Position numbers and translations under genes: made by a program. Shown here piece by piece: positions 1-64,000 of a stretch of DNA of 64,000 nucleotides; within the stretch, counting starts at the first letter, position 1, and every line of letters starts with the position of its first letter. Where the stretch lies: the NCBI RefSeq assembly GCF_904061905.1, contig NZ_CAJFCI010000025.1, positions 19,969 to 83,968 on the forward strand, given 5' to 3'. The DNA is from Zestomonas carbonaria. Lineage in GTDB: Bacteria > Pseudomonadota > Gammaproteobacteria > Pseudomonadales > Pseudomonadaceae. The notes under the pieces were generated by a model. The model ran no database searches, was not told the DNA's origin, and saw nothing but the letters and a program-made list of their open reading frames with translations.

Positions 1-640
1 TCCGTAGCCCGGATGCAATCCGGGAAAACCGGCAACCCGCGTCCCGGACTTCGTCCAGGCCACGAATCTCGGGGCTCCAACCGTAGGAGCGCGCCATGCC
101 CGCGATTTCACTTTCTGGCACCCGCGTGGGGAGAGGGCTGACGAGGACGCTGCCCGAAATCACATCCCTCTCCCCCAGCCCCTCTCCCATGAATGGGAGA
201 GGGGAGTCGATCGTGCCGCCTGGCCGTTCGCAGCCCGGATGCAATCCGGAGAAGCCTATTGTCACGGATTTCATCCGGGCTACGTCGACGTAGGAGCGCG
301 CCATGCGCGCGAATCGCGGCCATGGGCCGCTCCTACGGGGTAAGCCCTTCACAGTCCGTAGCCCGGATGCAATCCGGGAAAACCGGCAACCCGCGTCCCG
401 GACTTCGTCCAGGCCACGAATCTCGGGGCTCCAACCGTAGGAGCGCGCCATGCGCGCGATTTCACTTTCTGGCACCCGCGTGGGGAGAGGGCTGACGAGG
501 ACGCAGCCCGAAATCACGCCCCTCTCCCCCGGCCCCTCTCCCATGAATGGGAGAGGGGAGTCGATCGCGCCGCCTGGCCGTCCGTAGTCCGGATACAGTC
601 CGGGGACGCGGAGGCGCCGGCATTCCCGGATTGCATCCGG
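1..640. repeat. Composite extragenic repeat block, two direct copies
   Basis: No gene is supported here. Bases 1-234 recur almost unchanged at 355-588 (offset 354, a few substitutions). Each copy mixes short palindromic modules: a CCCGGATGCAATCCGGG element, a GTAGGAGCGC...GCGCTCCTAC type element and a CCTCTCCC...GGGAGAGG element. The same composite unit returns in the opposite orientation at 62639-63081. Such modules are typical of Pseudomonas extragenic palindromic repeats. Short open frames inside are not credible genes. Confidence 0.85.
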
Positions 641-664
641 GCTACGTCGATGCGGGAATGGGCG

Positions 665-3262
665 TCAGTCGAGCAGCCCCAGCGCCTTGGCCTGGGCCAC
701 CGCCTGGGTGCGGCGCTCGACCTTGAGCTTGCTGTGGATGCGCCGGGCGTGGGTCTTCACCGTGTGCAGGGAGATGAACAGCCGCTCGGCGATCTCCTGG
801 TTGGACAGCCCCTGGGCGATCAGCGCCAGCACCGCCAGTTCGCGCGAGCTGAGCGGCGAGTTGTCGTCGCGGGGCAGTTCTTCCTCGTGCGCCTGTTGCA
901 GCAGTTGCAGGCTCTCGCGCTGGGCCGGGCTGGCCAGGCGCAGCACCAGTTCGGGATGCAGCCGGAAGAAGGCTTGCAGCGGGCGCAACAGCCGCATGCG
1001 CTGCGCCTCGCCCAGGGCGCGGCGCAATTCGAGTTCGGCCTGATACGCCCGGCCGGCGGTGAGCATCGCTTCGGCCAGGGCGAAGCGGCATTCGCAGACC
1101 AGCGGCGCATGGCCGGCGACCAGGCTTTCGTCGCGCAGCGCCAGCAGGGCCTCCTGGGCGGCGCCCAGGCGACCCAGGCGCAGGTCGCACAGGGCCAGGC
1201 CGAAGCGCGCGCGGAGCATCAGGCAGTAGAAGCTGGACGGCGCCAGCAGGCCGCGTTGCCGATAGCGCTCCAGCAGCGCCTGGAACAGTTCGCGGGCCTG
1301 CCGCGGCTCTCCCCGGCGCAGGTGCAGCAGGCCGCCGGCCAGTTGCAGCACCGCGTGGTAACGCTCTTCCGGCACGTGCTGCCACTGCATGACCCGCTCC
1401 GCCTCCTGGAGCAGGTTGAGGGCCTGGGTGAAGTCGCCCTGGTCGGCGACCAGTTCGATCAGCCCGAAGTAGCCGAACAGGCGGTAAGCGTCCTCGCAGC
1501 GCTCCGCCTCGCGCATGCCGCGCCGGTAGGCGTTGCCGGCCTCCTCGTACCGGCCCTGGGCGGCCAGCATGGCGCCCCGCAGCATGTGCAGGCGGCCGAT
1601 GACCGGACCATGGCGCAGCGCGGTGGAGACCTGCCCGATGGTCTGCTCGGCCAGTTCCACCCCGAGGGCAAATTCGCCACGCATGCCGTGCAGGTGAATG
1701 CGCTCGACGTTCAGCAGCCCCTCGTAGATCAGGCTGCCGCTGTGCCGCGCCTGGAACAGGCCCTCTTCGCAGCAGCGTTGCGCTTCGTCCAGTTCGGTCT
1801 GCGCCATGGCCTGCTGGGCCAGCGCCTGGTAGCAGAGCACGCGCTGCGACCAGGCCGACTCGCTCAGCCCCGCCAGCGCCTCCCGGCAATGCTGGCGGGC
1901 GCCGGGCAGGCCACGCTGGCGCATCAGCATGCCTTGCAGCGCCTGCCAGTGGGCCAGCAACTGGCGCTGGCGACGGGCATCGGCCTGAGGCAGGAAGCGG
2001 CTCAGGTCGGCCAGGACGTCGTCCACTTCGTCGAAGCGGCCGCAGGTCACCAGCGCCCAGCCGAGCAGGAAGATCAGTCGCGGCGTGCTGGCGAACAGGT
2101 AGGCCGGCAGCTCGGCGCGCCATTGCAGGAACTGGGTGACGCTGTGCCCGACCAGCAGTTGTTCCTGGCCGAAGCGCTGAAGATAGCTGGCCGCCACCTC
2201 CGGCTGCTCCGCCCACAGCGCGTGTTCGACCGCCTCGCGCGGATCGCCGTGCAGGAAGAACCAGCGGCAGGCCCGCAGGTGCGCCTGGATCGGCTGGCCG
2301 CCGGACTGGCGCCTGAGGATCAGCGCCAGCGGCCGCCATAGCCGGAACCACTGGCCGGCGCTGTCCAGGCCACGCAGGAACAGTTGGCGGCCAAGCAGTT
2401 CATCGAGCAGTGCGTTGCCGTCTTCGTCCAGCAGTTGCCCGCAGAGTTCGGCGGAGAAGCGCGGGATATGCGCCAGCACCCGCAGGTGCTGGACCAGCGC
2501 AGGGGGAAGATCGCGCAGCACCTCGCGCTCGATATAGTCCTCGAGCAGCGTCGAGCCGGCCGCCAGGCGCTCGCGCAGGCCGGTCGCGTCGGTCTTGAAC
2601 AGCAGCAGGCAGATGCCGGCCGGCCAGCCTTCGCAGTCGTGCAGCAGGCGGGCCACCAGTTCGCCGTGCACGTCCGGGTGCTGATCGCCCAGCAGGCCCC
2701 GCAGCTCGTCTTCGTTGAAGGCCAGGGCCTGGGCGTCCACTTCCAGCAGGTCGCCTTGCAGCAGCAGGCGCGGCAGGTTCCAGGACGGCCGGCGGCGGCC
2801 GCCGATCCACCAACGCAGGCTGGCCGGGGTCTGTTCGAGCAGGCGGTCCAGGCAGTCGTCCAGTTCCGGGCAGGGCTGCCGGGGGTAGTCGTCGAGAACG
2901 ATCCACAGCGGCTGGTCGATGCTGCTGAGCAGGTTGCCCAGCAGGGTCTGCGGGTCGCCGGATTCGAGCGGTCGCTGCAGGACGGCCGACAGCCGGCCGA
3001 GCAGTTCGGCCGGGGTGAGCGGACGGCCGAGCAGGTCGAGCCAGACCAGCCGGGTGCCGCTCGGAACCTGGCGCGCGCACTCTGCCAGCAGCACGCTCTT
3101 GCCGAACCCCGCCGGCGCGCTGATCAGCGTCAGCCGGCAAGCACTGTCGCGCAGCACCCGGCTCAGGCGTGGACGCGGCACATGGTTGGCGGGCAGGCGC
3201 GGCAATGGCTGGGAGAATGCCGGTCGACTATCGAGGACTCGAACACTGGCTTGCCTGGTCAT
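665..3262 (-). CDS. MalT-like LuxR-family transcriptional activator (LAL type)
   Basis: An 865-residue regulator of the large ATP-binding LuxR class. Residues 49-56 (APAGFGKS) form the Walker A loop of a STAND-type ATPase; a long helical, TPR-like middle follows; the C-terminus (about 800-860) is a LuxR helix-turn-helix with SSRELAVLALIAQGLSNQEI and a VKTHARRIHSKL recognition region. The start is supported by AGGAAGAG upstream. MalT relatives switch on nearby operons after binding an inducer and ATP. The DUF1329/DUF1302 pair transcribed toward it lies immediately upstream and is the likely target. The inducer cannot be told from sequence. Confidence 0.93.
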   Translation of the reverse strand: MTRQASVRVLDSRPAFSQPLPRLPANHVPRPRLSRVLRDSACRLTLISAPAGFGKSVLLAECARQVPSGTRLVWLDLLGRPLTPAELLGRLSAVLQRPLESGDPQTLLGNLLSSIDQPLWIVLDDYPRQPCPELDDCLDRLLEQTPASLRWWIGGRRRPSWNLPRLLLQGDLLEVDAQALAFNEDELRGLLGDQHPDVHGELVARLLHDCEGWPAGICLLLFKTDATGLRERLAAGSTLLEDYIEREVLRDLPPALVQHLRVLAHIPRFSAELCGQLLDEDGNALLDELLGRQLFLRGLDSAGQWFRLWRPLALILRRQSGGQPIQAHLRACRWFFLHGDPREAVEHALWAEQPEVAASYLQRFGQEQLLVGHSVTQFLQWRAELPAYLFASTPRLIFLLGWALVTCGRFDEVDDVLADLSRFLPQADARRQRQLLAHWQALQGMLMRQRGLPGARQHCREALAGLSESAWSQRVLCYQALAQQAMAQTELDEAQRCCEEGLFQARHSGSLIYEGLLNVERIHLHGMRGEFALGVELAEQTIGQVSTALRHGPVIGRLHMLRGAMLAAQGRYEEAGNAYRRGMREAERCEDAYRLFGYFGLIELVADQGDFTQALNLLQEAERVMQWQHVPEERYHAVLQLAGGLLHLRRGEPRQARELFQALLERYRQRGLLAPSSFYCLMLRARFGLALCDLRLGRLGAAQEALLALRDESLVAGHAPLVCECRFALAEAMLTAGRAYQAELELRRALGEAQRMRLLRPLQAFFRLHPELVLRLASPAQRESLQLLQQAHEEELPRDDNSPLSSRELAVLALIAQGLSNQEIAERLFISLHTVKTHARRIHSKLKVERRTQAVAQAKALGLLD

Positions 3263-3354
3263 TACGGCTCTTCCTGTGCAGGCGATCCATCGATCTTAGC
3301 CGCACCAGGAAGGGGCCTGCTGCATCACCCCTAAGTATGAATATGCAGGAATAA

Positions 3355-3391
3355 GGAAAAGCGGGCGCCAGGCCCCCACCGGGCCTGGCGC
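3355..3391 (-). terminator. Rho-independent terminator after the DUF1302-DUF1329 pair
   Basis: An 11-bp GC-rich stem (GCGCCAGGCCC paired with GGGCCTGGCGC at 3365-3391, 5-nt loop), followed on the minus strand by CCCGCTTTTCC. It sits just past the DUF1329 stop codon and separates that transcript from the regulator gene. Confidence 0.75.
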
Positions 3392-3407
3392 TTCACGACC
3401 TTCCGGA

Positions 3408-4781
3408 TCAGCGCACGCCAGCGGTGCGCAGTGCGGCCGGAGTGTAGTCGGAGGCCGAGGTCTTGATGCCGAACTCGACGGAGCGCTTTTCCTCATTGTT
3501 CATGCCGATCGCCAGGTAGCGGCCGGAAATGATGTCGTACAGCGCTTCGAAGGCATACACCGGCACTTCCACCTGGAACTGCTGCACCAGCATGGCCTGG
3601 CCGACCCGCCAGAGCTGGCCGCGACCGTCGTAGTGCTCGGACACGGCGATCTGCCAGGAATCCTCGTCGATGAAGAAGCGGCGCTTGGCGTAGATGTTGC
3701 GCTCGCCACTCTTCAGCGTGGCTTCCACTTCCCAGACGCGGTGCAGCTCGTAGCGCGCCAGGTCCTGGTTGGTGTGGCCGACCTTGAGGATGTCGGTGTA
3801 TTTCACCGTCGGCATGGCGACGCGGAAGTTGTTGTACGGGATGTACAGCTCGCGCTTGCCGACCAGTTTCCAGTCGTAGCGGTCCGGCGCACCGTTGAAC
3901 ATATCGAAGTTGTCGGAGGTGCGCAGGCCGTCGGCGGCGGTGCCGGGACCGTCGTAGGCGACCTGCGGGGCACGCCGTACGCGACGCTGGCCGGCGTTGT
4001 AGATCCACGCCATGCGCGGTTCCTTGACCTGGTCCAGGGAGTCGTGGACCAGCAGCACGTTGCCGGCCAGGCGCGCCGGCGCGGTGACCCGCTGCTTGAA
4101 GAACAGCAGGGCGTTCTCCGCCTTGGCCGCCGGCAGGTCGGCCATGTTGTTGGGGAACGACACTTCGTCCTCGAAGTTGACCAGGCTGTAGGCGCCGTTG
4201 GCCTGCGGTGCGGCCTGGACGATGGTGCGCCGCAGGTTGCCGCCGCGATAGCGGGTGATGTGGTTCCACACCACTTCCAGGCCGTTCTGCGGGATCGGGA
4301 AGGCGTAGTAGCGGCTGTCGTTGAAGTTCTTCAGGCCGTTGCCGCCCTCGATCAGCTCGGTCCTCTGCGCGCTGATCTTCGCCGCGTCCTGGATCGCCTT
4401 GGGCACCACGGCGGAGCGGCGAGTGGTGTACACCGGCATCTTGTAGGTGTCCGGGTAGCGCTTGAACATCGCCAACTGGCCTTCGGACAGCTTGTCCTTG
4501 TACTGGTCGAGGTTCTGCGCGGTGATGGTGAACAGCGGCTGGTCGCCGGGGAACGGATCGCCGAGGAAGCCGCGCGAATCCACCGACGCGGCATTGGTCG
4601 GCAGGCCGCCGGTCCACTCGGGAATGGTGCCGTCGGCGTTGCCGGCCTTCTCGGCGCCCAGCGGGGTCAGGCTGGTGCCGAGCTTGGCCACCTGGTCGGC
4701 GGAAACCGCCGCCATCACGTTGGCGCTCAACAGACCAAGGGCCAGGACGCCGCATTGCAGCAGGGTATTGCGAATGATCAT
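3408..4781 (-). CDS. DUF1329 family exported protein
   Basis: A 457-residue protein with an N-terminal signal peptide (MIIRNTLLQCG...SANVMAA). The body matches the DUF1329 family, which resembles outer-membrane lipoprotein-sorting (LolA/LolB-like) folds. It lies 14 nt downstream of a DUF1302 beta-barrel gene; the two families are repeatedly found as a pair, often near genes for uptake or degradation of hydrophobic compounds, so a role in moving such a substrate across or within the envelope is plausible. GGAGA precedes the start. No catalytic residues can be named. Confidence 0.88.
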   Translation of the reverse strand: MIIRNTLLQCGVLALGLLSANVMAAVSADQVAKLGTSLTPLGAEKAGNADGTIPEWTGGLPTNAASVDSRGFLGDPFPGDQPLFTITAQNLDQYKDKLSEGQLAMFKRYPDTYKMPVYTTRRSAVVPKAIQDAAKISAQRTELIEGGNGLKNFNDSRYYAFPIPQNGLEVVWNHITRYRGGNLRRTIVQAAPQANGAYSLVNFEDEVSFPNNMADLPAAKAENALLFFKQRVTAPARLAGNVLLVHDSLDQVKEPRMAWIYNAGQRRVRRAPQVAYDGPGTAADGLRTSDNFDMFNGAPDRYDWKLVGKRELYIPYNNFRVAMPTVKYTDILKVGHTNQDLARYELHRVWEVEATLKSGERNIYAKRRFFIDEDSWQIAVSEHYDGRGQLWRVGQAMLVQQFQVEVPVYAFEALYDIISGRYLAIGMNNEEKRSVEFGIKTSASDYTPAALRTAGVR

Positions 4782-4795
4782 GGTGTTCTCCGCCC

Positions 4796-6589
4796 TTAGA
4801 AGTTCACGCCGAAGCTGAGCGCGATGAAGTCGCGGTCGGTCGTGGTGTTGTAGTCGCCACCGAAGAAATTGGTGTAGGACAGGCTGGCGGTGTAGGTGTT
4901 CAGGTAGTCGGCGTCCAGGCCGACGCTGATGGCCTTGGAACCCTCGTTGAACACCGGGCCGTAGCCGGACACGTCATGGGACCAGGCGACGTTCGGCTTG
5001 AGGTTCACCCCGGCGAACACGTCCGGGTAATCCCAGATGCCGCGCGCCCGGTAGCCCCAGGACGACGAGGTGAAGAAGCCGTGGGAGCCGTAGCGTTCCT
5101 GGGCCAGCGGGTTCTCCGGCAGGCCGAACACGGCGTCGCGGCCGTAGCGCTTGCCGAGTTCGTCGCTCATGCCGCTGACGCGGGTGAGGCCGACTTCGCC
5201 CACCACGGTGAAGCGGCTGGCGCCCATGACCTGGTCGAAGAAGTGGGTGAAGGTGGTCTGCACCTGGGTGACTTCCTTGCGGACGTAGCCCTGGTGCTCG
5301 GCCCCAGCCTGGGCCAGCGCCCCGGCGACGCCGCCGGTGGCGAAGCCTTCGGCCACGCTGGTGGCCAGCAGCGGGGTCAGGTCGCTGGTGTTGAGTTGCA
5401 GCGGCATGTTCGGCCGGTAGCTGATCTCGCCGCTCCAGGCGGTGCCGGTGGGCAGCGTGGTGGAGAAGCTCAGGCCATAGAGGCGGATGTCCTCGGGGTA
5501 TTCGAGGAAGTAGCTGCCGCGCCCGAGCAGGATCGGCTGGGCCAGGGCGCCGCCGGCCAGGGTCAGGGCGTTGAACAGGTCCGCCACGCCGGCGTTCTTG
5601 TAGCTCACGATCGGCGTGCGGCTGTGGTAGTTGATCAGGTACGCGCCGTACTCGGTCTCGTCGCCCAGCCAGCGCAGGGTCAGGCCGTACTGGCCGGAAT
5701 CGCGCGCATCGCGGTCGGGGCCGCGCGGTACCAGCAGGCCCTCCGGCTCGACGTTGACGCCAATGCTGGCCAGTGCGGACTGGAAGGGCAGCAGCGAATT
5801 GATGGTGGCGGGGTCGAGGATATTGTAGTTGTCGACGCAGCCGTCGGCGGCCACGTCGGCGCCGGAGAAGAAGGTGCCGCAGTTGTCGATGACGGTCTGG
5901 TCCCACTCCAGTTGGTAGAAGGCTTCGGCGGACAGGTTCTCGGTCAGGCTCTGCTGCACGTAGAACATGTTGACCGGGATCAGGCCCTCCTTGATCTCCG
6001 CGCCGGGACGGCGGAAGGCGGCCACGTCGATCGGGTTGATGGCGTTGATGCCGTTCTGGATGAAGGTGCTCTCGCCCCAGCTCACCACCTGCTTGCCGAG
6101 GCGCACGGAGCCCGGCTGCTCGGCGAGGGCGTAGTTGTAGTAGACGAAGGCATCGAGCAGTTCGGCGCCGGACGACTTGGCGCCTTCCTTGCGATTGTGG
6201 TCGCTGATGTCCTTGTGCAGGCGGCTCTCGTCCTTCAGCTCGAAGTCGTACCAGTACTTGCCACGGGTGAAGAGACCGAAGTCGCCGTAGCGCAGCTCGA
6301 GGTCGTGGATACCCTTGAAGATCTTCGAGAAGGTCTCGCCGCGCTTGAAGTTCAGGCGGCCATCGTCGTTGGTCTGGGTGAAGCCGTTACCACCGTTGGC
6401 CATGCCGATCAGGTCCTTGTCCTGCTTGGCAGTGCTCCAGCTAGCCCCCACCGACAGGGACGAATCGAACTGCCCCTCGATCTCGCCGATGGTGAAGTTC
6501 ACCGCCTGTGCCTGGGCGCCGAGCCCGGAGGCGACGGCGATCGCCAGGATTTTCGGCAGGAAGACGGCGGGCCTTGTTGTTCTTGTCAT
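4796..6589 (-). CDS. DUF1302 family outer-membrane protein
   Basis: A 597-residue protein with a signal peptide ending near AQAQA and then a long run of alternating polar/aromatic strands ending in a terminal phenylalanine (...LSFGVNF), as expected of an outer-membrane beta-barrel. It belongs to DUF1302. AAGGAGC supports the start. It is the first gene of a two-gene unit with the DUF1329 gene and may be controlled by the MalT-like regulator downstream. Its transported compound is not visible from sequence. Confidence 0.88.
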   Translation of the reverse strand: MTRTTRPAVFLPKILAIAVASGLGAQAQAVNFTIGEIEGQFDSSLSVGASWSTAKQDKDLIGMANGGNGFTQTNDDGRLNFKRGETFSKIFKGIHDLELRYGDFGLFTRGKYWYDFELKDESRLHKDISDHNRKEGAKSSGAELLDAFVYYNYALAEQPGSVRLGKQVVSWGESTFIQNGINAINPIDVAAFRRPGAEIKEGLIPVNMFYVQQSLTENLSAEAFYQLEWDQTVIDNCGTFFSGADVAADGCVDNYNILDPATINSLLPFQSALASIGVNVEPEGLLVPRGPDRDARDSGQYGLTLRWLGDETEYGAYLINYHSRTPIVSYKNAGVADLFNALTLAGGALAQPILLGRGSYFLEYPEDIRLYGLSFSTTLPTGTAWSGEISYRPNMPLQLNTSDLTPLLATSVAEGFATGGVAGALAQAGAEHQGYVRKEVTQVQTTFTHFFDQVMGASRFTVVGEVGLTRVSGMSDELGKRYGRDAVFGLPENPLAQERYGSHGFFTSSSWGYRARGIWDYPDVFAGVNLKPNVAWSHDVSGYGPVFNEGSKAISVGLDADYLNTYTASLSYTNFFGGDYNTTTDRDFIALSFGVNF

Positions 6590-6921
6590 TTGGCGCTCCT
6601 TGTTGGTCGAACAGACCCTTGGAACACCCTACCCAGAGCCGCTGGAGCGGATAAGCGCACGAACGGCGGATTTTCCCCGTGTCGCTCGAAAGGATTAATT
6701 CGCCGTTTTTTCTCACGTCTGGAGGCAGCCGCCGGACCTTCGGCCTGGGTGGCGGGAAGTTTCTACACAGAGGCGGGAAAACCCGTGGCATTGGGATTTA
6801 CAGCCCGTTATTCGAAGCCGGGCCCCAGCGCCGCCGGTGTTTCGGAAAGGCCTTATTTCGCCACCCAAGAGCGCCCACTTAAAAGGTCATCGAAGCCAGG
6901 TGACGAGGGAGGTGGAGCGCC
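6590..6921. other. Intergenic region, divergent promoters
   Basis: This 332-bp gap separates the DUF1302 gene from the broken metallopeptidase gene and must carry both 5' regions. A separated inverted pair, AACGGCG and CGCCGTT followed by a T run, lies around 6660-6710 and could be an operator or part of a terminator. No convincing -10/-35 pair, RNA gene or mobile element was recognised. Confidence 0.4.
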
Positions 6922-7761
6922 ATGTCATGGTCATGCGGAAATCCGGATTGCCTAACCTGCAGGCGGACCAAACCGCCACAACCGCCGGAAAGGCCGTCCA
7001 CGCCAGCCTACGACGAACAGTTGCGGCTCCTGGGCCCGGACGACGAGCCCGCCGGCCATGTGCCCTACACCATCCTGGCGGTGACCCTGACGCCGCCACC
7101 AGCCGCCCGGTCCCTGGCCTGCTGCGCCACGGACGCCGACCATCTCGCTACCGACCGGATTTACGTCAACTCCTCAAGCAACACCATCGCCACGACCAGC
7201 GACACCGCCGTCGGCACCTCCGTCACCAGGGTGGCGCTGCCAGAGGGGAAGAACCGCGCCCTCACCGCCAATGAAATCACCATGGCGCGCACGGTATTCG
7301 GGGGCGGAGTGGACTACGCCAGGGTGAAGGTGCGCCACGGCGGCTGGTGGTTGTTCATGGGCCTGCAGGATGAAAACACCGCCGTTACGCCCAATGGGAA
7401 TATGTACTATCCCACGGCTCTGTATCGTGAGGATTTCACGGAGTCCGACGAAGCCAGAGCCCTATTCATGCACGAAATGGCGCATGTCTGACAGTACCAG
7501 ATGGGCTACAGCGTCAAGTGGCACGGCCTTACCGTCAGTAGCCGCGGTCCCTCTGCCTATGCCTACAACCTGGCACCGGAGAGTCGCCTGAGCGATTTCA
7601 ACATGGAACAGCAAGGGCACATCATGTCTGACTATTACATGATTTGCGTTCTACAAAGACCGAGCAGGGCTTTCACTCCAAACATGGATAAAGAGTTGCT
7701 GCGAAAAATCATGTCACCCTTTCTATCCAGCCCAAGAGACAAAATACACCTCCCCAAATGA
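6922..7761 (+). pseudogene. Rhs/VgrG-associated putative zinc metallopeptidase, broken by a nonsense codon
   Basis: The first 189 codons end in MHEMAHV, a zinc-peptidase HExxH motif (HEMAH, residues 184-188), and stop at a TGA at 7489-7491. The same frame then continues with QYQMGY...LAPESRLSDFNMEQQGHI to 7761. In this family, often annotated as Vgr/Rhs-related protein, the motif reads HEMxHVWQ, so the TGA replaces the tryptophan TGG by one base change. Intact, it would be about 279 residues. A GGAGG sits 9 nt before the start. The 3' half is clearly AT-richer than the surrounding genes, suggesting acquired DNA. A C-terminal fragment could restart at ATG 7501, but the gene is probably dead unless the stop is read through. 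Confidence 0.8.
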
Positions 7762-7774
7762 TCAGGATATTTAC

Positions 7775-8356
7775 ATGAGAGCATGGAGTGTAATTATCTC
7801 TCTACTAGTCCCCTGCATATTCATAGGGGATTCGGCGGCCACCTCTCTAGGTGCAAAACAACTGGACATAGAGCAAATGCTAGATGCGCCCGCCGGTTGC
7901 CTCCCAACAGATGAAAGCGAAAGCATAAAGTTGGAGTCCGCAGACGTTATCGAGGATTCTCGACAAGTAGGCGGATTACCGCATCAATGGGCCATCGAAA
8001 AGATACCCGGCGCCCAATCCACGATACTCCGCCCTGGAGAATGTGTGGTTTTTGGCAAACCAATCGATGGCTATCAACAAATAGGGGAAATCACTCCTCT
8101 CGAAGAAGGCAAGACTTACAGCTTCGGGCTACGGCGAGGCGACCGGCTCAACGACTGGGTGAGCAGACTCTATGTCGGCATGTTCTGTGTCCAGCGCTCG
8201 ACGGATGGCCGCCTCGCTTACCTTCCCTACGTCCGGCATCCAGACGGCACGGTGACCTACCCGCCTTGCGGCCGCTACATCGGCAGCCCGGCCGCTCCTG
8301 ACGGCATCAATCCTCCCCGCCCGCCAGGCTCTCTACCCATCGATGCTCGTCCCTGA
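7775..8356 (+). CDS. Hypothetical secreted protein, possible partner or immunity protein
   Basis: A 193-residue protein with a clear signal peptide (MRAWSVIISLLVPCIFIGDSAA), several cysteines and a proline-rich tail, so it is probably periplasmic. No family was recognised. It begins 13 nt after the broken metallopeptidase frame and shares its low-GC start, so the two probably arrived together. Periplasmic proteins directly downstream of secreted enzymes are often immunity proteins; that role is only a guess here. An AGGAT lies upstream of the ATG. Confidence 0.7.
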   Translation: MRAWSVIISLLVPCIFIGDSAATSLGAKQLDIEQMLDAPAGCLPTDESESIKLESADVIEDSRQVGGLPHQWAIEKIPGAQSTILRPGECVVFGKPIDGYQQIGEITPLEEGKTYSFGLRRGDRLNDWVSRLYVGMFCVQRSTDGRLAYLPYVRHPDGTVTYPPCGRYIGSPAAPDGINPPRPPGSLPIDARP

Positions 8357-8358
8357 AT

Positions 8359-9132
8359 TCACTCCCCGAAGCTGCCGTGACGTCCCTCTCCACTCTTGAA
8401 GCGGCGGGCGCCGGCCTGGGTTTCTCCGCTTTCGATCACCGCCATGCCGCCACGGAATTCGTTGGCCAGGGCCTCGTCGAACGGCAAATCCCACTGGGCA
8501 TGGGCGCTGGCCCGGTCGGCCAGCATGCAGCGCTGCGGGAAGGCGGCGATTTCCCGTGCCAGGGCTTCGGCCGCCTCGCGCGCCGCGCCCTTGGCCACCA
8601 CGCGGTTGACCAGCCCCATGGCCAGCGCTTCCTCGGCCTGCACCGGGCGACCGGTGAGGATCAGGTCGAGCGCCCGGCCCTGGCCGACGATGCGCGGCAG
8701 GCGCACGGTGCCGCCGTCGATCAGCGGTACGCCAAAGCGCCGGCAGAACACGCCGAGCACCGCGTCCTCGGCCATCACCCGCAGGTCGGCGAGCAGCACC
8801 AGCTCCAGTCCGCCGGCCACTGCATGGCCTTCGATGGCGGCGATCAACGGCTTGGCGAGCTGCATGCGGCTCGGTCCCATCGGCCCGTCGCCATCGACTT
8901 CCAGGCGATTGGCGCGGGTGGCGTCGGTCGCCACCGCGCCGAGGTCGGCGCCGGCGCAGAAGGTGCCGCCCGCCCCGGTGAGCACCGCCACCCGCGCCTC
9001 CTCGTCCGCCTCGAAAGCCCGCAGCGCGGCGGCCAGGGCTTCGGCGGTCGGGCGATCGACGGCGTTGCGCACTTGCGGACGGTCGATGACCAGGGTGGTG
9101 ACCGGGCCGTTCTTCTCGACGATGACGCTCAT
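8359..9132 (-). CDS. Crotonase (enoyl-CoA hydratase/isomerase) family protein
   Basis: A 257-residue single-domain crotonase. The start is set at MSVIVEKNGP because AAGGAG lies just upstream; a longer in-frame start lacks this. Residues near 60 (FCAGADL) and 107 (AVAGGLEL) form the oxyanion hole. By eye, the two acid positions that are glutamates in the classic hydratase align with Cys and Asp here, so hydration of enoyl-CoA should not be assumed. It lies downstream of an MFE-like SDR, which hints at acyl-CoA metabolism, although a terminator separates them. Confidence 0.85.
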   Translation of the reverse strand: MSVIVEKNGPVTTLVIDRPQVRNAVDRPTAEALAAALRAFEADEEARVAVLTGAGGTFCAGADLGAVATDATRANRLEVDGDGPMGPSRMQLAKPLIAAIEGHAVAGGLELVLLADLRVMAEDAVLGVFCRRFGVPLIDGGTVRLPRIVGQGRALDLILTGRPVQAEEALAMGLVNRVVAKGAAREAAEALAREIAAFPQRCMLADRASAHAQWDLPFDEALANEFRGGMAVIESGETQAGARRFKSGEGRHGSFGE

Positions 9133-9163
9133 CTCGATCTCCTTGGGCTGGACTGCCAAACGC

Positions 9164-9190
9164 AAAAAGGCCGGCATCGCTGCCGGCCTT
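9164..9190 (-). terminator. Rho-independent terminator between SDR and crotonase genes
   Basis: A perfect 10-bp stem (AAGGCCGGCA / TGCCGGCCTT) with a 4-nt loop at 9167-9190, followed on the minus strand by a short T run. It would end the transcript of the upstream dehydrogenase. Confidence 0.85.
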
Positions 9191-9234
9191 CCACGTTAAG
9201 TCCCCGGGGGCTGGAAATCAGCCCACCTGGCGGA

Positions 9235-10146
9235 TCAGAGGGCGTACTTTTGCAGATTCGCCATCATTTCCTTGAGCGCCTCGACGTTGTCCGCCGGGTG
9301 CGCCGCGCCGTCGAAATCGCAGATCTGCTGCCACTGGGCGGCCACGTCTTCCGGGCTGAAACCAGCCTTGGGATCGAAACCGGCGCCCAGGCTGCGCTCC
9401 CAGCGCACCTTGCCGATCCAGCCGCCGCCGACCTCGAACAGACCGGAGGTTTCCTGGCAGGTGGCACTACCCAGGTACACCACCAGCGGGCTGACCAGCT
9501 CGGGCTTGAGCTGCTCGAACACCTGCGGCGGGATCAGCCCTTCGGTCATCCGGGTGCCGCCGGTCGGGGCGATGGCGTTGACCAGGATGTTGTTCTTGCG
9601 GCCCTCGATGGCCAGGGTGCGGGTCAGGCCGTAGAGGCCGAGCTTGGCCATGCCGTAGTTGCTCTGGCCGAAGTTGCCGTAGATGCCGGAGGTGGACGAG
9701 GTGAAGATCACCCGGCCGAAGTTCTGCTCGCGCAGGTGCGGCCAGGCGGCACGGGTCACCTTGTAGGCGCCTTCGACGTGGACCTTGTAGACCAGGTCCC
9801 AGTCGGCGTCTTCCATCTTGTGGAAGGTCTTGTCGCGCAGGATGCCGGCGTTGTTCACCACCACGTCGATGCGGCCGAAGGTGTCCAGGGCGGTCTGCAC
9901 GATCTTGTCGCCGTCGGTCACCGAGTCGTGGTTGGCCACCGCGGTGCCGCCGGCCTCGCGGATCTCCGCCACCACCTTGTCGGCCGCCGAGGCGTTGGCG
10001 CCTTCGCCGTGGGTGCTGCCGCCCAGGTCGTTGACCACCACCTTGGCGCCATGCTTGGCGAACAGCAGCGCGTGGGCGCGACCGAGGCCGCCCCCGGCGC
10101 CGGTGACGATGACGACTTTGTCTTCGAAGCGGATGGCATCAGACAT
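9235..10146 (-). CDS. SDR-family (3R)-hydroxyacyl-CoA dehydrogenase-like protein
   Basis: A 303-residue short-chain dehydrogenase. The N-terminal TGAGGGLG motif binds NAD(P); the catalytic YGMAK motif follows a serine-rich SSTSGIYG segment. It is longer than a usual 250-residue SDR and resembles the dehydrogenase domain of peroxisomal multifunctional enzyme type 2, which oxidises 3-hydroxyacyl-CoA. AGGAG lies before the ATG. Its neighbours (crotonase) fit acyl-CoA turnover. The true substrate is unknown. Confidence 0.88.
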   Translation of the reverse strand: MSDAIRFEDKVVIVTGAGGGLGRAHALLFAKHGAKVVVNDLGGSTHGEGANASAADKVVAEIREAGGTAVANHDSVTDGDKIVQTALDTFGRIDVVVNNAGILRDKTFHKMEDADWDLVYKVHVEGAYKVTRAAWPHLREQNFGRVIFTSSTSGIYGNFGQSNYGMAKLGLYGLTRTLAIEGRKNNILVNAIAPTGGTRMTEGLIPPQVFEQLKPELVSPLVVYLGSATCQETSGLFEVGGGWIGKVRWERSLGAGFDPKAGFSPEDVAAQWQQICDFDGAAHPADNVEALKEMMANLQKYAL

Positions 10147-10311
10147 GGGCGAACTCCTGGGGGCAGATTGGAAAGGCCCCGAGTGTCAGCCAGCTCCCGC
10201 CGCCCCACAAGCAACCGCGCCCCGCCTGAATGAAGGCCGATAAGATGTCGCGATGACGACGGCTCCTGCCCGGCATCCAGACGCACGCTCCTACAGGTAC
10301 GTGCCGTAAGC

Positions 10312-11301
10312 CTAATCCGCCACCGCGCCGGCCGGCTCCTCCGAGCGCTTGGCGTAGCGCTCGGCGAGCACCGCGCAGACCATCAACTGGATCTGGTGGA
10401 AGATCATCAGCGGCAGGATCAGCATGCCGATGGCGCTGCTGGCGAACAGCACCTGGGCCATGGGCACGCCGGTGGCCAGGCTCTTCTTCGAGCCGCAGAA
10501 GACGATGGTGATCTGGTCCGCCGTGTCGAAGCCCAGGCGCTTGCCGAGGAAGCGGGTGAGCACCAGCACCAGGGCGAGCAGGATGCAGCAGACCGCCACC
10601 AGGCCGAGCAGCGCCGGCAGCGGCACCTGATGCCAGAGGCCCTGGACCACCGCCGCGCTGAAGGCGGTGTAGACCACCAGCAGGATCGAACCCTGGTCGA
10701 CGAACTTCAGCCAGTGCTTGTTGCGGTCGACCCAGTAGGCCAGCCAGCGCCGCGCGATCTGCCCGGCGATGAAAGGCACCAGCAGTTGCAGGGTGATCTT
10801 GCCGATCGCATCCAGGGTCGAGCCGCTTTCGCCCTGCACGCCGAGCAGCAGGGCGACCAGCAACGGAGTGAGGAAGATGCCCAGCATGCTGGACGCCGCC
10901 GCGCTGCAGATCGCCGCCGGGATGTTGCCGCGCGCCAGCGAGGTGAAGGCGATGGCCGACTGCACGGTGGCCGGCAGGGCGCACAAGTAGAGCACGCCGA
11001 GGTACAGCTCGGGGGTCACCAACGGCGCCAGCACGGGCTTGAGGGCCAGGCCAAGGGCCGGGAAGAGCACGAAGGTGCAGGCGAACACCAGCAGGTGCAG
11101 GCGCCAGTGGGTGGCGCCGGCGATCACCGCGTGGCGCGACAGCTTGGCGCCGTGGAGGAAGAACAACAGGGCGATGGCCAGGTTGGTGATCCAGTCGAAG
11201 GCCACCGCGACCTGGCCCTCGCAGGGCAGCAGGGTGGCGACGAGGATCACCGCGAGCAGGGTCAGGGTGAAGTTGTCGGGCAGGAAACGGGGGCGGCTCA
11301 T
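10312..11301 (-). CDS. Bile acid:sodium symporter (SBF-like) family transporter
   Basis: About 329 residues with some ten hydrophobic segments and the conserved core FLHGAKLSR of the YfeH/SBF-like branch. It is an inner-membrane protein; relatives move organic anions with sodium, but the bacterial substrate is undefined. The ATG at 11301 (MSRPRF) is preferred to a GTG 39 bases further upstream, which would add a polar extension. The gene is divergent from an AraC-type regulator only 82 bp away, a likely controller. Confidence 0.85.
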   Translation of the reverse strand: MSRPRFLPDNFTLTLLAVILVATLLPCEGQVAVAFDWITNLAIALLFFLHGAKLSRHAVIAGATHWRLHLLVFACTFVLFPALGLALKPVLAPLVTPELYLGVLYLCALPATVQSAIAFTSLARGNIPAAICSAAASSMLGIFLTPLLVALLLGVQGESGSTLDAIGKITLQLLVPFIAGQIARRWLAYWVDRNKHWLKFVDQGSILLVVYTAFSAAVVQGLWHQVPLPALLGLVAVCCILLALVLVLTRFLGKRLGFDTADQITIVFCGSKKSLATGVPMAQVLFASSAIGMLILPLMIFHQIQLMVCAVLAERYAKRSEEPAGAVAD

Positions 11302-11383
11302 GGCGGTATCTCGGGCTTGCAGAGCGAATGGGGCAGACACTACCTTGACCTGGAATTACCGACTAACGCCAAAGAGCCCGCCA

Positions 11384-12175
11384 ATGTCGCGAAAAGGACA
11401 GAGCCGACCCTTCCGCCGCAGCATCCCCGGGCTGGCCAGCCTGCCGAGGCCGGTCTACGGGCGCGTCGAGTCGCTGCCCAACCGCGCCCTCACCTATCGC
11501 CACAGCCACCCCTGGGTGCAGCTCTCCTACGCCATCGCCGGCGTGCTCGAAGTGCATACCGACGCCGGCCGCTTCATCGCCCCGCCGCAGCGCGCGGTAT
11601 GGGTGCCGGCGGGGTTGCCGCACCGGGTATCGAGCGCGCCGCGCACCGAAATGCGCAGCCTGTACATCGACTGCTCGGCGGTCGACTGGGCGCCGCTCGG
11701 CTGCCGGGTGCTACAGGTCAGCCCGCTGCTGCGCGAGCTGATCAGCGCATTCAGCGTGTTACCGGTGGAATATGCCGAGGATGGGTCGGACGGCCGCCTG
11801 GTGCAGGTCCTGCTCGACCAGTTGCGCGCCGCGCCGGAGGTCGACCTGATGCTGCCGCTGCCCGTCGACGAACGCCTCCAGGACCTCTGCCGCCGCTTGC
11901 AGGAACGCCCGGAACGGCAGGAAACCCTGGCCCAGTGGAGCGACCGCCTGGGCGTCTCGGAAAAGACCCTCAGCCGCCTGTTCCTGCGCGACACCGGCCT
12001 CAGCTTCCGCGCCTGGCGCCAACGCCTGCGCCTGCTCGGCGCGCTGACCCCGCTGGAACGCGGCGAACGGGTCACCGACGTCGCCCTGGCCTGCGGCTAC
12101 GACTCCACCTCCGCCTTCATCGCCGCCTTCCGCCAGCAGTTCGGCTGCACGCCGAGCGAGTTCTTCCGGCCCTGA
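11384..12175 (+). CDS. AraC-family transcriptional regulator with cupin sensor domain
   Basis: About 263 residues. The N-terminal half (HSHPWVQLSYAIAGV...) is a cupin-like AraC ligand domain and the C-terminal 100 residues contain two helix-turn-helix motifs (LGVSEKTLSRLF and VALACGYDSTSAFIAAFRQQ). An AAAGAG is close to the chosen ATG. It is divergent from the SBF transporter gene and probably regulates it. The inducer is unknown. Confidence 0.88.
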   Translation: MSRKGQSRPFRRSIPGLASLPRPVYGRVESLPNRALTYRHSHPWVQLSYAIAGVLEVHTDAGRFIAPPQRAVWVPAGLPHRVSSAPRTEMRSLYIDCSAVDWAPLGCRVLQVSPLLRELISAFSVLPVEYAEDGSDGRLVQVLLDQLRAAPEVDLMLPLPVDERLQDLCRRLQERPERQETLAQWSDRLGVSEKTLSRLFLRDTGLSFRAWRQRLRLLGALTPLERGERVTDVALACGYDSTSAFIAAFRQQFGCTPSEFFRP

Positions 12176-12177
12176 CC

Positions 12178-12328
12178 ACAACGCTTGGCGGGCTGAAGCC
12201 CGTCCTACACAATCGGCTCTTCGCAAAGCACAACCGTAGAGTGCGCCGCGTGCACCGATCCAGGAGCAACACTTTTCCTTCTGGCGGAACGCCCTGCACG
12301 CCCTCGGCAGACGGTGCGCGCGGCGCAC
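12178..12328. repeat. Extragenic palindromic repeats
   Basis: The gap between two convergent genes holds GGCGGGCTGAAGCCCGTCC and GTGCGCGCGGCGCACCC type modules, members of the same extragenic repeat families seen through the window. No gene is supported. Confidence 0.6.
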
Positions 12329-12329
12329 C

Positions 12330-13961
12330 CTACAAGAGCATGGTGAACGACCAGTACAACCCGGCCGCCAGGCCGATGGCCGCCGGCAGGGTCAGCACCC
12401 AGGCCAGCAGCATGTTGCGGATGGTCGCCAGTTGCAGGCCGCTGCCGTTGGCCATCATGGTCCCGGCCACGCCGGAGGAGAGCACCTGGGTGGTCGATAC
12501 CGGCAGGCCGAAGCCGTCCGCCGCGCCGATGGTGAGCATCGCCATCAGTTGCGCGGAAGCGCCCTGGGCGTAGGTCATCGGCGCCCTGCCGATCCCCTCG
12601 CCGACCGTGGCGACGATCCGCCGCCAGCCCACCAGGGTGCCCAGGCCGAGGGCCAGCGCCACCGCGCCCTTGACCCACAGCGGGATGAACTGGGTGGTGG
12701 CGTCGCTGCGCACACGCAATTCCTGCAAGGCGCTCCAGGTCTCCAGGGGCAGCGCCGGCTGGCTGTCGTCGAGCAGGCGAATGGTCGCCGCGCCCAGGTA
12801 CAGGTCGTTGCGCAGCACCAGGGCGCGTTCGTTCGGCACTTCGGCGAGGCTGTTGTGGGTGCGCAGTTCGTGGCCGATCTCACCGAACAACGCGGCCAGC
12901 GCCGGCAGCAACTGCGGCTCGTCGGTCTGGCGGAGCTGGTAGGCGGCCAGCACCTCGCGCGGGTCGTCCACCAGCGCCTGGGGCGCGATGCGGCGCAGCG
13001 CTTGCTGGCTGCTCTCGGCCAGGGCGATCAGTTGGCGGGTCTGCTCCACCGACTGGGCGCGGTCGAGGGCGAACGCCACCGGCACGGTGCCGACCAGGAT
13101 CAGCATGATCAGGCCGATGCCCTTCTGGCCGTCGTTGGAGCCGTGGGCGAAGGAGACCCCGGAACAGGTGACGATCAGCAGCCCGCGAATCCACCAGGGC
13201 GGCGGCGTGCGCCCCTCCGGCGCGCGGAACAGCGCCTGGTTGCGGTTGCGCAGGGCCAGCCTGAGCGCCAGCAACAGCAACGCGGCGCCGACGAAGCCGA
13301 CCAGCGGCGAGAGCAGCAGCGCGTAGCAGACGGTGAGCAACGGCCCCCAGTCGCCGTGGGCGAAATCCAGGTAGCCGACCATCAGGCCATGGGCGAGCCC
13401 GACGCCGACGATCGAGCCGATCAGGGTGTGCGACGAGGACACCGGCAACCCCAGCCACCAGGTGCCGAGGTTCCAGATGATGGCGGCGATCAGCAGGGCG
13501 AAGATCATCGCCAGCCCGGCGCTGGTGCTGACCTTGAGCATCAGGTCCGGCGGCAGCAGGGCGACGATGGCGAAGGCCACCGCGCCGCTGGAGAACAGCA
13601 CGCCGAGGAAGTTGCAGAAGCCCGACCAGATCACCGCCACGCTGGGCCGCAGGGCGTTGGTGTAGATCACCGTGGCCACCGCGTTGGCGGTGTCGTGGAA
13701 GCCGTTGATGAACTCGAAGCCCAGGGCGATCAGCAGCGCCACGCCGAGCACCACCAGCGGCAGCCCGAGGCGCAGTTCGGCGCCACTGGCGCGCAGGTCG
13801 AGGAACAGGCTGGCGAAGGTGAACAGCAGGGCGCCGCCGAGCAGGCTGAAGAACAGCAGCCGGCCCCTGGGACCGGCCCGTTCGCGCAGGATGGGGCTGA
13901 TCGGCGATTGGGGCAGGCGCGCGGCACGCAGGGCTTCGACGAAATGGTAGCGATCAAGCAC
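12330..13961 (-). CDS. Inorganic phosphate transporter, PiT family
   Basis: A 543-residue inner-membrane protein with two PiT signature blocks: FINGFHDTANAVATVIYTNA in the first half and FAHGSNDGQKGIGLI in the second, separated by a hydrophilic loop. PiT proteins import phosphate (often as metal-phosphate) driven by protons. The start is GTG with GGAGAGGG upstream. The C-terminal repeat (GAADGFGLPVSTTQVLSSGV) is complete. No partner gene is adjacent, and it appears to be a single transcription unit. Confidence 0.93.
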   Translation of the reverse strand: MLDRYHFVEALRAARLPQSPISPILRERAGPRGRLLFFSLLGGALLFTFASLFLDLRASGAELRLGLPLVVLGVALLIALGFEFINGFHDTANAVATVIYTNALRPSVAVIWSGFCNFLGVLFSSGAVAFAIVALLPPDLMLKVSTSAGLAMIFALLIAAIIWNLGTWWLGLPVSSSHTLIGSIVGVGLAHGLMVGYLDFAHGDWGPLLTVCYALLLSPLVGFVGAALLLLALRLALRNRNQALFRAPEGRTPPPWWIRGLLIVTCSGVSFAHGSNDGQKGIGLIMLILVGTVPVAFALDRAQSVEQTRQLIALAESSQQALRRIAPQALVDDPREVLAAYQLRQTDEPQLLPALAALFGEIGHELRTHNSLAEVPNERALVLRNDLYLGAATIRLLDDSQPALPLETWSALQELRVRSDATTQFIPLWVKGAVALALGLGTLVGWRRIVATVGEGIGRAPMTYAQGASAQLMAMLTIGAADGFGLPVSTTQVLSSGVAGTMMANGSGLQLATIRNMLLAWVLTLPAAIGLAAGLYWSFTMLL

Positions 13962-13989
13962 GACCGCCCTCTCCGGCAGGGCTGGCGTG

Positions 13990-14200
13990 CGGCAGGTGGC
14001 GGCGGCTCACGGCGGGCTCTCCTTATCCGGTGCGCGCGGCGCACCCTACGAACAGCCTAGTGCGCCCTGCCGGAATCGGAAATGTGCCGTTTACTGGGTC
14101 CCCGCGTTCGCGGGGATGACGATCGGGCTACGAAACCTCCCTAGCCACTTCGTCACTCCCGCGCACGCGGGAGCGTGGACGCCGTAGGGTGGGCTTCAGC
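13990..14200. repeat. Extragenic palindromic repeat cluster
   Basis: Contains GTGCGCGCGGCGCACCC (about 14030), CCCCGCGTTCGCGGGGATGAC (about 14099) and GGTGGGCTTCAGCCCACC (about 14188) modules. The remainder of the gap between the phosphate transporter and yheV shows no gene. Confidence 0.7.
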
Positions 14201-14249
14201 CCACCAGAACCATTCGAGGCCATGCCACAAGACCATCGCCCCTACGGAC

Positions 14250-14516
14250 TCACTCCGGCTTCTTCAGCTTCGGATTGGGGAAGAACTGCACGGCCTGCAC
14301 CTTGGGATCGGCCGGCTTCTTCAGCGCGCTGACGTTGACCCGCGTCGGCAACTCCTTGGGCACCGAGTTGCCGCGCGCGTCGAGGGTGTCGGCGTAGCCG
14401 CAGGCCACGCACTGGCGGTGCGGCACGCCGTCCTCGTCCCACATCTGGATCTTGTCCTGCTCGCTGCACGCAGGGCACACGGCACCGGCGATGAAACGCT
14501 TCTTCGGCTCACTCAT
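14250..14516 (-). CDS. yheV: YheV family putative zinc-ribbon protein
   Basis: An 88-residue protein with two cysteine pairs, CPAC near residue 14 and CVAC near 39, forming a predicted zinc ribbon. YheV homologues are small proteins of unknown function that commonly follow prlC. The ATG overlaps the prlC stop in an ATGA arrangement, so translation is coupled. Confidence 0.85.
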   Translation of the reverse strand: MSEPKKRFIAGAVCPACSEQDKIQMWDEDGVPHRQCVACGYADTLDARGNSVPKELPTRVNVSALKKPADPKVQAVQFFPNPKLKKPE

Positions 14517-16570
14517 GCCGCCTCCTCGCTGAGCCCGGAATGGCGCAGCAGGGCGTCGATGCTCGGCTCGCGGCCACGGAAGTCGACGAACAGCAGCATC
14601 GGCTCCTGCGAACCGCCACGGGCCAGGATCGCCTCGCGGAAGGCGCGGCCGGTGGCCGGGTTGAGCACACCCTCCTCCTCGAAGCGCGAGAAGGCATCGG
14701 CGGACAGCACCTCGGCCCACTTGTAGCTGTAGTAACCGGCCGCGTAACCGCCGGCGAAGATGTGCGCGAAGCTGTTGGCGAAACGGTTCCAGGCCGGCGG
14801 CACCAGCACCGCCACCTCGTCGCGCACCGCGCCGAGCACGTCGTAGACACCGCGGCTGTCGCCGTGGGTGGTATGCAGCTCGAAGTCGAACAGCGAGAAC
14901 TCCAGTTGGCGCACCATCATCAGCCCGGACTGGAAGTTCTTCGCGGCGAGCATCTTGTCCAGCAGGTCCTGGGGCAGCGGTTCGCCCGTCTCATAGTGGC
15001 CGGAGATCAGCGCCAGGCCTTCCGGCTCCCAGCACCAGTTCTCCATGAACTGGCTAGGCAGCTCGACCGCGTCCCAGGCCACGCCGTTGATGCCCGACGC
15101 ACCGGCATGCTCGACGCGGGTCAGCAGGTGGTGCAGGCCGTGGCCGAACTCGTGGAACAGGGTGGTGACTTCGTCATGGGTCAGCAGCGCCGGCTTGCCG
15201 TTCACCGCCGGGGTGAAGTTGCAGACCAGGTTGGCCACCGGGCTGATCACCTCGCCCTGAGCCGAGCGGCGCTTGTCGCGGGCGCCGTCCATCCAGGCGC
15301 CGCCGCGCTTGTTGGCGCGGGCGTAGAGGTCGAAGAAGAAGCGCCCGACGCGCTGGCCGTTCTCCTGAATCTCGAACAGGCGCACGTCCGGGTGCCAGGT
15401 GTCGAAATCCTCGAGCTCGACGATCTGGATGCCGTACAGGCGCTCGACGATGGAGAACAGGCCGGAGAGCACCTTGTCGACCGGGAACCAGGCGCGCACC
15501 TGCTCCTGGGAGATGCTGTAGCGCTGCTGGCGCAGCTTCTCGCTGTAGTAGCCAACGTCCCAGCTCTGCAAGTCGTTGAGGCCCTGCTCGGCGGCGAAGG
15601 CCCTGAGCTCGTCCAGGTCGCGCTGGGCGAACGGCTTGCTGCGGCGGGCCAGGTCATGCAGGAAACCGAGCACCTGGTCGGTGGACTCGGCCATCTTGGT
15701 GGCCAGGGACAGCTCGGCGTAATTGCCGAAGCCGAGCAGCCGTGCCAGCTCCTGGCGCAGGTCGAGGATCTGCTCCATCAGCGGGCCGTTGTCGTGCTGG
15801 CCGGCGTTCGGGCCCTGGTCGGAGGCGCGGGTGCTGTAGGCGGTGTAGACCTCCTCGCGCAGGGCGCGGTCGTCGGCGTAGGTCATCACCGCGTAGTAGC
15901 TGGGGAATTCCAGGCTGATCAGCCAGCCGTCCAGCCCCTTGGCTCCGGCGGCCTGCTTCATCTGCGCCTTGGCCGAGTCGGTCAGGCCGGCCAGTTGCGC
16001 TTCGTCGACGACGTGCTTGGTCCACGCCTGGGTGGCGTCGAGCAACTGGTTGGAGAACCTGCTGGTCAGCTCGGAGAGCTTCATCTGGATCTCGCCGTAG
16101 CGCTTCTGCTCAGCTTCCGGCAGATCGATGCCGGACAGTCGGAAGTCGCGCAGGGCGTGTTCGAGGATGGTCTTCTGCGCCACCTCGAAACCTTCCGCCG
16201 AAGGACTCTCCGCCAGCGCCTCGTAGGCGTCGAACAGCGCGCGGTTCTGCCCCAGCTCGGTCCAGTATTCGGACAGCTTGGACAGGCAGGCCTCGTAGGC
16301 GGCGCGCAGCTCGGGGTTGTTGCACACGGCGTTGAGGTGGCTGACCGGGCCCCAGGCGCGGCCAAGACGCGCGCCCAGCTCGTCGAGCGGCTGCACCAGC
16401 GCGTCCCAGCTCGGCGTGGCCGGCTGCTCGGCGAGCAGCCTGGCGATGGCCACGCGGCTTTCGGCGAGAATGGTGTCGATGGCCGGCTCGACATGCTCGG
16501 GCTTGATCAGGGAATAGGGCGGCAGGTCGAAGTTCTGCAGGAGAGGATTGCTGGCGGTCACGGCATTCAC
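14513..16570 (-). CDS. prlC: Oligopeptidase A (M3 zinc metallopeptidase)
   Basis: A 685-residue cytoplasmic M3-family peptidase. HEFGH at about residues 472-476, with a glutamate after it (WDAVELPSQFMENW), is the zinc site. It degrades short peptides, including cleaved signal peptides. Length and full-length similarity match PrlC/OpdA. It is divergent from the gamma carbonic anhydrase gene and translationally coupled to yheV. Confidence 0.96.
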   Translation of the reverse strand: MNAVTASNPLLQNFDLPPYSLIKPEHVEPAIDTILAESRVAIARLLAEQPATPSWDALVQPLDELGARLGRAWGPVSHLNAVCNNPELRAAYEACLSKLSEYWTELGQNRALFDAYEALAESPSAEGFEVAQKTILEHALRDFRLSGIDLPEAEQKRYGEIQMKLSELTSRFSNQLLDATQAWTKHVVDEAQLAGLTDSAKAQMKQAAGAKGLDGWLISLEFPSYYAVMTYADDRALREEVYTAYSTRASDQGPNAGQHDNGPLMEQILDLRQELARLLGFGNYAELSLATKMAESTDQVLGFLHDLARRSKPFAQRDLDELRAFAAEQGLNDLQSWDVGYYSEKLRQQRYSISQEQVRAWFPVDKVLSGLFSIVERLYGIQIVELEDFDTWHPDVRLFEIQENGQRVGRFFFDLYARANKRGGAWMDGARDKRRSAQGEVISPVANLVCNFTPAVNGKPALLTHDEVTTLFHEFGHGLHHLLTRVEHAGASGINGVAWDAVELPSQFMENWCWEPEGLALISGHYETGEPLPQDLLDKMLAAKNFQSGLMMVRQLEFSLFDFELHTTHGDSRGVYDVLGAVRDEVAVLVPPAWNRFANSFAHIFAGGYAAGYYSYKWAEVLSADAFSRFEEEGVLNPATGRAFREAILARGGSQEPMLLFVDFRGREPSIDALLRHSGLSEEAA

Positions 16571-16663
16571 CTGGATTCGGAACGAAGGTCGGCCGCTCGC
16601 GCGGCCCGCATGACCGTCATCTTAATTACAATCGGCGCTCACCGCAGCTTGAAGGAGACTATC

Positions 16664-17212
16664 GTGGCGATTCGCAAGTACCGGGGCATGGCCCCGCAAC
16701 TCGGTGAGCGGGTGTTCGTCGACACCAGCGCCGTGGTGATCGGCGACGTCGAACTGGGCGAAGACAGCTCGGTGTGGCCCCTGGCGGTGATCCGCGGCGA
16801 TATGCACCGGATCAGGATCGGAAAACGCACCAGCGTGCAGGACGGCAGCGTGCTGCACATCACCCACGCCGGCCCCTTCAACCCGGACGGCTACCCGCTG
16901 ACCATCGGCGACGAAGTCACCATCGGCCACAAGGTGACCCTGCACGGCTGCACCCTGGGCAGCCGCATCCTGGTCGGCATGGGCAGCATCGTCATGGACG
17001 GCGCGGTGGTCGAGGACGAAGTGGTGATCGGCGCCGGCAGCCTGGTCCCGCCCGGCAAGCGCCTGGAAAGCGGCTTCCTCTACGTCGGCAGCCCGGTGAA
17101 GCAGGCGCGGCCGCTGACCGACAAGGAACGCGCCTTCTTCGCCTACAGCGCGGAGAACTACGTGAAGCTCAAGGAACTGCACCTGGCCGAGGGGTATGAC
17201 CTGGCGGAGTAG
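16664..17212 (+). CDS. Gamma-class carbonic anhydrase family protein
   Basis: 182 residues starting at GTG, chosen because AAGGAG lies 6-7 nt upstream. The protein is a left-handed beta-helix built of hexapeptide repeats, with histidines in HITH, IGHKVTLHGC that match metal ligands of the YrdA/PaaY family. Members bind zinc and may hydrate CO2, though several are inactive. The CRISPR array begins 30 bp downstream. Confidence 0.92.
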   Translation: MAIRKYRGMAPQLGERVFVDTSAVVIGDVELGEDSSVWPLAVIRGDMHRIRIGKRTSVQDGSVLHITHAGPFNPDGYPLTIGDEVTIGHKVTLHGCTLGSRILVGMGSIVMDGAVVEDEVVIGAGSLVPPGKRLESGFLYVGSPVKQARPLTDKERAFFAYSAENYVKLKELHLAEGYDLAE

Positions 17213-17242
17213 TGCGGTTGGTTCTACCTGGGCGGCAGGTAA

Positions 17243-18950
17243 ATTCTGAGCTGCCTGTACGGCAGTGAAGTCGCCCGGCGTGTGCTGCTCGCGCAGGATC
17301 TCTTTCTTAGCTGCCTATACGGCAGTGCAGGTAACGATTATGACGTCCGGATGGCTGTGACGTTTCTTAGCTGCCTATACGGCAGTGCAGGCCGTAATGC
17401 AGCAATACCCTGAAGGCCTTCCTTTCTTAGCTGCCTATACGGCAGTGCAGGAGAGCGAGGTCGATGATGTTTCCGTGGAGCATTTCTTAGCTGCCTATAC
17501 GGCAGTGCAGACCCGGGCCGACACGCTTGCAGCGCACGCCCTTTTCTTAGCTGCCTATACGGCAGTGCAGGGTATCACCATTCGTCAGCCTGACCCCGAC
17601 GATTTCTTAGCTGCCTATACGGCAGTGCAGGTGGCGAAAAAGGTCGTGGACCCTTTCACCAATTTCTTAGCTGCCTATACGGCAGTGCAGACCTCCTGAG
17701 CCCCGTTGGCATCGGTGAACGTTTTCTTAGCTGCCTATACGGCAGTGCAGCCGTAGAGGGTGTAAGGCATTGATTTTCCTCATTTCTTAGCTGCCTATAC
17801 GGCAGTGCAGGTGGCGAGGCGGAGTTGCGCCTCCATTTTCTTTTTCTTAGCTGCCTATACGGCAGTGCAGGAAGGTCGCTCCGCATCCGATTCACATGGA
17901 AATTTCTTAGCTGCCTATACGGCAGTGCAGAGCAGGCCGCCGGACTCGCTGAATTTGTCGAGTTTCTTAGCTGCCTATACGGCAGTGCAGATTCCAGCCT
18001 CTTTCCACCGACCTGTGGATCTTTTCTTAGCTGCCTATACGGCAGTGCAGGTACGGATTCTCTGCACTACCTGACCGCCTCTTTTCTTAGCTGCCTATAC
18101 GGCAGTGCAGCGCAGCAGAGTTCGCGGATGATATCGCGCGGTTTTCTTAGCTGCCTATACGGCAGTGCAGGGGATGGTTGCCCAGCGCCTGGCTGCCCGA
18201 CATTTCTTAGCTGCCTATACGGCAGTGCAGGTACAGGCTTGTGGAAGACGGACAGGCCTAAATTTCTTAGCTGCCTATACGGCAGTGCAGTCCTCGGCTG
18301 CCTGGCCGAGCTGGGCAGTAATTTTCTTAGCTGCCTATACGGCAGTGCAGATGACCACTATCACCGTACCGCGCGAGCTGCTTTTCTTAGCTGCCTATAC
18401 GGCAGTGCAGCTCGAAGACGAACCAGGTGCGGTCGGTCGGCATTTCTTAGCTGCCTATACGGCAGTGCAGTACAGTGGGGCAAGCTGTTCCAGGTCCTTG
18501 ACTTTCTTAGCTGCCTATACGGCAGTGCAGGGTTGACCTTGCTTGGCCGTGGGAGCCTCGCTTTTCTTAGCTGCCTATACGGCAGTGCAGATAGCTTTTA
18601 CCCGCCCCTGGCAACCCCTCATTTTCTTAGCTGCCTATACGGCAGTGCAGACGACCAAGGACGTCATGGAGTACCGGGAGAATTTCTTAGCTGCCTATAC
18701 GGCAGTGCAGCAGGCCCCGTTCTGCACCGGCTACAGCGTCACTTTCTTAGCTGCCTATACGGCAGTGCAGGCACGGATGATGTCCGCGTCGGCCACGTCG
18801 ATTTTCTTAGCTGCCTATACGGCAGTGCAGACCCTGATCGCCCTGGAGGGCCAGCAGGAAACTTTCTTAGCTGCCTATACGGCAGTGCAGATGCCGCCGA
18901 GGCCGGCGGGGGCGGTGGTGGATTTCTTAGCTGCCTATACGGCAGTGCAG
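17243..18950 (-). CRISPR. Type I-F CRISPR array 1, 29 repeats and 28 spacers
   Basis: Twenty-eight identical 28-bp repeats start every 60 bp from 17303 to 18923, with all spacers exactly 32 bp. A degenerate terminal repeat lies at 17243-17270. On the minus strand the repeat begins CTGCACTGCCG, carries the stem CTGCC-GTATA-GGCAG and ends CTAAGAAA, the type I-F 5' handle. The terminal repeat at low coordinates and the leader at 18951-19080 show transcription toward lower coordinates, away from csy4. Uniform repeats suggest recent or continuing activity. Reading the repeats as protein (FLAAYTAVQ) is an artefact. Confidence 0.99.
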
Positions 18951-19080
18951 TAGACACTCTACGAACCAACTCACTGACTTTCAAAAAGAAATGAGGATTT
19001 CCCCGGTTTTCACCCTTTTTCTGGGGGCTCTTGCAAGTCATTGATTTTACAAGGGCCCCGGATGGGTTCTGAAAAGAGGG
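18951..19080 (-). promoter_or_regulatory. Leader of CRISPR array 1
   Basis: AT-richer sequence between csy4 and the first repeat. On the minus strand it contains CCCAGAAAAAGGGT (19025-19012), 61 nt from the repeat, then GAAAGTC..GAGTTGG and TGTCTA next to the repeat. The same blocks occur at the same distance in the leader of array 2, so they are likely needed for transcription or spacer integration. Confidence 0.8.
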
Positions 19081-19644
19081 TCAGAACCAGGGAATCGTGG
19101 TGGTGGCGCTCAGACCGTAGTTACCAAACTGGCCAGGACTGGGAGCGTCAAGCAATGGGCCATGGCGGATGAACAGTCGGAAGTTGTGGCCATTACCGTT
19201 GCTGCGCAGGGTGACGAACGGAAGATCGCAGCGTTTGGCAGCGCTGTCGGGGATGCGTCTGCGGGCCTCTTCCTCACTGATGCCATGGCGCTTTATCAGC
19301 CGTCGACGAGCGCGGTCCGGGTTGCTGTCCACCTGCACCCGACTGACGCATCGCCAGGCCACCTGGTCGGGTATCGGCGCCAGATCGCCGAGCTGCACAT
19401 GGTCGCGCATGCCACTCAGCCAGTTCAGCGCCAGCAGACGGTCCAGGGCTTCGGCACTGCCATGCAGGCGCAGACGCCCACCCAGGCCATGGCTGGCGTT
19501 TTCCACGTCCGGGAAGCTGATGCCTATGTCGTGACGTCCCAGTTGCCCCAAACCCCGGTGCAGCTTGGCGAACAGTGCGCCCATCAGTTGTGTGGCGGGG
19601 AATTCAGGGTCGGGCCGCAGCCACAAGTCGAGGTAGTGGTCCAT
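19081..19644 (-). CDS. csy4: Csy4 (Cas6f) crRNA-processing endoribonuclease
   Basis: 187 residues, the same length as the well-studied P. aeruginosa enzyme. Catalytic His29 and Ser148 fall at exactly those positions, with Phe155 and the arginine-rich helix (about 111-119) and Arg102/Gln104 also present. It cuts pre-crRNA on the 3' side of the repeat stem, leaving an 8-nt handle, and stays bound. It is the last gene of the csy1-2-3-4 unit, 2 nt after csy3, with AGGAG before the ATG. Confidence 0.98.
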   Translation of the reverse strand: MDHYLDLWLRPDPEFPATQLMGALFAKLHRGLGQLGRHDIGISFPDVENASHGLGGRLRLHGSAEALDRLLALNWLSGMRDHVQLGDLAPIPDQVAWRCVSRVQVDSNPDRARRRLIKRHGISEEEARRRIPDSAAKRCDLPFVTLRSNGNGHNFRLFIRHGPLLDAPSPGQFGNYGLSATTTIPWF

Positions 19645-19646
19645 GG

Positions 19647-20678
19647 CTATTTCTCCTCGGCGGCACCGAACACGCCACCTCGGATCAGGTTGGCGATCAC
19701 GTAGTGCTGCTGCTCGACGGGCGGCGTTTCATCCTTGAGCACCCAGTTGTCCAGCAGCGTGTAGAAATCCATCTTGTCCTTGGGCTGACGGTAGGCCTTG
19801 CCCTGGGAGGTGACCGAGCCGTAGGGCTCCACGGCGATGGGGCCGAGGCCGTCCTCGTCGGGGTACCAGGTGTCGATGGTGCGCAGGGCGTTGCCGAGCT
19901 TCTGCGAGTGGATGGCCGCGACACCGCGCACGTGGTAGAGCGTCTTGCTCTTCTGGCCCTTCTTGTCACCTTTGTCGAGGATCAGCTCCTGGGAGGGGAA
20001 GACTTCCTGGCCGTCGCCAATACGCACGAAGGCAACCACTTCCAGCAATACATGGCCTTTGCCGGCCAACCCTTCGGCGATCAGGGCACCGAGCGCATCG
20101 ATGCCCTTGTCGCTGGAAAACTCGCGCAACGACAAGGCCAGACTGTCGAACATCCAGCTCTGTACCGCTTCGCCGTTACGCAGGTGGTTGATGCGTACCT
20201 CGATACGCTCCGCGCCGACCCGGTTGCGCCAGAGGAAACGGCCATTGGCCAGGTTGGAGGCATAGCGCTTGCCCAGCTCGGCGAAGCCCTGGGACTCCAC
20301 ATATTGGCCGACGGTGGCCAGCAGCTTGCCCTGATAGGCGGCGTCGTTGCAGGCCGAAGGCGTTCCGGCGCCGCCGAGCACGCGCAGGGTGAAGCGCACC
20401 TTGAGAGTGTCGGCGTCGCTGGGCAGGTTGGCCACGTCGACGGTCTGCAGGTTGGGCGCCTGGATAGAGGCATCCAGCTTGGCCGGGTCGCGATCCTTGG
20501 TCTTCAGTCGGTTGGAGATGGTGCCGCGTACCGATTTGGTTTCTACGGCGATCGGCTGCCAGGACGCGGGCTTGTCGAGATCGGCCCACTTGCCGGAAAA
20601 CAGCAACGCGTCGGAAGGGTCGAGCTTGCGCTCGAAAGCGAGTACGGAGGCGGTGGTCAGTTCGGTGTTCTTGGCCAT
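19647..20678 (-). CDS. csy3: Csy3 (Cas7f) Csy-complex backbone protein
   Basis: 343 residues, full-length Cas7f. Six copies form the helical backbone of the type I-F surveillance complex, each covering six crRNA nucleotides and flipping out every sixth base. That periodicity matters for interpreting the 26-nt mini-CRISPR spacer near csy1. It lies 12 nt downstream of csy2 and 2 nt upstream of csy4. Confidence 0.97.
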
Positions 20679-20690
20679 GTTCGTATGTCC

Positions 20691-21641
20691 TTATGCAATG
20701 GAGTCTGTGGCGAGAAAAGGCGTGGTGCAGCGATACAGGCCAGCATCGGGCTCGGCCTGGTGGTACCAGAGCAGCTCTCGGATATCGGAGAAGCGATGCG
20801 GGCTGCGCCATTCGCCAAGGCTGTAGAGGCTTTCGACGAAGTGGAACGGCGTCGTGCGGTCTCGGGCGTTGCGTACGCTGCCGGGCGCATGGGCCGATAG
20901 CGATCGATAGCCGACCGGAATCGGCACCAGCCAGCCAGCCCTGTGGCGAATGTGCCAGCCGATGTCTTCGCCGGGCGGGTCGACATTCAGTCGCGACAGG
21001 TCGAGCAGCGCGTCCAGCTCGTCAAGGCCGGCATCGCATTCGCGCAACGCGGCGGTGTGGCTGGCCAGCAGATCCTGCCTCGGGATCAGGGCGAAGCCCG
21101 GCAACAGGCACGCAGCCAGCTTGCGGCTCAGGTGATGTTCAGCATCCGCCGTACCTGGCCAGAGCTCCAGGCGTGGTCTGTTGCACCCATTCAGTGCCCA
21201 GGTCGGCGGCAAGACACTGCCACCCGCCAGGCGCATACCGCAGGCCAGGTCCCAGGCATGCTCGGCGATGGTCTGCAGGTCTTCTCCACTGTACAGCGCG
21301 CTACCGTGGACACCGACCAACAGACTGATATCCAGATGGATGCGGCCCTCTTCGACGATGGCGGCGGTGGCGCCGTCCTTGCCCACCGGGTTGCGGGTCA
21401 GGTTGAACACCCGCGTACGCTTGCCGGCCGGCTGCGAAGTCTGAGCCTCGAAGCGATGGCAGACGATGGCCACACCATCCAGATTGATATCCATCTCCTC
21501 GCCCAGCTTGCGTTGCAGTGCGTGGACGAAACCGGTGAAGGCCGTCACCGCCGGGAAGCCCCAGCTCAGCGGGCCGGAGATGGCGTTGGCATTCTGCACG
21601 CGCAGGCGCGGCAGCAGGAGCAGGGCTTCAGGCGCGTGCAT
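20691..21641 (-). CDS. csy2: Csy2 (Cas5f) Csy-complex tail subunit
   Basis: 316 residues, Cas5f family. With Csy1 it forms the tail that binds the 5' handle of the crRNA and takes part in recognising the CC PAM. It overlaps the end of csy1 by 14 bp, consistent with coupled translation. No truncation is visible. Confidence 0.97.
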   Translation of the reverse strand: MHAPEALLLLPRLRVQNANAISGPLSWGFPAVTAFTGFVHALQRKLGEEMDINLDGVAIVCHRFEAQTSQPAGKRTRVFNLTRNPVGKDGATAAIVEEGRIHLDISLLVGVHGSALYSGEDLQTIAEHAWDLACGMRLAGGSVLPPTWALNGCNRPRLELWPGTADAEHHLSRKLAACLLPGFALIPRQDLLASHTAALRECDAGLDELDALLDLSRLNVDPPGEDIGWHIRHRAGWLVPIPVGYRSLSAHAPGSVRNARDRTTPFHFVESLYSLGEWRSPHRFSDIRELLWYHQAEPDAGLYRCTTPFLATDSIA

Positions 21642-22947
21642 CTTCGAGCACCTCCTTGAACATCTTCAGTTCGTCGCGCAGCACGCCGTGCCAATGGTCG
21701 GCCTCGACTTCGCTCAGGCGCAGCTTGTCGTGATCGAGGACACGATTGAGCCAGTTGCCGAAGCGCCGGCTGGCCTGCTCCGGCCAGTCGCGCCACAAGT
21801 GCGTGCTCTTGAAAGAGTCGTCGTGCAACGTTCGTAGCGGATCGAGCCAATGCCTTTCGCTGTCGTCCAGCCGGCAGTCGGCATGCGCGCTCCAGCCGGC
21901 GGCCAGTTCACGGCTGCGGTTGGCGTCGAGCAAACGCGCGGCGTACTGGTGAAACTCATCGGCGATATCGCCCAGCAGGCGTGCGCGCTTGCGGCGGATG
22001 GCCCAGTTGTTGTGGTCGGTGGTCACCAGGAAATGCTTCAGCTCCGCCACCCTGTTACGCAGATCGCGGTTCTGGCGGAACAGGAAGTCGAAAACGGAGT
22101 CGCTGCGCAGCGGCGAGCGTAGCTCGAGGTTTTGCCACTGCGGCGGCAGGGCGGCCAGCAGCCAGTTCTCGCCATAGCGCTCACTGTTGAGCTGGCTGAT
22201 GTTCTGCGGCTTGGTACCACCGAATTTCTGGATGGCCAGGTTCGGGTATTCGCAATAGCCCTGGGAGAATGGTTCACCCTTGCGCCGGGCCTCGCGTGCA
22301 ATCCTGGCCAGCTCGCCATAACGATCATCGCGCATTCGAGCCTGCACCCTATGCGCCAGGCTGGTGGGGAACAGCGGCGCCAGCAGGTGATAGCCGCCAT
22401 CGGGCAGGGGGAAATACACCTGCTTGGCCAGGGTATGGGATGCTGGCGCGCCCCGACTCGTGGTGATTGTTGCGAAAGCAGCGCGCCATTGAGCGGCCAC
22501 CTCGGTATCGTCGTCCAGCGCCGCGAGAGCCGCCGGGTCGTGCTCCAGCAAACGTTGCAGCAGCGTCTGACCCGCATGCTCCAGCTTGAGAAGCTTGAAC
22601 ACGTCCAGAGCGGCGGCATTGCCCACCACATCGTCGTCCCAACGTTCACCCAGGCAATGGCTGGAGACCAGACCAGGCAGCTCCTGCGGCTGGGGAGGCG
22701 CATGCAGGTTGCTACCGCGGGCATCGGGATGGATGGGTTTGAGGGTATGGGTGGCGAGCTGGATCTGCCCGACCCGCCGCGCCGCATCGGCCAGCCAGTT
22801 GTGTGGCCGATGGTCGTCGATCAGTTGCTGGCGCTTGTCGTGCTCGTCGGGCTTGAGCTTGTCCAGCTTGGTTTGCAGGCGGGAGTGGATGAAGGTGTGG
22901 ATCAGGTCGCGCAGTGATGCTGCGTCCTCTGATAGCGCAATCGCCAT
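21628..22947 (-). CDS. csy1: Csy1 (Cas8f) large subunit of the Csy complex
   Basis: About 439 residues from MAIALSEDAAS. This start is chosen because a strong AGGAGG sits 4-5 nt before it; a longer frame up to 23058 would run through the promoter. Cas8f recognises the PAM, anchors the crRNA 5' handle and recruits Cas2/3. It is the first gene of the csy operon. The 5' region carries a -35/-10 pair at 23053-23024 that overlaps a sequence complementary in register to the mini-CRISPR spacer, suggesting autorepression. Confidence 0.96.
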   Translation of the reverse strand: MAIALSEDAASLRDLIHTFIHSRLQTKLDKLKPDEHDKRQQLIDDHRPHNWLADAARRVGQIQLATHTLKPIHPDARGSNLHAPPQPQELPGLVSSHCLGERWDDDVVGNAAALDVFKLLKLEHAGQTLLQRLLEHDPAALAALDDDTEVAAQWRAAFATITTSRGAPASHTLAKQVYFPLPDGGYHLLAPLFPTSLAHRVQARMRDDRYGELARIAREARRKGEPFSQGYCEYPNLAIQKFGGTKPQNISQLNSERYGENWLLAALPPQWQNLELRSPLRSDSVFDFLFRQNRDLRNRVAELKHFLVTTDHNNWAIRRKRARLLGDIADEFHQYAARLLDANRSRELAAGWSAHADCRLDDSERHWLDPLRTLHDDSFKSTHLWRDWPEQASRRFGNWLNRVLDHDKLRLSEVEADHWHGVLRDELKMFKEVLEDARA

Positions 22948-23023
22948 AAAACCTCCTGTAGGGCGAAAAGATCGTGATGCCAGAGTGATGGCAAGGCATA
23001 AGCTTTTGAGCATAGACGTAACT

Positions 23024-23053
23024 TTTATAGCTCTCAAAAACTGAAAAGTACAA
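23024..23053 (-). promoter_or_regulatory. Predicted csy operon promoter
   Basis: On the minus strand TTGTAC (23053-23048) and TATAAA (23029-23024) are separated by 18 bp, a good sigma-70 arrangement. Transcription would start near 23017, giving an untranslated leader of about 70 nt before csy1. Confidence 0.6.
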
Positions 23054-23062
23054 AGCACTAGG
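23035..23062 (-). promoter_or_regulatory. Protospacer-like site for the mini-CRISPR guide, overlapping the csy promoter
   Basis: Read on the minus strand, CC (23062-23061) is followed by TAGTGCTTTGTACTTTTCAG. Against the mini-CRISPR spacer (23155-23180) positions 1-5, 7-10, 13-16, 19, 20, 22 and 25 match, 17 of 26. Four of the nine mismatches (6, 12, 18, 24) are the bases flipped out in type I-F hybrids. The predicted -35 box is protospacer positions 8-13. A good PAM and seed with weak distal pairing predicts binding without Cas2/3 cleavage. Confidence 0.65.
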
Positions 23063-23126
23063 ATTAATTAAGAAACCTTGCTAATCGCTTTTTTTTCTGC
23101 CTTCCTTTGGCAGGTACCGAGTCACC

Positions 23127-23208
23127 TTTGACTGCCGTGCAGGCAGCTCAGAAATAGTGATTTGCTCTTTAGAGCTCATTCTTCACTGCCGTGCAGGCAG
23201 CCCTCGAG
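23127..23208 (+). CRISPR. Miniature CRISPR: two degenerate repeats, one 26-nt spacer
   Basis: Repeat-like units lie at 23127-23154 and 23181-23208. Both keep the Csy4 stem as CTGCC-GTGCA-GGCAG, differing from both arrays by the same two loop bases. Unit 1 ends CTCAGAAA, one base off the standard handle; unit 2 begins CTTCACTGCCGT like array 2 but loses the 3' handle. Csy4 cleavage would release a guide of about 54 nt. The spacer is 26 nt, exactly one Csy3 step (6 nt) shorter than array spacers. It reads toward fic, whose start codon is 18 bp beyond unit 2. Confidence 0.85.
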
Positions 23209-23226
23209 TAGCAAACAGGACTGGAA

Positions 23227-24309
23227 ATGGACTATTCGCCGCCGCAACTACCCCTTTCCGAGGACGTGGAAACCCGCGCAGTGCTGAAAAAACTAGCCCG
23301 TGCTCACCAGGCGCTGGCCGAGCTGAAAGGCGTGGTGGACAGCGTGCCGAACCAGCACATCCTGATCAACACTCTGGCGCTACAGGAAGCCAAAGACAGC
23401 TCCGCCATCGAAAACATCATTACCACCCATGACGACCTCTACCGCAGCGACAGTGTCGCCCGGCACTTCGTCAGTGTCGCAGCCAAGGAGGTACACAACT
23501 ATGCCGGAGCTCTGAAAGACGGCTTCGATCAGGTCAAGCGCACAGGCCTGCTGACCAATGCAGACATTCTGCGCATCCAGGCCACCATTGAGGAAAACGA
23601 CGCGGGGTTTCGGCGTCTTCCCGGAACGCAGCTCAAGAACCAGCAAACCGGTGAGGTCGTATACATTCCGCCTCAGCATCCTGACCAAATCATTGCACTG
23701 ATGGACAACCTGGAGCGTTTCATCAACGACGACACGCTCTGCGACTGGGACCCCTTGGTACGCATGGCGGTGATCCACCACCAGTTTGAGAGCATCCATC
23801 CCTTCTACGATGGTAACGGTCGTACTGGTCGCATCGTCAACGTGCTGTATCTGGTGCAGAAAAATCTGCTGGGTAGCCCCGTACTGTACCTGTCGCGCTA
23901 CATCAACCAGCACAAGGCCGATTACTACGTGCAACTCCAGGCCGTTCGGGAGCAAGGAAAGTGGGAACCCTGGCTCTTGTTCATGCTTGAGGCGGTCGAG
24001 CAGACGGCACTGCAGACGATCCGACTGGTATACGGCATCAAGGAACTGATGCAGGACTACAAGGACTGGTTGCGCACAGAACGACCCAAGCTCTACAGCC
24101 AGGAACTGCTCAACAACCTGTTCTGGCACCCTTACACCAAGGTGGAGTTCGTACAGAACGAGCTGGGTGTCAGCCGTCCAACGGCAACGAAATACCTCGA
24201 CGAGCTGGTCGCCCTGAAGCTCCTAAGCAAGCATCGGGTCGGCAAGGAGAATTTCTTTCTCAACGATGCGCTGTTCGACCTACTGTCAAATGCAGCCAGC
24301 TACGAGTAA
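23227..24309 (+). CDS. Class II Fic-domain protein with C-terminal winged helix, inside the cas locus
   Basis: 360 residues. HPFYDGNGRTGR (191-202) is a complete Fic active site, so AMP transfer or a related reaction is expected. SSAIEN (58-63) is the N-terminal inhibitory motif of class II Fic proteins, with Glu62 the blocking residue. A winged helix (about 305-350, SRPTATKYLDELVALKLL) follows. AGGA precedes ATG 23227. The gene is the only one in the locus on the plus strand, splitting cas2/3 from csy1, and the mini-CRISPR lies in its 5' region. No separate antitoxin is visible. It could be a guard toxin, a regulator or a passenger. Confidence 0.93.
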   Translation: MDYSPPQLPLSEDVETRAVLKKLARAHQALAELKGVVDSVPNQHILINTLALQEAKDSSAIENIITTHDDLYRSDSVARHFVSVAAKEVHNYAGALKDGFDQVKRTGLLTNADILRIQATIEENDAGFRRLPGTQLKNQQTGEVVYIPPQHPDQIIALMDNLERFINDDTLCDWDPLVRMAVIHHQFESIHPFYDGNGRTGRIVNVLYLVQKNLLGSPVLYLSRYINQHKADYYVQLQAVREQGKWEPWLLFMLEAVEQTALQTIRLVYGIKELMQDYKDWLRTERPKLYSQELLNNLFWHPYTKVEFVQNELGVSRPTATKYLDELVALKLLSKHRVGKENFFLNDALFDLLSNAASYE

Positions 24310-24348
24310 AGATTTCGGTACTTTTTTGATACGACCAATCCGACATGC

Positions 24349-24370
24349 AAAAGAAATTCGAATTTCTTTT
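24349..24370. terminator. Perfect 22-bp palindrome downstream of fic
   Basis: AAAAGAAATTC followed by its exact complement GAATTTCTTTT, beginning 39 nt after the fic stop. It can fold into a U-ending hairpin in either direction, so it may end the fic transcript; a protein-binding site is the alternative. Confidence 0.5.
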
Positions 24371-24433
24371 CATGTTCTGCGGACGTGTAAAGATTTTCCG
24401 AGATTTTTTTCATGTCTACATTCAGCTACAGAG

Positions 24434-24505
24434 AATCCTCACGGTCATGAGGATTTCGCAATAGGCCAACCAGATCTTGTGGAAATCCTCACGACCGTAA
24501 GGATT
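24434..24505. repeat. Inverted pair of 22-bp palindromic elements between fic and cas2/3
   Basis: AATCCTCA-CGGTCA-TGAGGATT at 24434-24455 and a near-identical copy on the other strand at 24484-24505 (two substitutions), 50 bp apart. The second overlaps the cas2/3 stop codon by one base. They may serve as hairpin terminators for the converging fic and cas2/3 transcripts or as paired operator sites. Confidence 0.55.
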
Positions 24506-27500
24506 CAGCGCCGCCTCTTGAAGCCCAGCAACGGATGCCAGTCCCAGCCCTGGGTACTGTCACGCTCATCGAGCTGAACCTGGCCGAAGCGCTTGGCGCA
24601 GGCAGGCAACGACAGGTCGAAGCGTTCGGCCAGGATGGCCAACTCGTCCAGGTAGTCGCCAGCACCCCAGCTTTGCACTCGCGGACCCAATGCCAGGGAC
24701 AACTCACCCAGCAGGTTGCCGACGGCCGTCCACTCCCCGTCCCCGTTATCACGGTGGAACAGCAGGTACTCTTCATCGTCCACCGCTGGCAGCAGAGAGT
24801 AGGTCTGTTGCAAGGAACTCTTACGGAAACGCTGTTCGATCTGAAGGATGCCGGACAACGGAGCCAGGGTCTGCCACCAATGCGGCACGCCGAAGCGGGT
24901 GGCTGCGTTGCCCTCGCCGAGCATCAGCGCTCGCAAGCGGGCATGCTCCAGGTCGACAAGGCTGGTGGCGGGTTGCAGCGTTTCTCTGGCGACGATGCGT
25001 GGCGCGGCATCTATCGTCATCCATTCCTCCTCACGCAGCAGGTCGTGCAGATCGTGGCTCGCCAGGTGCCATTCCTTGCACTCGAAGCCGGGTTTCTCGA
25101 AGGCCACCGCCTGGCCTTGCAGAGCCCGGAGGTTACGCGCCAGCAGGTACAGGTTCGGCCCCGTGCAGGTGCCGGGCCGATGGCGACGAATGCGCCCGGC
25201 CAACTGGATGATCGAGCGCATCGACGAGGGTTCCACCACAGCCCAGTCGTAGTCATGGTCGCGCCCCACCTCGGCCACCGGAGAGGCGAGCACGACAAAC
25301 ACCTGGTCCGCTTCCGGGTGTTCGGCCAAGGCCGTGCGCACCAACGGGTGGTTGAACAACGCCTGCGGATCGTGGCGCCTGAGCAGACCATCCAGTTGTC
25401 GCTCGATGGCCGAGCGCAGGACCAGCGGATGGCGCGAGTGATAGACGCACAAGTGCAGGCGCGTACCTTCCGGCCCACCTTGGGCAAACAGTGCCTGGGC
25501 CAGCTCGATCAGCGGTTCGATATTGGCCAGGCGCAACAGACCGACGCTTATCCGCCGACCATCGGGTGCAGTCGAGTGGTGGGCCCGGTGCAATTGCAGC
25601 ATCCAGTCCGGCAGTTGCCCGGCCAACTCCTGGCAGATTGCCTGGCGGTCGCCGCCGGAAACCGCCAGCGGAACCAGACGGGCACGGCGACGGACGTCCT
25701 CTGTCGCCAGGTGACCCAGACGCCGACGGATGAACGCGTCATGGGCCGCGGCGAAGCCATCCGGCTCTCCATGCCGGCCCTCCTCACAGCCGAACTCGTC
25801 GAACCAGGCGCAGCGAATCTCCAGAGGTATACCTGGCTCACCGCGATTGGCCTGGAACAAGGCGCGCCCTGCCCGGTAAGCCTCGAACAATCCTTGCACC
25901 AGGGCCGGCGGCAAGGTGGCCGAGGAGAGCAGCACACGGCTGCCGAGCATGCCGGCCCAGTGCACCAGGCGGCTCAGGGCCGGCAGGTCGGCCAGGTCGA
26001 AGTCGTCCGGCTCGTCCAGCACCAGGTCGGAGGTCAGCAAGCGCAACATGGGGGCGATCTGCTTGCCGCCGCGCAGGCTTTCGGTGGCGGAGATCAAGTG
26101 GTCGAGGGTGCAGGCCAGTACCGGCGCAGTCACCAGCTTGTGCACAGCCGGATCGCGCTCCAGCCAGGCCTTCAGCGGGCCGTCCGCCAGGCCACTCTCG
26201 TAGTGAACGTGGCTGTCGTCCGGTAGCAGGGCTTCGCTGGATTCGCTGCCGCGCACCCGCTCCTGGCCCAGTTCGAATAACTGGCGCACGGCGCCGCCGC
26301 CTACCAGCACGGCCAGGTCGTCCTCGCCAAGGCCAAGCCGCTCACGGTAGGCCTGCCCGGTCTGCAAGGTCAAGGTACGCAGGCCTAGGGCAATGGTGAA
26401 ACGCGCGCCTTGCTGTGGATCGGCCAGGGCATAGAGGATGCGGCCGTTGGCCAGGGTCTTGCCGCAGCCGGTGGAGGCCAGGTTGATGCCGAAGAAACCT
26501 TGGCGTGCGGAGTGCTCACGCAGGCTGACCGCCAGGTCGAAGGCTTTGTCCTGCCAGCGGAAGCGCGGATCGTCGCTGCGTCGCTTGAAGCCTTTATGGC
26601 GGGCGATACGCGGCAGACTGCGCGACAGGCGCGGCAGGACACCCATCAATCGGCGGGACTCGCGGGCGACGCCAAGCAGGTGCTCGTCCAGACGCTGCTT
26701 GAGGCCCTCACGGTCGGTATTGGCATGGACGGGATAAGCCGGGTCGCCCAGCCTGGGGTTGGCATCCAGGCTGGAGTAATGGTGGTCGGCGAGCATCAGC
26801 ACCATGCGCGACAGGTGCATCACGTAGGGATCGGCGAGCAGACGCGGGGCGCGTTGCAACAGGCCGGGACGGGCCAGAAGGGCGGCGGCGCAGGTGGCCA
26901 CCTTGCGTCGCCAGGCTGCGCTGGCGAAAGGCAGGTGTCCCGGCGCGAAGGTCCAGCAGGCAGCCTGCTCGGCGCTGCCCGCATCACGTCGGGCGTCGTT
27001 CCAATCAGCAGTGATTGGTACAGGCAGATATTGCAGCCCCTGGGCATTGGTCCCTTCCATGATGGGCAGGCGGTGGTGACTGAGCACCAGCCAACCCACA
27101 GCCTGGGCCAAGGGCGGCAGACGGCCTTGCTTGAACGGTCCCGGCTGGCTCGGTCGGTCGTCGCGAACCAGTCGGGCCAGCCACTCGGTATCGGGGTTTT
27201 CTGCACCCTCCGCCAGGCGTTGCAACCAGTCGATATCGCCGTTGCCGACACCGACGAAAGCCTCGAACAGGCGCAGCGACACCCACTCGTGGCGGAAGGC
27301 GTCGCGGATCGGCCCCTCCCCCCGCAGTTTGGCCTGGAAGACGGCGTTGGCCTTGCCGATGTCGTGGAACAACGCCGCCATCTGCGCCAGCAGGCGGATG
27401 TCTTCGCCAGTGTGCCAATCGTTCTCGTCATCCCGGCGCAGCACATCGCGGCGGGTGGTGTTGGTGGGTACCGCGCCCTGCTCGTTGAAGCGGCTGGCGT

Positions 27501-27732
27501 CACCGACTATCCACAGCAGTTCACTGTGGTCACGACCGCGTATCCAGTGACAGGCCACCGCGGTGTTGCGCCGGGCGCTCTTCTTCAACAGCTTGCGCAG
27601 GCTGTCCAGGCCGGCCTGGGTGATGGGCGTCTGCCAGGTGCGCTCGCCACGGCGCTCGGCGAACTGGTCGAGAATGCGCCGCGACTCCACCAGGGCTCGC
27701 TTGTCGCACTGGCTGATCAGCAGGACATTCAT
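24505..27732 (-). CDS. cas3: Cas2-Cas3 fusion nuclease-helicase, type I-F
   Basis: 1075 residues, the normal size. Residues 1-95 are a Cas2 domain; HD nuclease residues His123-Asp124 (LFHDIGKANA) come next; the helicase has STGCGKT near residue 420, LVLDEPDD as the DExD motif and SSAT. It unwinds and degrades DNA bound by the Csy complex and joins Cas1 for spacer acquisition. The start overlaps the cas1 stop by ATGA. No active-site change is visible, so the locus should be competent for interference. Confidence 0.97.
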   Translation of the reverse strand: MNVLLISQCDKRALVESRRILDQFAERRGERTWQTPITQAGLDSLRKLLKKSARRNTAVACHWIRGRDHSELLWIVGDASRFNEQGAVPTNTTRRDVLRRDDENDWHTGEDIRLLAQMAALFHDIGKANAVFQAKLRGEGPIRDAFRHEWVSLRLFEAFVGVGNGDIDWLQRLAEGAENPDTEWLARLVRDDRPSQPGPFKQGRLPPLAQAVGWLVLSHHRLPIMEGTNAQGLQYLPVPITADWNDARRDAGSAEQAACWTFAPGHLPFASAAWRRKVATCAAALLARPGLLQRAPRLLADPYVMHLSRMVLMLADHHYSSLDANPRLGDPAYPVHANTDREGLKQRLDEHLLGVARESRRLMGVLPRLSRSLPRIARHKGFKRRSDDPRFRWQDKAFDLAVSLREHSARQGFFGINLASTGCGKTLANGRILYALADPQQGARFTIALGLRTLTLQTGQAYRERLGLGEDDLAVLVGGGAVRQLFELGQERVRGSESSEALLPDDSHVHYESGLADGPLKAWLERDPAVHKLVTAPVLACTLDHLISATESLRGGKQIAPMLRLLTSDLVLDEPDDFDLADLPALSRLVHWAGMLGSRVLLSSATLPPALVQGLFEAYRAGRALFQANRGEPGIPLEIRCAWFDEFGCEEGRHGEPDGFAAAHDAFIRRRLGHLATEDVRRRARLVPLAVSGGDRQAICQELAGQLPDWMLQLHRAHHSTAPDGRRISVGLLRLANIEPLIELAQALFAQGGPEGTRLHLCVYHSRHPLVLRSAIERQLDGLLRRHDPQALFNHPLVRTALAEHPEADQVFVVLASPVAEVGRDHDYDWAVVEPSSMRSIIQLAGRIRRHRPGTCTGPNLYLLARNLRALQGQAVAFEKPGFECKEWHLASHDLHDLLREEEWMTIDAAPRIVARETLQPATSLVDLEHARLRALMLGEGNAATRFGVPHWWQTLAPLSGILQIEQRFRKSSLQQTYSLLPAVDDEEYLLFHRDNGDGEWTAVGNLLGELSLALGPRVQSWGAGDYLDELAILAERFDLSLPACAKRFGQVQLDERDSTQGWDWHPLLGFKRRR

Positions 27733-28697
27733 CGACCGACACTCTCGGCCACCGCCTTGAGGGTGTCGATCATGAAATCCAGTGATTCGCTACGGGTCAG
27801 GTTGTCGATGCAGGCCTGGCGGAACTCCTGCTCCTCGTCACCGCGTACGGCGGAGACGAAGGCCTGGGGCAGGATGGTGGCGTCCTTGACCAGGTCAGCC
27901 ACGTCGAACACCAGTCCACCTCGCCTCGTCTTGCCATGCAGCACCGCCAGGCCATGGGGGATACCCAGCACCCAGGTAGCCGTGGCGCCCAGGCCATAGG
28001 CCAGGTAGTTGCCGTGGTCGAGGAAGCGGTTGGCCGGGTCGCCGCCCGAACCACCCTTGGCACGAACGAACTCGCCATAGCCGCTGGCCTGAGCGGCGAG
28101 CTTGAACAGACGCTTGCTCAGTCGAGCCTCTTCGGCGAGCAGGGCGGTGTTGTCGGGGACTGATTGCAGATTGCGCAGGGATTGCTCCAACGCCTGCTGC
28201 AAGACGTCGCCGTCCACCGCGAAGCCAGCGTCGCGCAATGGCCGGTTGTGCAGCCAGCCCTGGCGAATGCGCTCCAGCCGTGCCCCCTGGAAGCGCTTCG
28301 CCGCCTCCAGCCGCAGGTCATCGTCGAACCAGAAGCGCACCCAGTGCTGTAGATACTCGGTGGGCCGGTATTCACTCTGCGGCGAGAACCAGGCCACCTC
28401 CACATCCACCTCGTTGGCCGAGAACAGCGGCGTTCCGCCTCCGCCACAGAAACCCACCAACACACCTGCCTTGGCCAACTCGCGCATGGCCGCCTGGGTA
28501 ACCGAGGTACCGGTGCCGAGCAGGATCGTCGTGGTGTTGGCGATGGGGATGTTCCAGTACAGCGACTGCTTGCCGGCATCGGTGACGTACTCCACCCGCC
28601 CGCCATTGACCAACACCCGGCAGTGTTGCAGGTAGTAGATGTTGGCGCGCTTGGAATGGAGGATCGACTTGAGGTCGGAAGGGCTGAGGTCATCCAT
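27729..28697 (-). CDS. cas1: Cas1 integrase, type I-F
   Basis: 322 residues from MDDLSPSDLK, with GGAGAG before the ATG. Glu190, His254, Asp265 and Asp268 all fall at the metal-binding positions known for the P. aeruginosa protein. Cas1 with the Cas2 domain of Cas2/3 integrates new spacers. It is the first gene of the cas1-cas2/3 unit; the region upstream to 28903 holds its promoter and the leader of array 2. Longer in-frame starts run into the leader and are rejected. Confidence 0.97.
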   Translation of the reverse strand: MDDLSPSDLKSILHSKRANIYYLQHCRVLVNGGRVEYVTDAGKQSLYWNIPIANTTTILLGTGTSVTQAAMRELAKAGVLVGFCGGGGTPLFSANEVDVEVAWFSPQSEYRPTEYLQHWVRFWFDDDLRLEAAKRFQGARLERIRQGWLHNRPLRDAGFAVDGDVLQQALEQSLRNLQSVPDNTALLAEEARLSKRLFKLAAQASGYGEFVRAKGGSGGDPANRFLDHGNYLAYGLGATATWVLGIPHGLAVLHGKTRRGGLVFDVADLVKDATILPQAFVSAVRGDEEQEFRQACIDNLTRSESLDFMIDTLKAVAESVGR

Positions 28698-28903
28698 GGA
28701 AGCTCTCCGCGAAATCATGGAGGCATTCTGGCCTTCACAGCGGAAATATGGAAACGCACCATGCAGCGCTGATAACCCTTTTTTCTGAAGTCTTTCAGAG
28801 TCCTTTAAAATCAAATAGTTACAGATTCTCCCAGAAAAAGGGTTTTTCCAAGGAGAAAGAAGATGGGCCTTTGAAAGCAAAGAGTTGGCGGGTATTGTCT
28901 CTA
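28698..28903 (+). promoter_or_regulatory. Leader of CRISPR array 2 and cas1 upstream region
   Basis: AT-rich 206 bp between cas1 and the first repeat. CCCAGAAAAAGGGT at 28830-28843 lies 60 nt from the repeat, and GAAAGC..GAGTTGG..TGTCTCTA runs to the repeat, matching the leader of array 1. No seed-plus-PAM match to the mini-CRISPR spacer was found here, so the guide is not predicted to act on cas1. Confidence 0.78.
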
Positions 28904-29711
28904 CTTCACTGCCGTATAGGCAGCTAAGAAAACATCGATACAGCAGGGTGGATGCCTGAGAAGCTTCACTGCCGTATAGGCAGCTAAGAAATTCGAGCGG
29001 ACGAGCGTCGCCAGATCAAACCCCTTCACTGCCGTATAGGCAGCTAAGAAAACACCGAATCCCCAGGCGGTCAGCCAGAGGATCTTCACTGCCGTATAGG
29101 CAGCTAAGAAATCGACGCTGTGGCCGAGCTGATTGGCAATGAACTTCACTGCCGTATAGGCAGCTAAGAAATCAGCAATGCCGAGCGTCAGCGCCGCTAC
29201 CGCCTTCACTGCCGTATAGGCAGCTAAGAAAAGGCCCGGCGGCATGAAGCCCTCGCCGCTGATCTTCACTGCCGTATAGGCAGCTAAGAAAAACGATCAA
29301 CTGGAGATGTGATGGCGACCAACCTTCACTGCCGTATAGGCAGCTAAGAAATCCCTGCGTCGACGGCCCAACTCACAGCGAGCCTTCACTGCCGTATAGG
29401 CAGCTAAGAAAACTAACTGGTAGCCCAACGCCCAGCAGGCATCCTTCACTGCCGTATAGGCAGCTAAGAAACGGCGATAGTGTCGGTGACGACTCCGGTC
29501 GCGCTTCACTGCCGTATAGGCAGCTAAGAAATTCTCGGTGGTCTTCTTAGACGTGCAGGTCTGCTTCACTGCCGTATAGGCAGCTAAGAAAGACCCGGTG
29601 CCGGTGCCCGGCTACAGCACCGTCTTCACTGCCATGTAGGCAGCTAAGAAAATCATCGAAGTTCATGCTGTAGGCGTTGTTGGCTTCACTGCCGCACAGG
29701 CAGCTCCTCTA
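28904..29711 (+). CRISPR. Type I-F CRISPR array 2, 14 repeats and 13 spacers
   Basis: Repeats of 28 bp start every 60 bp from 28904 to 29684, all spacers 32 bp. Twelve are identical and begin CTTCACTGCCG, differing from array 1 at the third base. The thirteenth (29624) has a changed loop (ATGTA). The fourteenth (29684-29711) is degenerate after the stem and lies over the end of the outer-membrane efflux gene. The array is read away from cas1. Confidence 0.99.
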
Positions 29712-31101
29712 CTTCCTGACGCCCAAGCCATTGCTCCGCCCGCCAACCGCCGCCCAGCGCCCGATACAGGCCGACGCTGGCTTGCAGGCGTTCGAGCTGG
29801 AGTTGTGCCGCTTCGTCCTGGGCAGCGTAGAGGGTGCGTTGGGCGTCGAGCAGGGTGAGCAGGGTTTCCGCGCCGGCGCGGTAGCGGGATTCGGCGAGGC
29901 GGAAGGCCAGTTCGGCCTGGGCCAGCGCTTCGCGCTGGGCGGCCAGTTTGGCGGCGCTGCCGGCCAGGGCGTTGAGTGCCGTTTCCACGTCGGCGAAGGC
30001 GGTGACGATGGCGCCACGGTAGTCGGCGAGCAATTCCTCGCGGCGGGCGATGGCGATGTCGCGGTCGGCGGCCAGGCGGCCGCCGTCGAAGATCGGTGCG
30101 GCGAGCGCCGCCGCCAGCGAGTAGACCGGATCGGCGAACACGCGCGACAGGCTGCCGCTGCCGCCACCGGCCCTGGCCGTCAGGTCGAGGCGCGGCAACA
30201 GGGCGGCGCGGGCGGCTTCGACGTCGGCATCGGCGGCGGCCAGGTTGGCTTCGGCACGGGCCAGGTCGGGACGGCGGCCGAGCAGTTCGCTGGGCAGCCC
30301 GGCGCCGAGGCTCGGCACCCGCAGGGCGTCCAGGTCGGCGGCGTGCATCCTCAGTTCGGTGACGCTTGCGCCAAGCAGCAAGGCCAGGGCGGTTCGGCTG
30401 TCTTCCAGTTGCTGGCCCAGGTCGGCGAGCAGGCGTCGCTGGGTGGCCACCACGCCGCGTTGCTGGGCCAGTTCGAGGGCAATGGCGGCACCGGCGCGCC
30501 AGCGTGCTTCGACGGTCGCCAGGACGCGTTCGGCGTTGGCCAGGTTGAGTTCGGCGATGCGCCGGCGTTCGCCGAGACCGACCGTCTGCAACCAGGTGTT
30601 CGCCACCCCGGCGCCGAGGGTGACGTGCAGGGCGTCGCGGTCGAAGCGGCTGGCGCGCAGGGCCAGTTCGGCGCTGTCGCGCCCGGCGCGCAGGCGACCC
30701 CACAGGTCGACTTCGTAGCTGGCCGCCAGGCCGCCTTCGTAGCGGTTGCCGGCGGTGTCGGCATCACCACCGAGACGGCCTGCTCGACTGGCGCCGAGGT
30801 TGCCGTCGAGCCTCGGCAGCAGCGGCGCGCCGGCCAGTCGCGCGCTGGCTTCGGCCTGGCGCACCCGAGCGACGGCGGCGGCCAGGTCGGGACTCTGCGC
30901 GAAAGACTGGGCGACCAGGCGGTCCAGCTCGTCGCTGCCGAAGGCTCGCCACCAGGTGGAGTCGATTTCCTGGGCGGGCAGGGCGTTGGCGTGGCGCCAC
31001 TGCGCCGGGGTTTCGGGCAGCTCGTCCGGCGCAGGCTGATGACGGGAGCAGGCGGCCAGGGCCAGGAGCAGCAGCAGGGGGAGTGCGGGTTTCATGGCCA
31101 T
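29686..31101 (-). CDS. Outer-membrane efflux lipoprotein, NodT/OprM family (OpmQ-like)
   Basis: About 471 residues. The signal peptide ends in a lipobox (LLALAAC), followed by two repeated OEP domains that form a TolC-like trimeric channel. ATG 31101 is used; ATG 31095 is equally possible. It follows MacA- and MacB-type genes on the same strand, so it should complete a tripartite exporter such as PvdRT-OpmQ, which recycles and secretes pyoverdine. Its last codons (ELPVRQ, stop) are the terminal repeat of CRISPR array 2. A palindromic repeat separates it from macB. Confidence 0.92.
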   Translation of the reverse strand: MAMKPALPLLLLLALAACSRHQPAPDELPETPAQWRHANALPAQEIDSTWWRAFGSDELDRLVAQSFAQSPDLAAAVARVRQAEASARLAGAPLLPRLDGNLGASRAGRLGGDADTAGNRYEGGLAASYEVDLWGRLRAGRDSAELALRASRFDRDALHVTLGAGVANTWLQTVGLGERRRIAELNLANAERVLATVEARWRAGAAIALELAQQRGVVATQRRLLADLGQQLEDSRTALALLLGASVTELRMHAADLDALRVPSLGAGLPSELLGRRPDLARAEANLAAADADVEAARAALLPRLDLTARAGGGSGSLSRVFADPVYSLAAALAAPIFDGGRLAADRDIAIARREELLADYRGAIVTAFADVETALNALAGSAAKLAAQREALAQAELAFRLAESRYRAGAETLLTLLDAQRTLYAAQDEAAQLQLERLQASVGLYRALGGGWRAEQWLGRQEVEELPVRQ

Positions 31102-31197
31102 GGTGTGGCGTCCGTTGGCTCTCTTCTCGCGCTCATGGGAGAGGAGGAAGGAGAGGGAAGAGCGGTGCGTGCGAAGAGTCAACCTGCGTGTCATAGG

Positions 31198-31245
31198 AAC
31201 GCATGACCCTCTCCCCAGCCCTCTCCCATGAATGGGAGAGGGAGC
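31198..31245. repeat. Extragenic palindrome between macB and the outer-membrane gene
   Basis: CTCTCCCATGAATGGGAGAG lies inside the 173-bp gap between two genes of the exporter operon. It is a member of the CCTCTCCC family seen at 541-566. In RNA it would form a stable hairpin and could lower expression of the distal gene. Confidence 0.65.
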
Positions 31246-31274
31246 GGTCCGAGTTGTCGCCAACATCGCTCGCG

Positions 31275-33230
31275 CTACTCCATCGACAACGCCACCACCG
31301 GGTCGAGCGCGGCGGCGGTCCTGGCTGGCAGCCAGCCGAACAGCAGGCCGGTGGCGGCGGCGCTGGTGAAGGCGATCAGCATGGCGCTGAGGGAAAACAC
31401 CAGCGGTACGCCGCTGGCGACCAGCAGCAGGCCGGCAACGATGCCGAGCAGCACGCCGGCGCTGCCGCCGGTGACGGTGACCAGCAGTGCCTCGCCGAGG
31501 AACTGGTGGAGGATGTCGCGGCGGCGCGCGCCGGTGGCCATGCGGATGCCGATCTCGCGGGTGCGCTCGCGCACGGTCATCAGCATCACGTTCATCACGC
31601 CGATGCCGCCGACCAGCAGCGACACCGCGGCGATCAGGCCGAGCATCAGGGTCATGCTGTCCTGGGTCTCCGCCTCGGCCAGCAGCTTGGCAGCGGCGTT
31701 GCCGATGCCGAAGTCCTGGCGGCCGTGGCGGGTTTCGAGGAGTTCGCGGATCGCCGCCTCGGCGGCGAGCACCTGGCTCGACGAGGCGGCGTCGATCACC
31801 GAGTAGTCCGGATGGGTCAGCGCCTGGAACACGCGTACCCGGCCGGCGCGATAGGGGATGAAGACCATCTCGTCGTAGTCTTCGGCGCCGGAGTCCGCGC
31901 CCTTCTCGCTCATCACGCCGATGACTTCGAACGGCGAGTCCTTGATCAGCAGTTGCAGGCCGAGCGGGTTGGCGATGCCGGGGAAGAACTGTTCGCGGGC
32001 CTTGTGGCCGAGCACCACCACGGGCGCCATCGCCTTGTCCTCGGCGGCACTGAAGAAACGGCCCACGGCGACCGGCCAGTGGTGGATGCGCGGCATTTCT
32101 TCGCTGCTGGAGAAGGTGTAGACCGAGCGGGCGACGTTGCCGTAGCGCACCATCGCCGGGTCGCCGATCACCGGCATGGCGGCGCGGACTTCCGGCAGCC
32201 CGGCCACCGCGTCGAGGTCTTCCAGGGTCACCACGCCGGCCGGCCCGCCTTCGGGCGGCTGGCGGCCGCTCAGGTACATGATGGTGGCGCCCATGGAGGC
32301 CATCCGCGCCACCACCCGGTCCTTGGTGCCGAGGCCGACGGCGAGCATGACGATCACCGACGCCACGCCGATGACGATGCCGAGCAGGGTCAGCGCGGTG
32401 CGGAAGCGGTTCTGCCACATCACCCGCCAGGCCGAACGCGCCACCTCGCCGAGCTCGCTCCAGGGCGATACGCCGTGGTCGCGGCCGGCCTCGGCGAGGT
32501 CCGGCGACGGCAGCGCCCTGGCCGGGACCTGGCTGCCGGAATCGCTCACCACTTCGCCGTCGCGGATCTCGATGACCCGCCGCGCCTGCGCCGCCACGTC
32601 GCGGTCGTGGGTGATCAGGATCACCGTGTGGCCGGCGTCGGCCAGTTCGTTGAGCAGCGCCATCACTTCCTTGCCGCTGTGCGAGTCCAGCGCGCCGGTG
32701 GGCTCGTCGGCGAGGATGATGCGGCCGCCGTTCATCAGCGCGCGGGCGATCGACACCCGTTGCTGCTGGCCGCCGGAAAGCTGGTTGGGGCGATGATCGA
32801 GCCGTTCGCCGAGACCCAGGCGCTGCAACAGGGCGACCGCCCGCTCGCGGCGCCGCTCGGCGGGCAGGCCGGCGTACAGGGCGGGGATCTCGACGTTCTC
32901 GCGCGCCGACTCGGTGGCGATCAGGTGATAGCCCTGGAACACGAAGCCGAACGCCTCGCGGCGCAGCCAGGCCAACTGGTCGGCGTCGAAGCCGGCGACG
33001 TCGCGGCTGGCGAAGCGATAGCGGCCGGCGCTCGGCCGGTCGAGGCAGCCGAGGATGTTCATCAGCGTCGATTTGCCGGAGCCGGAGGCGCCGACGATGG
33101 CGACAAACTCGCCAGCCTGGATGCGCAGCGACACGCCCCGCAGGACTTCCACTTCGGGGCTGCCGTCCTCGCCACCGTAGCGCCGGCGGATACCCTCCAG
33201 CTCGATCAGCGCGGGGCTTTCGCTCACCAC
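31275..33230 (-). CDS. macB: MacB-family ABC exporter, ATPase-permease fusion (PvdT-like)
   Basis: 651 residues. An N-terminal ABC ATPase has Walker A at 47-55 (GASGSGKST), signature LSGGQ at 151-155 and Walker B at 171-177. A MacB_PCD periplasmic domain and four transmembrane helices (one after about residue 270, three at the C-terminus) follow, the MacB layout. It powers extrusion from the periplasm with MacA and an outer-membrane channel. It overlaps the macA gene by 7 bp. Beside iron-related membrane genes it most resembles PvdT of the pyoverdine exporter. Confidence 0.93.
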
Positions 33231-34396
33231 TGGAACCTCACCGCCGAAGTCTGCGCCACCTCACCGGTGACCAGGCGATCGCCCTCGGCCAGGCCATCGA
33301 GCACCTCGACGAGCTGGCGATTGCGCGCCCCGACCCGCACTTCGCGGCCCTGCGGCCGACCCTTGGCGTCCAGCACGCGGGTGGTGAACAGCCCGGCCTC
33401 GCCGGCCACCGGGTCGAGCGCCTCCAGCGGCGCGGTGAGCACGTCGTGCACGGCGGCGGTGATGAACACCACCTGGGCGGTCATCTGCGGCATCAACGCG
33501 CCGTCGTCGTTGGCCACGTCGAACAGCACGGTGTACTGCACCGCCTGCGTCGCCTGGGCCGCCGCGCCTTCCTCGCCGCCATTGGCCGGGGTCACCGGCG
33601 GCGCCGGCAGCACCTGGCGGACCTTGGCGTGCCAGCGCCGGCCGTCGCCGCCGAGGGTGGTGAAGTACAGCGGCATCCCCGGCGCGAGCTGGCGGATATC
33701 GGCTTCGGACACCTTGGTCCAGGCGGTCATCGCGCTGAGGTCGGCGATGCGCATCACCGTCGGCGTCTGGTAGGTGGCGTTGAGGGTCTGGCCCTGCTTG
33801 ACGTCGACGCCCAGCACGGTGCCGGCGATCGGCGCGTAGAGGCGGGTGTAGCCGAGCAGCGCCTCGTTGCCGCGCAGCCGCGCCTGGCTCTCGGCGATCT
33901 GCGCGCGCAACTGTTCGAGGCGCGCCTGGGCGGACTTCCAGGCGGCGATGGCGACCTGCACGTCTTCCTCGCGGGTCGCCTCGTCGCGGGCCAGGCGCAA
34001 CTGGCGCTGGTGCTGCTGGCGCGCCAGGTCGAGCTGCGCCTGCTGGTCGGCCAGTTGCGCGCGCAGGCCGGCGAGCGCCGCGCGGTCGGCTTCCACCGTG
34101 GCCTCGTGGAGGCTGGCGTCGATCTCGGCGAGCAACTGGCCCTTCTCCACCTTGTCGCCGGGCTGCACGTGCAGGCGCAGCACCTGGCCGGAGACCTGCG
34201 CGCCGACATCCACCGACTCGCGCGGCTGCAGGGTGCCGATGGCCACCACGGTGGCTTCCACGTCGCCGCGCGCGACCGGCACGGTGAGGTAATCCGGCGC
34301 GGCGTCGCCCTGCCACCACCAGGCGCCGAGCAGCAGCAGCATCGGCACCAGCGTCAACAGCAGCCAGCGCCCCTTGGAACGGAGATCGAAACTCAT
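33224..34396 (-). CDS. macA: MacA-family periplasmic adaptor (PvdR-like)
   Basis: About 390 residues starting at [10 protein letters not shown], with AAGGAT upstream. One N-terminal membrane anchor is followed by a lipoyl/barrel-sandwich half ([20 protein letters not shown]), a long coiled-coil hairpin, the second half ([12 protein letters not shown]) and a beta-barrel. This is the membrane fusion protein linking MacB to the outer-membrane channel. It starts 22 nt after the DUF3325 gene, so the exporter and the PepSY genes are probably one operon. Confidence 0.92.
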
Positions 34397-34418
34397 GCGG
34401 GGTACATCCTTGTCGGCA

Positions 34419-34754
34419 TCACAGGGCAAGCAGCGGCAGTGCCCCCAGGGTCGAGAACGCCGCCAGCCAGGCGGCCAGGCGCGGGCGATAGGGCAGCAGC
34501 AGGACCAGCGCCAGCGCGCCGGCGGTTAGCACGCCGCACCAGACCACCGTCCCCACCGCGCCGCCCCAGGCGCGCAGGCACGGCCACAGGGCGGCGGCCA
34601 GCAGCAGCCAGCCGGCCAGGCGCAGCAGGCGCTGGCGAGCGCGCGACTTGCGCGGCCAGACCTGCACGTGGTGGCGGTCCATGCCCAGGCACAGGCCGGC
34701 CATGCCGGCGTAGGAGAGGGCCAGTGCCAATGGAATCGCGACGACGGGCAGCAT
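34419..34754 (-). CDS. DUF3325 family small membrane protein
   Basis: 111 residues with about four hydrophobic segments and the start MLPVVAIPLALALSYAGM. The ATG shares one base with the stop of the PepSY gene (TGATG), showing translational coupling. DUF3325 genes regularly accompany PepSY and DUF3649 genes at siderophore loci; their biochemical role is unknown. A longer in-frame extension is the shadow of the PepSY gene. Confidence 0.85.
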   Translation of the reverse strand: MLPVVAIPLALALSYAGMAGLCLGMDRHHVQVWPRKSRARQRLLRLAGWLLLAAALWPCLRAWGGAVGTVVWCGVLTAGALALVLLLPYRPRLAAWLAAFSTLGALPLLAL

Positions 34755-36394
34755 CAGTGCGCCTCCACTTCGAGTGCACGGGCGGCGCTGCGCCGGGGGC
34801 GTTTCGCAGGCGCCGGCCGGCTGGCCTTGACCCACACCCGCCGCGCCGCCAGCAGGCTGAGCAGGCCGAACCCGATGGCGACCAGCTCGACCCCGGCGCG
34901 CTGGCCGTCGCCGCGCAGCAGGTAGATGACGAACTGCTCGCCGACCGTCCCCCAGTTGAGCAGCGGCAGCAGCAGGCAGAGCAGCGCGATGGCCAGCAGT
35001 TGCTCGATCCAGGCCGTGGTCGCCGGGCGCAGCGCGGCATGCAGGCAGGTCAGTGCCCAGACCGCGAAGAAGGCGCCGATCTCCCATTCCGGCCGCTGCT
35101 CGATGCCCACCGGGATCAGCCGGTTGGCCCAGAAGAACGCCACGCAGGCCAGCGCCAGGCCGGCGATGCTGCCGATGTTGAGCACTTCGATGACCCGGTA
35201 GACACGCTCGGTCTGCGCGCCGAACTCGCCCAGCGCACGCTGCCGGCGCTTGACCATGAAGAGGATCGCGCCGGTGGCCAGCATCGCCGCGCCGGCCAGG
35301 CCGCAGACGAAGTACAGCCAGCGGATCGCGTCGCCGCCGAACGCCGCGAAGTGCAGGTTGCGCATCACCGACTGCACGTCCTGCGCCGCACCGCCACGCC
35401 GCTCGCCGGGTATCTGGATGTCCCGCTGCTCGCCGCTCACCGCGTCGAAGAACACCCGCCCCGCGCCATCGCCGAGCAGGGTGTACTGGCCTTCCTTCTC
35501 GATGAAGCGGCCGAACAGCACCGCCGCCGCGCTGCTGTCGCCGGGGTGCTCGACGCTGACGAAACTCACCGGCCGCTGCAATTGCGCCTCGCTGCGCACC
35601 AGCAGTTCGTCCAGCGCGGTGACCGGGGCCGCGATGCCGGTTTCCGGGCGGTGCTCGGGCTGGGTCAGCAGGTCGGCGAAATAGGCTTCGGGGCTGTCGT
35701 AGTGCGCGGCGATGCCGAGCGGCATGTATAGCGCGTAGAAGGTCGCCAGGCCGGTGTAGGCGATCATCAACTGGAACGGCAGGCTCAGCACCGACAGCGC
35801 GTTGTGGGCATCCAGCCAGCTCCGCTGGCCCTTGCCGGGGCGGAAGGTGAAGAAGTCCTTGAAGATGCGCTTGTGGATGATGATCCCGCTGACCAGCGCC
35901 ACCAGCATGGCCATGGTGAAGAAGCCGACCAGCCAGATACCGGCGGTGCCGGCGTGGAACTCGAAGTGCATGTGCACGAAGTGGTGGCCGCCCTCGCTGT
36001 CGCGCTCCTCGGCATTGGCCAGCGGCTGGCCGGTGAGCGGGTCGAGGCGCTTCTGCTGGAACTGCTCGTGCTCGTCTTCCCAGAACAGGCGGATCGCCTT
36101 GTCGGTATCGTTGGGCAGGCCGATGCCCCAGAAATGCCCGCGCGGCGCATGCTCGGCGAGCCAGGCCTGGCCCAGGCGCACCGCCTGCGGGCGGTCGACG
36201 CTATCGTCGAGACCGGTGACCGCCTGCGCCTGCGGCAGGTGCGGCTTCATCCAGCGGGTGATCGGATCGTCGAACACCCCGAGGGTACCGGTGAGGAAGA
36301 TGACGAACAGCACCCAGCAGGCCCACAGCCCGCCCCAGGTGTGCAGCCAGGCCATAGCCTGGCGCAGGCCCTCCTTCTGTTCCGCCTGGCTCAT
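34754..36394 (-). CDS. PepSY-associated TM helix protein, possible siderophore-iron reductase
   Basis: 546 residues. It begins with a typical HTWGGLWACWVLFVIFLTGT segment and has several PepSY_TM helices, a periplasmic PepSY-like region and further helices at the C-terminus. Relatives such as FpvG reduce ferric siderophore iron in the periplasm. The operon context (DUF3649, DUF3325, MacAB-OpmQ-like exporter) supports siderophore handling, but no siderophore synthesis gene is in view. It overlaps DUF3649 by ATGA. Confidence 0.87.
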   Translation of the reverse strand: MSQAEQKEGLRQAMAWLHTWGGLWACWVLFVIFLTGTLGVFDDPITRWMKPHLPQAQAVTGLDDSVDRPQAVRLGQAWLAEHAPRGHFWGIGLPNDTDKAIRLFWEDEHEQFQQKRLDPLTGQPLANAEERDSEGGHHFVHMHFEFHAGTAGIWLVGFFTMAMLVALVSGIIIHKRIFKDFFTFRPGKGQRSWLDAHNALSVLSLPFQLMIAYTGLATFYALYMPLGIAAHYDSPEAYFADLLTQPEHRPETGIAAPVTALDELLVRSEAQLQRPVSFVSVEHPGDSSAAAVLFGRFIEKEGQYTLLGDGAGRVFFDAVSGEQRDIQIPGERRGGAAQDVQSVMRNLHFAAFGGDAIRWLYFVCGLAGAAMLATGAILFMVKRRQRALGEFGAQTERVYRVIEVLNIGSIAGLALACVAFFWANRLIPVGIEQRPEWEIGAFFAVWALTCLHAALRPATTAWIEQLLAIALLCLLLPLLNWGTVGEQFVIYLLRGDGQRAGVELVAIGFGLLSLLAARRVWVKASRPAPAKRPRRSAARALEVEAH

Positions 36395-36687
36395 GCCAGC
36401 ACCCTCCCCAGCAGCCAGCCGAGCCCGGCGAACAGCACGGCCGGCAGCAGCAGGCCGAGCCAGACGCGCTTGAGGTCCCTGACGGCGAATACCCAGACGA
36501 TCGCCACGGTGTAGATGGCGAAGCTGGCCAGCGACCCGGCCAGCACCGCCTGCCCCTTGGGCAGGGGAATGATCGCGCCGAGGAACACCACGAGCGCCGA
36601 GGTCAACGCATAGCCGCCGAGGATCGCCGCCGCGCTGCGCGACAGCAGGGCGAGCGCGGGCCCGCGGGAGGAAGCAACAGATTTCAT
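36391..36687 (-). CDS. DUF3649 family membrane protein
   Basis: 98 residues from MKSVASSRGP with three hydrophobic segments. DUF3649 members usually precede a PepSY gene in iron-uptake operons, as here. It is the first gene of the presumed six-gene unit reaching to 29686. A Fur-like site was looked for upstream but only a weak half-site (TATCGCAATGAC) was seen. Confidence 0.82.
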   Translation of the reverse strand: MKSVASSRGPALALLSRSAAAILGGYALTSALVVFLGAIIPLPKGQAVLAGSLASFAIYTVAIVWVFAVRDLKRVWLGLLLPAVLFAGLGWLLGRVLA

Positions 36688-36919
36688 GGACAGACTGTCA
36701 TTGCGATAGGCGGAAGAACGGCCGGCGGAAGAGGGTGCGCGGCAGACGCGCACTGGAAACGCCGTGCCTCATATGTCCATGACGGATGAGCACGGCAAAA
36801 CCCGCACCCCGTTCGTCGATGATCTGCAACAGATTGTTTCAGGCCACGGCCGACCGCCGGAGAAGCGCATCGAATGCCCTGATATGCTTGCCCCTGGCTT
36901 TCACCGCGCAATCATCCCC

Positions 36920-37564
36920 ATGCACTACCAGCACATCCTCTTCGACCTCGACGGCACCCTCACCGACCCGCGCGAGGGCATCACCCGCTCGGTGCAGTTC
37001 GCCCTCGCCAGACTGGGCATCGACGAGCCGGACCTGGCCCGGCTCGAGCACTTCATCGGCCCGCCGCTGCTGCAATGCTTCATGGCCAGCTACGGCTTCG
37101 ACGAGGCCACCGCCTGGCAGGCGGTGAACCACTACCGCGAACGCTTCAAGGTCACCGGGCTGTACGAGAACCGCCTGTTCGACGGCGTGCCGAACCTGCT
37201 CGAACGGCTCGCCGGACAGGGCCGCACGCTGTACATCGCGACCAGCAAGCCAGCGGTGTTCGCCCGCGAGATCGCCCGGCACTTCGGCTTCGACCGGCAT
37301 TTCAAGGTGATCTACGGCAGTGAGCTGGACGGCACGCGCACCGACAAGGTCGAGCTGATCGCCCACCTGCTCGCCGAAGAGGGCCTGGCGCCGGAAAGCG
37401 CGCTGATGATCGGCGACCGCAAGCACGACCTGATCGGCGCGCGGCGCAACGGGCTGGATTGCGCGGCGGTCGGCTATGGCTTCGGCAGCCATGAGGAACT
37501 GGCGGCCGAGGCTCCGACCTATCACTTCGCCACGCTGGACGAACTGCGGCGAGCCTTCGCGTAG
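36920..37564 (+). CDS. HAD-superfamily hydrolase, phosphoglycolate phosphatase-like
   Basis: 214 residues. Motif I is FDLDGTLTD near the N-terminus, motif II the TSKP segment, motif III a lysine near KVELIAHLL and motif IV MIGDRKHDLIGA: a complete HAD phosphatase with a helical cap. It likely removes phosphate from a small metabolite; the substrate is uncertain. The start MHYQHILFDLD is the usual one for the family although no strong ribosome site is seen. It stands alone between divergent and convergent neighbours. Confidence 0.88.
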   Translation: MHYQHILFDLDGTLTDPREGITRSVQFALARLGIDEPDLARLEHFIGPPLLQCFMASYGFDEATAWQAVNHYRERFKVTGLYENRLFDGVPNLLERLAGQGRTLYIATSKPAVFAREIARHFGFDRHFKVIYGSELDGTRTDKVELIAHLLAEEGLAPESALMIGDRKHDLIGARRNGLDCAAVGYGFGSHEELAAEAPTYHFATLDELRRAFA

Positions 37565-37913
37565 TGCGCCATGCGCACCGGGAAGATCGGCGCCGCAAGC
37601 CTTTCGGTGAGTACGATAGATTGGCGTGGTTGGTCGGGCCCGCCCCTCACCCCAGCCCTCTCCCGGAGGGAGAGGGGACTGGTACGGTGGCGTCGACCAG
37701 GCATCGTGCCGCTCCATCATCTGGAGCAATCCTTCGAGGCCGCTCAGAGGCAGAGCCAAGACGCAGGACGGGCTCCCTCTCCCCTCGGGAGAGGGCTGGG
37801 GTGAGGGGCGGAATCTCCCTCCAACTCCTCCACCCCGCCCCCAAAGCAGACAAGCAGGATGGGTCGAGGAGCGGAGCGGCAATACCCATCCCACGGGTAC
37901 AGGCCTCCCCTAC
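37565..37913. repeat. Intergenic region with extragenic palindromes
   Basis: A 349-bp gap. Two CTCACCCCAGCCCTCTCCC..GGGAGAGGG modules face each other at about 37647-37680 and 37770-37810, enclosing about 90 bp. The same facing arrangement appears at 52010-52180, 56150-56275 and 59040-59160. No gene is seen. Confidence 0.75.
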
Positions 37914-38147
37914 TCAGTTACCGTTCTTCTGGTAAATGATCTTCTTGGTCCCGCCGTCGCAGCTACCGACCACCATGTTGGGGTCCTCGACCTCGTCGTT
38001 GGGCACGATTTCCAGGGTGTAGCTGGTCACCCCGGCGGCCTGGATCTTCACCTCGATCTCGGCCTTCAGTTCCTCGCACGGCTTGGGTGCCGCCACGGCG
38101 CCGCCGGCCAGCAGGCCGAGCAGGGCGACCGCCATCCATCTATTCAT
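37914..38147 (-). CDS. DUF1161 family small periplasmic protein
   Basis: 77 residues with a signal peptide (MNRWMAVALLGLLAGGAVAA) and a compact mature domain with two cysteines (PCEEL, SCDGG) probably disulfide bonded. DUF1161 proteins are small stress-associated periplasmic proteins of unknown function in Pseudomonas. It lies 24 nt after the aminopeptidase gene, likely cotranscribed. Confidence 0.85.
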   Translation of the reverse strand: MNRWMAVALLGLLAGGAVAAPKPCEELKAEIEVKIQAAGVTSYTLEIVPNDEVEDPNMVVGSCDGGTKKIIYQKNGN

Positions 38148-38171
38148 CGCTCACCTCCGGTTGTGAATCAC

Positions 38172-39266
38172 TCATGGGTTGACTGTCTCCGGCAGCGCCG
38201 GGTTCTCGCCTTGCAAGGCGCGCAGGGCCCGCTCGCGCTCGGCCGGCGGCAATTTGCCGAGTGTCGCGGCACGCGCATAGAAGGTCGCCCAGTCGCCCGC
38301 CTGACGATACAGCGCGGCGAAGGCGCTCAGCCACTGCTCGTAGAGGCCGAACGGCAGCAGGCGGGCGTTGTTCAGCGGGGCGTTGATCCAGGCGTCGTAG
38401 CGGCGGTCGCCCTGCCACTCGGTGTCGCGCAGTTGCCGGTATTCCGTGCGCAGGCGCTCGAACTCGGCGGCCTTGCCGGCGCGCTTGGCGGCGTCGTCCA
38501 GGTCGCTGGCGTAGAGCGCTTGCAGGCGCTCGCGGCTGGCCAGGATCAGGGCGGTGAACTGTTCGCGCATCCGTTCGGCGCGGCCATCGGCGGGAGGCAG
38601 GCCACGCGCCGCGCGCCACTGCCGGGCGCCCTCGCGCTCGACGAAGCTGGCGAAGGATTCGCTGAAGGCGGTGTCGTCGGCGACGTACAGGCGCTGGTGG
38701 GCCAGCTCGTGGAAGATCAGCGCGGCAAGGCGCTCGTCGTCCCAGCGCAGCATGCTGCTGAGCAGCGGATCGTCGAACCAGCCGAGGGTCGAGTAGGCCT
38801 CGATGCCGGCGACGTAGGTGTCCCAGCCATCCTGCTGGAGCAGCGCCGCCGCGCCGCGCGCGCCGCTCTGGCTGTAGTAGCCGCGGTAGGCGACGCAGCC
38901 GGCGATGGGGAAGCAGTGGGTCAGCGGGGTCAGCGACAGTTCCGGCGTGGCGAACAGGTTCCACACCACGTAGGGGCGGTCCAGCTCGGCGTAGATGCGG
39001 TAGCTGCGATTGTCCGGCAGGCCCAGCTCGGCGCTGGCGAAGGTGCGCGCCTCCTGCGCCAGGGCCAGGCGGCGGCGCAGCTCGGGGTCGCGGGACTCGT
39101 CGGCGAGGATCGCCTCCACCGGCTCGCTGCGCCGCAGCAGGTCGAGCTGGCCGTCGACCAACTGGTCGTAGTAGGACAGGCTCGCGCAACCGCTCAGCGC
39201 CCCGGCCAACAGCAAGGGAACCCAGCGGGACAGGACGCGGTCGAGAGTGCTGGACAAGAAACTCAT
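38172..39266 (-). CDS. Predicted aminopeptidase lipoprotein (COG4324-like)
   Basis: 364 residues from MSFLSSTLDR. A lipobox (ALSGC, Cys27) makes it a lipoprotein. HELAH at 186-190 and a following FSESFA glutamate near 203 form a gluzincin-type zinc site. The family is described as a predicted aminopeptidase; no substrate is known. The codons upstream of ATG 39266 are open but without a good start. Confidence 0.87.
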   Translation of the reverse strand: MSFLSSTLDRVLSRWVPLLLAGALSGCASLSYYDQLVDGQLDLLRRSEPVEAILADESRDPELRRRLALAQEARTFASAELGLPDNRSYRIYAELDRPYVVWNLFATPELSLTPLTHCFPIAGCVAYRGYYSQSGARGAAALLQQDGWDTYVAGIEAYSTLGWFDDPLLSSMLRWDDERLAALIFHELAHQRLYVADDTAFSESFASFVEREGARQWRAARGLPPADGRAERMREQFTALILASRERLQALYASDLDDAAKRAGKAAEFERLRTEYRQLRDTEWQGDRRYDAWINAPLNNARLLPFGLYEQWLSAFAALYRQAGDWATFYARAATLGKLPPAERERALRALQGENPALPETVNP

Positions 39267-39360
39267 GGCGGGCCGGGTACAGGTTGATGGGGAGTCGCCG
39301 GAGCCAGCGACACTACTGCATCCCGCCACCGTCTGTCTGCCTGAAGACCTGGAGCACCGC

Positions 39361-39774
39361 ATGCGCACCCCGCTTCTTTTCGCCGGCCTGATCTCGCTCG
39401 GTGGCTGCTCGTTGCTGCCGCCGCACGACCCCAGCCAGGCCTGGATCGACCTGCACACCAACCCGGCCAGCGAACTGCGCGCCGACGAAGTGGACGACAA
39501 GCCACTGGACGACGACCGCTTCTTCCAGGTGCCGCCCGGCCGCCACGCGTTGCAGGCGCGCCTGCTGTTCGCCGTGGCCGGCAGCGACATCGGCCCGGAC
39601 AGCGAGGCCATGCCGCGCAACTGCCAGGTGCGCCTCGAATACGCCGACTTCGCCGCCGGCGAGCGCTACCGGCTGGTCGCCGGCAATATCGGTTTCCGCG
39701 CCTGGGCCAAGCTCTACGATGCGCAGAACCAGGTGCTGGCGAAGGGGCGAGAAGGACGTTGCGGCGAGTTCTGA
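39361..39774 (+). CDS. Small lipoprotein, first of two tandem paralogues
   Basis: 137 residues. A lipobox (LGGC) follows a short signal sequence. The mature part shares with the next gene the pattern PxDPxQAWx(D/E)L, L(D)D.RFFQVxPGxH, C.VRxxYxxFAAGxRYRL and a terminal cysteine near the end. No named family was recognised. The two cysteines of the mature part probably form a disulfide. Divergent from the aminopeptidase gene. Confidence 0.8.
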   Translation: MRTPLLFAGLISLGGCSLLPPHDPSQAWIDLHTNPASELRADEVDDKPLDDDRFFQVPPGRHALQARLLFAVAGSDIGPDSEAMPRNCQVRLEYADFAAGERYRLVAGNIGFRAWAKLYDAQNQVLAKGREGRCGEF

Positions 39775-39794
39775 TGGGTTGTCTCGGGGTTTCT

Positions 39795-39880
39795 GGTTCC
39801 CCGCGTTCGCGGGGATGACGAGGAGGAAACTCCGGCGTTCAACCGTCATTCCCACGAACGCGGGAATCCACTGAACAATG
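39795..39880. repeat. Facing extragenic palindromes between the lipoprotein paralogues
   Basis: TTCCCCGCGTTCGCGGGGATGAC and, 35 bp on, GTCATTCCCACGAACGCGGGAA type modules in opposite orientation. The pair sits in the 201-bp gap between the tandem paralogues. Confidence 0.7.
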
Positions 39881-39975
39881 TAGGAGCGAGACCAGCCGCC
39901 CAGATAAAACGCTTCGCAGTTTTCCACCCCGCATCACTATGCTTAAAGGATCGCTTGCCAGTATCGAGATTCGCC

Positions 39976-40404
39976 ATGCGTCCGTTTCTGCTTTCCCTGT
40001 TCACCCTCAGCCTCGCTGCCTGCGCCAGCAGCAGCCTGCCGCCGGCCGATCCGCAGCAGGCGTGGGTCGAGCTGGCCACCCAGCAGCCCAGCCACACCAT
40101 CTCCGCCAGCCGCCTGGACGGCCAGCGCCTGAGCGATGGGCGCTTCTTCCAGGTCAGCCCCGGCGCCCATGAACTGGACGTGCGCTTCCAGTACGAACGC
40201 ATGGGCGGTGGCGGCGGCATGGAGCCGAGCGGTTCGCCGGGCTCGGTGACCTGCTACCTGCGCGTGCGCTACGACGGCTTCGCCGCCGGCCAGCGCTACC
40301 GCCTGGAAGCCCGCCCGCTGGCGGCCAAGGCCCAGGCCTGGCTGTACGGCGAGCAGCGCCAGGTGCTCGCCCGTGGCGAGGTGCTGCGCTGCGGGCCGTA
40401 TTGA
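39976..40404 (+). CDS. Small lipoprotein, second of two tandem paralogues
   Basis: 142 residues with a lipobox (LAAC). It shares layout and motifs with the preceding lipoprotein (RFFQVSPGAHEL, CYLRVRYDGFAAGQRYRLEA, LRCGPY) but has a glycine-rich insert (GGGGG near residue 77). The two clearly arose by duplication. Function is unknown. Confidence 0.8.
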   Translation: MRPFLLSLFTLSLAACASSSLPPADPQQAWVELATQQPSHTISASRLDGQRLSDGRFFQVSPGAHELDVRFQYERMGGGGGMEPSGSPGSVTCYLRVRYDGFAAGQRYRLEARPLAAKAQAWLYGEQRQVLARGEVLRCGPY

Positions 40405-40450
40405 TCCCCTTTGGTGGGCTGAAGCCCATCCTGCCGGCCGCCCCGGATAA

Positions 40451-40882
40451 TCAGCTTTCCAGGGAAGCCTCCAGGGTGATCTCGGCATTGAGCAGCCGGG
40501 ACACCGGGCAACCGGTCTTCGCCGCTTCCACCGCGCTTTCGAAGGCGGCGCGGTCGGCGCCGGGGATGTGCGCCTGCAGCGACAGGTGCACGGCGGTGAT
40601 GGTGAAGCCGCCTTCGTCCTGTTCCAGGGTCACTTCAGCCTTGGTGTCGATGCGTTCGGCGGTCATCCCGGCCAGCCCCAGTTGCATCGCCAGGGCCATG
40701 GAAAAACAGCCGGCATGGGCGGCGCCGATCAGTTCCTCGGGGTTGGTGCCCGGCTGGCCCTCGAAACGGGCCCGAAAGCCGTAGGCCGTGTCGCTGAGCA
40801 CACCGCTCTCGGTGGACAGGCTGCCCCTGCCGTCCTTGAGCCCACCCTGCCAGTGGGCCGACGCGTGTTTGGTGATTTCCAT
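40451..40882 (-). CDS. OsmC family peroxiredoxin
   Basis: 143 residues from MEITKHASAHW, with AAGGAGG upstream. Two cysteines in the usual OsmC positions (HAGCFSMAL and TGCPVSRLL) indicate a thiol peroxidase that reduces organic hydroperoxides. The length fits OsmC. It stands next to a flavin-dependent oxidoreductase gene on the same strand but 88 bp away. Confidence 0.92.
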   Translation of the reverse strand: MEITKHASAHWQGGLKDGRGSLSTESGVLSDTAYGFRARFEGQPGTNPEELIGAAHAGCFSMALAMQLGLAGMTAERIDTKAEVTLEQDEGGFTITAVHLSLQAHIPGADRAAFESAVEAAKTGCPVSRLLNAEITLEASLES

Positions 40883-40970
40883 TACGCTCCTCCTTCTTTC
40901 CACGGGTGTTCAGTTTCAGAAAAGCGCAGAGCAGGCGAGTTCGCACCGGCCATCGGTCACCTGGCCAGCA

Positions 40971-41972
40971 TCAGCCCCGGTGCAGCTCCGCAAGAATCTC
41001 GTAGGAACGCAGCCGATCGGCGAAGTCGTACATGTCGCTGGTGAAGATCAGCTCGTCGGCGTTGGTCTGCTCCAGCAGCACCTCCAGGCGCGCGCGGACC
41101 TTCTCCGGGCCGCCGATCACCGCCAGGCCGAAGAAGTCGCCGACCGCCTGGCGCTCGTGGGGCAGCCACAGGCCTTCCATGCTTTCCACCGGCGGGCGCT
41201 GCACCAGGCTCTGGCCACGGATCAGGGCGAGGATGCGCTGGTAGGCCGAAGTGGCCAGGTATTCGGCGCGTTCGTCGCTGTCGGCGGCGAGCAGCGGCAC
41301 GCCAAGCATCACATAGGGCTTGTCGAGCACCGCGGACGGGGTGAAGTGGTTGCGATAGACGCGGATCGCCTCGTGCAGCATGCGTGGCGCGAAGTGCGAG
41401 GCGAAGGCGAACGGCAGGCCCTTCATGCCCGCCAGTTGGGCGCCGAACAGGCTGGAACCGAGAATCCAGATCGGCACCCCGGTGCCCGTGCCAGGCATGG
41501 CGATCACCCGCTGGTCGGGCGTGCGCGGGCCGAAATAGCGCTGCATTTCCTCGACGTCGGCGGGGAAGTCGTCGGCGCTGCCGGCACGGTCGCGGCGCAG
41601 GGCATGGGCGGTGTACTGGTCGGCGCCAGGGGCGCGGCCGAGGCCGAGGTCGATGCGGCCGGGATAGAGCGTTTCCAGGGTGCCGAACTGTTCGGCGATC
41701 ACCAGCGGCGCGTGGTTGGGCAGCATCACCCCGCCGGCGCCGACGCGGATGGTCGAGGTGCCGGCGGCCAGGTAGCCGATCAGCACGGCGGTGGCGGAGC
41801 TGGCGATGCCGTCCATGTTGTGGTGCTCGGCCACCCAGAAGCGCGTGTAGCCGAGCCGTTCGACGTGCCGGGCGAGTTCCAGGGAGTTGCGCAGCGCCTG
41901 GCCGGGGCCGCCGTCGGCGCGTATCGGGGCGAGATCGAGGGTGGAGATGCGGATGTCTGACAAGCGGGTCAT
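40971..41972 (-). CDS. LLM-class flavin-dependent oxidoreductase
   Basis: 333 residues from [10 protein letters not shown], preceded by AGGAGG. The luciferase-like TIM barrel has [22 protein letters not shown] and [12 protein letters not shown], typical of the YhbW-like branch. Members oxidise small organic compounds using reduced FMN supplied by a separate reductase. The substrate is not apparent. Confidence 0.9.
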
Positions 41973-42097
41973 GGGGCCTCCTGGGTCGTCTTCCCTATGT
42001 GGGGACGAAGCGCCGGCAGACAACCCGCGTCCGGGAAAAAGCCTTCACCCGCACTCCGGGAGCGGCCAGGAACCGCTCCCGTGCCGCACCACGGCAC

Positions 42098-42313
42098 TCA
42101 GCTCTCGACGATGCGGAAACCGACCTTGATGGTGACCTGATAGTGCGCCACGGCACCGTTGACGATATGTCCGCGGGTGTCGACGACCTCGAACCATTCC
42201 ATCAGCTTGAGGCTTTTCGCCGCCTCGGTCAGGGCGTTGTTGATGGCATCTTCTATGCTGGTCTTCGACGAGCCGACCAGCTCGATCTTCTTGTACGTGT
42301 GGTGATCGGACAT
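42098..42313 (-). CDS. Dodecin, flavin-storage protein
   Basis: 71 residues matching dodecin from end to end (HTYKKIELVGSSKTSIEDAI...WFEVVDTRGHI). Dodecins form hollow dodecamers that bind and shield flavins. The tryptophan (MEWFEV) that stacks on the flavin is present. Confidence 0.93.
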   Translation of the reverse strand: MSDHHTYKKIELVGSSKTSIEDAINNALTEAAKSLKLMEWFEVVDTRGHIVNGAVAHYQVTIKVGFRIVES

Positions 42314-42461
42314 GGCGTGTTCTCCTTGAAGGTGGTGCCCGCGACAACGCGACCCCGGGTGGAGCCAGACAGGAAGCCGCGCCTGAATTTCAGCCTAGTC
42401 GCACTTTCCCGGCTCGGCGCAGTCGGAACCTTCACGGCCACAGAAAGAGGAGGACAACCCG

Positions 42462-42785
42462 ATGACCCTGTTTTCCCGCAAGCAATCCCTGCACGGCCTG
42501 GAAGCCGAGATCCAGAGCCTGCTCGCCAGCCTGGAGCAGCTCAAGGAAGGCGCCAGCGACGAATCGAAGCGTTCGCTGGGGGCCATCCGCCACAACGCCG
42601 AACGCGCCCTGGCGCATTCGCGCCAGTTGCTCGGCGAGGCCTACGACGAGGTGAAGGACAAGACCTACAGGGCCGGCATCGCCACCCGCGACTACAGCCG
42701 CGAACACCCGCTGGCCACCGCCGGCCTGGTGCTAGGCGTGGTCGGGCTGCTCGGCTACCTGTACTACAGCAGTCATCGGGACTGA
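42462..42785 (+). CDS. DUF883 (ElaB/YqjD) family membrane-anchored protein
   Basis: 107 residues. A charged helical region of about 80 residues precedes one C-terminal membrane helix (TAGLVLGVVGLLGYLYYSS), the ElaB/YqjD plan. Such proteins anchor to the inner membrane and in E. coli associate with stationary-phase ribosomes. AGAGGAGG is just upstream of the ATG. Confidence 0.87.
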   Translation: MTLFSRKQSLHGLEAEIQSLLASLEQLKEGASDESKRSLGAIRHNAERALAHSRQLLGEAYDEVKDKTYRAGIATRDYSREHPLATAGLVLGVVGLLGYLYYSSHRD

Positions 42786-43042
42786 GCCGGGCGGGCTCCA
42801 CGGCGTGCTGGAAGCCGGCCTCACCGAACGCACCTTGCCGACGGTTTGGCCGGACCATCGGAAGAACGATCCGCGCGAGCGGGCTGCCGCCAATCCCGCA
42901 GCCCGCTGGAGCAGCAAGGGTGGAAAACCGCGAAGCGTTTTCCACCACTCGGCGCTACCTGTCCGCAGCACCCTTGGTGGAACGATGAGGCGCGTTCCAC
43001 CCTACGGCATAACGCATCTCATCCGTACAAGCCGCTCGGGCT

Positions 43043-43942
43043 TCACTCACGGCCAGCCCCCGCCAACTCCCGCATCAGCCATCGCGCCAGCCGCTCGGCA
43101 CGTCCGTCGCGGCTACGCTCGGGCACCCACAGGGCCAGGCGGGCGGGGGTTTCGACGAAGCCCCAGGGCGCCAGCAGGCGACCCGCTTGCAGGTCGTCGG
43201 CCACCAGCGGCTCCGGGGCGATGGCCACGCCGAGGCCGGCGACCGCCGCTTCCAGCAGGTAGTAGAGGTGCTCGAAGCCCTGGCCGAGCTGCAGGCTGGC
43301 CGGGTCCAGGCCGTTGCCGCGCACCCATTGCGGCCAGGCTTGCGGGCGCGAGGCGGTGTGCAGCAACGGTTCGCTGAGCAGGATCGAGGCCGGCGCGTGG
43401 CGCAGTTCGGCGGCGCGCGCATGGCGCGGGCTGAACACCGGGCCGATGCGTTCCACACCGAGTTCGTGAACCTGCATGTCCGCCGGCCAGGGCGGCTCGG
43501 CGAACCACAGGGTCGCATCCAGCCCGGCGCGGCGTGGGTCGAGGTCGCCCTCGCTGGCGGAGAGTTGCAGGCGCAGGTCGGGCAGGTCGCGGTTGAGCCT
43601 GTCCAGGCGCGGGATGAACCAGCGCGCCAGCAGGCTGCCCGGGCAGCCAAGCACGAATGGCGCGTCGGCGCGGCCCTGCCTGAGTTCCGCGCAGACCGTG
43701 CGCAGCCGCTCGAAGGCCTCGCCGCTGGCATCGCGCAGGCGCTGGCCGGCATCGGTGAGTTTTACGCCGCGTCCGTCCTTGTCGAACAGGTTCACCCCGA
43801 GGTGTTCCTCCAGGGCACGGATCTGCCGGCTCACCGCGCCGTGGGTGACGTGCAGCTCCCCGGCGGCCTTGCTGATGCTGAGTAACCGGGCGGCGGCCTC
43901 GAAGGCGCGCAGGGCGTTCAGCGGGGGGAGATCGTGGGCCAT
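43043..43942 (-). CDS. trpI: TrpI, LysR-type activator of trpBA
   Basis: 299 residues. The N-terminal LysR helix-turn-helix ([27 protein letters not shown]) precedes a substrate-binding domain. It is divergent from trpB, the arrangement known in fluorescent Pseudomonas where TrpI with indoleglycerol phosphate activates trpBA and represses itself. The 155-bp gap contains the expected operator region plus an inserted palindromic repeat nearer trpB. Confidence 0.94.
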
Positions 43943-43971
43943 GGCGATCCGTGAGTTTTTCTGACAGGTAA

Positions 43972-46115
<2,144 letters not shown>

Positions 46116-46344
46116 CCGCAGGATGCCTGTGGGGTGGGCCGGGCAGCTCTCCGCTTCCGCCCACCCTACGCTTTCGCCTCACGTCGAGCGGCACCATGCC
46201 GGTGGTCAGACGGATGACCATAAGCGATTGACAAGCCCACCCTGCCTTGCAGAACCTGACGCACACGTGCAGCTTGCCAGGTGATTTCCATGCCGGACCC
46301 GGCCTGCGCCCCGCGCATCGCGCGCTCGTCTGGCAGGATTCTTC

Positions 46345-47757
<1,413 letters not shown>

Positions 47758-47766
47758 GCGCGCGTT

Positions 47767-47805
47767 GTTTTCTGGGTCCCCGCGAACGCGGGGGTCCAGA
47801 AACAA
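47767..47805. repeat. Extragenic palindrome
   Basis: CTGGGTCCCCGCGAACGCGGGGGTCCAG between the convergent cyclase and TRAP permease genes; same family as the CCCCGCGTTCGCGGGG copies elsewhere. It could act as a two-way terminator. Confidence 0.65.
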
Positions 47806-47811
47806 GCGCCA

Positions 47812-49185
47812 TCAACCATACACCTGGCTCGGCAACCAGGTGATCAGCGACGGCCAGAAGTAGGCGATCACCAGCATCAGCAACTGGATGCAGATGAACG
47901 GGACCACCCCGCGATACATGGTGCCGGTGGACACCGTGCGGGGCGTGACGCCGCGCAGGTAGAACAGCGAGAAGCCGAGCGGCGGGGTGAGGAAGGAGGT
48001 CTGCAGGTTCAGCGCGATCATCACCCCCAGCCACACCGGGTCCAGCCCCATGGCCAGCAGGATCGGGCCGATGATCGGCACCACGACGAAGATGATCTCG
48101 ATGAAGTCGAGGATGAAGCCGAGCAGGAAGATCACCAGCATCACCACGAAGAAAGCACCGACCACGCCGCCGGGGAGGGAGTGGAAGACTTCCTCGATCA
48201 GCCCTTCGCCGCCGAAGCCACGGAACACCAGGGAGAACAGCGAGGCGCCGATCAGGATCAGGAACACCATGCAGGTGATGTCCGTGGTGCCGTGGGTGAC
48301 GTCGCGCAACTGCTTCAGGTTCAGTTGCCCCTTGGCCAGCGCCAGCAGCGTGGCGCCGACCGCGCCGATGGCGGCGGCCTCGGTGGGCGTGGCGTAGCCG
48401 AGGAGGATCGAGCCGAGCACCGCGACGATCAGCCCCAGCGGCGGCACCAGGGCGCCGAGCAGCTTGCCCCATTCCACCTGGCCCAGCTCTTCCTTGGGGA
48501 TGGCCGGCATCTTCTGCGGCTGCACGAAGGTGACGATGATCAGATAGATGATGTACAGGCCGACCAGCAGCAGGCCGGGCAACAGCGCGCCGATGAACAG
48601 GTCGCCGACCGACACGGTCTTCGGCGAGAAGATGCCCATCTTCAACTGCGCCTGCTGGTAGGCGGTGGACATCACGTCGCCGAGCAGCACCAGCACGATC
48701 GACGGCGGGATGATCTGCCCGAGGGTGCCGGTAGCGGCCAGGGTGCCGGTGGCCACCGCCGGGTCGTAGCCGCGCCGCAGCAGGGTCGGCAGGGCCAGCA
48801 GGCCCATGGTCACCACCGTGGCGCCGACGATCCCGGTGCTCGCGGCGAGCAGCGCGCCGACCAGGCACACCGAGATCACCAGGCCGCCGCGCAGCCGGCC
48901 GAACAGCCGCGACATGGACTCCAGCAGGTCCTCGGCGATCTTCGATTTCTCCAGCATCACGCCCATGAACACGAACAGCGGCACGGCCAGCATGGTCTGG
49001 TTGTTCATGATGCCGAACAGCCGGTTGGGCACGGCGCTGAGGTAGCTGGCGTCGAAGGTCCCGGTGAGGATGCCGATACCAGCGAACAGCAGGGAAACGC
49101 CGCCCAGGGTGAAGGCCACCGGATAACCGGCCATCAGCGTCAGGCAGATGCAGACGAACAGCAGGATCGCCATGAACTCAGCCAT
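47812..49185 (-). CDS. TRAP transporter large permease (DctM family)
   Basis: 457 residues with about 12 membrane helices and the family motif region GIVGATVVTMGLLALPTLLRRGYD. It imports a carboxylate with sodium together with the small permease, whose gene overlaps by 8 bp upstream, and the binding protein encoded divergently at 50034. Confidence 0.93.
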   Translation of the reverse strand: MAEFMAILLFVCICLTLMAGYPVAFTLGGVSLLFAGIGILTGTFDASYLSAVPNRLFGIMNNQTMLAVPLFVFMGVMLEKSKIAEDLLESMSRLFGRLRGGLVISVCLVGALLAASTGIVGATVVTMGLLALPTLLRRGYDPAVATGTLAATGTLGQIIPPSIVLVLLGDVMSTAYQQAQLKMGIFSPKTVSVGDLFIGALLPGLLLVGLYIIYLIIVTFVQPQKMPAIPKEELGQVEWGKLLGALVPPLGLIVAVLGSILLGYATPTEAAAIGAVGATLLALAKGQLNLKQLRDVTHGTTDITCMVFLILIGASLFSLVFRGFGGEGLIEEVFHSLPGGVVGAFFVVMLVIFLLGFILDFIEIIFVVVPIIGPILLAMGLDPVWLGVMIALNLQTSFLTPPLGFSLFYLRGVTPRTVSTGTMYRGVVPFICIQLLMLVIAYFWPSLITWLPSQVYG

Positions 49186-49717
49186 GCTTCACCTCCGGCA
49201 GCCGCCCGGCCATCAGGAAGCCGGCCTTGATCAGTTCGGAGATGCCTTGCAGGAGCAGGCTGACGACCAGCACCAAGATGATGCTCTTCTGCAGGTAGAC
49301 GTATTTCAGCCCGCCCGTTTCGCTGGACACCTCCCGCGTGGCCCAGGAGTTGGCCACGTAGTCCCAACTGCTCCAGCCGAGGAACAGGCACACCGGGATG
49401 AGGAACAGCAGGGTGCCGAGCACCTCCACCAGCGCCTGGCGGCGACCGCTGAAACGCTGGTGGAAGATGTCCACCCGCACGTGGGCGTTGCGTTGCAGGG
49501 CCCAGGCGGCGGCGCCCATGAACACCAGGGCGTGGGCGTACATCACCGACTCCTGCAGGGCGATGGCGCCGATGCCGAAACCGTAGCGCATCACCACCAC
49601 CGCCGCGGTGGCCATGACCATGAACAGGGTGAGCCAGGCGCAGAGCCGGCCGAAATACGCGTTCAGCGCATCGATGGCCCGGCTCAGCCGCAGCAAGGCG
49701 GGAGGGGAGTCCGACAT
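49178..49717 (-). CDS. TRAP transporter small permease (DctQ family)
   Basis: 179 residues from MSDSPPALLR, AAGGATC upstream, with four hydrophobic segments as expected for DctQ. It pairs with the DctM protein in the inner membrane. Divergent from the DctP gene. Confidence 0.9.
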   Translation of the reverse strand: MSDSPPALLRLSRAIDALNAYFGRLCAWLTLFMVMATAAVVVMRYGFGIGAIALQESVMYAHALVFMGAAAWALQRNAHVRVDIFHQRFSGRRQALVEVLGTLLFLIPVCLFLGWSSWDYVANSWATREVSSETGGLKYVYLQKSIILVLVVSLLLQGISELIKAGFLMAGRLPEVKHG

Positions 49718-50033
49718 GGGGCAGATCCTTTTGTTGTGATTATTGGCAGGTCGCAGGCGCGATTCTGACCAGCAACGCTCTGCAGCCGCAATCAACCTAC
49801 GACTTTAGTTGTAGCGACTAACCTAGACGGGGCAAATCGGGTTATCCCTTAGAATCCGTCCATGATCGTGCGGGCTGGAGATAAACGGTGGCGAACATGG
49901 CCGAGGAACCTTCGGGTTCATGGCTGTAAACGAGCATTCCGAGACCTGTTTCAACGCCGTCCAGCCGACACGCAGCAGATCATGGACAGGTTCTTATGCG
50001 CTATCCGACAACAACAACAAAAGGAGCACCCCC
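49718..50033. other. Divergent promoter region of the TRAP genes
   Basis: A 316-bp gap between DctQ and DctP genes. It holds an AAGGAG ribosome site for dctP (50021-50026) and an AT-richer stretch near 49795-49860 with CTACGACTTTAGTTGTAGCG, which may contain the promoters. No regulator site or small gene could be assigned. Confidence 0.45.
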
Positions 50034-51137
50034 ATGAAACGTCGAGACATTCTCGCCGCGGCCGGCGTGGGCCTTGCAGCCACCGCCCTCGCCGGCTGCA
50101 AGGATGAAAAACAGGCCGCCAGCGGCCAGCCGGAAGGCACCGCCAAGGCCCAGACCTTCTCCTGGAAGATGGTCACCTCCTGGCCGAAGAACTTCCCCGG
50201 CGTCGGCGTCGGTGCCGAGCGCTTCGCCAGGCTGGTCAACGAGATGAGCGCCGGCCGCCTGAAGGTCAAGGTGTATGCCGCCGGCGAACTGGTCCCGGCC
50301 CTCGAAGTATTCGACGCGGTCTCGCGCGGCACCGCCGAGATGGGCCACGGCGCGCCCTACTACTGGAAGGGCAAGGTGCCGGCGGCGCAATTCTTCTGCG
50401 CCCTGCCGTTCGGCCCGAACGCCCAGGAAATGAACGCCTGGCTGCACTACGGCGGCGGCATGCAGCTCTGGGAGGAGGCCTACAAGCCGTTCAACGTCGT
50501 GCCGTTCGCCTGCGGCGCCACCGGCGTGCAGACCGCCGGCTGGTTCAACAAGGAAATCAACTCGGTCGACGACTTCAAGGGCCTGAAGATGCGTACCCCG
50601 GGCCTCGGCGGCGAAGTGCTGACCAAGATGGGCGGCACCGTGGTCAACCTGCCGGCCGGGGAAATCTTCACCGCCCTGCAGACCGGCGCCATCGACGCCA
50701 CCGAATGGATCGGCCCCTACAACGACCTCGCCCTCGGCCTGCACAAGGCTTCCAAGTACTACTACACGCCGGGCTGGCAGGAGCCCAACGTGACCTTCGA
50801 ACTGACCGTCCACCAGAAGGCCTGGGACAGCCTGCCGGACGACCTCAAGGCGATCGTCCGCGCCGCCGCCCGCGACGTGAACGGCGATATGCTCGACGAC
50901 TACAACGCGCGCAACATGGAAGCGATGGAGAAGCTAAAGAGCGAGGGCGTCGACGTGCGCCGGCTGCCCGACGCGGTGCTCGATCGCCTGCGCGAAGTGG
51001 CCGCCGAAGTGGTCGAGACCAGCGCCGCGGCCGACCCGATGGCCAACAAGGTCTGGCAGCAGCAGAAGGCCTACCTGGCCCGCATGCGCGCCTACGCCGA
51101 GGAAAACGAGAAGCTGATCTACAACATCCGCGCCTGA
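50034..51137 (+). CDS. TRAP transporter substrate-binding protein, 2-oxoacid/lactate type
   Basis: 367 residues from MKRRDILAAAG. The signal has an RR pair and a lipobox (ALAGC), so it may be a Tat-exported lipoprotein. The mature protein resembles the TakP-like branch of DctP proteins (SWKMVTSWPKNFPG, HGAPYYWKGK, EWIGPYNDLALGLHKASKYYYTPGWQEPN), which bind 2-oxoacids or lactate with calcium. It should feed the DctQM permease encoded divergently. Confidence 0.92.
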   Translation: MKRRDILAAAGVGLAATALAGCKDEKQAASGQPEGTAKAQTFSWKMVTSWPKNFPGVGVGAERFARLVNEMSAGRLKVKVYAAGELVPALEVFDAVSRGTAEMGHGAPYYWKGKVPAAQFFCALPFGPNAQEMNAWLHYGGGMQLWEEAYKPFNVVPFACGATGVQTAGWFNKEINSVDDFKGLKMRTPGLGGEVLTKMGGTVVNLPAGEIFTALQTGAIDATEWIGPYNDLALGLHKASKYYYTPGWQEPNVTFELTVHQKAWDSLPDDLKAIVRAAARDVNGDMLDDYNARNMEAMEKLKSEGVDVRRLPDAVLDRLREVAAEVVETSAAADPMANKVWQQQKAYLARMRAYAEENEKLIYNIRA

Positions 51138-51200
51138 ACCCCGCGCCGGCCATGGGCTGGCGCGCACCGCGCGGCGTGACACGTCATCGGAGCCAAGCCC

Positions 51201-51944
51201 ATGAGCCGAACCCTCCTGATAACCGGCGCCAGTCGCGGCATCGGCCGCGCCACCGCCTTGCTGGCCGCCGCGCGCGGCTGGGCGGTGGGCGTCAACTACC
51301 GTAACGACCAGGCCGCGGCGGACGCCGTGGTCGCCGAGATCGCCCAGGCCGGCGGCAGCGCCATCACCTTGCAGGGCGACGTCAGTATCGAAGCCGACGT
51401 GCTGCGTATTTTCGAGGAAGCGGAAGCGCTCGGCCCATTGCGCGGGCTGGTGGTCAACGCCGGTATCGTCGCACCGCCGCTGCCGCTCATGGACATGTCC
51501 GGCGAACGGCTGGAGCGGATGTTCCGGGTCAACGTGCTGGGCAGCTACCTGACCGCCCGCGAAGGCGCCCGGCGCATGGCGAAGAGCCGGGGCGGGCAGG
51601 GCGGGGCGATGGTCGTGGTGTCGTCGGTGGCGGCCAGCCTGGGCGCGCCTTTCGAATACGTCGACTACGCCGGCGCCAAGGGCGCGCTGGACGTGCTGAC
51701 CCGGGGCCTGGCCAAGGAGCTGGGCGGCGAGGGCGTGCGGGTCAACGCCGTGCGACCGGGACTGATCGACACCGAGATCCACGCCAGCGGCGGCCAGCCG
51801 GACCGCGCCGAACGCCTCGGCAAGACCACCCCACTGGGCCGCGCCGGACGCGCCGAGGAAGTCGCCGAAGCGATCCTCTGGCTGCTCGATGACAAGGCCT
51901 CGTACACCACCGGGGCGCTGGTCGATATTGCTGGCGGCCGCTGA
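51201..51944 (+). CDS. SDR-family NAD(P)-dependent oxidoreductase
   Basis: 247 residues with TGASRGIG at residues 8-15, an NAG motif (VVNAGIV), a catalytic SS...YAGAK triad and a C-terminal GALVDIAGGR. It is a classical SDR; the N-terminal NYRNDQ suggests NADP use. It follows the TRAP binding-protein gene by 63 bp and may be cotranscribed. Substrate unknown. Confidence 0.9.
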   Translation: MSRTLLITGASRGIGRATALLAAARGWAVGVNYRNDQAAADAVVAEIAQAGGSAITLQGDVSIEADVLRIFEEAEALGPLRGLVVNAGIVAPPLPLMDMSGERLERMFRVNVLGSYLTAREGARRMAKSRGGQGGAMVVVSSVAASLGAPFEYVDYAGAKGALDVLTRGLAKELGGEGVRVNAVRPGLIDTEIHASGGQPDRAERLGKTTPLGRAGRAEEVAEAILWLLDDKASYTTGALVDIAGGR

Positions 51945-51949
51945 ACGCC

Positions 51950-52195
51950 GCTCCCCGTAGGGTGGGCTTTCGTTCGGGGGTAAGTTCGGGGACTGGGCGC
52001 AGCCGCGTTCCCTCACCCTAACCCTCTCCCAGGGGGAGAGGGGACTGTTCGGTGTGGTTTGGTAGTTTGGCGTTCGAGCTTTGCTTCCGAGCAGCCGGAA
52101 AGATTTGGCACAGCACGATACCTGACCGACACCACGGAGTAGCTCCCTCCCCCCCGGGAGAGGGCTGGGGTGAGGGGCGGACCCAACAACCAGCA
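51950..52195. repeat. Extragenic palindromic repeats
   Basis: Contains a GTAGGGTGGGC module and two facing CCTCACCC..CCTCTCCC modules (about 52010-52045 and 52145-52178). No gene is supported between the SDR and the DOPA-dioxygenase-like gene. Confidence 0.7.
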
Positions 52196-52203
52196 CCCAC
52201 CCC

Positions 52204-52572
52204 CTACACGTCATACTCCACCGCCCCATCCGACAGGCAGGACAGATCCAGCGGCCGCATCGCGCCCATCCACATGGGATAGTCGCGGTGGTCGCGCAGG
52301 TCGCTGCCGGTGATGGGGTGCACCAGCACCACCAGGCCGTTGCGGTGCAGCGCCAGCCAGGGAACCAGCTCGCCGAACAATTCCGGCTTGAAGGCCAGTT
52401 GGCAGCTCCAGTCGGGGTGCGGGCCGACGGACTTTTCGTGGACGCGGCCCATCTTCAGCGGAAAGCGCCGGGCCGCTTCCTCGCAGAGCGCGCGAGCCTG
52501 GTCGATGGTGTCCGCATCGAAGTAGACATGGGCGTGGAAGCCCTTGATCCGGGGAGTGGGGGTCAGGTTCAT
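52204..52572 (-). CDS. DOPA 4,5-dioxygenase family protein
   Basis: 122 residues from MNLTPTPRIKG. The sequence fits the small DOPA-dioxygenase family (FHAHVYFD, VGPHPDWSCQLAF, HRNGLVVLVHP), with histidines for one metal. In bacteria its substrate is unclear. Its ATG overlaps the stop of the upstream LysR gene by 4 bp, so the two are translated together. Confidence 0.88.
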   Translation of the reverse strand: MNLTPTPRIKGFHAHVYFDADTIDQARALCEEAARRFPLKMGRVHEKSVGPHPDWSCQLAFKPELFGELVPWLALHRNGLVVLVHPITGSDLRDHRDYPMWMGAMRPLDLSCLSDGAVEYDV

Positions 52573-53522
52573 AAGGCGATTCCTTCCCGATGCTTGATGA
52601 GCTGGGCCTGGCGGGCCTCGTCGCCCAGCTCCCGTTGCAGCCAGTCGACGAAGCACTGCATCAGCCGCGCGCGGCGCTTGCGCTCGGGCTGTACCAGGTA
52701 ATAGCCGAAATCCGAGCTGACGCTGGTGTCCAGCACGCGCACCAGCAGGCCCTGGTCGACCAGGTCATCGACCAGGTAGCGCCAGCCGATGGCCACGCCC
52801 TGGCCGGCGATGGCGGCCTGGATCAGCAGGGTGTAGTTGTCGAAGCGCAGTGTGCCCGGGCCCGGCGGCTGCACGATGCCCAGCGCACGGAACAACGCGT
52901 TCCAGTCGAACCAGCGGGTCCGCACCTCGGGCTTGAGGTGCAGCAGCGGCAGCTCCGCGAGGGCGGCCGCCGGCAACGGGCCGCCGCGCCCGGCCAGCAG
53001 GCGCGGGCTACAGATGGGGAAGACCTCCTCGCGGAACAGCAGCAAAGCCTCGCCGCGCTTGAAGCGGCCGTCGCCAAAGGCGATGGCGATGTCCACGTCC
53101 GGGCGCAGCATGTTCATGGTGCGATCGCTGGTGACGATGCTGACGTCGATATCCGGGTGCGCTTCGTGGAAGCGGTGCAGGCGCGGCATCAGCCAGTAGG
53201 CGGCGAAGGCGAAGTCGGTCGCCACCTGCAACACCTCGTGCTGCGGCTGCGAGCCGATGGCTTCCAGGCCGGCACTGATGGCTTGCAGCCCCTCCTGCAC
53301 ATGGCCGAACAGCAGGCGGCCGCTGTCGGTCAGTTCGATACCGCGATACACGCGGTCGAACAGGCGGGTCGCCAGTTGTTTCTCCAGGCGCTGGATCTGC
53401 TGGCTCACCGCCGGCTGGGTGGTGCCCAGCTCCACTGCGGCGGCGGTGAAACTCAGGTGGCGGGCGGCGGATTCGAATACCCGCAGCAGGTCCAGGGAGA
53501 GTTCAGGTTGCGGTTCTGCCAT
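52569..53522 (-). CDS. LysR-type regulator of choline-sulfate utilisation
   Basis: 317 residues. The N-terminal helix-turn-helix (LSFTAAAVELGTTQPAVSQQIQRLEKQL) and a GcvA-like effector domain mark a LysR activator. It is divergent from betC by 111 bp, the usual place for the choline-sulfate regulator. A perfect 11-bp inverted repeat has its two arms directly beside the two start codons. Confidence 0.9.
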   Translation of the reverse strand: MAEPQPELSLDLLRVFESAARHLSFTAAAVELGTTQPAVSQQIQRLEKQLATRLFDRVYRGIELTDSGRLLFGHVQEGLQAISAGLEAIGSQPQHEVLQVATDFAFAAYWLMPRLHRFHEAHPDIDVSIVTSDRTMNMLRPDVDIAIAFGDGRFKRGEALLLFREEVFPICSPRLLAGRGGPLPAAALAELPLLHLKPEVRTRWFDWNALFRALGIVQPPGPGTLRFDNYTLLIQAAIAGQGVAIGWRYLVDDLVDQGLLVRVLDTSVSSDFGYYLVQPERKRRARLMQCFVDWLQRELGDEARQAQLIKHREGIAL

Positions 53523-53526
53523 AAGA

Positions 53527-53631
53527 TTCGCTTATCCGAGTCATGTTCCGTCGTGCGGTTTACCGAGGAGTCTGCTGGCGCAATCATCGCTGACAGCACT
53601 CTCGCATAATTCGACGGTATGGATAAGCGAA
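53527..53631. promoter_or_regulatory. 11-bp inverted repeat flanking the lysR-betC divergent promoter
   Basis: TTCGCTTATCC at 53527-53537 and its exact complement GGATAAGCGAA at 53621-53631. Read from each gene, GGATAAGCGAA lies 4 nt before the lysR ATG and 2 nt before the betC ATG, taking the Shine-Dalgarno position in both. Confidence 0.6.
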
Positions 53632-53633
53632 CG

Positions 53634-55139
53634 ATGAAACGCCCCAACATCCTCTTCATCATGGCCGACCAGATGGCCGCGCCGCTGCTGCCTTTCTACG
53701 CGCCGTCGCCGATCAAGGTGCCGAACCTGGCGCGCCTCGCCGCCGAGGGTGTGCTGTTCGAATCGGCCTACTGCAACAGCCCGCTCTGCGCCCCGTCGCG
53801 CTTCACCCTGGTGAGCGGCCAGTTGCCATCGAAGATCGGTGCCTACGACAACGCCGCCGACTTCCCCGCCGACGTGCCCACCTACGCCCACCACCTGCGC
53901 CGCCTGGGCTACCGCACCGCGCTGTCCGGCAAGATGCACTTCTGCGGCCCGGACCAGTTGCACGGCTACGAGGAACGCCTGACCAGCGACATCTACCCGG
54001 CCGACTACGGCTGGGCGGTGAACTGGGACGAGCCGGACGTGCGTCCGAGCTGGTACCACAACATGTCCTCGGTGCTGCAGGCCGGGCCCTGCGTGCGCAC
54101 CAACCAACTGGATTTCGACGAGGAGGTGGTGTTCAAGGCCCGCCAGTACCTCTACGACCACGTGCGCGAAGACACCGGCCAGCCCTTCTGCCTGACCGTG
54201 TCGCTGACCCATCCCCACGACCCCTACACCATCCCCGAGGAATACTGGAACCTGTACCGCGAGGAAGACATCGAGCTGCCCCGCGTGCACCTCGCCGACG
54301 CCGAGCAGGACCCGCACGCCCAGCGCCTGCTGAAGGTCATCGACCTCTGGGGCAAGCCGCTGCCCGAGCACAAGATCCGCGATGCGCGACGCGCCTACTA
54401 CGGCGCCTGCAGCTACGTCGACGAACAGGTCGGCCGCCTGCTCAAGACCCTGGCGGACTGCGGCCTGGCGCAGGACACCATCGTCGTGTTCTCCGGCGAC
54501 CACGGCGACATGCTTGGCGAGCGCGGCCTCTGGTACAAGATGCACTGGTTCGAGATGGCCGCCCGCGTGCCGCTGCTGGTCCACGCCCCCGGCCGCTTCC
54601 AGGCGCGGCGGGTCGGCCAGTCGGTGTCCACGGTCGACCTATTGCCCACCCTGGTGGAGCTGGCCGGCGGCGAGCTGGACGCCAGCCTGCCGCTGGACGG
54701 CCGCTCCCTGCTGCCGCACCTGCAAGGCAGCGGCGGCCATGACGAGGTGCTGGGCGAATACATGGCCGAAGGCACCGCCAGCCCGCTGATGATGATCCGC
54801 CGCGGCCCCTGGAAATTCATCTACTCGGAACAGGACCCCTGCCTGCTGTTCGACCTTGCCAACGACCCGCAGGAACTGGAAAACCTGGCCGGTTCCGCCG
54901 ACCATCGGGCGCTGCTGGACGCCTTCCTGGCTGAAGCCCGCGCGCGCTGGAACATCCCGGCCATCCACCAGGCCACCCTGGCCAGCCAGCGCCGCCGCCG
55001 CTTCGTCGCCGACGCCCTGCGACACGGCAGGCTGAAGAGCTGGGACCACCAGCCCTTCGTGGACGCCAGCCAGCAGTACATGCGCAATCACATCGACCTG
55101 GACGACCTGGAGCGCCGCGCGCGCTTCCCCCGACCCTGA
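53634..55139 (+). CDS. betC: Choline-sulfatase
   Basis: 501 residues from MKRPNILFIMADQM. The sulfatase signature CAPSR begins at Cys52, the residue converted to formylglycine, and GDHGDMLGE supplies metal ligands. It hydrolyses choline-O-sulfate to choline and sulfate in the cytoplasm, giving a glycine-betaine precursor and sulfur. An ATG 15 bases upstream is possible but would place the inverted-repeat arm in the coding region. choX follows by 25 nt. Confidence 0.95.
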   Translation: MKRPNILFIMADQMAAPLLPFYAPSPIKVPNLARLAAEGVLFESAYCNSPLCAPSRFTLVSGQLPSKIGAYDNAADFPADVPTYAHHLRRLGYRTALSGKMHFCGPDQLHGYEERLTSDIYPADYGWAVNWDEPDVRPSWYHNMSSVLQAGPCVRTNQLDFDEEVVFKARQYLYDHVREDTGQPFCLTVSLTHPHDPYTIPEEYWNLYREEDIELPRVHLADAEQDPHAQRLLKVIDLWGKPLPEHKIRDARRAYYGACSYVDEQVGRLLKTLADCGLAQDTIVVFSGDHGDMLGERGLWYKMHWFEMAARVPLLVHAPGRFQARRVGQSVSTVDLLPTLVELAGGELDASLPLDGRSLLPHLQGSGGHDEVLGEYMAEGTASPLMMIRRGPWKFIYSEQDPCLLFDLANDPQELENLAGSADHRALLDAFLAEARARWNIPAIHQATLASQRRRRFVADALRHGRLKSWDHQPFVDASQQYMRNHIDLDDLERRARFPRP

Positions 55140-55164
55140 CCCCACTCTTGCGAGGAACCATGGC

Positions 55165-56091
55165 ATGAAGACGATCAATGCAGTGCTCGCCGGCGCCATG
55201 CTGCTGGCCGGCCTGGCGTTCAACACCCAGGCCGAGGACGCCCGTTGCGCCACCGTGAAGCTGGGCGATCCGGGCTGGAGCGACATCGCCGTGACCAACG
55301 GCGTGGCGCGCTTCCTCCTGAACGGCCTGGGCTACCGCACCGAAACCCCGACCCTGGCGGTGCCGATCATCTTCGCCGGCCTGCACAAGGGGCAGATCGA
55401 CGCCTTCCTCGGCAACTGGATGCCGGCCCAGCAGAGCAACTACGACAAGTTCGTCGCCACCGGCAGCGTCGACAAGCTGGCGCAGAACCTCAGCGGCACC
55501 GAGTACACCCTGGCCGTGCCGCGCTACGTCCATGACGCCGGCGTGAAGACCTTCGCCGACCTGGAAAGATTCGCCGACCGGTTCGACCGCAAGATCTACG
55601 GTATCGGCTCCGGCGCGCCGGCCAACGAATCGATCCGGCAGATGATCACCGGCAACGAATTCGGCCTCGGCGGCTGGACACTGGTGGAGTCCAGCGAACA
55701 GGCGATGCTGGTGCAGGTGGGTAGGGCGGTGAAGCGCGACCAGTTCGTGGTCTTCCTCGGCTGGACCCCGCACCCGATGAACGTGCAGTTCGACATAGCC
55801 TACCTCAAGGGCGGCGAGAAGTACTTCGGCGAAAGCGGCAGCGTGAACACCCTGGCACGCAAGGGCTACGCCGAGCAGTGCCCGAACGTGGCCAGGCTGC
55901 TGGCCAACCTGCGCTTCACCCAGGACATGGAGAACGCCATCATGAACCAGGTGCTCAACGGCAACGCCAGCAACGACGCGGCCGTGAAGGACTGGCTCAA
56001 GGCCAACCCGGCGGCGATCGACGGCTGGCTGGAAGGCGTCACCGCCCGCGATGGCGGGGACGGGGCGGCGGCGGTGAAGGCGAAGCTCTGA
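55165..56091 (+). CDS. choX: Choline ABC-transporter periplasmic binding protein
   Basis: 308 residues with a signal peptide ending NTQAEDA. It matches ChoX-type proteins (KLGDPGWSDIAVTN, VFLGWTPHPMN), whose aromatic residues cage the choline quaternary ammonium. No permease or ATPase gene is adjacent, so it must use one encoded elsewhere. Likely cotranscribed with betC. Confidence 0.93.
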   Translation: MKTINAVLAGAMLLAGLAFNTQAEDARCATVKLGDPGWSDIAVTNGVARFLLNGLGYRTETPTLAVPIIFAGLHKGQIDAFLGNWMPAQQSNYDKFVATGSVDKLAQNLSGTEYTLAVPRYVHDAGVKTFADLERFADRFDRKIYGIGSGAPANESIRQMITGNEFGLGGWTLVESSEQAMLVQVGRAVKRDQFVVFLGWTPHPMNVQFDIAYLKGGEKYFGESGSVNTLARKGYAEQCPNVARLLANLRFTQDMENAIMNQVLNGNASNDAAVKDWLKANPAAIDGWLEGVTARDGGDGAAAVKAKL

Positions 56092-56327
56092 GGGCAAGGG
56101 GTGTTATTGGGGCAAATCCGTCTCCTAACATGGAGTTGTTCTCTCTCACGCTCCCTCACCCCAGCCCTCTCCCGAAGGGAGAGGGAGCAGATCGGAGTTG
56201 CGGTCATGGCACGGTGTTTATCGATACCTCGGACGGTCCCCTCTCCCTCCGGGAGAGAGCTGGGGTGAGGGGCGGACCCCAACCTCTTCTCCATCCCTAA
56301 CCCAGCCACGCGTCACCAACCAGGCCA
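56092..56327. repeat. Extragenic palindromes between choX and sulP
   Basis: Facing CTCACCCCAGCCCTCTCCC modules at about 56155-56190 and 56235-56275 occupy most of this gap. The inner part (CAGATCGGAGTTGCGGTCATGGCACGG) recurs in inverted orientation at about 59095-59130. Confidence 0.7.
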
Positions 56328-57887
56328 ATGAAACTCCCCGACCTCTTCCCCTTCCTCGCCTGGCTCCCCGCCACCCGCCCGCGCGGCCTCGGCCGCGATG
56401 CGCTGGTGGGGCTGACCGGCGCCATCCTCGCCCTGCCGCAATCCATCGCCTACGCGCTGATCGCCGGGCTGCCGGCGGAGTACGGGCTCTACGCGGCGGT
56501 GGTGCCGGTGATCGTCGCCTGCCTGTGGGGCTCGTCGCTGCACCTGATCTGCGGGCCGACGGCGGCCATCTCGGTGGTGCTGTTCGCCAGCGTCAGCCCG
56601 CTGGCCCTGCCCGGCAGCCAGGACTACATCGGCCTGGTGCTGCTGCTCACCTTCATCGCCGGCGCCTTCCAGTGGCTGCTGGGGATGCTGCGCTTCGGCG
56701 TCCTGGCCAACTTCGTCTCGCAGTCGGTGGTGCTCGGCTTCACCCTCGGCGCGGCGCTGGTGATCGCCCTCGGCCAGGTGCCCAACCTGCTGGGCCTGGC
56801 CAACCTGGAAGGCCGCGCCACCGCCTGGCAGACCACGCTGCAACTGGCCGGGCACGTGCGCGAGGTGCACTGGCCTTCGCTGCTGGTGGCGGCCCTGACC
56901 CTGGGCCTGTCGGTCCTGGTACGGAGCCTGTGGCCGCGCCTGCCGGCGCTGCTGATCGGCATCGTCGCCGGCAGCCTGCTGGTGGCGGCGCTGCCCGGCG
57001 TCTTCGCCGGGGTCGAGCGGGTGGCGCCGTTCAGCGGCAGCCTGCCGCCCCTGGCCGCGATCCGCTTCGATGCCGAGACCATCCTGCGCCTGCTGCCCTC
57101 GGCCGTGGCCTGCGGCCTGCTCGGGATGGTCACCAGCCTGTCCATTGCCCGCGCCCTGGCCAGCCAGTCCGGGCAGATGCTGGACGCCAACCGGGAAACC
57201 CGTGGCCAGGGCCTGTCCAACATGATCGGTGCCTGGTTCTCCGGCTATCTCTCGGCGGGCTCCTTCACCCGCTCCGCGCTGAACCTCCAGGCCGGCGCCC
57301 GGTCGCCCCTGGCCGGGGTGTTCTCGGCGCTCTGGGTGGCGCTCTTCGCCCTGCTCGGCGCGCGCCTGATCGCCCACATCCCGCTACCGACCATGGCGGC
57401 GAGCATCCTGCTGATCTGCTGGGGGCTGCTGGATACGCGCGGCATCCGCCAGCTCTGGCGGGTCAGCCGGGCGGAGTTCGCGGTGATGGCGCTGACCTGC
57501 GCCGCCACCCTGCTGCTGGAATTGCAGACGGCCATCTACGCCGGGGTGCTGGCGTCGCTGTTCTTCTACCTCAAGCGCACCTCGCGGCCTCGGGTGCTGC
57601 AAGCGAAGGAGGGCGAGGACGAAGTGTTGCGCATCGAGGGATCGATCTTCTTCGGCGCCTGCCCCTACCTGCAACGGCTGATCCAGCGCAGCCGCGCCGG
57701 GCGCCTGGTGCTGGACGCCCATCACGTGAACTTCATCGACTACGCCGGGGTGAGCATGCTCCACGAGGAAGCCCGGCGCCTCGACGGGGAAGGTCGCAGC
57801 CTGGTGCTGCGCCGCGCCCGGCCGCAGGTGGAGCGGGAACTACGCAAGCTGGAGGATGAGCAGAGTCGCCTGGTGATCGAAGGGTAG
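56328..57887 (+). CDS. SulP-family anion (sulfate) permease with STAS domain
   Basis: 519 residues: about 12 membrane helices with the SulP signature (ALPQSIAYALIAGLPAEYGLYAAVVPV) and a cytoplasmic STAS domain from about residue 420 (LVLDAHHVNFIDYAGVSMLHEE). SulP proteins import or exchange sulfate and related anions. Next to choline-sulfatase it may handle the released sulfate, which is inference from context. Confidence 0.93.
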   Translation: MKLPDLFPFLAWLPATRPRGLGRDALVGLTGAILALPQSIAYALIAGLPAEYGLYAAVVPVIVACLWGSSLHLICGPTAAISVVLFASVSPLALPGSQDYIGLVLLLTFIAGAFQWLLGMLRFGVLANFVSQSVVLGFTLGAALVIALGQVPNLLGLANLEGRATAWQTTLQLAGHVREVHWPSLLVAALTLGLSVLVRSLWPRLPALLIGIVAGSLLVAALPGVFAGVERVAPFSGSLPPLAAIRFDAETILRLLPSAVACGLLGMVTSLSIARALASQSGQMLDANRETRGQGLSNMIGAWFSGYLSAGSFTRSALNLQAGARSPLAGVFSALWVALFALLGARLIAHIPLPTMAASILLICWGLLDTRGIRQLWRVSRAEFAVMALTCAATLLLELQTAIYAGVLASLFFYLKRTSRPRVLQAKEGEDEVLRIEGSIFFGACPYLQRLIQRSRAGRLVLDAHHVNFIDYAGVSMLHEEARRLDGEGRSLVLRRARPQVERELRKLEDEQSRLVIEG

Positions 57888-57997
57888 GACGACTTGATGG
57901 CACGCTTCGTCCACGCCAGACTCATGCGGAAAAGTCGACTCTCGCGTGGAAATACTTGCCCGCCGATCACGAATCGCTTTTATGCAGGAACGGCTGT

Positions 57998-58031
57998 TTT
58001 TGGGTCCCCGCGTTCGCGGGGACCCAATAAA
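57998..58031. repeat. Extragenic palindrome
   Basis: TTGGGTCCCCGCGTTCGCGGGGACCCAA, a perfect palindrome between sulP and the LysR gene, same family as at 14099 and 47767. It may terminate the sulP transcript. Confidence 0.7.
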
Positions 58032-58061
58032 GCACACCCAAAGCCTCCCGGAACCCGCCCC

Positions 58062-58949
58062 ATGAAAACCACCCTCGACGAACTCCAGGCCTTCACCACG
58101 GTGGTCGACAGCGGCTCGATCAGCGCCGCCGCCGAACACCTGGCGCAGACCGCCTCGGGCGTCAGCCGCGCGCTCGCCCGCCTGGAAGACAAGCTGGAAG
58201 TCACCCTGCTGCGCCGCACCACCCGGCGCCTGGAGCTGACCGAAGAGGGCGAGGCATTCCTCGCCCAGGCGCGGCGCATCCTCGCCAGCGTCGAGGACGC
58301 CGAGGAACAGATGCGCGTGCGCCGCCAGAAGCCGGCCGGGCGCCTGCGGGTCAACACCGCCTCACCGTTCATGCTGCACGTGATCGTGCCGCTGATCGGC
58401 GGCTTCCGCGCCCGCTACCCGGAGATCGAACTGGAACTGCACAGCAGCGACCAGATCATCGACCTGCTGGAACAACGCACCGACGTGGCCATCCGCATCG
58501 GCCCGCTTGGCGATTCCACCCTGCACGCGCGACCACTCTGTCACAGCCGCCGCCGGGTGCTGGCCAGCCCGGCCTACCTGGAACGCCACGGCACGCCGCG
58601 CATGGTGGAGGAACTGGCCGAGCACAGCCTGATCGGCTTCACCCAGCCGGACAGCCTCAACGACTGGCCATTGCGCCACGCCCTCGGCGAGCGCTGGCGC
58701 ATCACCCCGTCGATCCGCGCCTCCAGCGGCGACACCGTGCACCTGCTGGCGCTGGCCGGCGAAGGGCTGGCCTGCCTGTCGGACTTCATGACCGACGCCG
58801 ACCGCGAGCGCGGCAACCTGGTCGAGGTGCTGGCCGAACATCGCGTCGAAGTGCGCCAGCCGATCCACGCGGTGTACTACCGCAACACCGCGCTGGCCTC
58901 GCGGATCGCCTGCTTCCTCGACTACCTGAGCGAGCACCTGCGGGCTTAG
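58062..58949 (+). CDS. LysR-family transcriptional regulator
   Basis: 295 residues from MKTTLDELQAFTTVVDSGS. The N-terminal helix-turn-helix (SISAAAEHLAQTASGVSRALARLEDKL) and effector domain are of the CrgA/DsdC-like group with RRTTRRLELTEEG. Its target is not evident; it follows sulP on the same strand behind a palindrome, and the downstream 388-bp gap separates it from the polyamine genes. Confidence 0.9.
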   Translation: MKTTLDELQAFTTVVDSGSISAAAEHLAQTASGVSRALARLEDKLEVTLLRRTTRRLELTEEGEAFLAQARRILASVEDAEEQMRVRRQKPAGRLRVNTASPFMLHVIVPLIGGFRARYPEIELELHSSDQIIDLLEQRTDVAIRIGPLGDSTLHARPLCHSRRRVLASPAYLERHGTPRMVEELAEHSLIGFTQPDSLNDWPLRHALGERWRITPSIRASSGDTVHLLALAGEGLACLSDFMTDADRERGNLVEVLAEHRVEVRQPIHAVYYRNTALASRIACFLDYLSEHLRA

Positions 58950-59275
58950 GGCGCTATCGAAAAGAGCGCTTGGAGGCTGGACGAAAAGGCTCGGGCTACG
59001 GGCTGTGGGGCTGGAGAGTTCGTCATCGATCCCGGCTCCGCCCCTCACCCCAGCCCTCTCCCGGAGGGAGAGGGGGCCGTCCGAGGTGTCGATAAGCACC
59101 GTGCCATGACCGCAACTCCGATCTGCTCCCTCTCCCCTCGGGAGAGGGCTGGGGTGAGGGGCTGAATGCCAGGCCTGCACGACCTTTCGCACCCTTCGTC
59201 CACCTACCAGCAACAATCCGGTCCCTAACGCCCCCAAAACCCCAGCCGAACACCAATCCACCCACCAAGCTTGGC
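58950..59275. repeat. Intergenic region with facing extragenic palindromes
   Basis: Two CTCACCCCAGCCCTCTCCC modules face each other at about 59043-59080 and 59127-59163, with a GCACCGTGCCATGACCGCAA core between. The rest, up to the operator-like region at 59276, shows no gene. Confidence 0.7.
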
Positions 59276-59331
59276 TTCATGAATTTTATTGTGTACTTTT
59301 TCATGAAATTACATAAATAAAATTTCACGAG
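59276..59331 (+). promoter_or_regulatory. Three 24-bp-spaced boxes upstream of the polyamine oxidase gene
   Basis: TTCATGAA at 59276 and 59300 and TTCACGAG at 59324 are spaced exactly 24 bp in an AT-rich island. An inverted pair TGAATTTTATT / AATAAAATTTCA overlaps them. TTGTGT (about 59289) and ATAAAT 18 bp on could be the promoter. The cupin repressor encoded downstream is the natural candidate to bind. Confidence 0.6.
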
Positions 59332-59337
59332 GCCGCC

Positions 59338-60627
59338 ATGTTCAAGCAATCCGCCCAGCATGTCGCCAGCTATTACGCCGGCACCTTTCCCGCCGCCATC
59401 CCGCTGCGCCCCACCCAGCAAGGCCGCGAAGACTGCGACGTGGTGATCGTCGGCGCCGGCTTCAGCGGCCTGCATACCGGCCTGCGCCTGGCCCTGGCCG
59501 GCAAGCGCGTGGTCCTGCTGGAGGCCAGCCGCATCGCCTGGGCCGCCTCCGGGCGCAACGGCGGGCAGGCGTTGCTCGGCTGGTCCTGCGACATGCCGCC
59601 ATTGGAAAAGTCCCTGGGCCGCGAACGCACCCGCGAGCTGTGGGACAGCATGCGCTGGGCCGCCGCCGAAATGCGCGAGCTGCCCGAGCGCCACGGCTTC
59701 GACGTCGACTACCGGGTCGGCAGCCTGTGGACCGCCGTGCTGCCGCGCCGCGTGCGCCTGCTCCAGGAAGCCCAGGAAGAAGCCGTGGAGAAATGGGGCT
59801 ACGACGTGATGCGCCTGATCGGCAAGGACGAGCTGCCGGAGTGGATCGCCAGCCCGCGCTACCAGGCCGCCCTCTACGATCCCGAAGCCGCCCACCTCAA
59901 CCCGCTGAAGCTGGCCCAGGGCCTGGCCGGGGCCATCGAACGGGCCGGCGGGCGGATCTACGAACAGAGCCAGGCGCTCGACTGGCACGAGAGCGGCGAG
60001 GGCTACGTCGTCCGCACCGACAAGGGCGAAGTGAAGGGCGACGTGCTGGTGCTGGCCTGCAACGCCTATGTCGACCGCCTCGACCGCTCGCTGTCCGCGC
60101 GCCTGCTGCCGGTCGGCTCCTACCAGGTAGCCACCGCGCCGCTCGACCCGGAGCTGGCCCGCTCGCTGCTGCCGCGCAACAGTTGCGTGATCGACAACCA
60201 GTTCGTCCCCGACTACTTCCGCCTGACCCCGGACCACCGCCTGCTGTTCGGCGGCGGCTGCACCTACCTGGGCGGCCTGCCCAAGGACGTCGCCGCGGCC
60301 ACCCGTCCCAACCTCGAACGGGTGTTCCCGCAACTGCGCGGCGTGCAGATCGACTACGGCTGGGGCGGGCATATCGACTGCACCATGAGGCGCACCCCGG
60401 ACATCGGCCGGACCGGCCAGAAATACTGGCTGCAAGGCTTCTCCGGCCACGGCGTGCTGCCGACCCTGGCCGGCGCGCGGGCGGTCGCCGACACCATCCT
60501 CGGCGACTCGCGCCTGCTGGACATCTACCAGGCCATCGACAACCCGCGCTTCCCCGGCGGCGACCTGCTGCGCGCACCGCTGGAGGCGGCCGGCAAGGCC
60601 TGGTACCGGCTGCGCGACAGCATCTGA
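59338..60627 (+). CDS. FAD-dependent oxidase, gamma-glutamylputrescine oxidase-like
   Basis: 429 residues of the DAO family with VGAGFSG (38-44) for FAD and GRNGGQ typical of PuuB/PauB oxidases. It likely oxidises gamma-glutamylated polyamines to the aldehyde. ACGAGG lies 5 nt before the ATG. The following cupin regulator and glutamine-synthetase-like ligase genes complete a Pau/Puu-type polyamine module; several PauB paralogues exist in P. aeruginosa, so the number is left open. Confidence 0.92.
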   Translation: MFKQSAQHVASYYAGTFPAAIPLRPTQQGREDCDVVIVGAGFSGLHTGLRLALAGKRVVLLEASRIAWAASGRNGGQALLGWSCDMPPLEKSLGRERTRELWDSMRWAAAEMRELPERHGFDVDYRVGSLWTAVLPRRVRLLQEAQEEAVEKWGYDVMRLIGKDELPEWIASPRYQAALYDPEAAHLNPLKLAQGLAGAIERAGGRIYEQSQALDWHESGEGYVVRTDKGEVKGDVLVLACNAYVDRLDRSLSARLLPVGSYQVATAPLDPELARSLLPRNSCVIDNQFVPDYFRLTPDHRLLFGGGCTYLGGLPKDVAAATRPNLERVFPQLRGVQIDYGWGGHIDCTMRRTPDIGRTGQKYWLQGFSGHGVLPTLAGARAVADTILGDSRLLDIYQAIDNPRFPGGDLLRAPLEAAGKAWYRLRDSI

Positions 60628-60717
60628 CGGCTCTTGTAGGGTGCGCCGTGCGCACCGCCGGGGCGGCGACCCGGAAAACGAAGTACCCCTGTACCACTCG
60701 CAACACAGGAACACCCG

Positions 60718-61275
60718 ATGAACCAGCAGGAAGAAATCGAAGGTCTGGCGATCCTGATCCGCGACCTGCGCAAGCACAAGAACGTCACCCTCGGCGAGCT
60801 GGCCGCACGCATCGACCGCTCGGTGGGCTTTCTCTCCCAGGTCGAGCGAGGCCTGTCGCGTCCCACCGTCGCCGACCTCACCGCGATCAGCGAAGCGCTC
60901 GGCGTGCCGACCACCTACTTCTACAATCCCAGCCGGCCGCGCGAGCGGCGCTGGGTGACCCGTCCCGGAGAGCGGCGCACGCTGTACTACGCCGGCGGCA
61001 TCACCGACGTGCTGGTCTCGCCGACCATGTCGGCCGGCTTCTCCATGCTGGAAAGCTTTCTCGAACCCGGCGCCACCAGCGGCGAGGGACACCTGGACGA
61101 CAGCTCGGAGCAGGGCGGCTTCGTCCTCGAGGGAGAACTGACCGTCTGGTACGGCGAGGACGCCGAGCCGGCCACCCTCGGCCCCAACGACAGCTTCCAG
61201 CTCCCGGCCCACGCAAAATTCCGCTACGCCAATCTCACCGACAAGCCAACGAGGGTGCTCTGGGTCTTTACGTGA
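60718..61275 (+). CDS. XRE-cupin transcriptional regulator, PuuR/PauR-like
   Basis: 185 residues: an N-terminal Cro/CI helix-turn-helix (about 11-66, SVGFLSQVERGLSRPTVADL) and a C-terminal cupin (about 105-185, GFVLEGELTVWYGED). This is the layout of PuuR/PauR, repressors relieved by polyamines. It lies between the oxidase and ligase genes and may bind the 24-bp-spaced boxes upstream. Confidence 0.92.
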   Translation: MNQQEEIEGLAILIRDLRKHKNVTLGELAARIDRSVGFLSQVERGLSRPTVADLTAISEALGVPTTYFYNPSRPRERRWVTRPGERRTLYYAGGITDVLVSPTMSAGFSMLESFLEPGATSGEGHLDDSSEQGGFVLEGELTVWYGEDAEPATLGPNDSFQLPAHAKFRYANLTDKPTRVLWVFT

Positions 61276-61289
61276 TCCGGCACGACATC

Positions 61290-62642
61290 ATGACCAACGC
61301 CAACCGATTCCCCGACCTGCTCAGCGAAGTCCGCGCCTTCCGCGCCGCGCACCCCGAGGTGCGCTACGTCGACCTGATCAGCCTGGACATCCCCGGCCAT
61401 TTCTATGGCAAGCGCTACCCCGTCGAGATGCTCGAGAAGGTCGCCGCCGGCAGCCCGCTCAAGCTGCCGCAGAACTGCGTGCTGCTCGGCGCGCAGGGCG
61501 GCCTGCACCCGATCGGCGACTACTGCTTCAACGACGGCGACCCGGACGCGCCGCGCCGGCTGATCCCCGGCACCCTCAAGCCGGTGCGCTGGGAAAACCA
61601 GCCGCTGGGGCAGATGCTGATCAGCTCCGACGGCACCGAAGCGCCCATCGAATTCGAACCCCGCGAAGTGCTGGCCCGGGTCCTCAAGCGTCTGGAGGCA
61701 CGCGGCATCCGCCCGGTGGTGGCCTTCGAACTGGAGTTCTACCTGTTCGACCGCGCCCTCAAGGACGGCCTGCCGCAATTCCCCCGCGACCCGCTGACCG
61801 GCGACGAGGACGACCAGCCGAACATGCACATCGAGCGCCTGTCGCGCTTCTCCGACGTGCTCCACGAAATCGTCGAGGCGTCCCGCGAGCAGGGCGTGGA
61901 CGCCAACGTGATCACCGCCGAGCTCGGCCCCGGCCAGTTCGAGATCAACTTCGCCCACTGCGACGACGGCCTGCGCGCCGCCGACTGGGCCGCGCTGTTC
62001 TGCCGCAGCACGCGCGGCGTGGCGCTCAAGCACGGCCACCGGGCCAGCTTCATGAGCAAGCCCTACCTGCAGGCGCCGGGCAGCGGCATGCACGTGCACG
62101 TCAGCCTCTACGACCGGCAGGGCAACAACCTGCTCGACGCCGACGGCCAGCGCCCGCTGCGCCACGCCGTGGCCGGCTGCCTGGACCTGCTGCCGCACTG
62201 CATGCCGATCTTCGCCGCCAACCACAACGCCTATCGCCGCTACGGCGCCATGGTCAACGCGGCGAGCCGCGCAAGCTGGGGCTTCGAGGACCGCGACGCG
62301 TGCATCCGCATCCCCGAGTCGGACGGCCGCAACCTGCGCATCGAACACCGTCTGGCCGGCGCCGACGCCAACCCCTACCTGGTACTGGCGGCCATCCTCA
62401 GCGGCATGGAACACGGCCTGGACAGCCGCCGCGAGCCCATCGCCCCGCTCAACGAGGATCGCACCAGCGGTATCGACTTCCCCAAGGACATGCTCGGCGC
62501 CGTGGCGGCCATGGAATCGCACCCGGTGGTGCGCGAGAAGCTCGGCGGCGAGTTCGTGTTCGTCTACTGCGAGAACAAACGCCACGACCACCTGGACTTC
62601 ATGAACGAAGTCAGCGCGCGGGAGTACCGCTGGTTCCTGTGA
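61290..62642 (+). CDS. Glutamine synthetase family gamma-glutamylpolyamine synthetase
   Basis: 450 residues from MTNANRFPDLL. The GS fold motifs are present (FELEFYLFDR, GPGQFEINF, GSGMHVHVSL, RIEHRLAGADANPYL). Given the neighbours it most likely attaches glutamate to a polyamine (PauA/PuuA-like), the first step of the gamma-glutamylation route. It begins 14 nt after the regulator gene. A repeat unit starts at its stop codon. Confidence 0.92.
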   Translation: MTNANRFPDLLSEVRAFRAAHPEVRYVDLISLDIPGHFYGKRYPVEMLEKVAAGSPLKLPQNCVLLGAQGGLHPIGDYCFNDGDPDAPRRLIPGTLKPVRWENQPLGQMLISSDGTEAPIEFEPREVLARVLKRLEARGIRPVVAFELEFYLFDRALKDGLPQFPRDPLTGDEDDQPNMHIERLSRFSDVLHEIVEASREQGVDANVITAELGPGQFEINFAHCDDGLRAADWAALFCRSTRGVALKHGHRASFMSKPYLQAPGSGMHVHVSLYDRQGNNLLDADGQRPLRHAVAGCLDLLPHCMPIFAANHNAYRRYGAMVNAASRASWGFEDRDACIRIPESDGRNLRIEHRLAGADANPYLVLAAILSGMEHGLDSRREPIAPLNEDRTSGIDFPKDMLGAVAAMESHPVVREKLGGEFVFVYCENKRHDHLDFMNEVSAREYRWFL

Positions 62643-63081
62643 AGGGCTTACCCCCATGGGAGCGGCCCATGGCCGCGATTCGCGCGCATGGCGCGCTCCT
62701 ACGGTTGGAGCCCCGAGATTCGTGGCCTGGACGAAGTCCGGGACGCGGGTTGCCGGTTTCCCCCGGATTGCATCCGGGCTACGGACTGTGAAGGGCTTAC
62801 CCCGTAGGAGCGGCCCATGGCCGCGATTCGCGCGCATGGCGCGCGCCTACGGTTTGAGCCCCGAGATTCGTAGCCTGGACGAAGTCCGGGACACGGCTTG
62901 CCGGTTTTCCCGGATTGCATCTGGGCTACGGACTGTGAAGGGCTTACCCCGTAGGAGCGGCCCATGGCCGCGATTCGCGCGCATGGCGCGCGCCTACGGT
63001 TTGAGCCCCGAGATTCGTGGCCTGGACAAAGTCCGGGACACGGCTTGCCGATTCCCCGGATTGCATCCGGGCCATGACGCA
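62639..63081. repeat. Three tandem composite extragenic repeats of about 148 bp
   Basis: Units begin at 62639, 62788 and 62935 (149 and 147 bp apart), each starting GTGAAGGGCTTACCC, then the GGAGCGGCCCATGGCCGCG module and ending with CGGATTGCATCCGGGC. The first overlaps the stop codon of the polyamine ligase. The same unit, inverted, makes up 1-490. Frames inside are not genes. Confidence 0.9.
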
Positions 63082-63085
63082 GGCA

Positions 63086-63118
63086 TTCACGTCATCCCCG
63101 CGAACGCGGGGATCCAAT
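63086..63118. repeat. Extragenic palindrome
   Basis: GTCATCCCCGCGAACGCGGGGAT, the CCCCGCG family, just downstream of the pbpG stop codon; it may help terminate that transcript. Confidence 0.6.
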
Positions 63119-63130
63119 GAAAACCCCGCC

Positions 63131-64000
63131 CTACTGCACCGCCTGCATCATCCGCGCGCGCTCGGCCTGCTTCTGCTGCTTGTAGGCCAGCGCCGCTGGC
63201 GCCACCGGGGTGATCCTGCCGGTCTCCACCCAGCGCTTGAGGCGGGTGGCGTCGGCCATATGGGTGTACTTGCCGAAGGCATCGAGCACCACGAAGGCCA
63301 CCGGCTTGCCATTCATCATGGTGCGCATCACCAGGCAATGGCCGGCCTTGTTGGTGAAGCCGGTCTTGCTCGCCTGGATGCTCCAGTCGGGCTTGCGCAC
63401 CAGGTTGTTGGTGTTGCGGAAACCCAGCGTGTAGTTGGGCTTCCGGAACGCCACGGTCTTCTCCGAGGTGGTGCTGAACTGGCCGATCAGCGGGTACTGC
63501 TGGGTGGCCTTGAGCAGCTTGACCAGGTCGCCGGCGTTGGAGACGTTGTTCTCCGACAGCCCGGTGGGCTCGGCATAGCGGGTATGGGTCATGCCCAATG
63601 CGCGGGCCTTGGCGTTCATCGCCGCGACGAAGGCCGGCACGCCGCCCGGATAGTGGTGGGCAAGACTGGCGGCGGCGCGGTTCTCCGAGGACATCAACGT
63701 CAGCAGCAGCATCTCGCGGCGGCTGATCTCGCTGCCGATGCGCACCCGCGAGAACACCCCGCGCATCTCCGCCACGTCCTTGATCACCACCGGCAGCTTC
63801 TGGTCCAGCGGCAGCTTGGCGTCGAGAACCACCATGGCGGTCATCAGCTTGGTCACCGAGGCGATCGGCACCACCAGTTCGGGGTTGCTGGAGTAGAGCA
63901 CCTGGTTGGTCTTCAGGTCGACCAGCAGGGCGCTGCCGGAGGCCAGCTCCTGGCGCTTGGGCGTGGATTTTTCGGCGACAGCGTGGCCGGAGAGGAAGAG
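63131..64000 (-). CDS. pbpG: D-alanyl-D-alanine endopeptidase PBP7 (5' end outside window)
   Basis: 290 codons are visible and the frame stays open to the window edge, so the start and signal peptide lie beyond 64000. SVTK is the nucleophile SxxK motif, SSEN the SxN motif and KTGFTN the KTG motif of a low-molecular-weight penicillin-binding protein. It cleaves D-Ala cross-links in periplasmic peptidoglycan. Apparent internal starts such as the GTG at 63901 are inside the domain. Confidence 0.93.

Follow-up and report, generated by a model that had tools for sequence, protein, structure and literature searches.

The type I-F CRISPR-Cas locus in the window (the whole 64-kb stretch of DNA analyzed here) carries a two-repeat mini-CRISPR with a single 26-nt spacer (psiR1-psiS-psiR2; 23127-23208, plus strand) between csy1 and cas2-3, and we think it quite likely that psiS RNA brings the Csy complex to the promoter predicted for csy1, repressing csy1-4 without cutting, as a type I-F autorepressor of the CreR kind. 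The unit, its match upstream of csy1, the uniqueness of that match in the genome, and the presence of a unit together with its own target at 25 loci, the window locus included, are established directly; transcription, processing, loading, binding, and repression by the guide are what we infer from these sequences. The locus runs in the order array 1, csy4-csy3-csy2-csy1 (minus strand), gap, fic (plus strand), cas2-3 and cas1 (minus strand), and array 2, with the following features:

17243..18950, minus strand (transcribed strand inferred from repeat orientation): CRISPR array 1, 60-nt units
19081-19644, minus strand: csy4 (Pfam)
19647-20678, minus strand: csy3 (Pfam)
20691-21641, minus strand: csy2 (Pfam)
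21628..22947, minus strand: csy1 (Cas8f), first gene of the operon predicted to be repressed (Pfam Cas_Csy1)
23127-23154, plus strand: psiR1, decayed I-F repeat (Rfam CRISPR-DR4, 31.9 bits, E 2.1e-5)
23147-23154, plus strand: predicted 5' handle of the guide, the last 8 nt of psiR1, CTCAGAAA
23155-23180, plus strand: psiS, 26-nt spacer, the guide part of a predicted crRNA-like RNA
23181-23208, plus strand: psiR2, decayed repeat (Rfam CRISPR-DR4, 22.6 bits, E 0.015)
23227..24309, plus strand: fic, SoFic-like (Pfam Fic_N, Fic, SoFic-like_C)
24505-27732, minus strand: cas2-3 (Pfam)
27729 to ~28790, minus strand: cas1 (Pfam)
28904..29712, plus strand (transcribed strand inferred): CRISPR array 2, 60-nt units

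The intact 28-nt repeats and 32-nt spacers of arrays 1 and 2 are absent from the unit, in which the spacer is 26 nt and both repeats are decayed, scoring below the 35-bit cut-off of Rfam CRISPR-DR4. The psiR1 hairpin has a computed folding energy of -12.6 kcal/mol; psiR2 keeps its hairpin at 23186-23200 and shows erosion in the 8 nt beyond its predicted Csy4 cleavage site (CCCTCGAG). On average, 3.5 of the 8 post-cut letters of psiR2 are retained. Erosion of psiR2 thus appears to strike the part that a mature guide can dispense with and to spare the hairpin. The spacer itself contains a near-perfect palindrome, GCTCTTTAGAGC (23164-23175), which is predicted to fold as a hairpin in the free guide.

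The spacer matches a site on the minus strand, 88 to 113 nt upstream of the csy1 ATG, which lies among two candidate csy1 promoters:

23035..23062, minus strand: target, a CC PAM (23062-23061) and a 26-nt protospacer (23060-23035), matching at 17/26 letters and 17/22 pairing positions
23009..23037, minus strand: better-scoring predicted csy1 promoter, TTGAGA (23037-23032), 17 nt, TATGCT (23014-23009), by consensus scan and a second scoring
23024..23053, minus strand: promoter predicted in an earlier note on this DNA, TTGTAC (23053-23048), 18 nt, TATAAA (23029-23024), read from the sequence and ranked second

The earlier note had described CC at 23062-23061 followed by spacer matches at positions 1-5, 7-10, 13-16, 19, 20, 22, and 25, all of which were confirmed on the sequence by script; the mismatches fall at positions 6, 11, 12, 17, 18, 21, 23, 24, and 26, and a recount with positions 6, 12, 18, and 24 set aside gave the same 17/22 agreement as the note. 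This is the sole site in the 64-kb window where all seven seed letters (1-5, 7, and 8) stand beside CC, and the next best window sites of any kind, the spacer itself aside, reach 14/22. None of 2,000 shuffled guides attained the score over 1.5 kb upstream of csy1 (p=0.0005), and among Markov random guides of like composition 3 of 300,000 reached 17/22 when scored on the 13 CC sites within 22918-23126. Genome-wide (5,546,086 bases), the core pattern CCTAGTGNTTTGNNCTTT occurs exactly once, at the target; with 2 mismatches it is found at three places, one of which is the spacer itself. Two properties of the match count against the best reading: pairing also fails outside the sixth positions, at 11, 17, 21, 23, and 26, and the csy1-sense strand carries the protospacer, a minority layout found at 3 of the 25 loci.

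For the promoter, the earlier note had proposed TTGTAC with TATAAA 18 bp on; the letters are present, but this -35 box agrees with just 3/6 of the consensus, and the scan picks TTGAGA-17-TATGCT instead. The predicted transcription start is near 23002 for the latter and near 23017 for TTGTAC-18-TATAAA. The target spans the whole TTGTAC -35 and overlaps the TTGAGA -35 by merely 3 nt, the latter overlap counting against the best reading. Promoter scores are predictions rather than proof of function, and an alignment of five csy1 leaders left the choice between the candidates unsettled. At four other loci (L062, L085, L112, and L064) a candidate -35 hexamer starting TTG stands next to the PAM, which reads GG on the csy1-sense strand; this geometry is unlike that of the window, and the hexamer is top-scoring in L062 and L085 and lower in L112 and L064.

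To place the unit among its relatives, csy1-upstream DNA of 107 genomes was compared, one locus each, drawn from searches at genus, family, order, and class level plus one neighbouring genus; duplicate loci and G196, G169, G1186, G431, G959, and G1103 (weak, split, or unretrieved csy1 matches) were left out, and csy1 starts were assigned by script. Genome contigs searched with a single Csy1 sequence gave three relatives, Pseudomonas sp. MRCP1333, PDM16, and EpS/L25, and a DNA search with the gap sequence matched, beyond the window, 7/57 genomes, its own included, the others via repeats or 25-33-base matches. A detector for two CTGCC/GGCAG-like hairpins with a 10-40 nt spacer between the repeats, directed away from csy1 and with a handle on the first, found 26 units in the 107 loci. 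A CC-flanked match to the unit's own spacer lies within 1.5 kb in 25 of the 26 (each p<=0.0035 against 2,000 shuffles), these 25 loci being not fully independent because L103 and L113 are sister species. Guide and target letters vary from locus to locus, and when guides and targets were exchanged between loci under the same score, 1 of 600 pairs matched equally well, that one between sister species. L067 alone departs from this: its mini-CRISPR ahead of csy1 is clear, yet no CC-flanked match to its own spacer was found nearby. With the PAM requirement dropped and the search extended into csy1, the best other site reached 14/22, and the target of this unit may lie elsewhere.

Across all 25 guide-target pairs, no mismatch occurs at positions 1-5 or 13, and mismatches are frequent at positions 6 (20/25), 12 (20/25), 18 (19/22), and 24 (12/13). 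Positions 6, 12, and 18 together mismatch in 59/72 cases versus 28/375 at the rest of 1-17, a contrast that is partly built in, since the scoring ignored sixth positions, rewarded matches elsewhere, and broke ties on positions 1-5. Of the 25 spacers, 18 measure 6N-4 or 6N-5 nt, 8 of them precisely 6N-4. A both-strand pass over 75 loci saw co-directed units solely as mirror images (L021 and L052). A laxer pass over the remaining 81 loci added five candidates outside the 25, namely L057, L101, and L102, each with its own CC match at p<=0.002, and the weaker L061 (p=0.019) and L133 (p=0.03); 26 is therefore a minimum, and some candidates depart from the divergent layout. Two of these, L101 (p 0.001) and L102 (p 0.002), are co-directed with csy1 and have decayed CCGCC/GGCGG-type hairpins with a CC-flanked match nearby.

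The earlier note's prediction of binding without cutting upstream of csy1 stands as the best reading, given that all but one of the 26 units have a target of their own and given the parallels in Aggregatibacter and Acinetobacter. Csy4 would likely release the guide, which would then be loaded in the manner of a crRNA, as a predicted RNA of ~54 nt (23147-23200) led by CUCAGAAA and ending near 23200; the guide-loaded Csy complex would then sit at the predicted csy1 promoter and lower csy1-4. Cas2-3 should not be engaged, because the spacer falls 6 nt below the usual length and distal pairing is poor. In the I-F1 system of Aggregatibacter, a spacer cut by 6 nt to 26 keeps Cascade binding and the R-loop without Cas2/3 degradation, with affinity dropping as spacers shorten; the same paper states 6N-4 as the spacer-length rule for I-F1 (PMC7296934). 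In an I-F3 complex, a flipped-out sixth position can be mismatched with no effect on binding (PMC12774636). In Acinetobacter, a similarly arranged I-F guide, CreA, acts on a promoter through partial pairing and represses it; it is described as having 12 essential positions (2-5, 7-9, and 13-17) and no canonical seed (PMC10097628). Eleven of those 12 positions are paired here, position 17 being unpaired (positions per PMC10097628), and binding without cutting is expected by analogy because of the 26-nt spacer, the poor distal match, and this pairing. Against the best reading stand the self-folding of the spacer, the weak TTGTAC -35, and L067 with no CC target.

If the guide is loaded in this way, crRNAs of arrays 1 and 2 would compete with it for Csy proteins and anti-CRISPRs would block Csy, so repression should ease under high crRNA demand or in the presence of a phage inhibitor. 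Relief of CreR by rival crRNAs and anti-CRISPRs is reported in other subtypes (PMC12737573), and the same would hold by analogy for the window locus. Because the unit directly precedes fic on the same strand, the guide and the Fic mRNA are probably one transcript.

The loci with targets fall into two classes by distance. In 11 of the 25, the window locus among them at 115 nt, the distance between PAM and predicted csy1 start is 11-127 nt, and the farther guide targets of the other 14 lie 220-534 nt from csy1. A Shine-Dalgarno-led mini-ORF with tandem AGA/AGG codons (creT-like) was found in 0 of the 11 csy1-proximal leaders, 6 of which hold other short frames, mostly weakly led; the window leader, from target to csy1, has no Shine-Dalgarno-led mini-ORF of any sort. 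Tandem AGA/AGG mini-ORFs led by a Shine-Dalgarno sequence occur at 7 of the 14 farther-target loci (L027, L035, L045, L052, L073, L076, and L078), a contrast between the classes that is descriptive only, because the farther-target leaders are longer. By sequence, the 11 csy1-proximal loci look like CreR, L062 (127 nt) and L096 (uncertain start) being the least sure, and several of the 14 farther-target loci are candidates for CreTA outside Acinetobacter, some of them in Pseudomonas.

These leaders bear on whether the window guide acts instead as an antitoxin by repressing a small toxin RNA between target and csy1, as in Acinetobacter. A like unit in a like gap is described there (PMC10097628), and the seven farther-target loci with mini-ORFs point the same way; at the window, however, no such mini-ORF was found in the leader, no tandem AGA/AGG one was found in the other 10 csy1-proximal loci, and, from whichever of the two predicted starts, only a short leader follows, running up to the Shine-Dalgarno sequence of csy1, so that we regard a CreTA module here as highly improbable. 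We give equally little credence to a degenerate immune-array remnant whose match is due to chance or vestigial and has no function: the decay of both repeats below the Rfam cut-off and the 9/26 mismatching letters would suit it, but the rarity of such a match by chance (3/300,000), the finding that 25 of the 26 units have targets of their own whose letters vary, and the decay of psiR2 that leaves its hairpin intact all argue against it.

The adjoining fic gene, on which the earlier note is silent, raises a further alternative, namely that the guide mainly controls fic, whose product would putatively act when Csy is blocked, with csy repression secondary or shared, in the manner of CrePA. The fic ATG lies 18 nt past psiR2 on the unit's strand, and at most 8 nt past it in Pseudomonas sp. 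EpS/L25, so that a unit directly before fic on the same strand is seen in two genera. The two loci have similar proteins (Csy1 74% and Fic 79% identical), and spacer, target letters, and target strand all differ; the layout has persisted, and guide and target have either changed in concert or been replaced, covariation being judged locus by locus because the two fic-linked gaps align poorly outside the hairpins. Control of fic is also favored by the best-scoring plus-strand promoter-like site, which overlaps the target, and by further toxin-antitoxin genes in the csy1 gap. On the other side, that site is weak, and the overlap of the top plus-strand promoter candidate with the target in 8 of the 11 csy1-proximal loci is a count without a chance baseline; fic follows just 2 of the 26 units, and another fic of the genus, 74% identical, has no unit before it. 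We consider mainly fic-directed control unlikely, if slightly less so than the two accounts above. The toxin-antitoxin genes seen in cas3-csy1 gaps encode a HipA N-terminal domain, HTH antitoxin-like proteins, a PIN toxin with a MazE-like antitoxin, and CcdA (L130, L026, L027, L043, L122, L123, L141, L067, and L073; five pieces Pfam-tested).

Autorepression of csy1-4 and a role for fic could also be joined in a combined switch, which we put forward only tentatively, as somewhat less far-fetched than mainly fic-directed control: one transcript would carry the CreR guide and Fic, Csy4 would trim the fic leader while freeing the guide, and loaded Csy between divergent promoters would hold down both csy1-4 and guide-fic. 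A Csy-blocking anti-CRISPR would then raise Csy production and free Fic together, placing autoregulation and an abortive-type response under one operator.

The abstract of the original CreR paper (Cell Host Microbe, 2023) reportedly names subtypes I-B, I-E, and V-A. In later reviews, CreR is a mini-CRISPR that partly matches its own cas operon promoter and gives autorepression (PMC13131331, PMC12737573, PMC12948488); it is reported for I-B, I-E, and V-A (PMC13131331) or, more loosely, for type I and V-A (PMC12737573), and is generally uncoupled from a toxin gene (PMC12737573). Two of its traits are found at the window: a mini-CRISPR of two repeat-like elements and one spacer near cas genes, and a partial match, CC plus 17/22, upstream of csy1 at its own, here predicted, cas promoter, with autorepression likewise predicted. 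The window differs in being type I-F rather than I-B, I-E, or V-A (the subtypes given in PMC13131331), in a target read with sixth positions free, and in a unit directly before fic; as to toxin coupling, its leader is without a creT-like mini-ORF, yet fic adjoins the unit. With Acinetobacter I-F CreTA it shares the subtype, the cas3-csy1 gap, the psiR1-psiS-psiR2 order, the CC PAM, and partial pairing, but the CreTA target controls a toxin RNA (PMC10097628), whereas in the window csy1 itself follows the target. With CrePA it shares a gene of a toxin-including family beside the guide; CreP typically has a KilA-N domain and stands under the target promoter (PMC12737573), whereas the window gene is Fic and lies downstream of the guide. 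No report of CreR in type I-F, or of a fic-linked guide, was recognised in the open-access literature searched. The CreR kind, which the earlier note does not bring up, is already known, and its type I-F occurrence and the adjacency to fic would be the new features.

If the proposed autorepression holds, RNA-guided control of Cas production would reach type I-F, against which many anti-CRISPRs are known, and type I-F hosts could answer an inhibitor with more Csy. The 25 natural guide-target pairs would also indicate which letters are kept for binding without cutting, with the PAM and positions 1-5 invariant, every sixth position free, and distal pairing loose. Since a like gap contains targets close to csy1 at some loci and creT-like modules at others, the step from regulator to addiction module would be open to study, and the fic linkage would be a new coupling that is amenable to testing.
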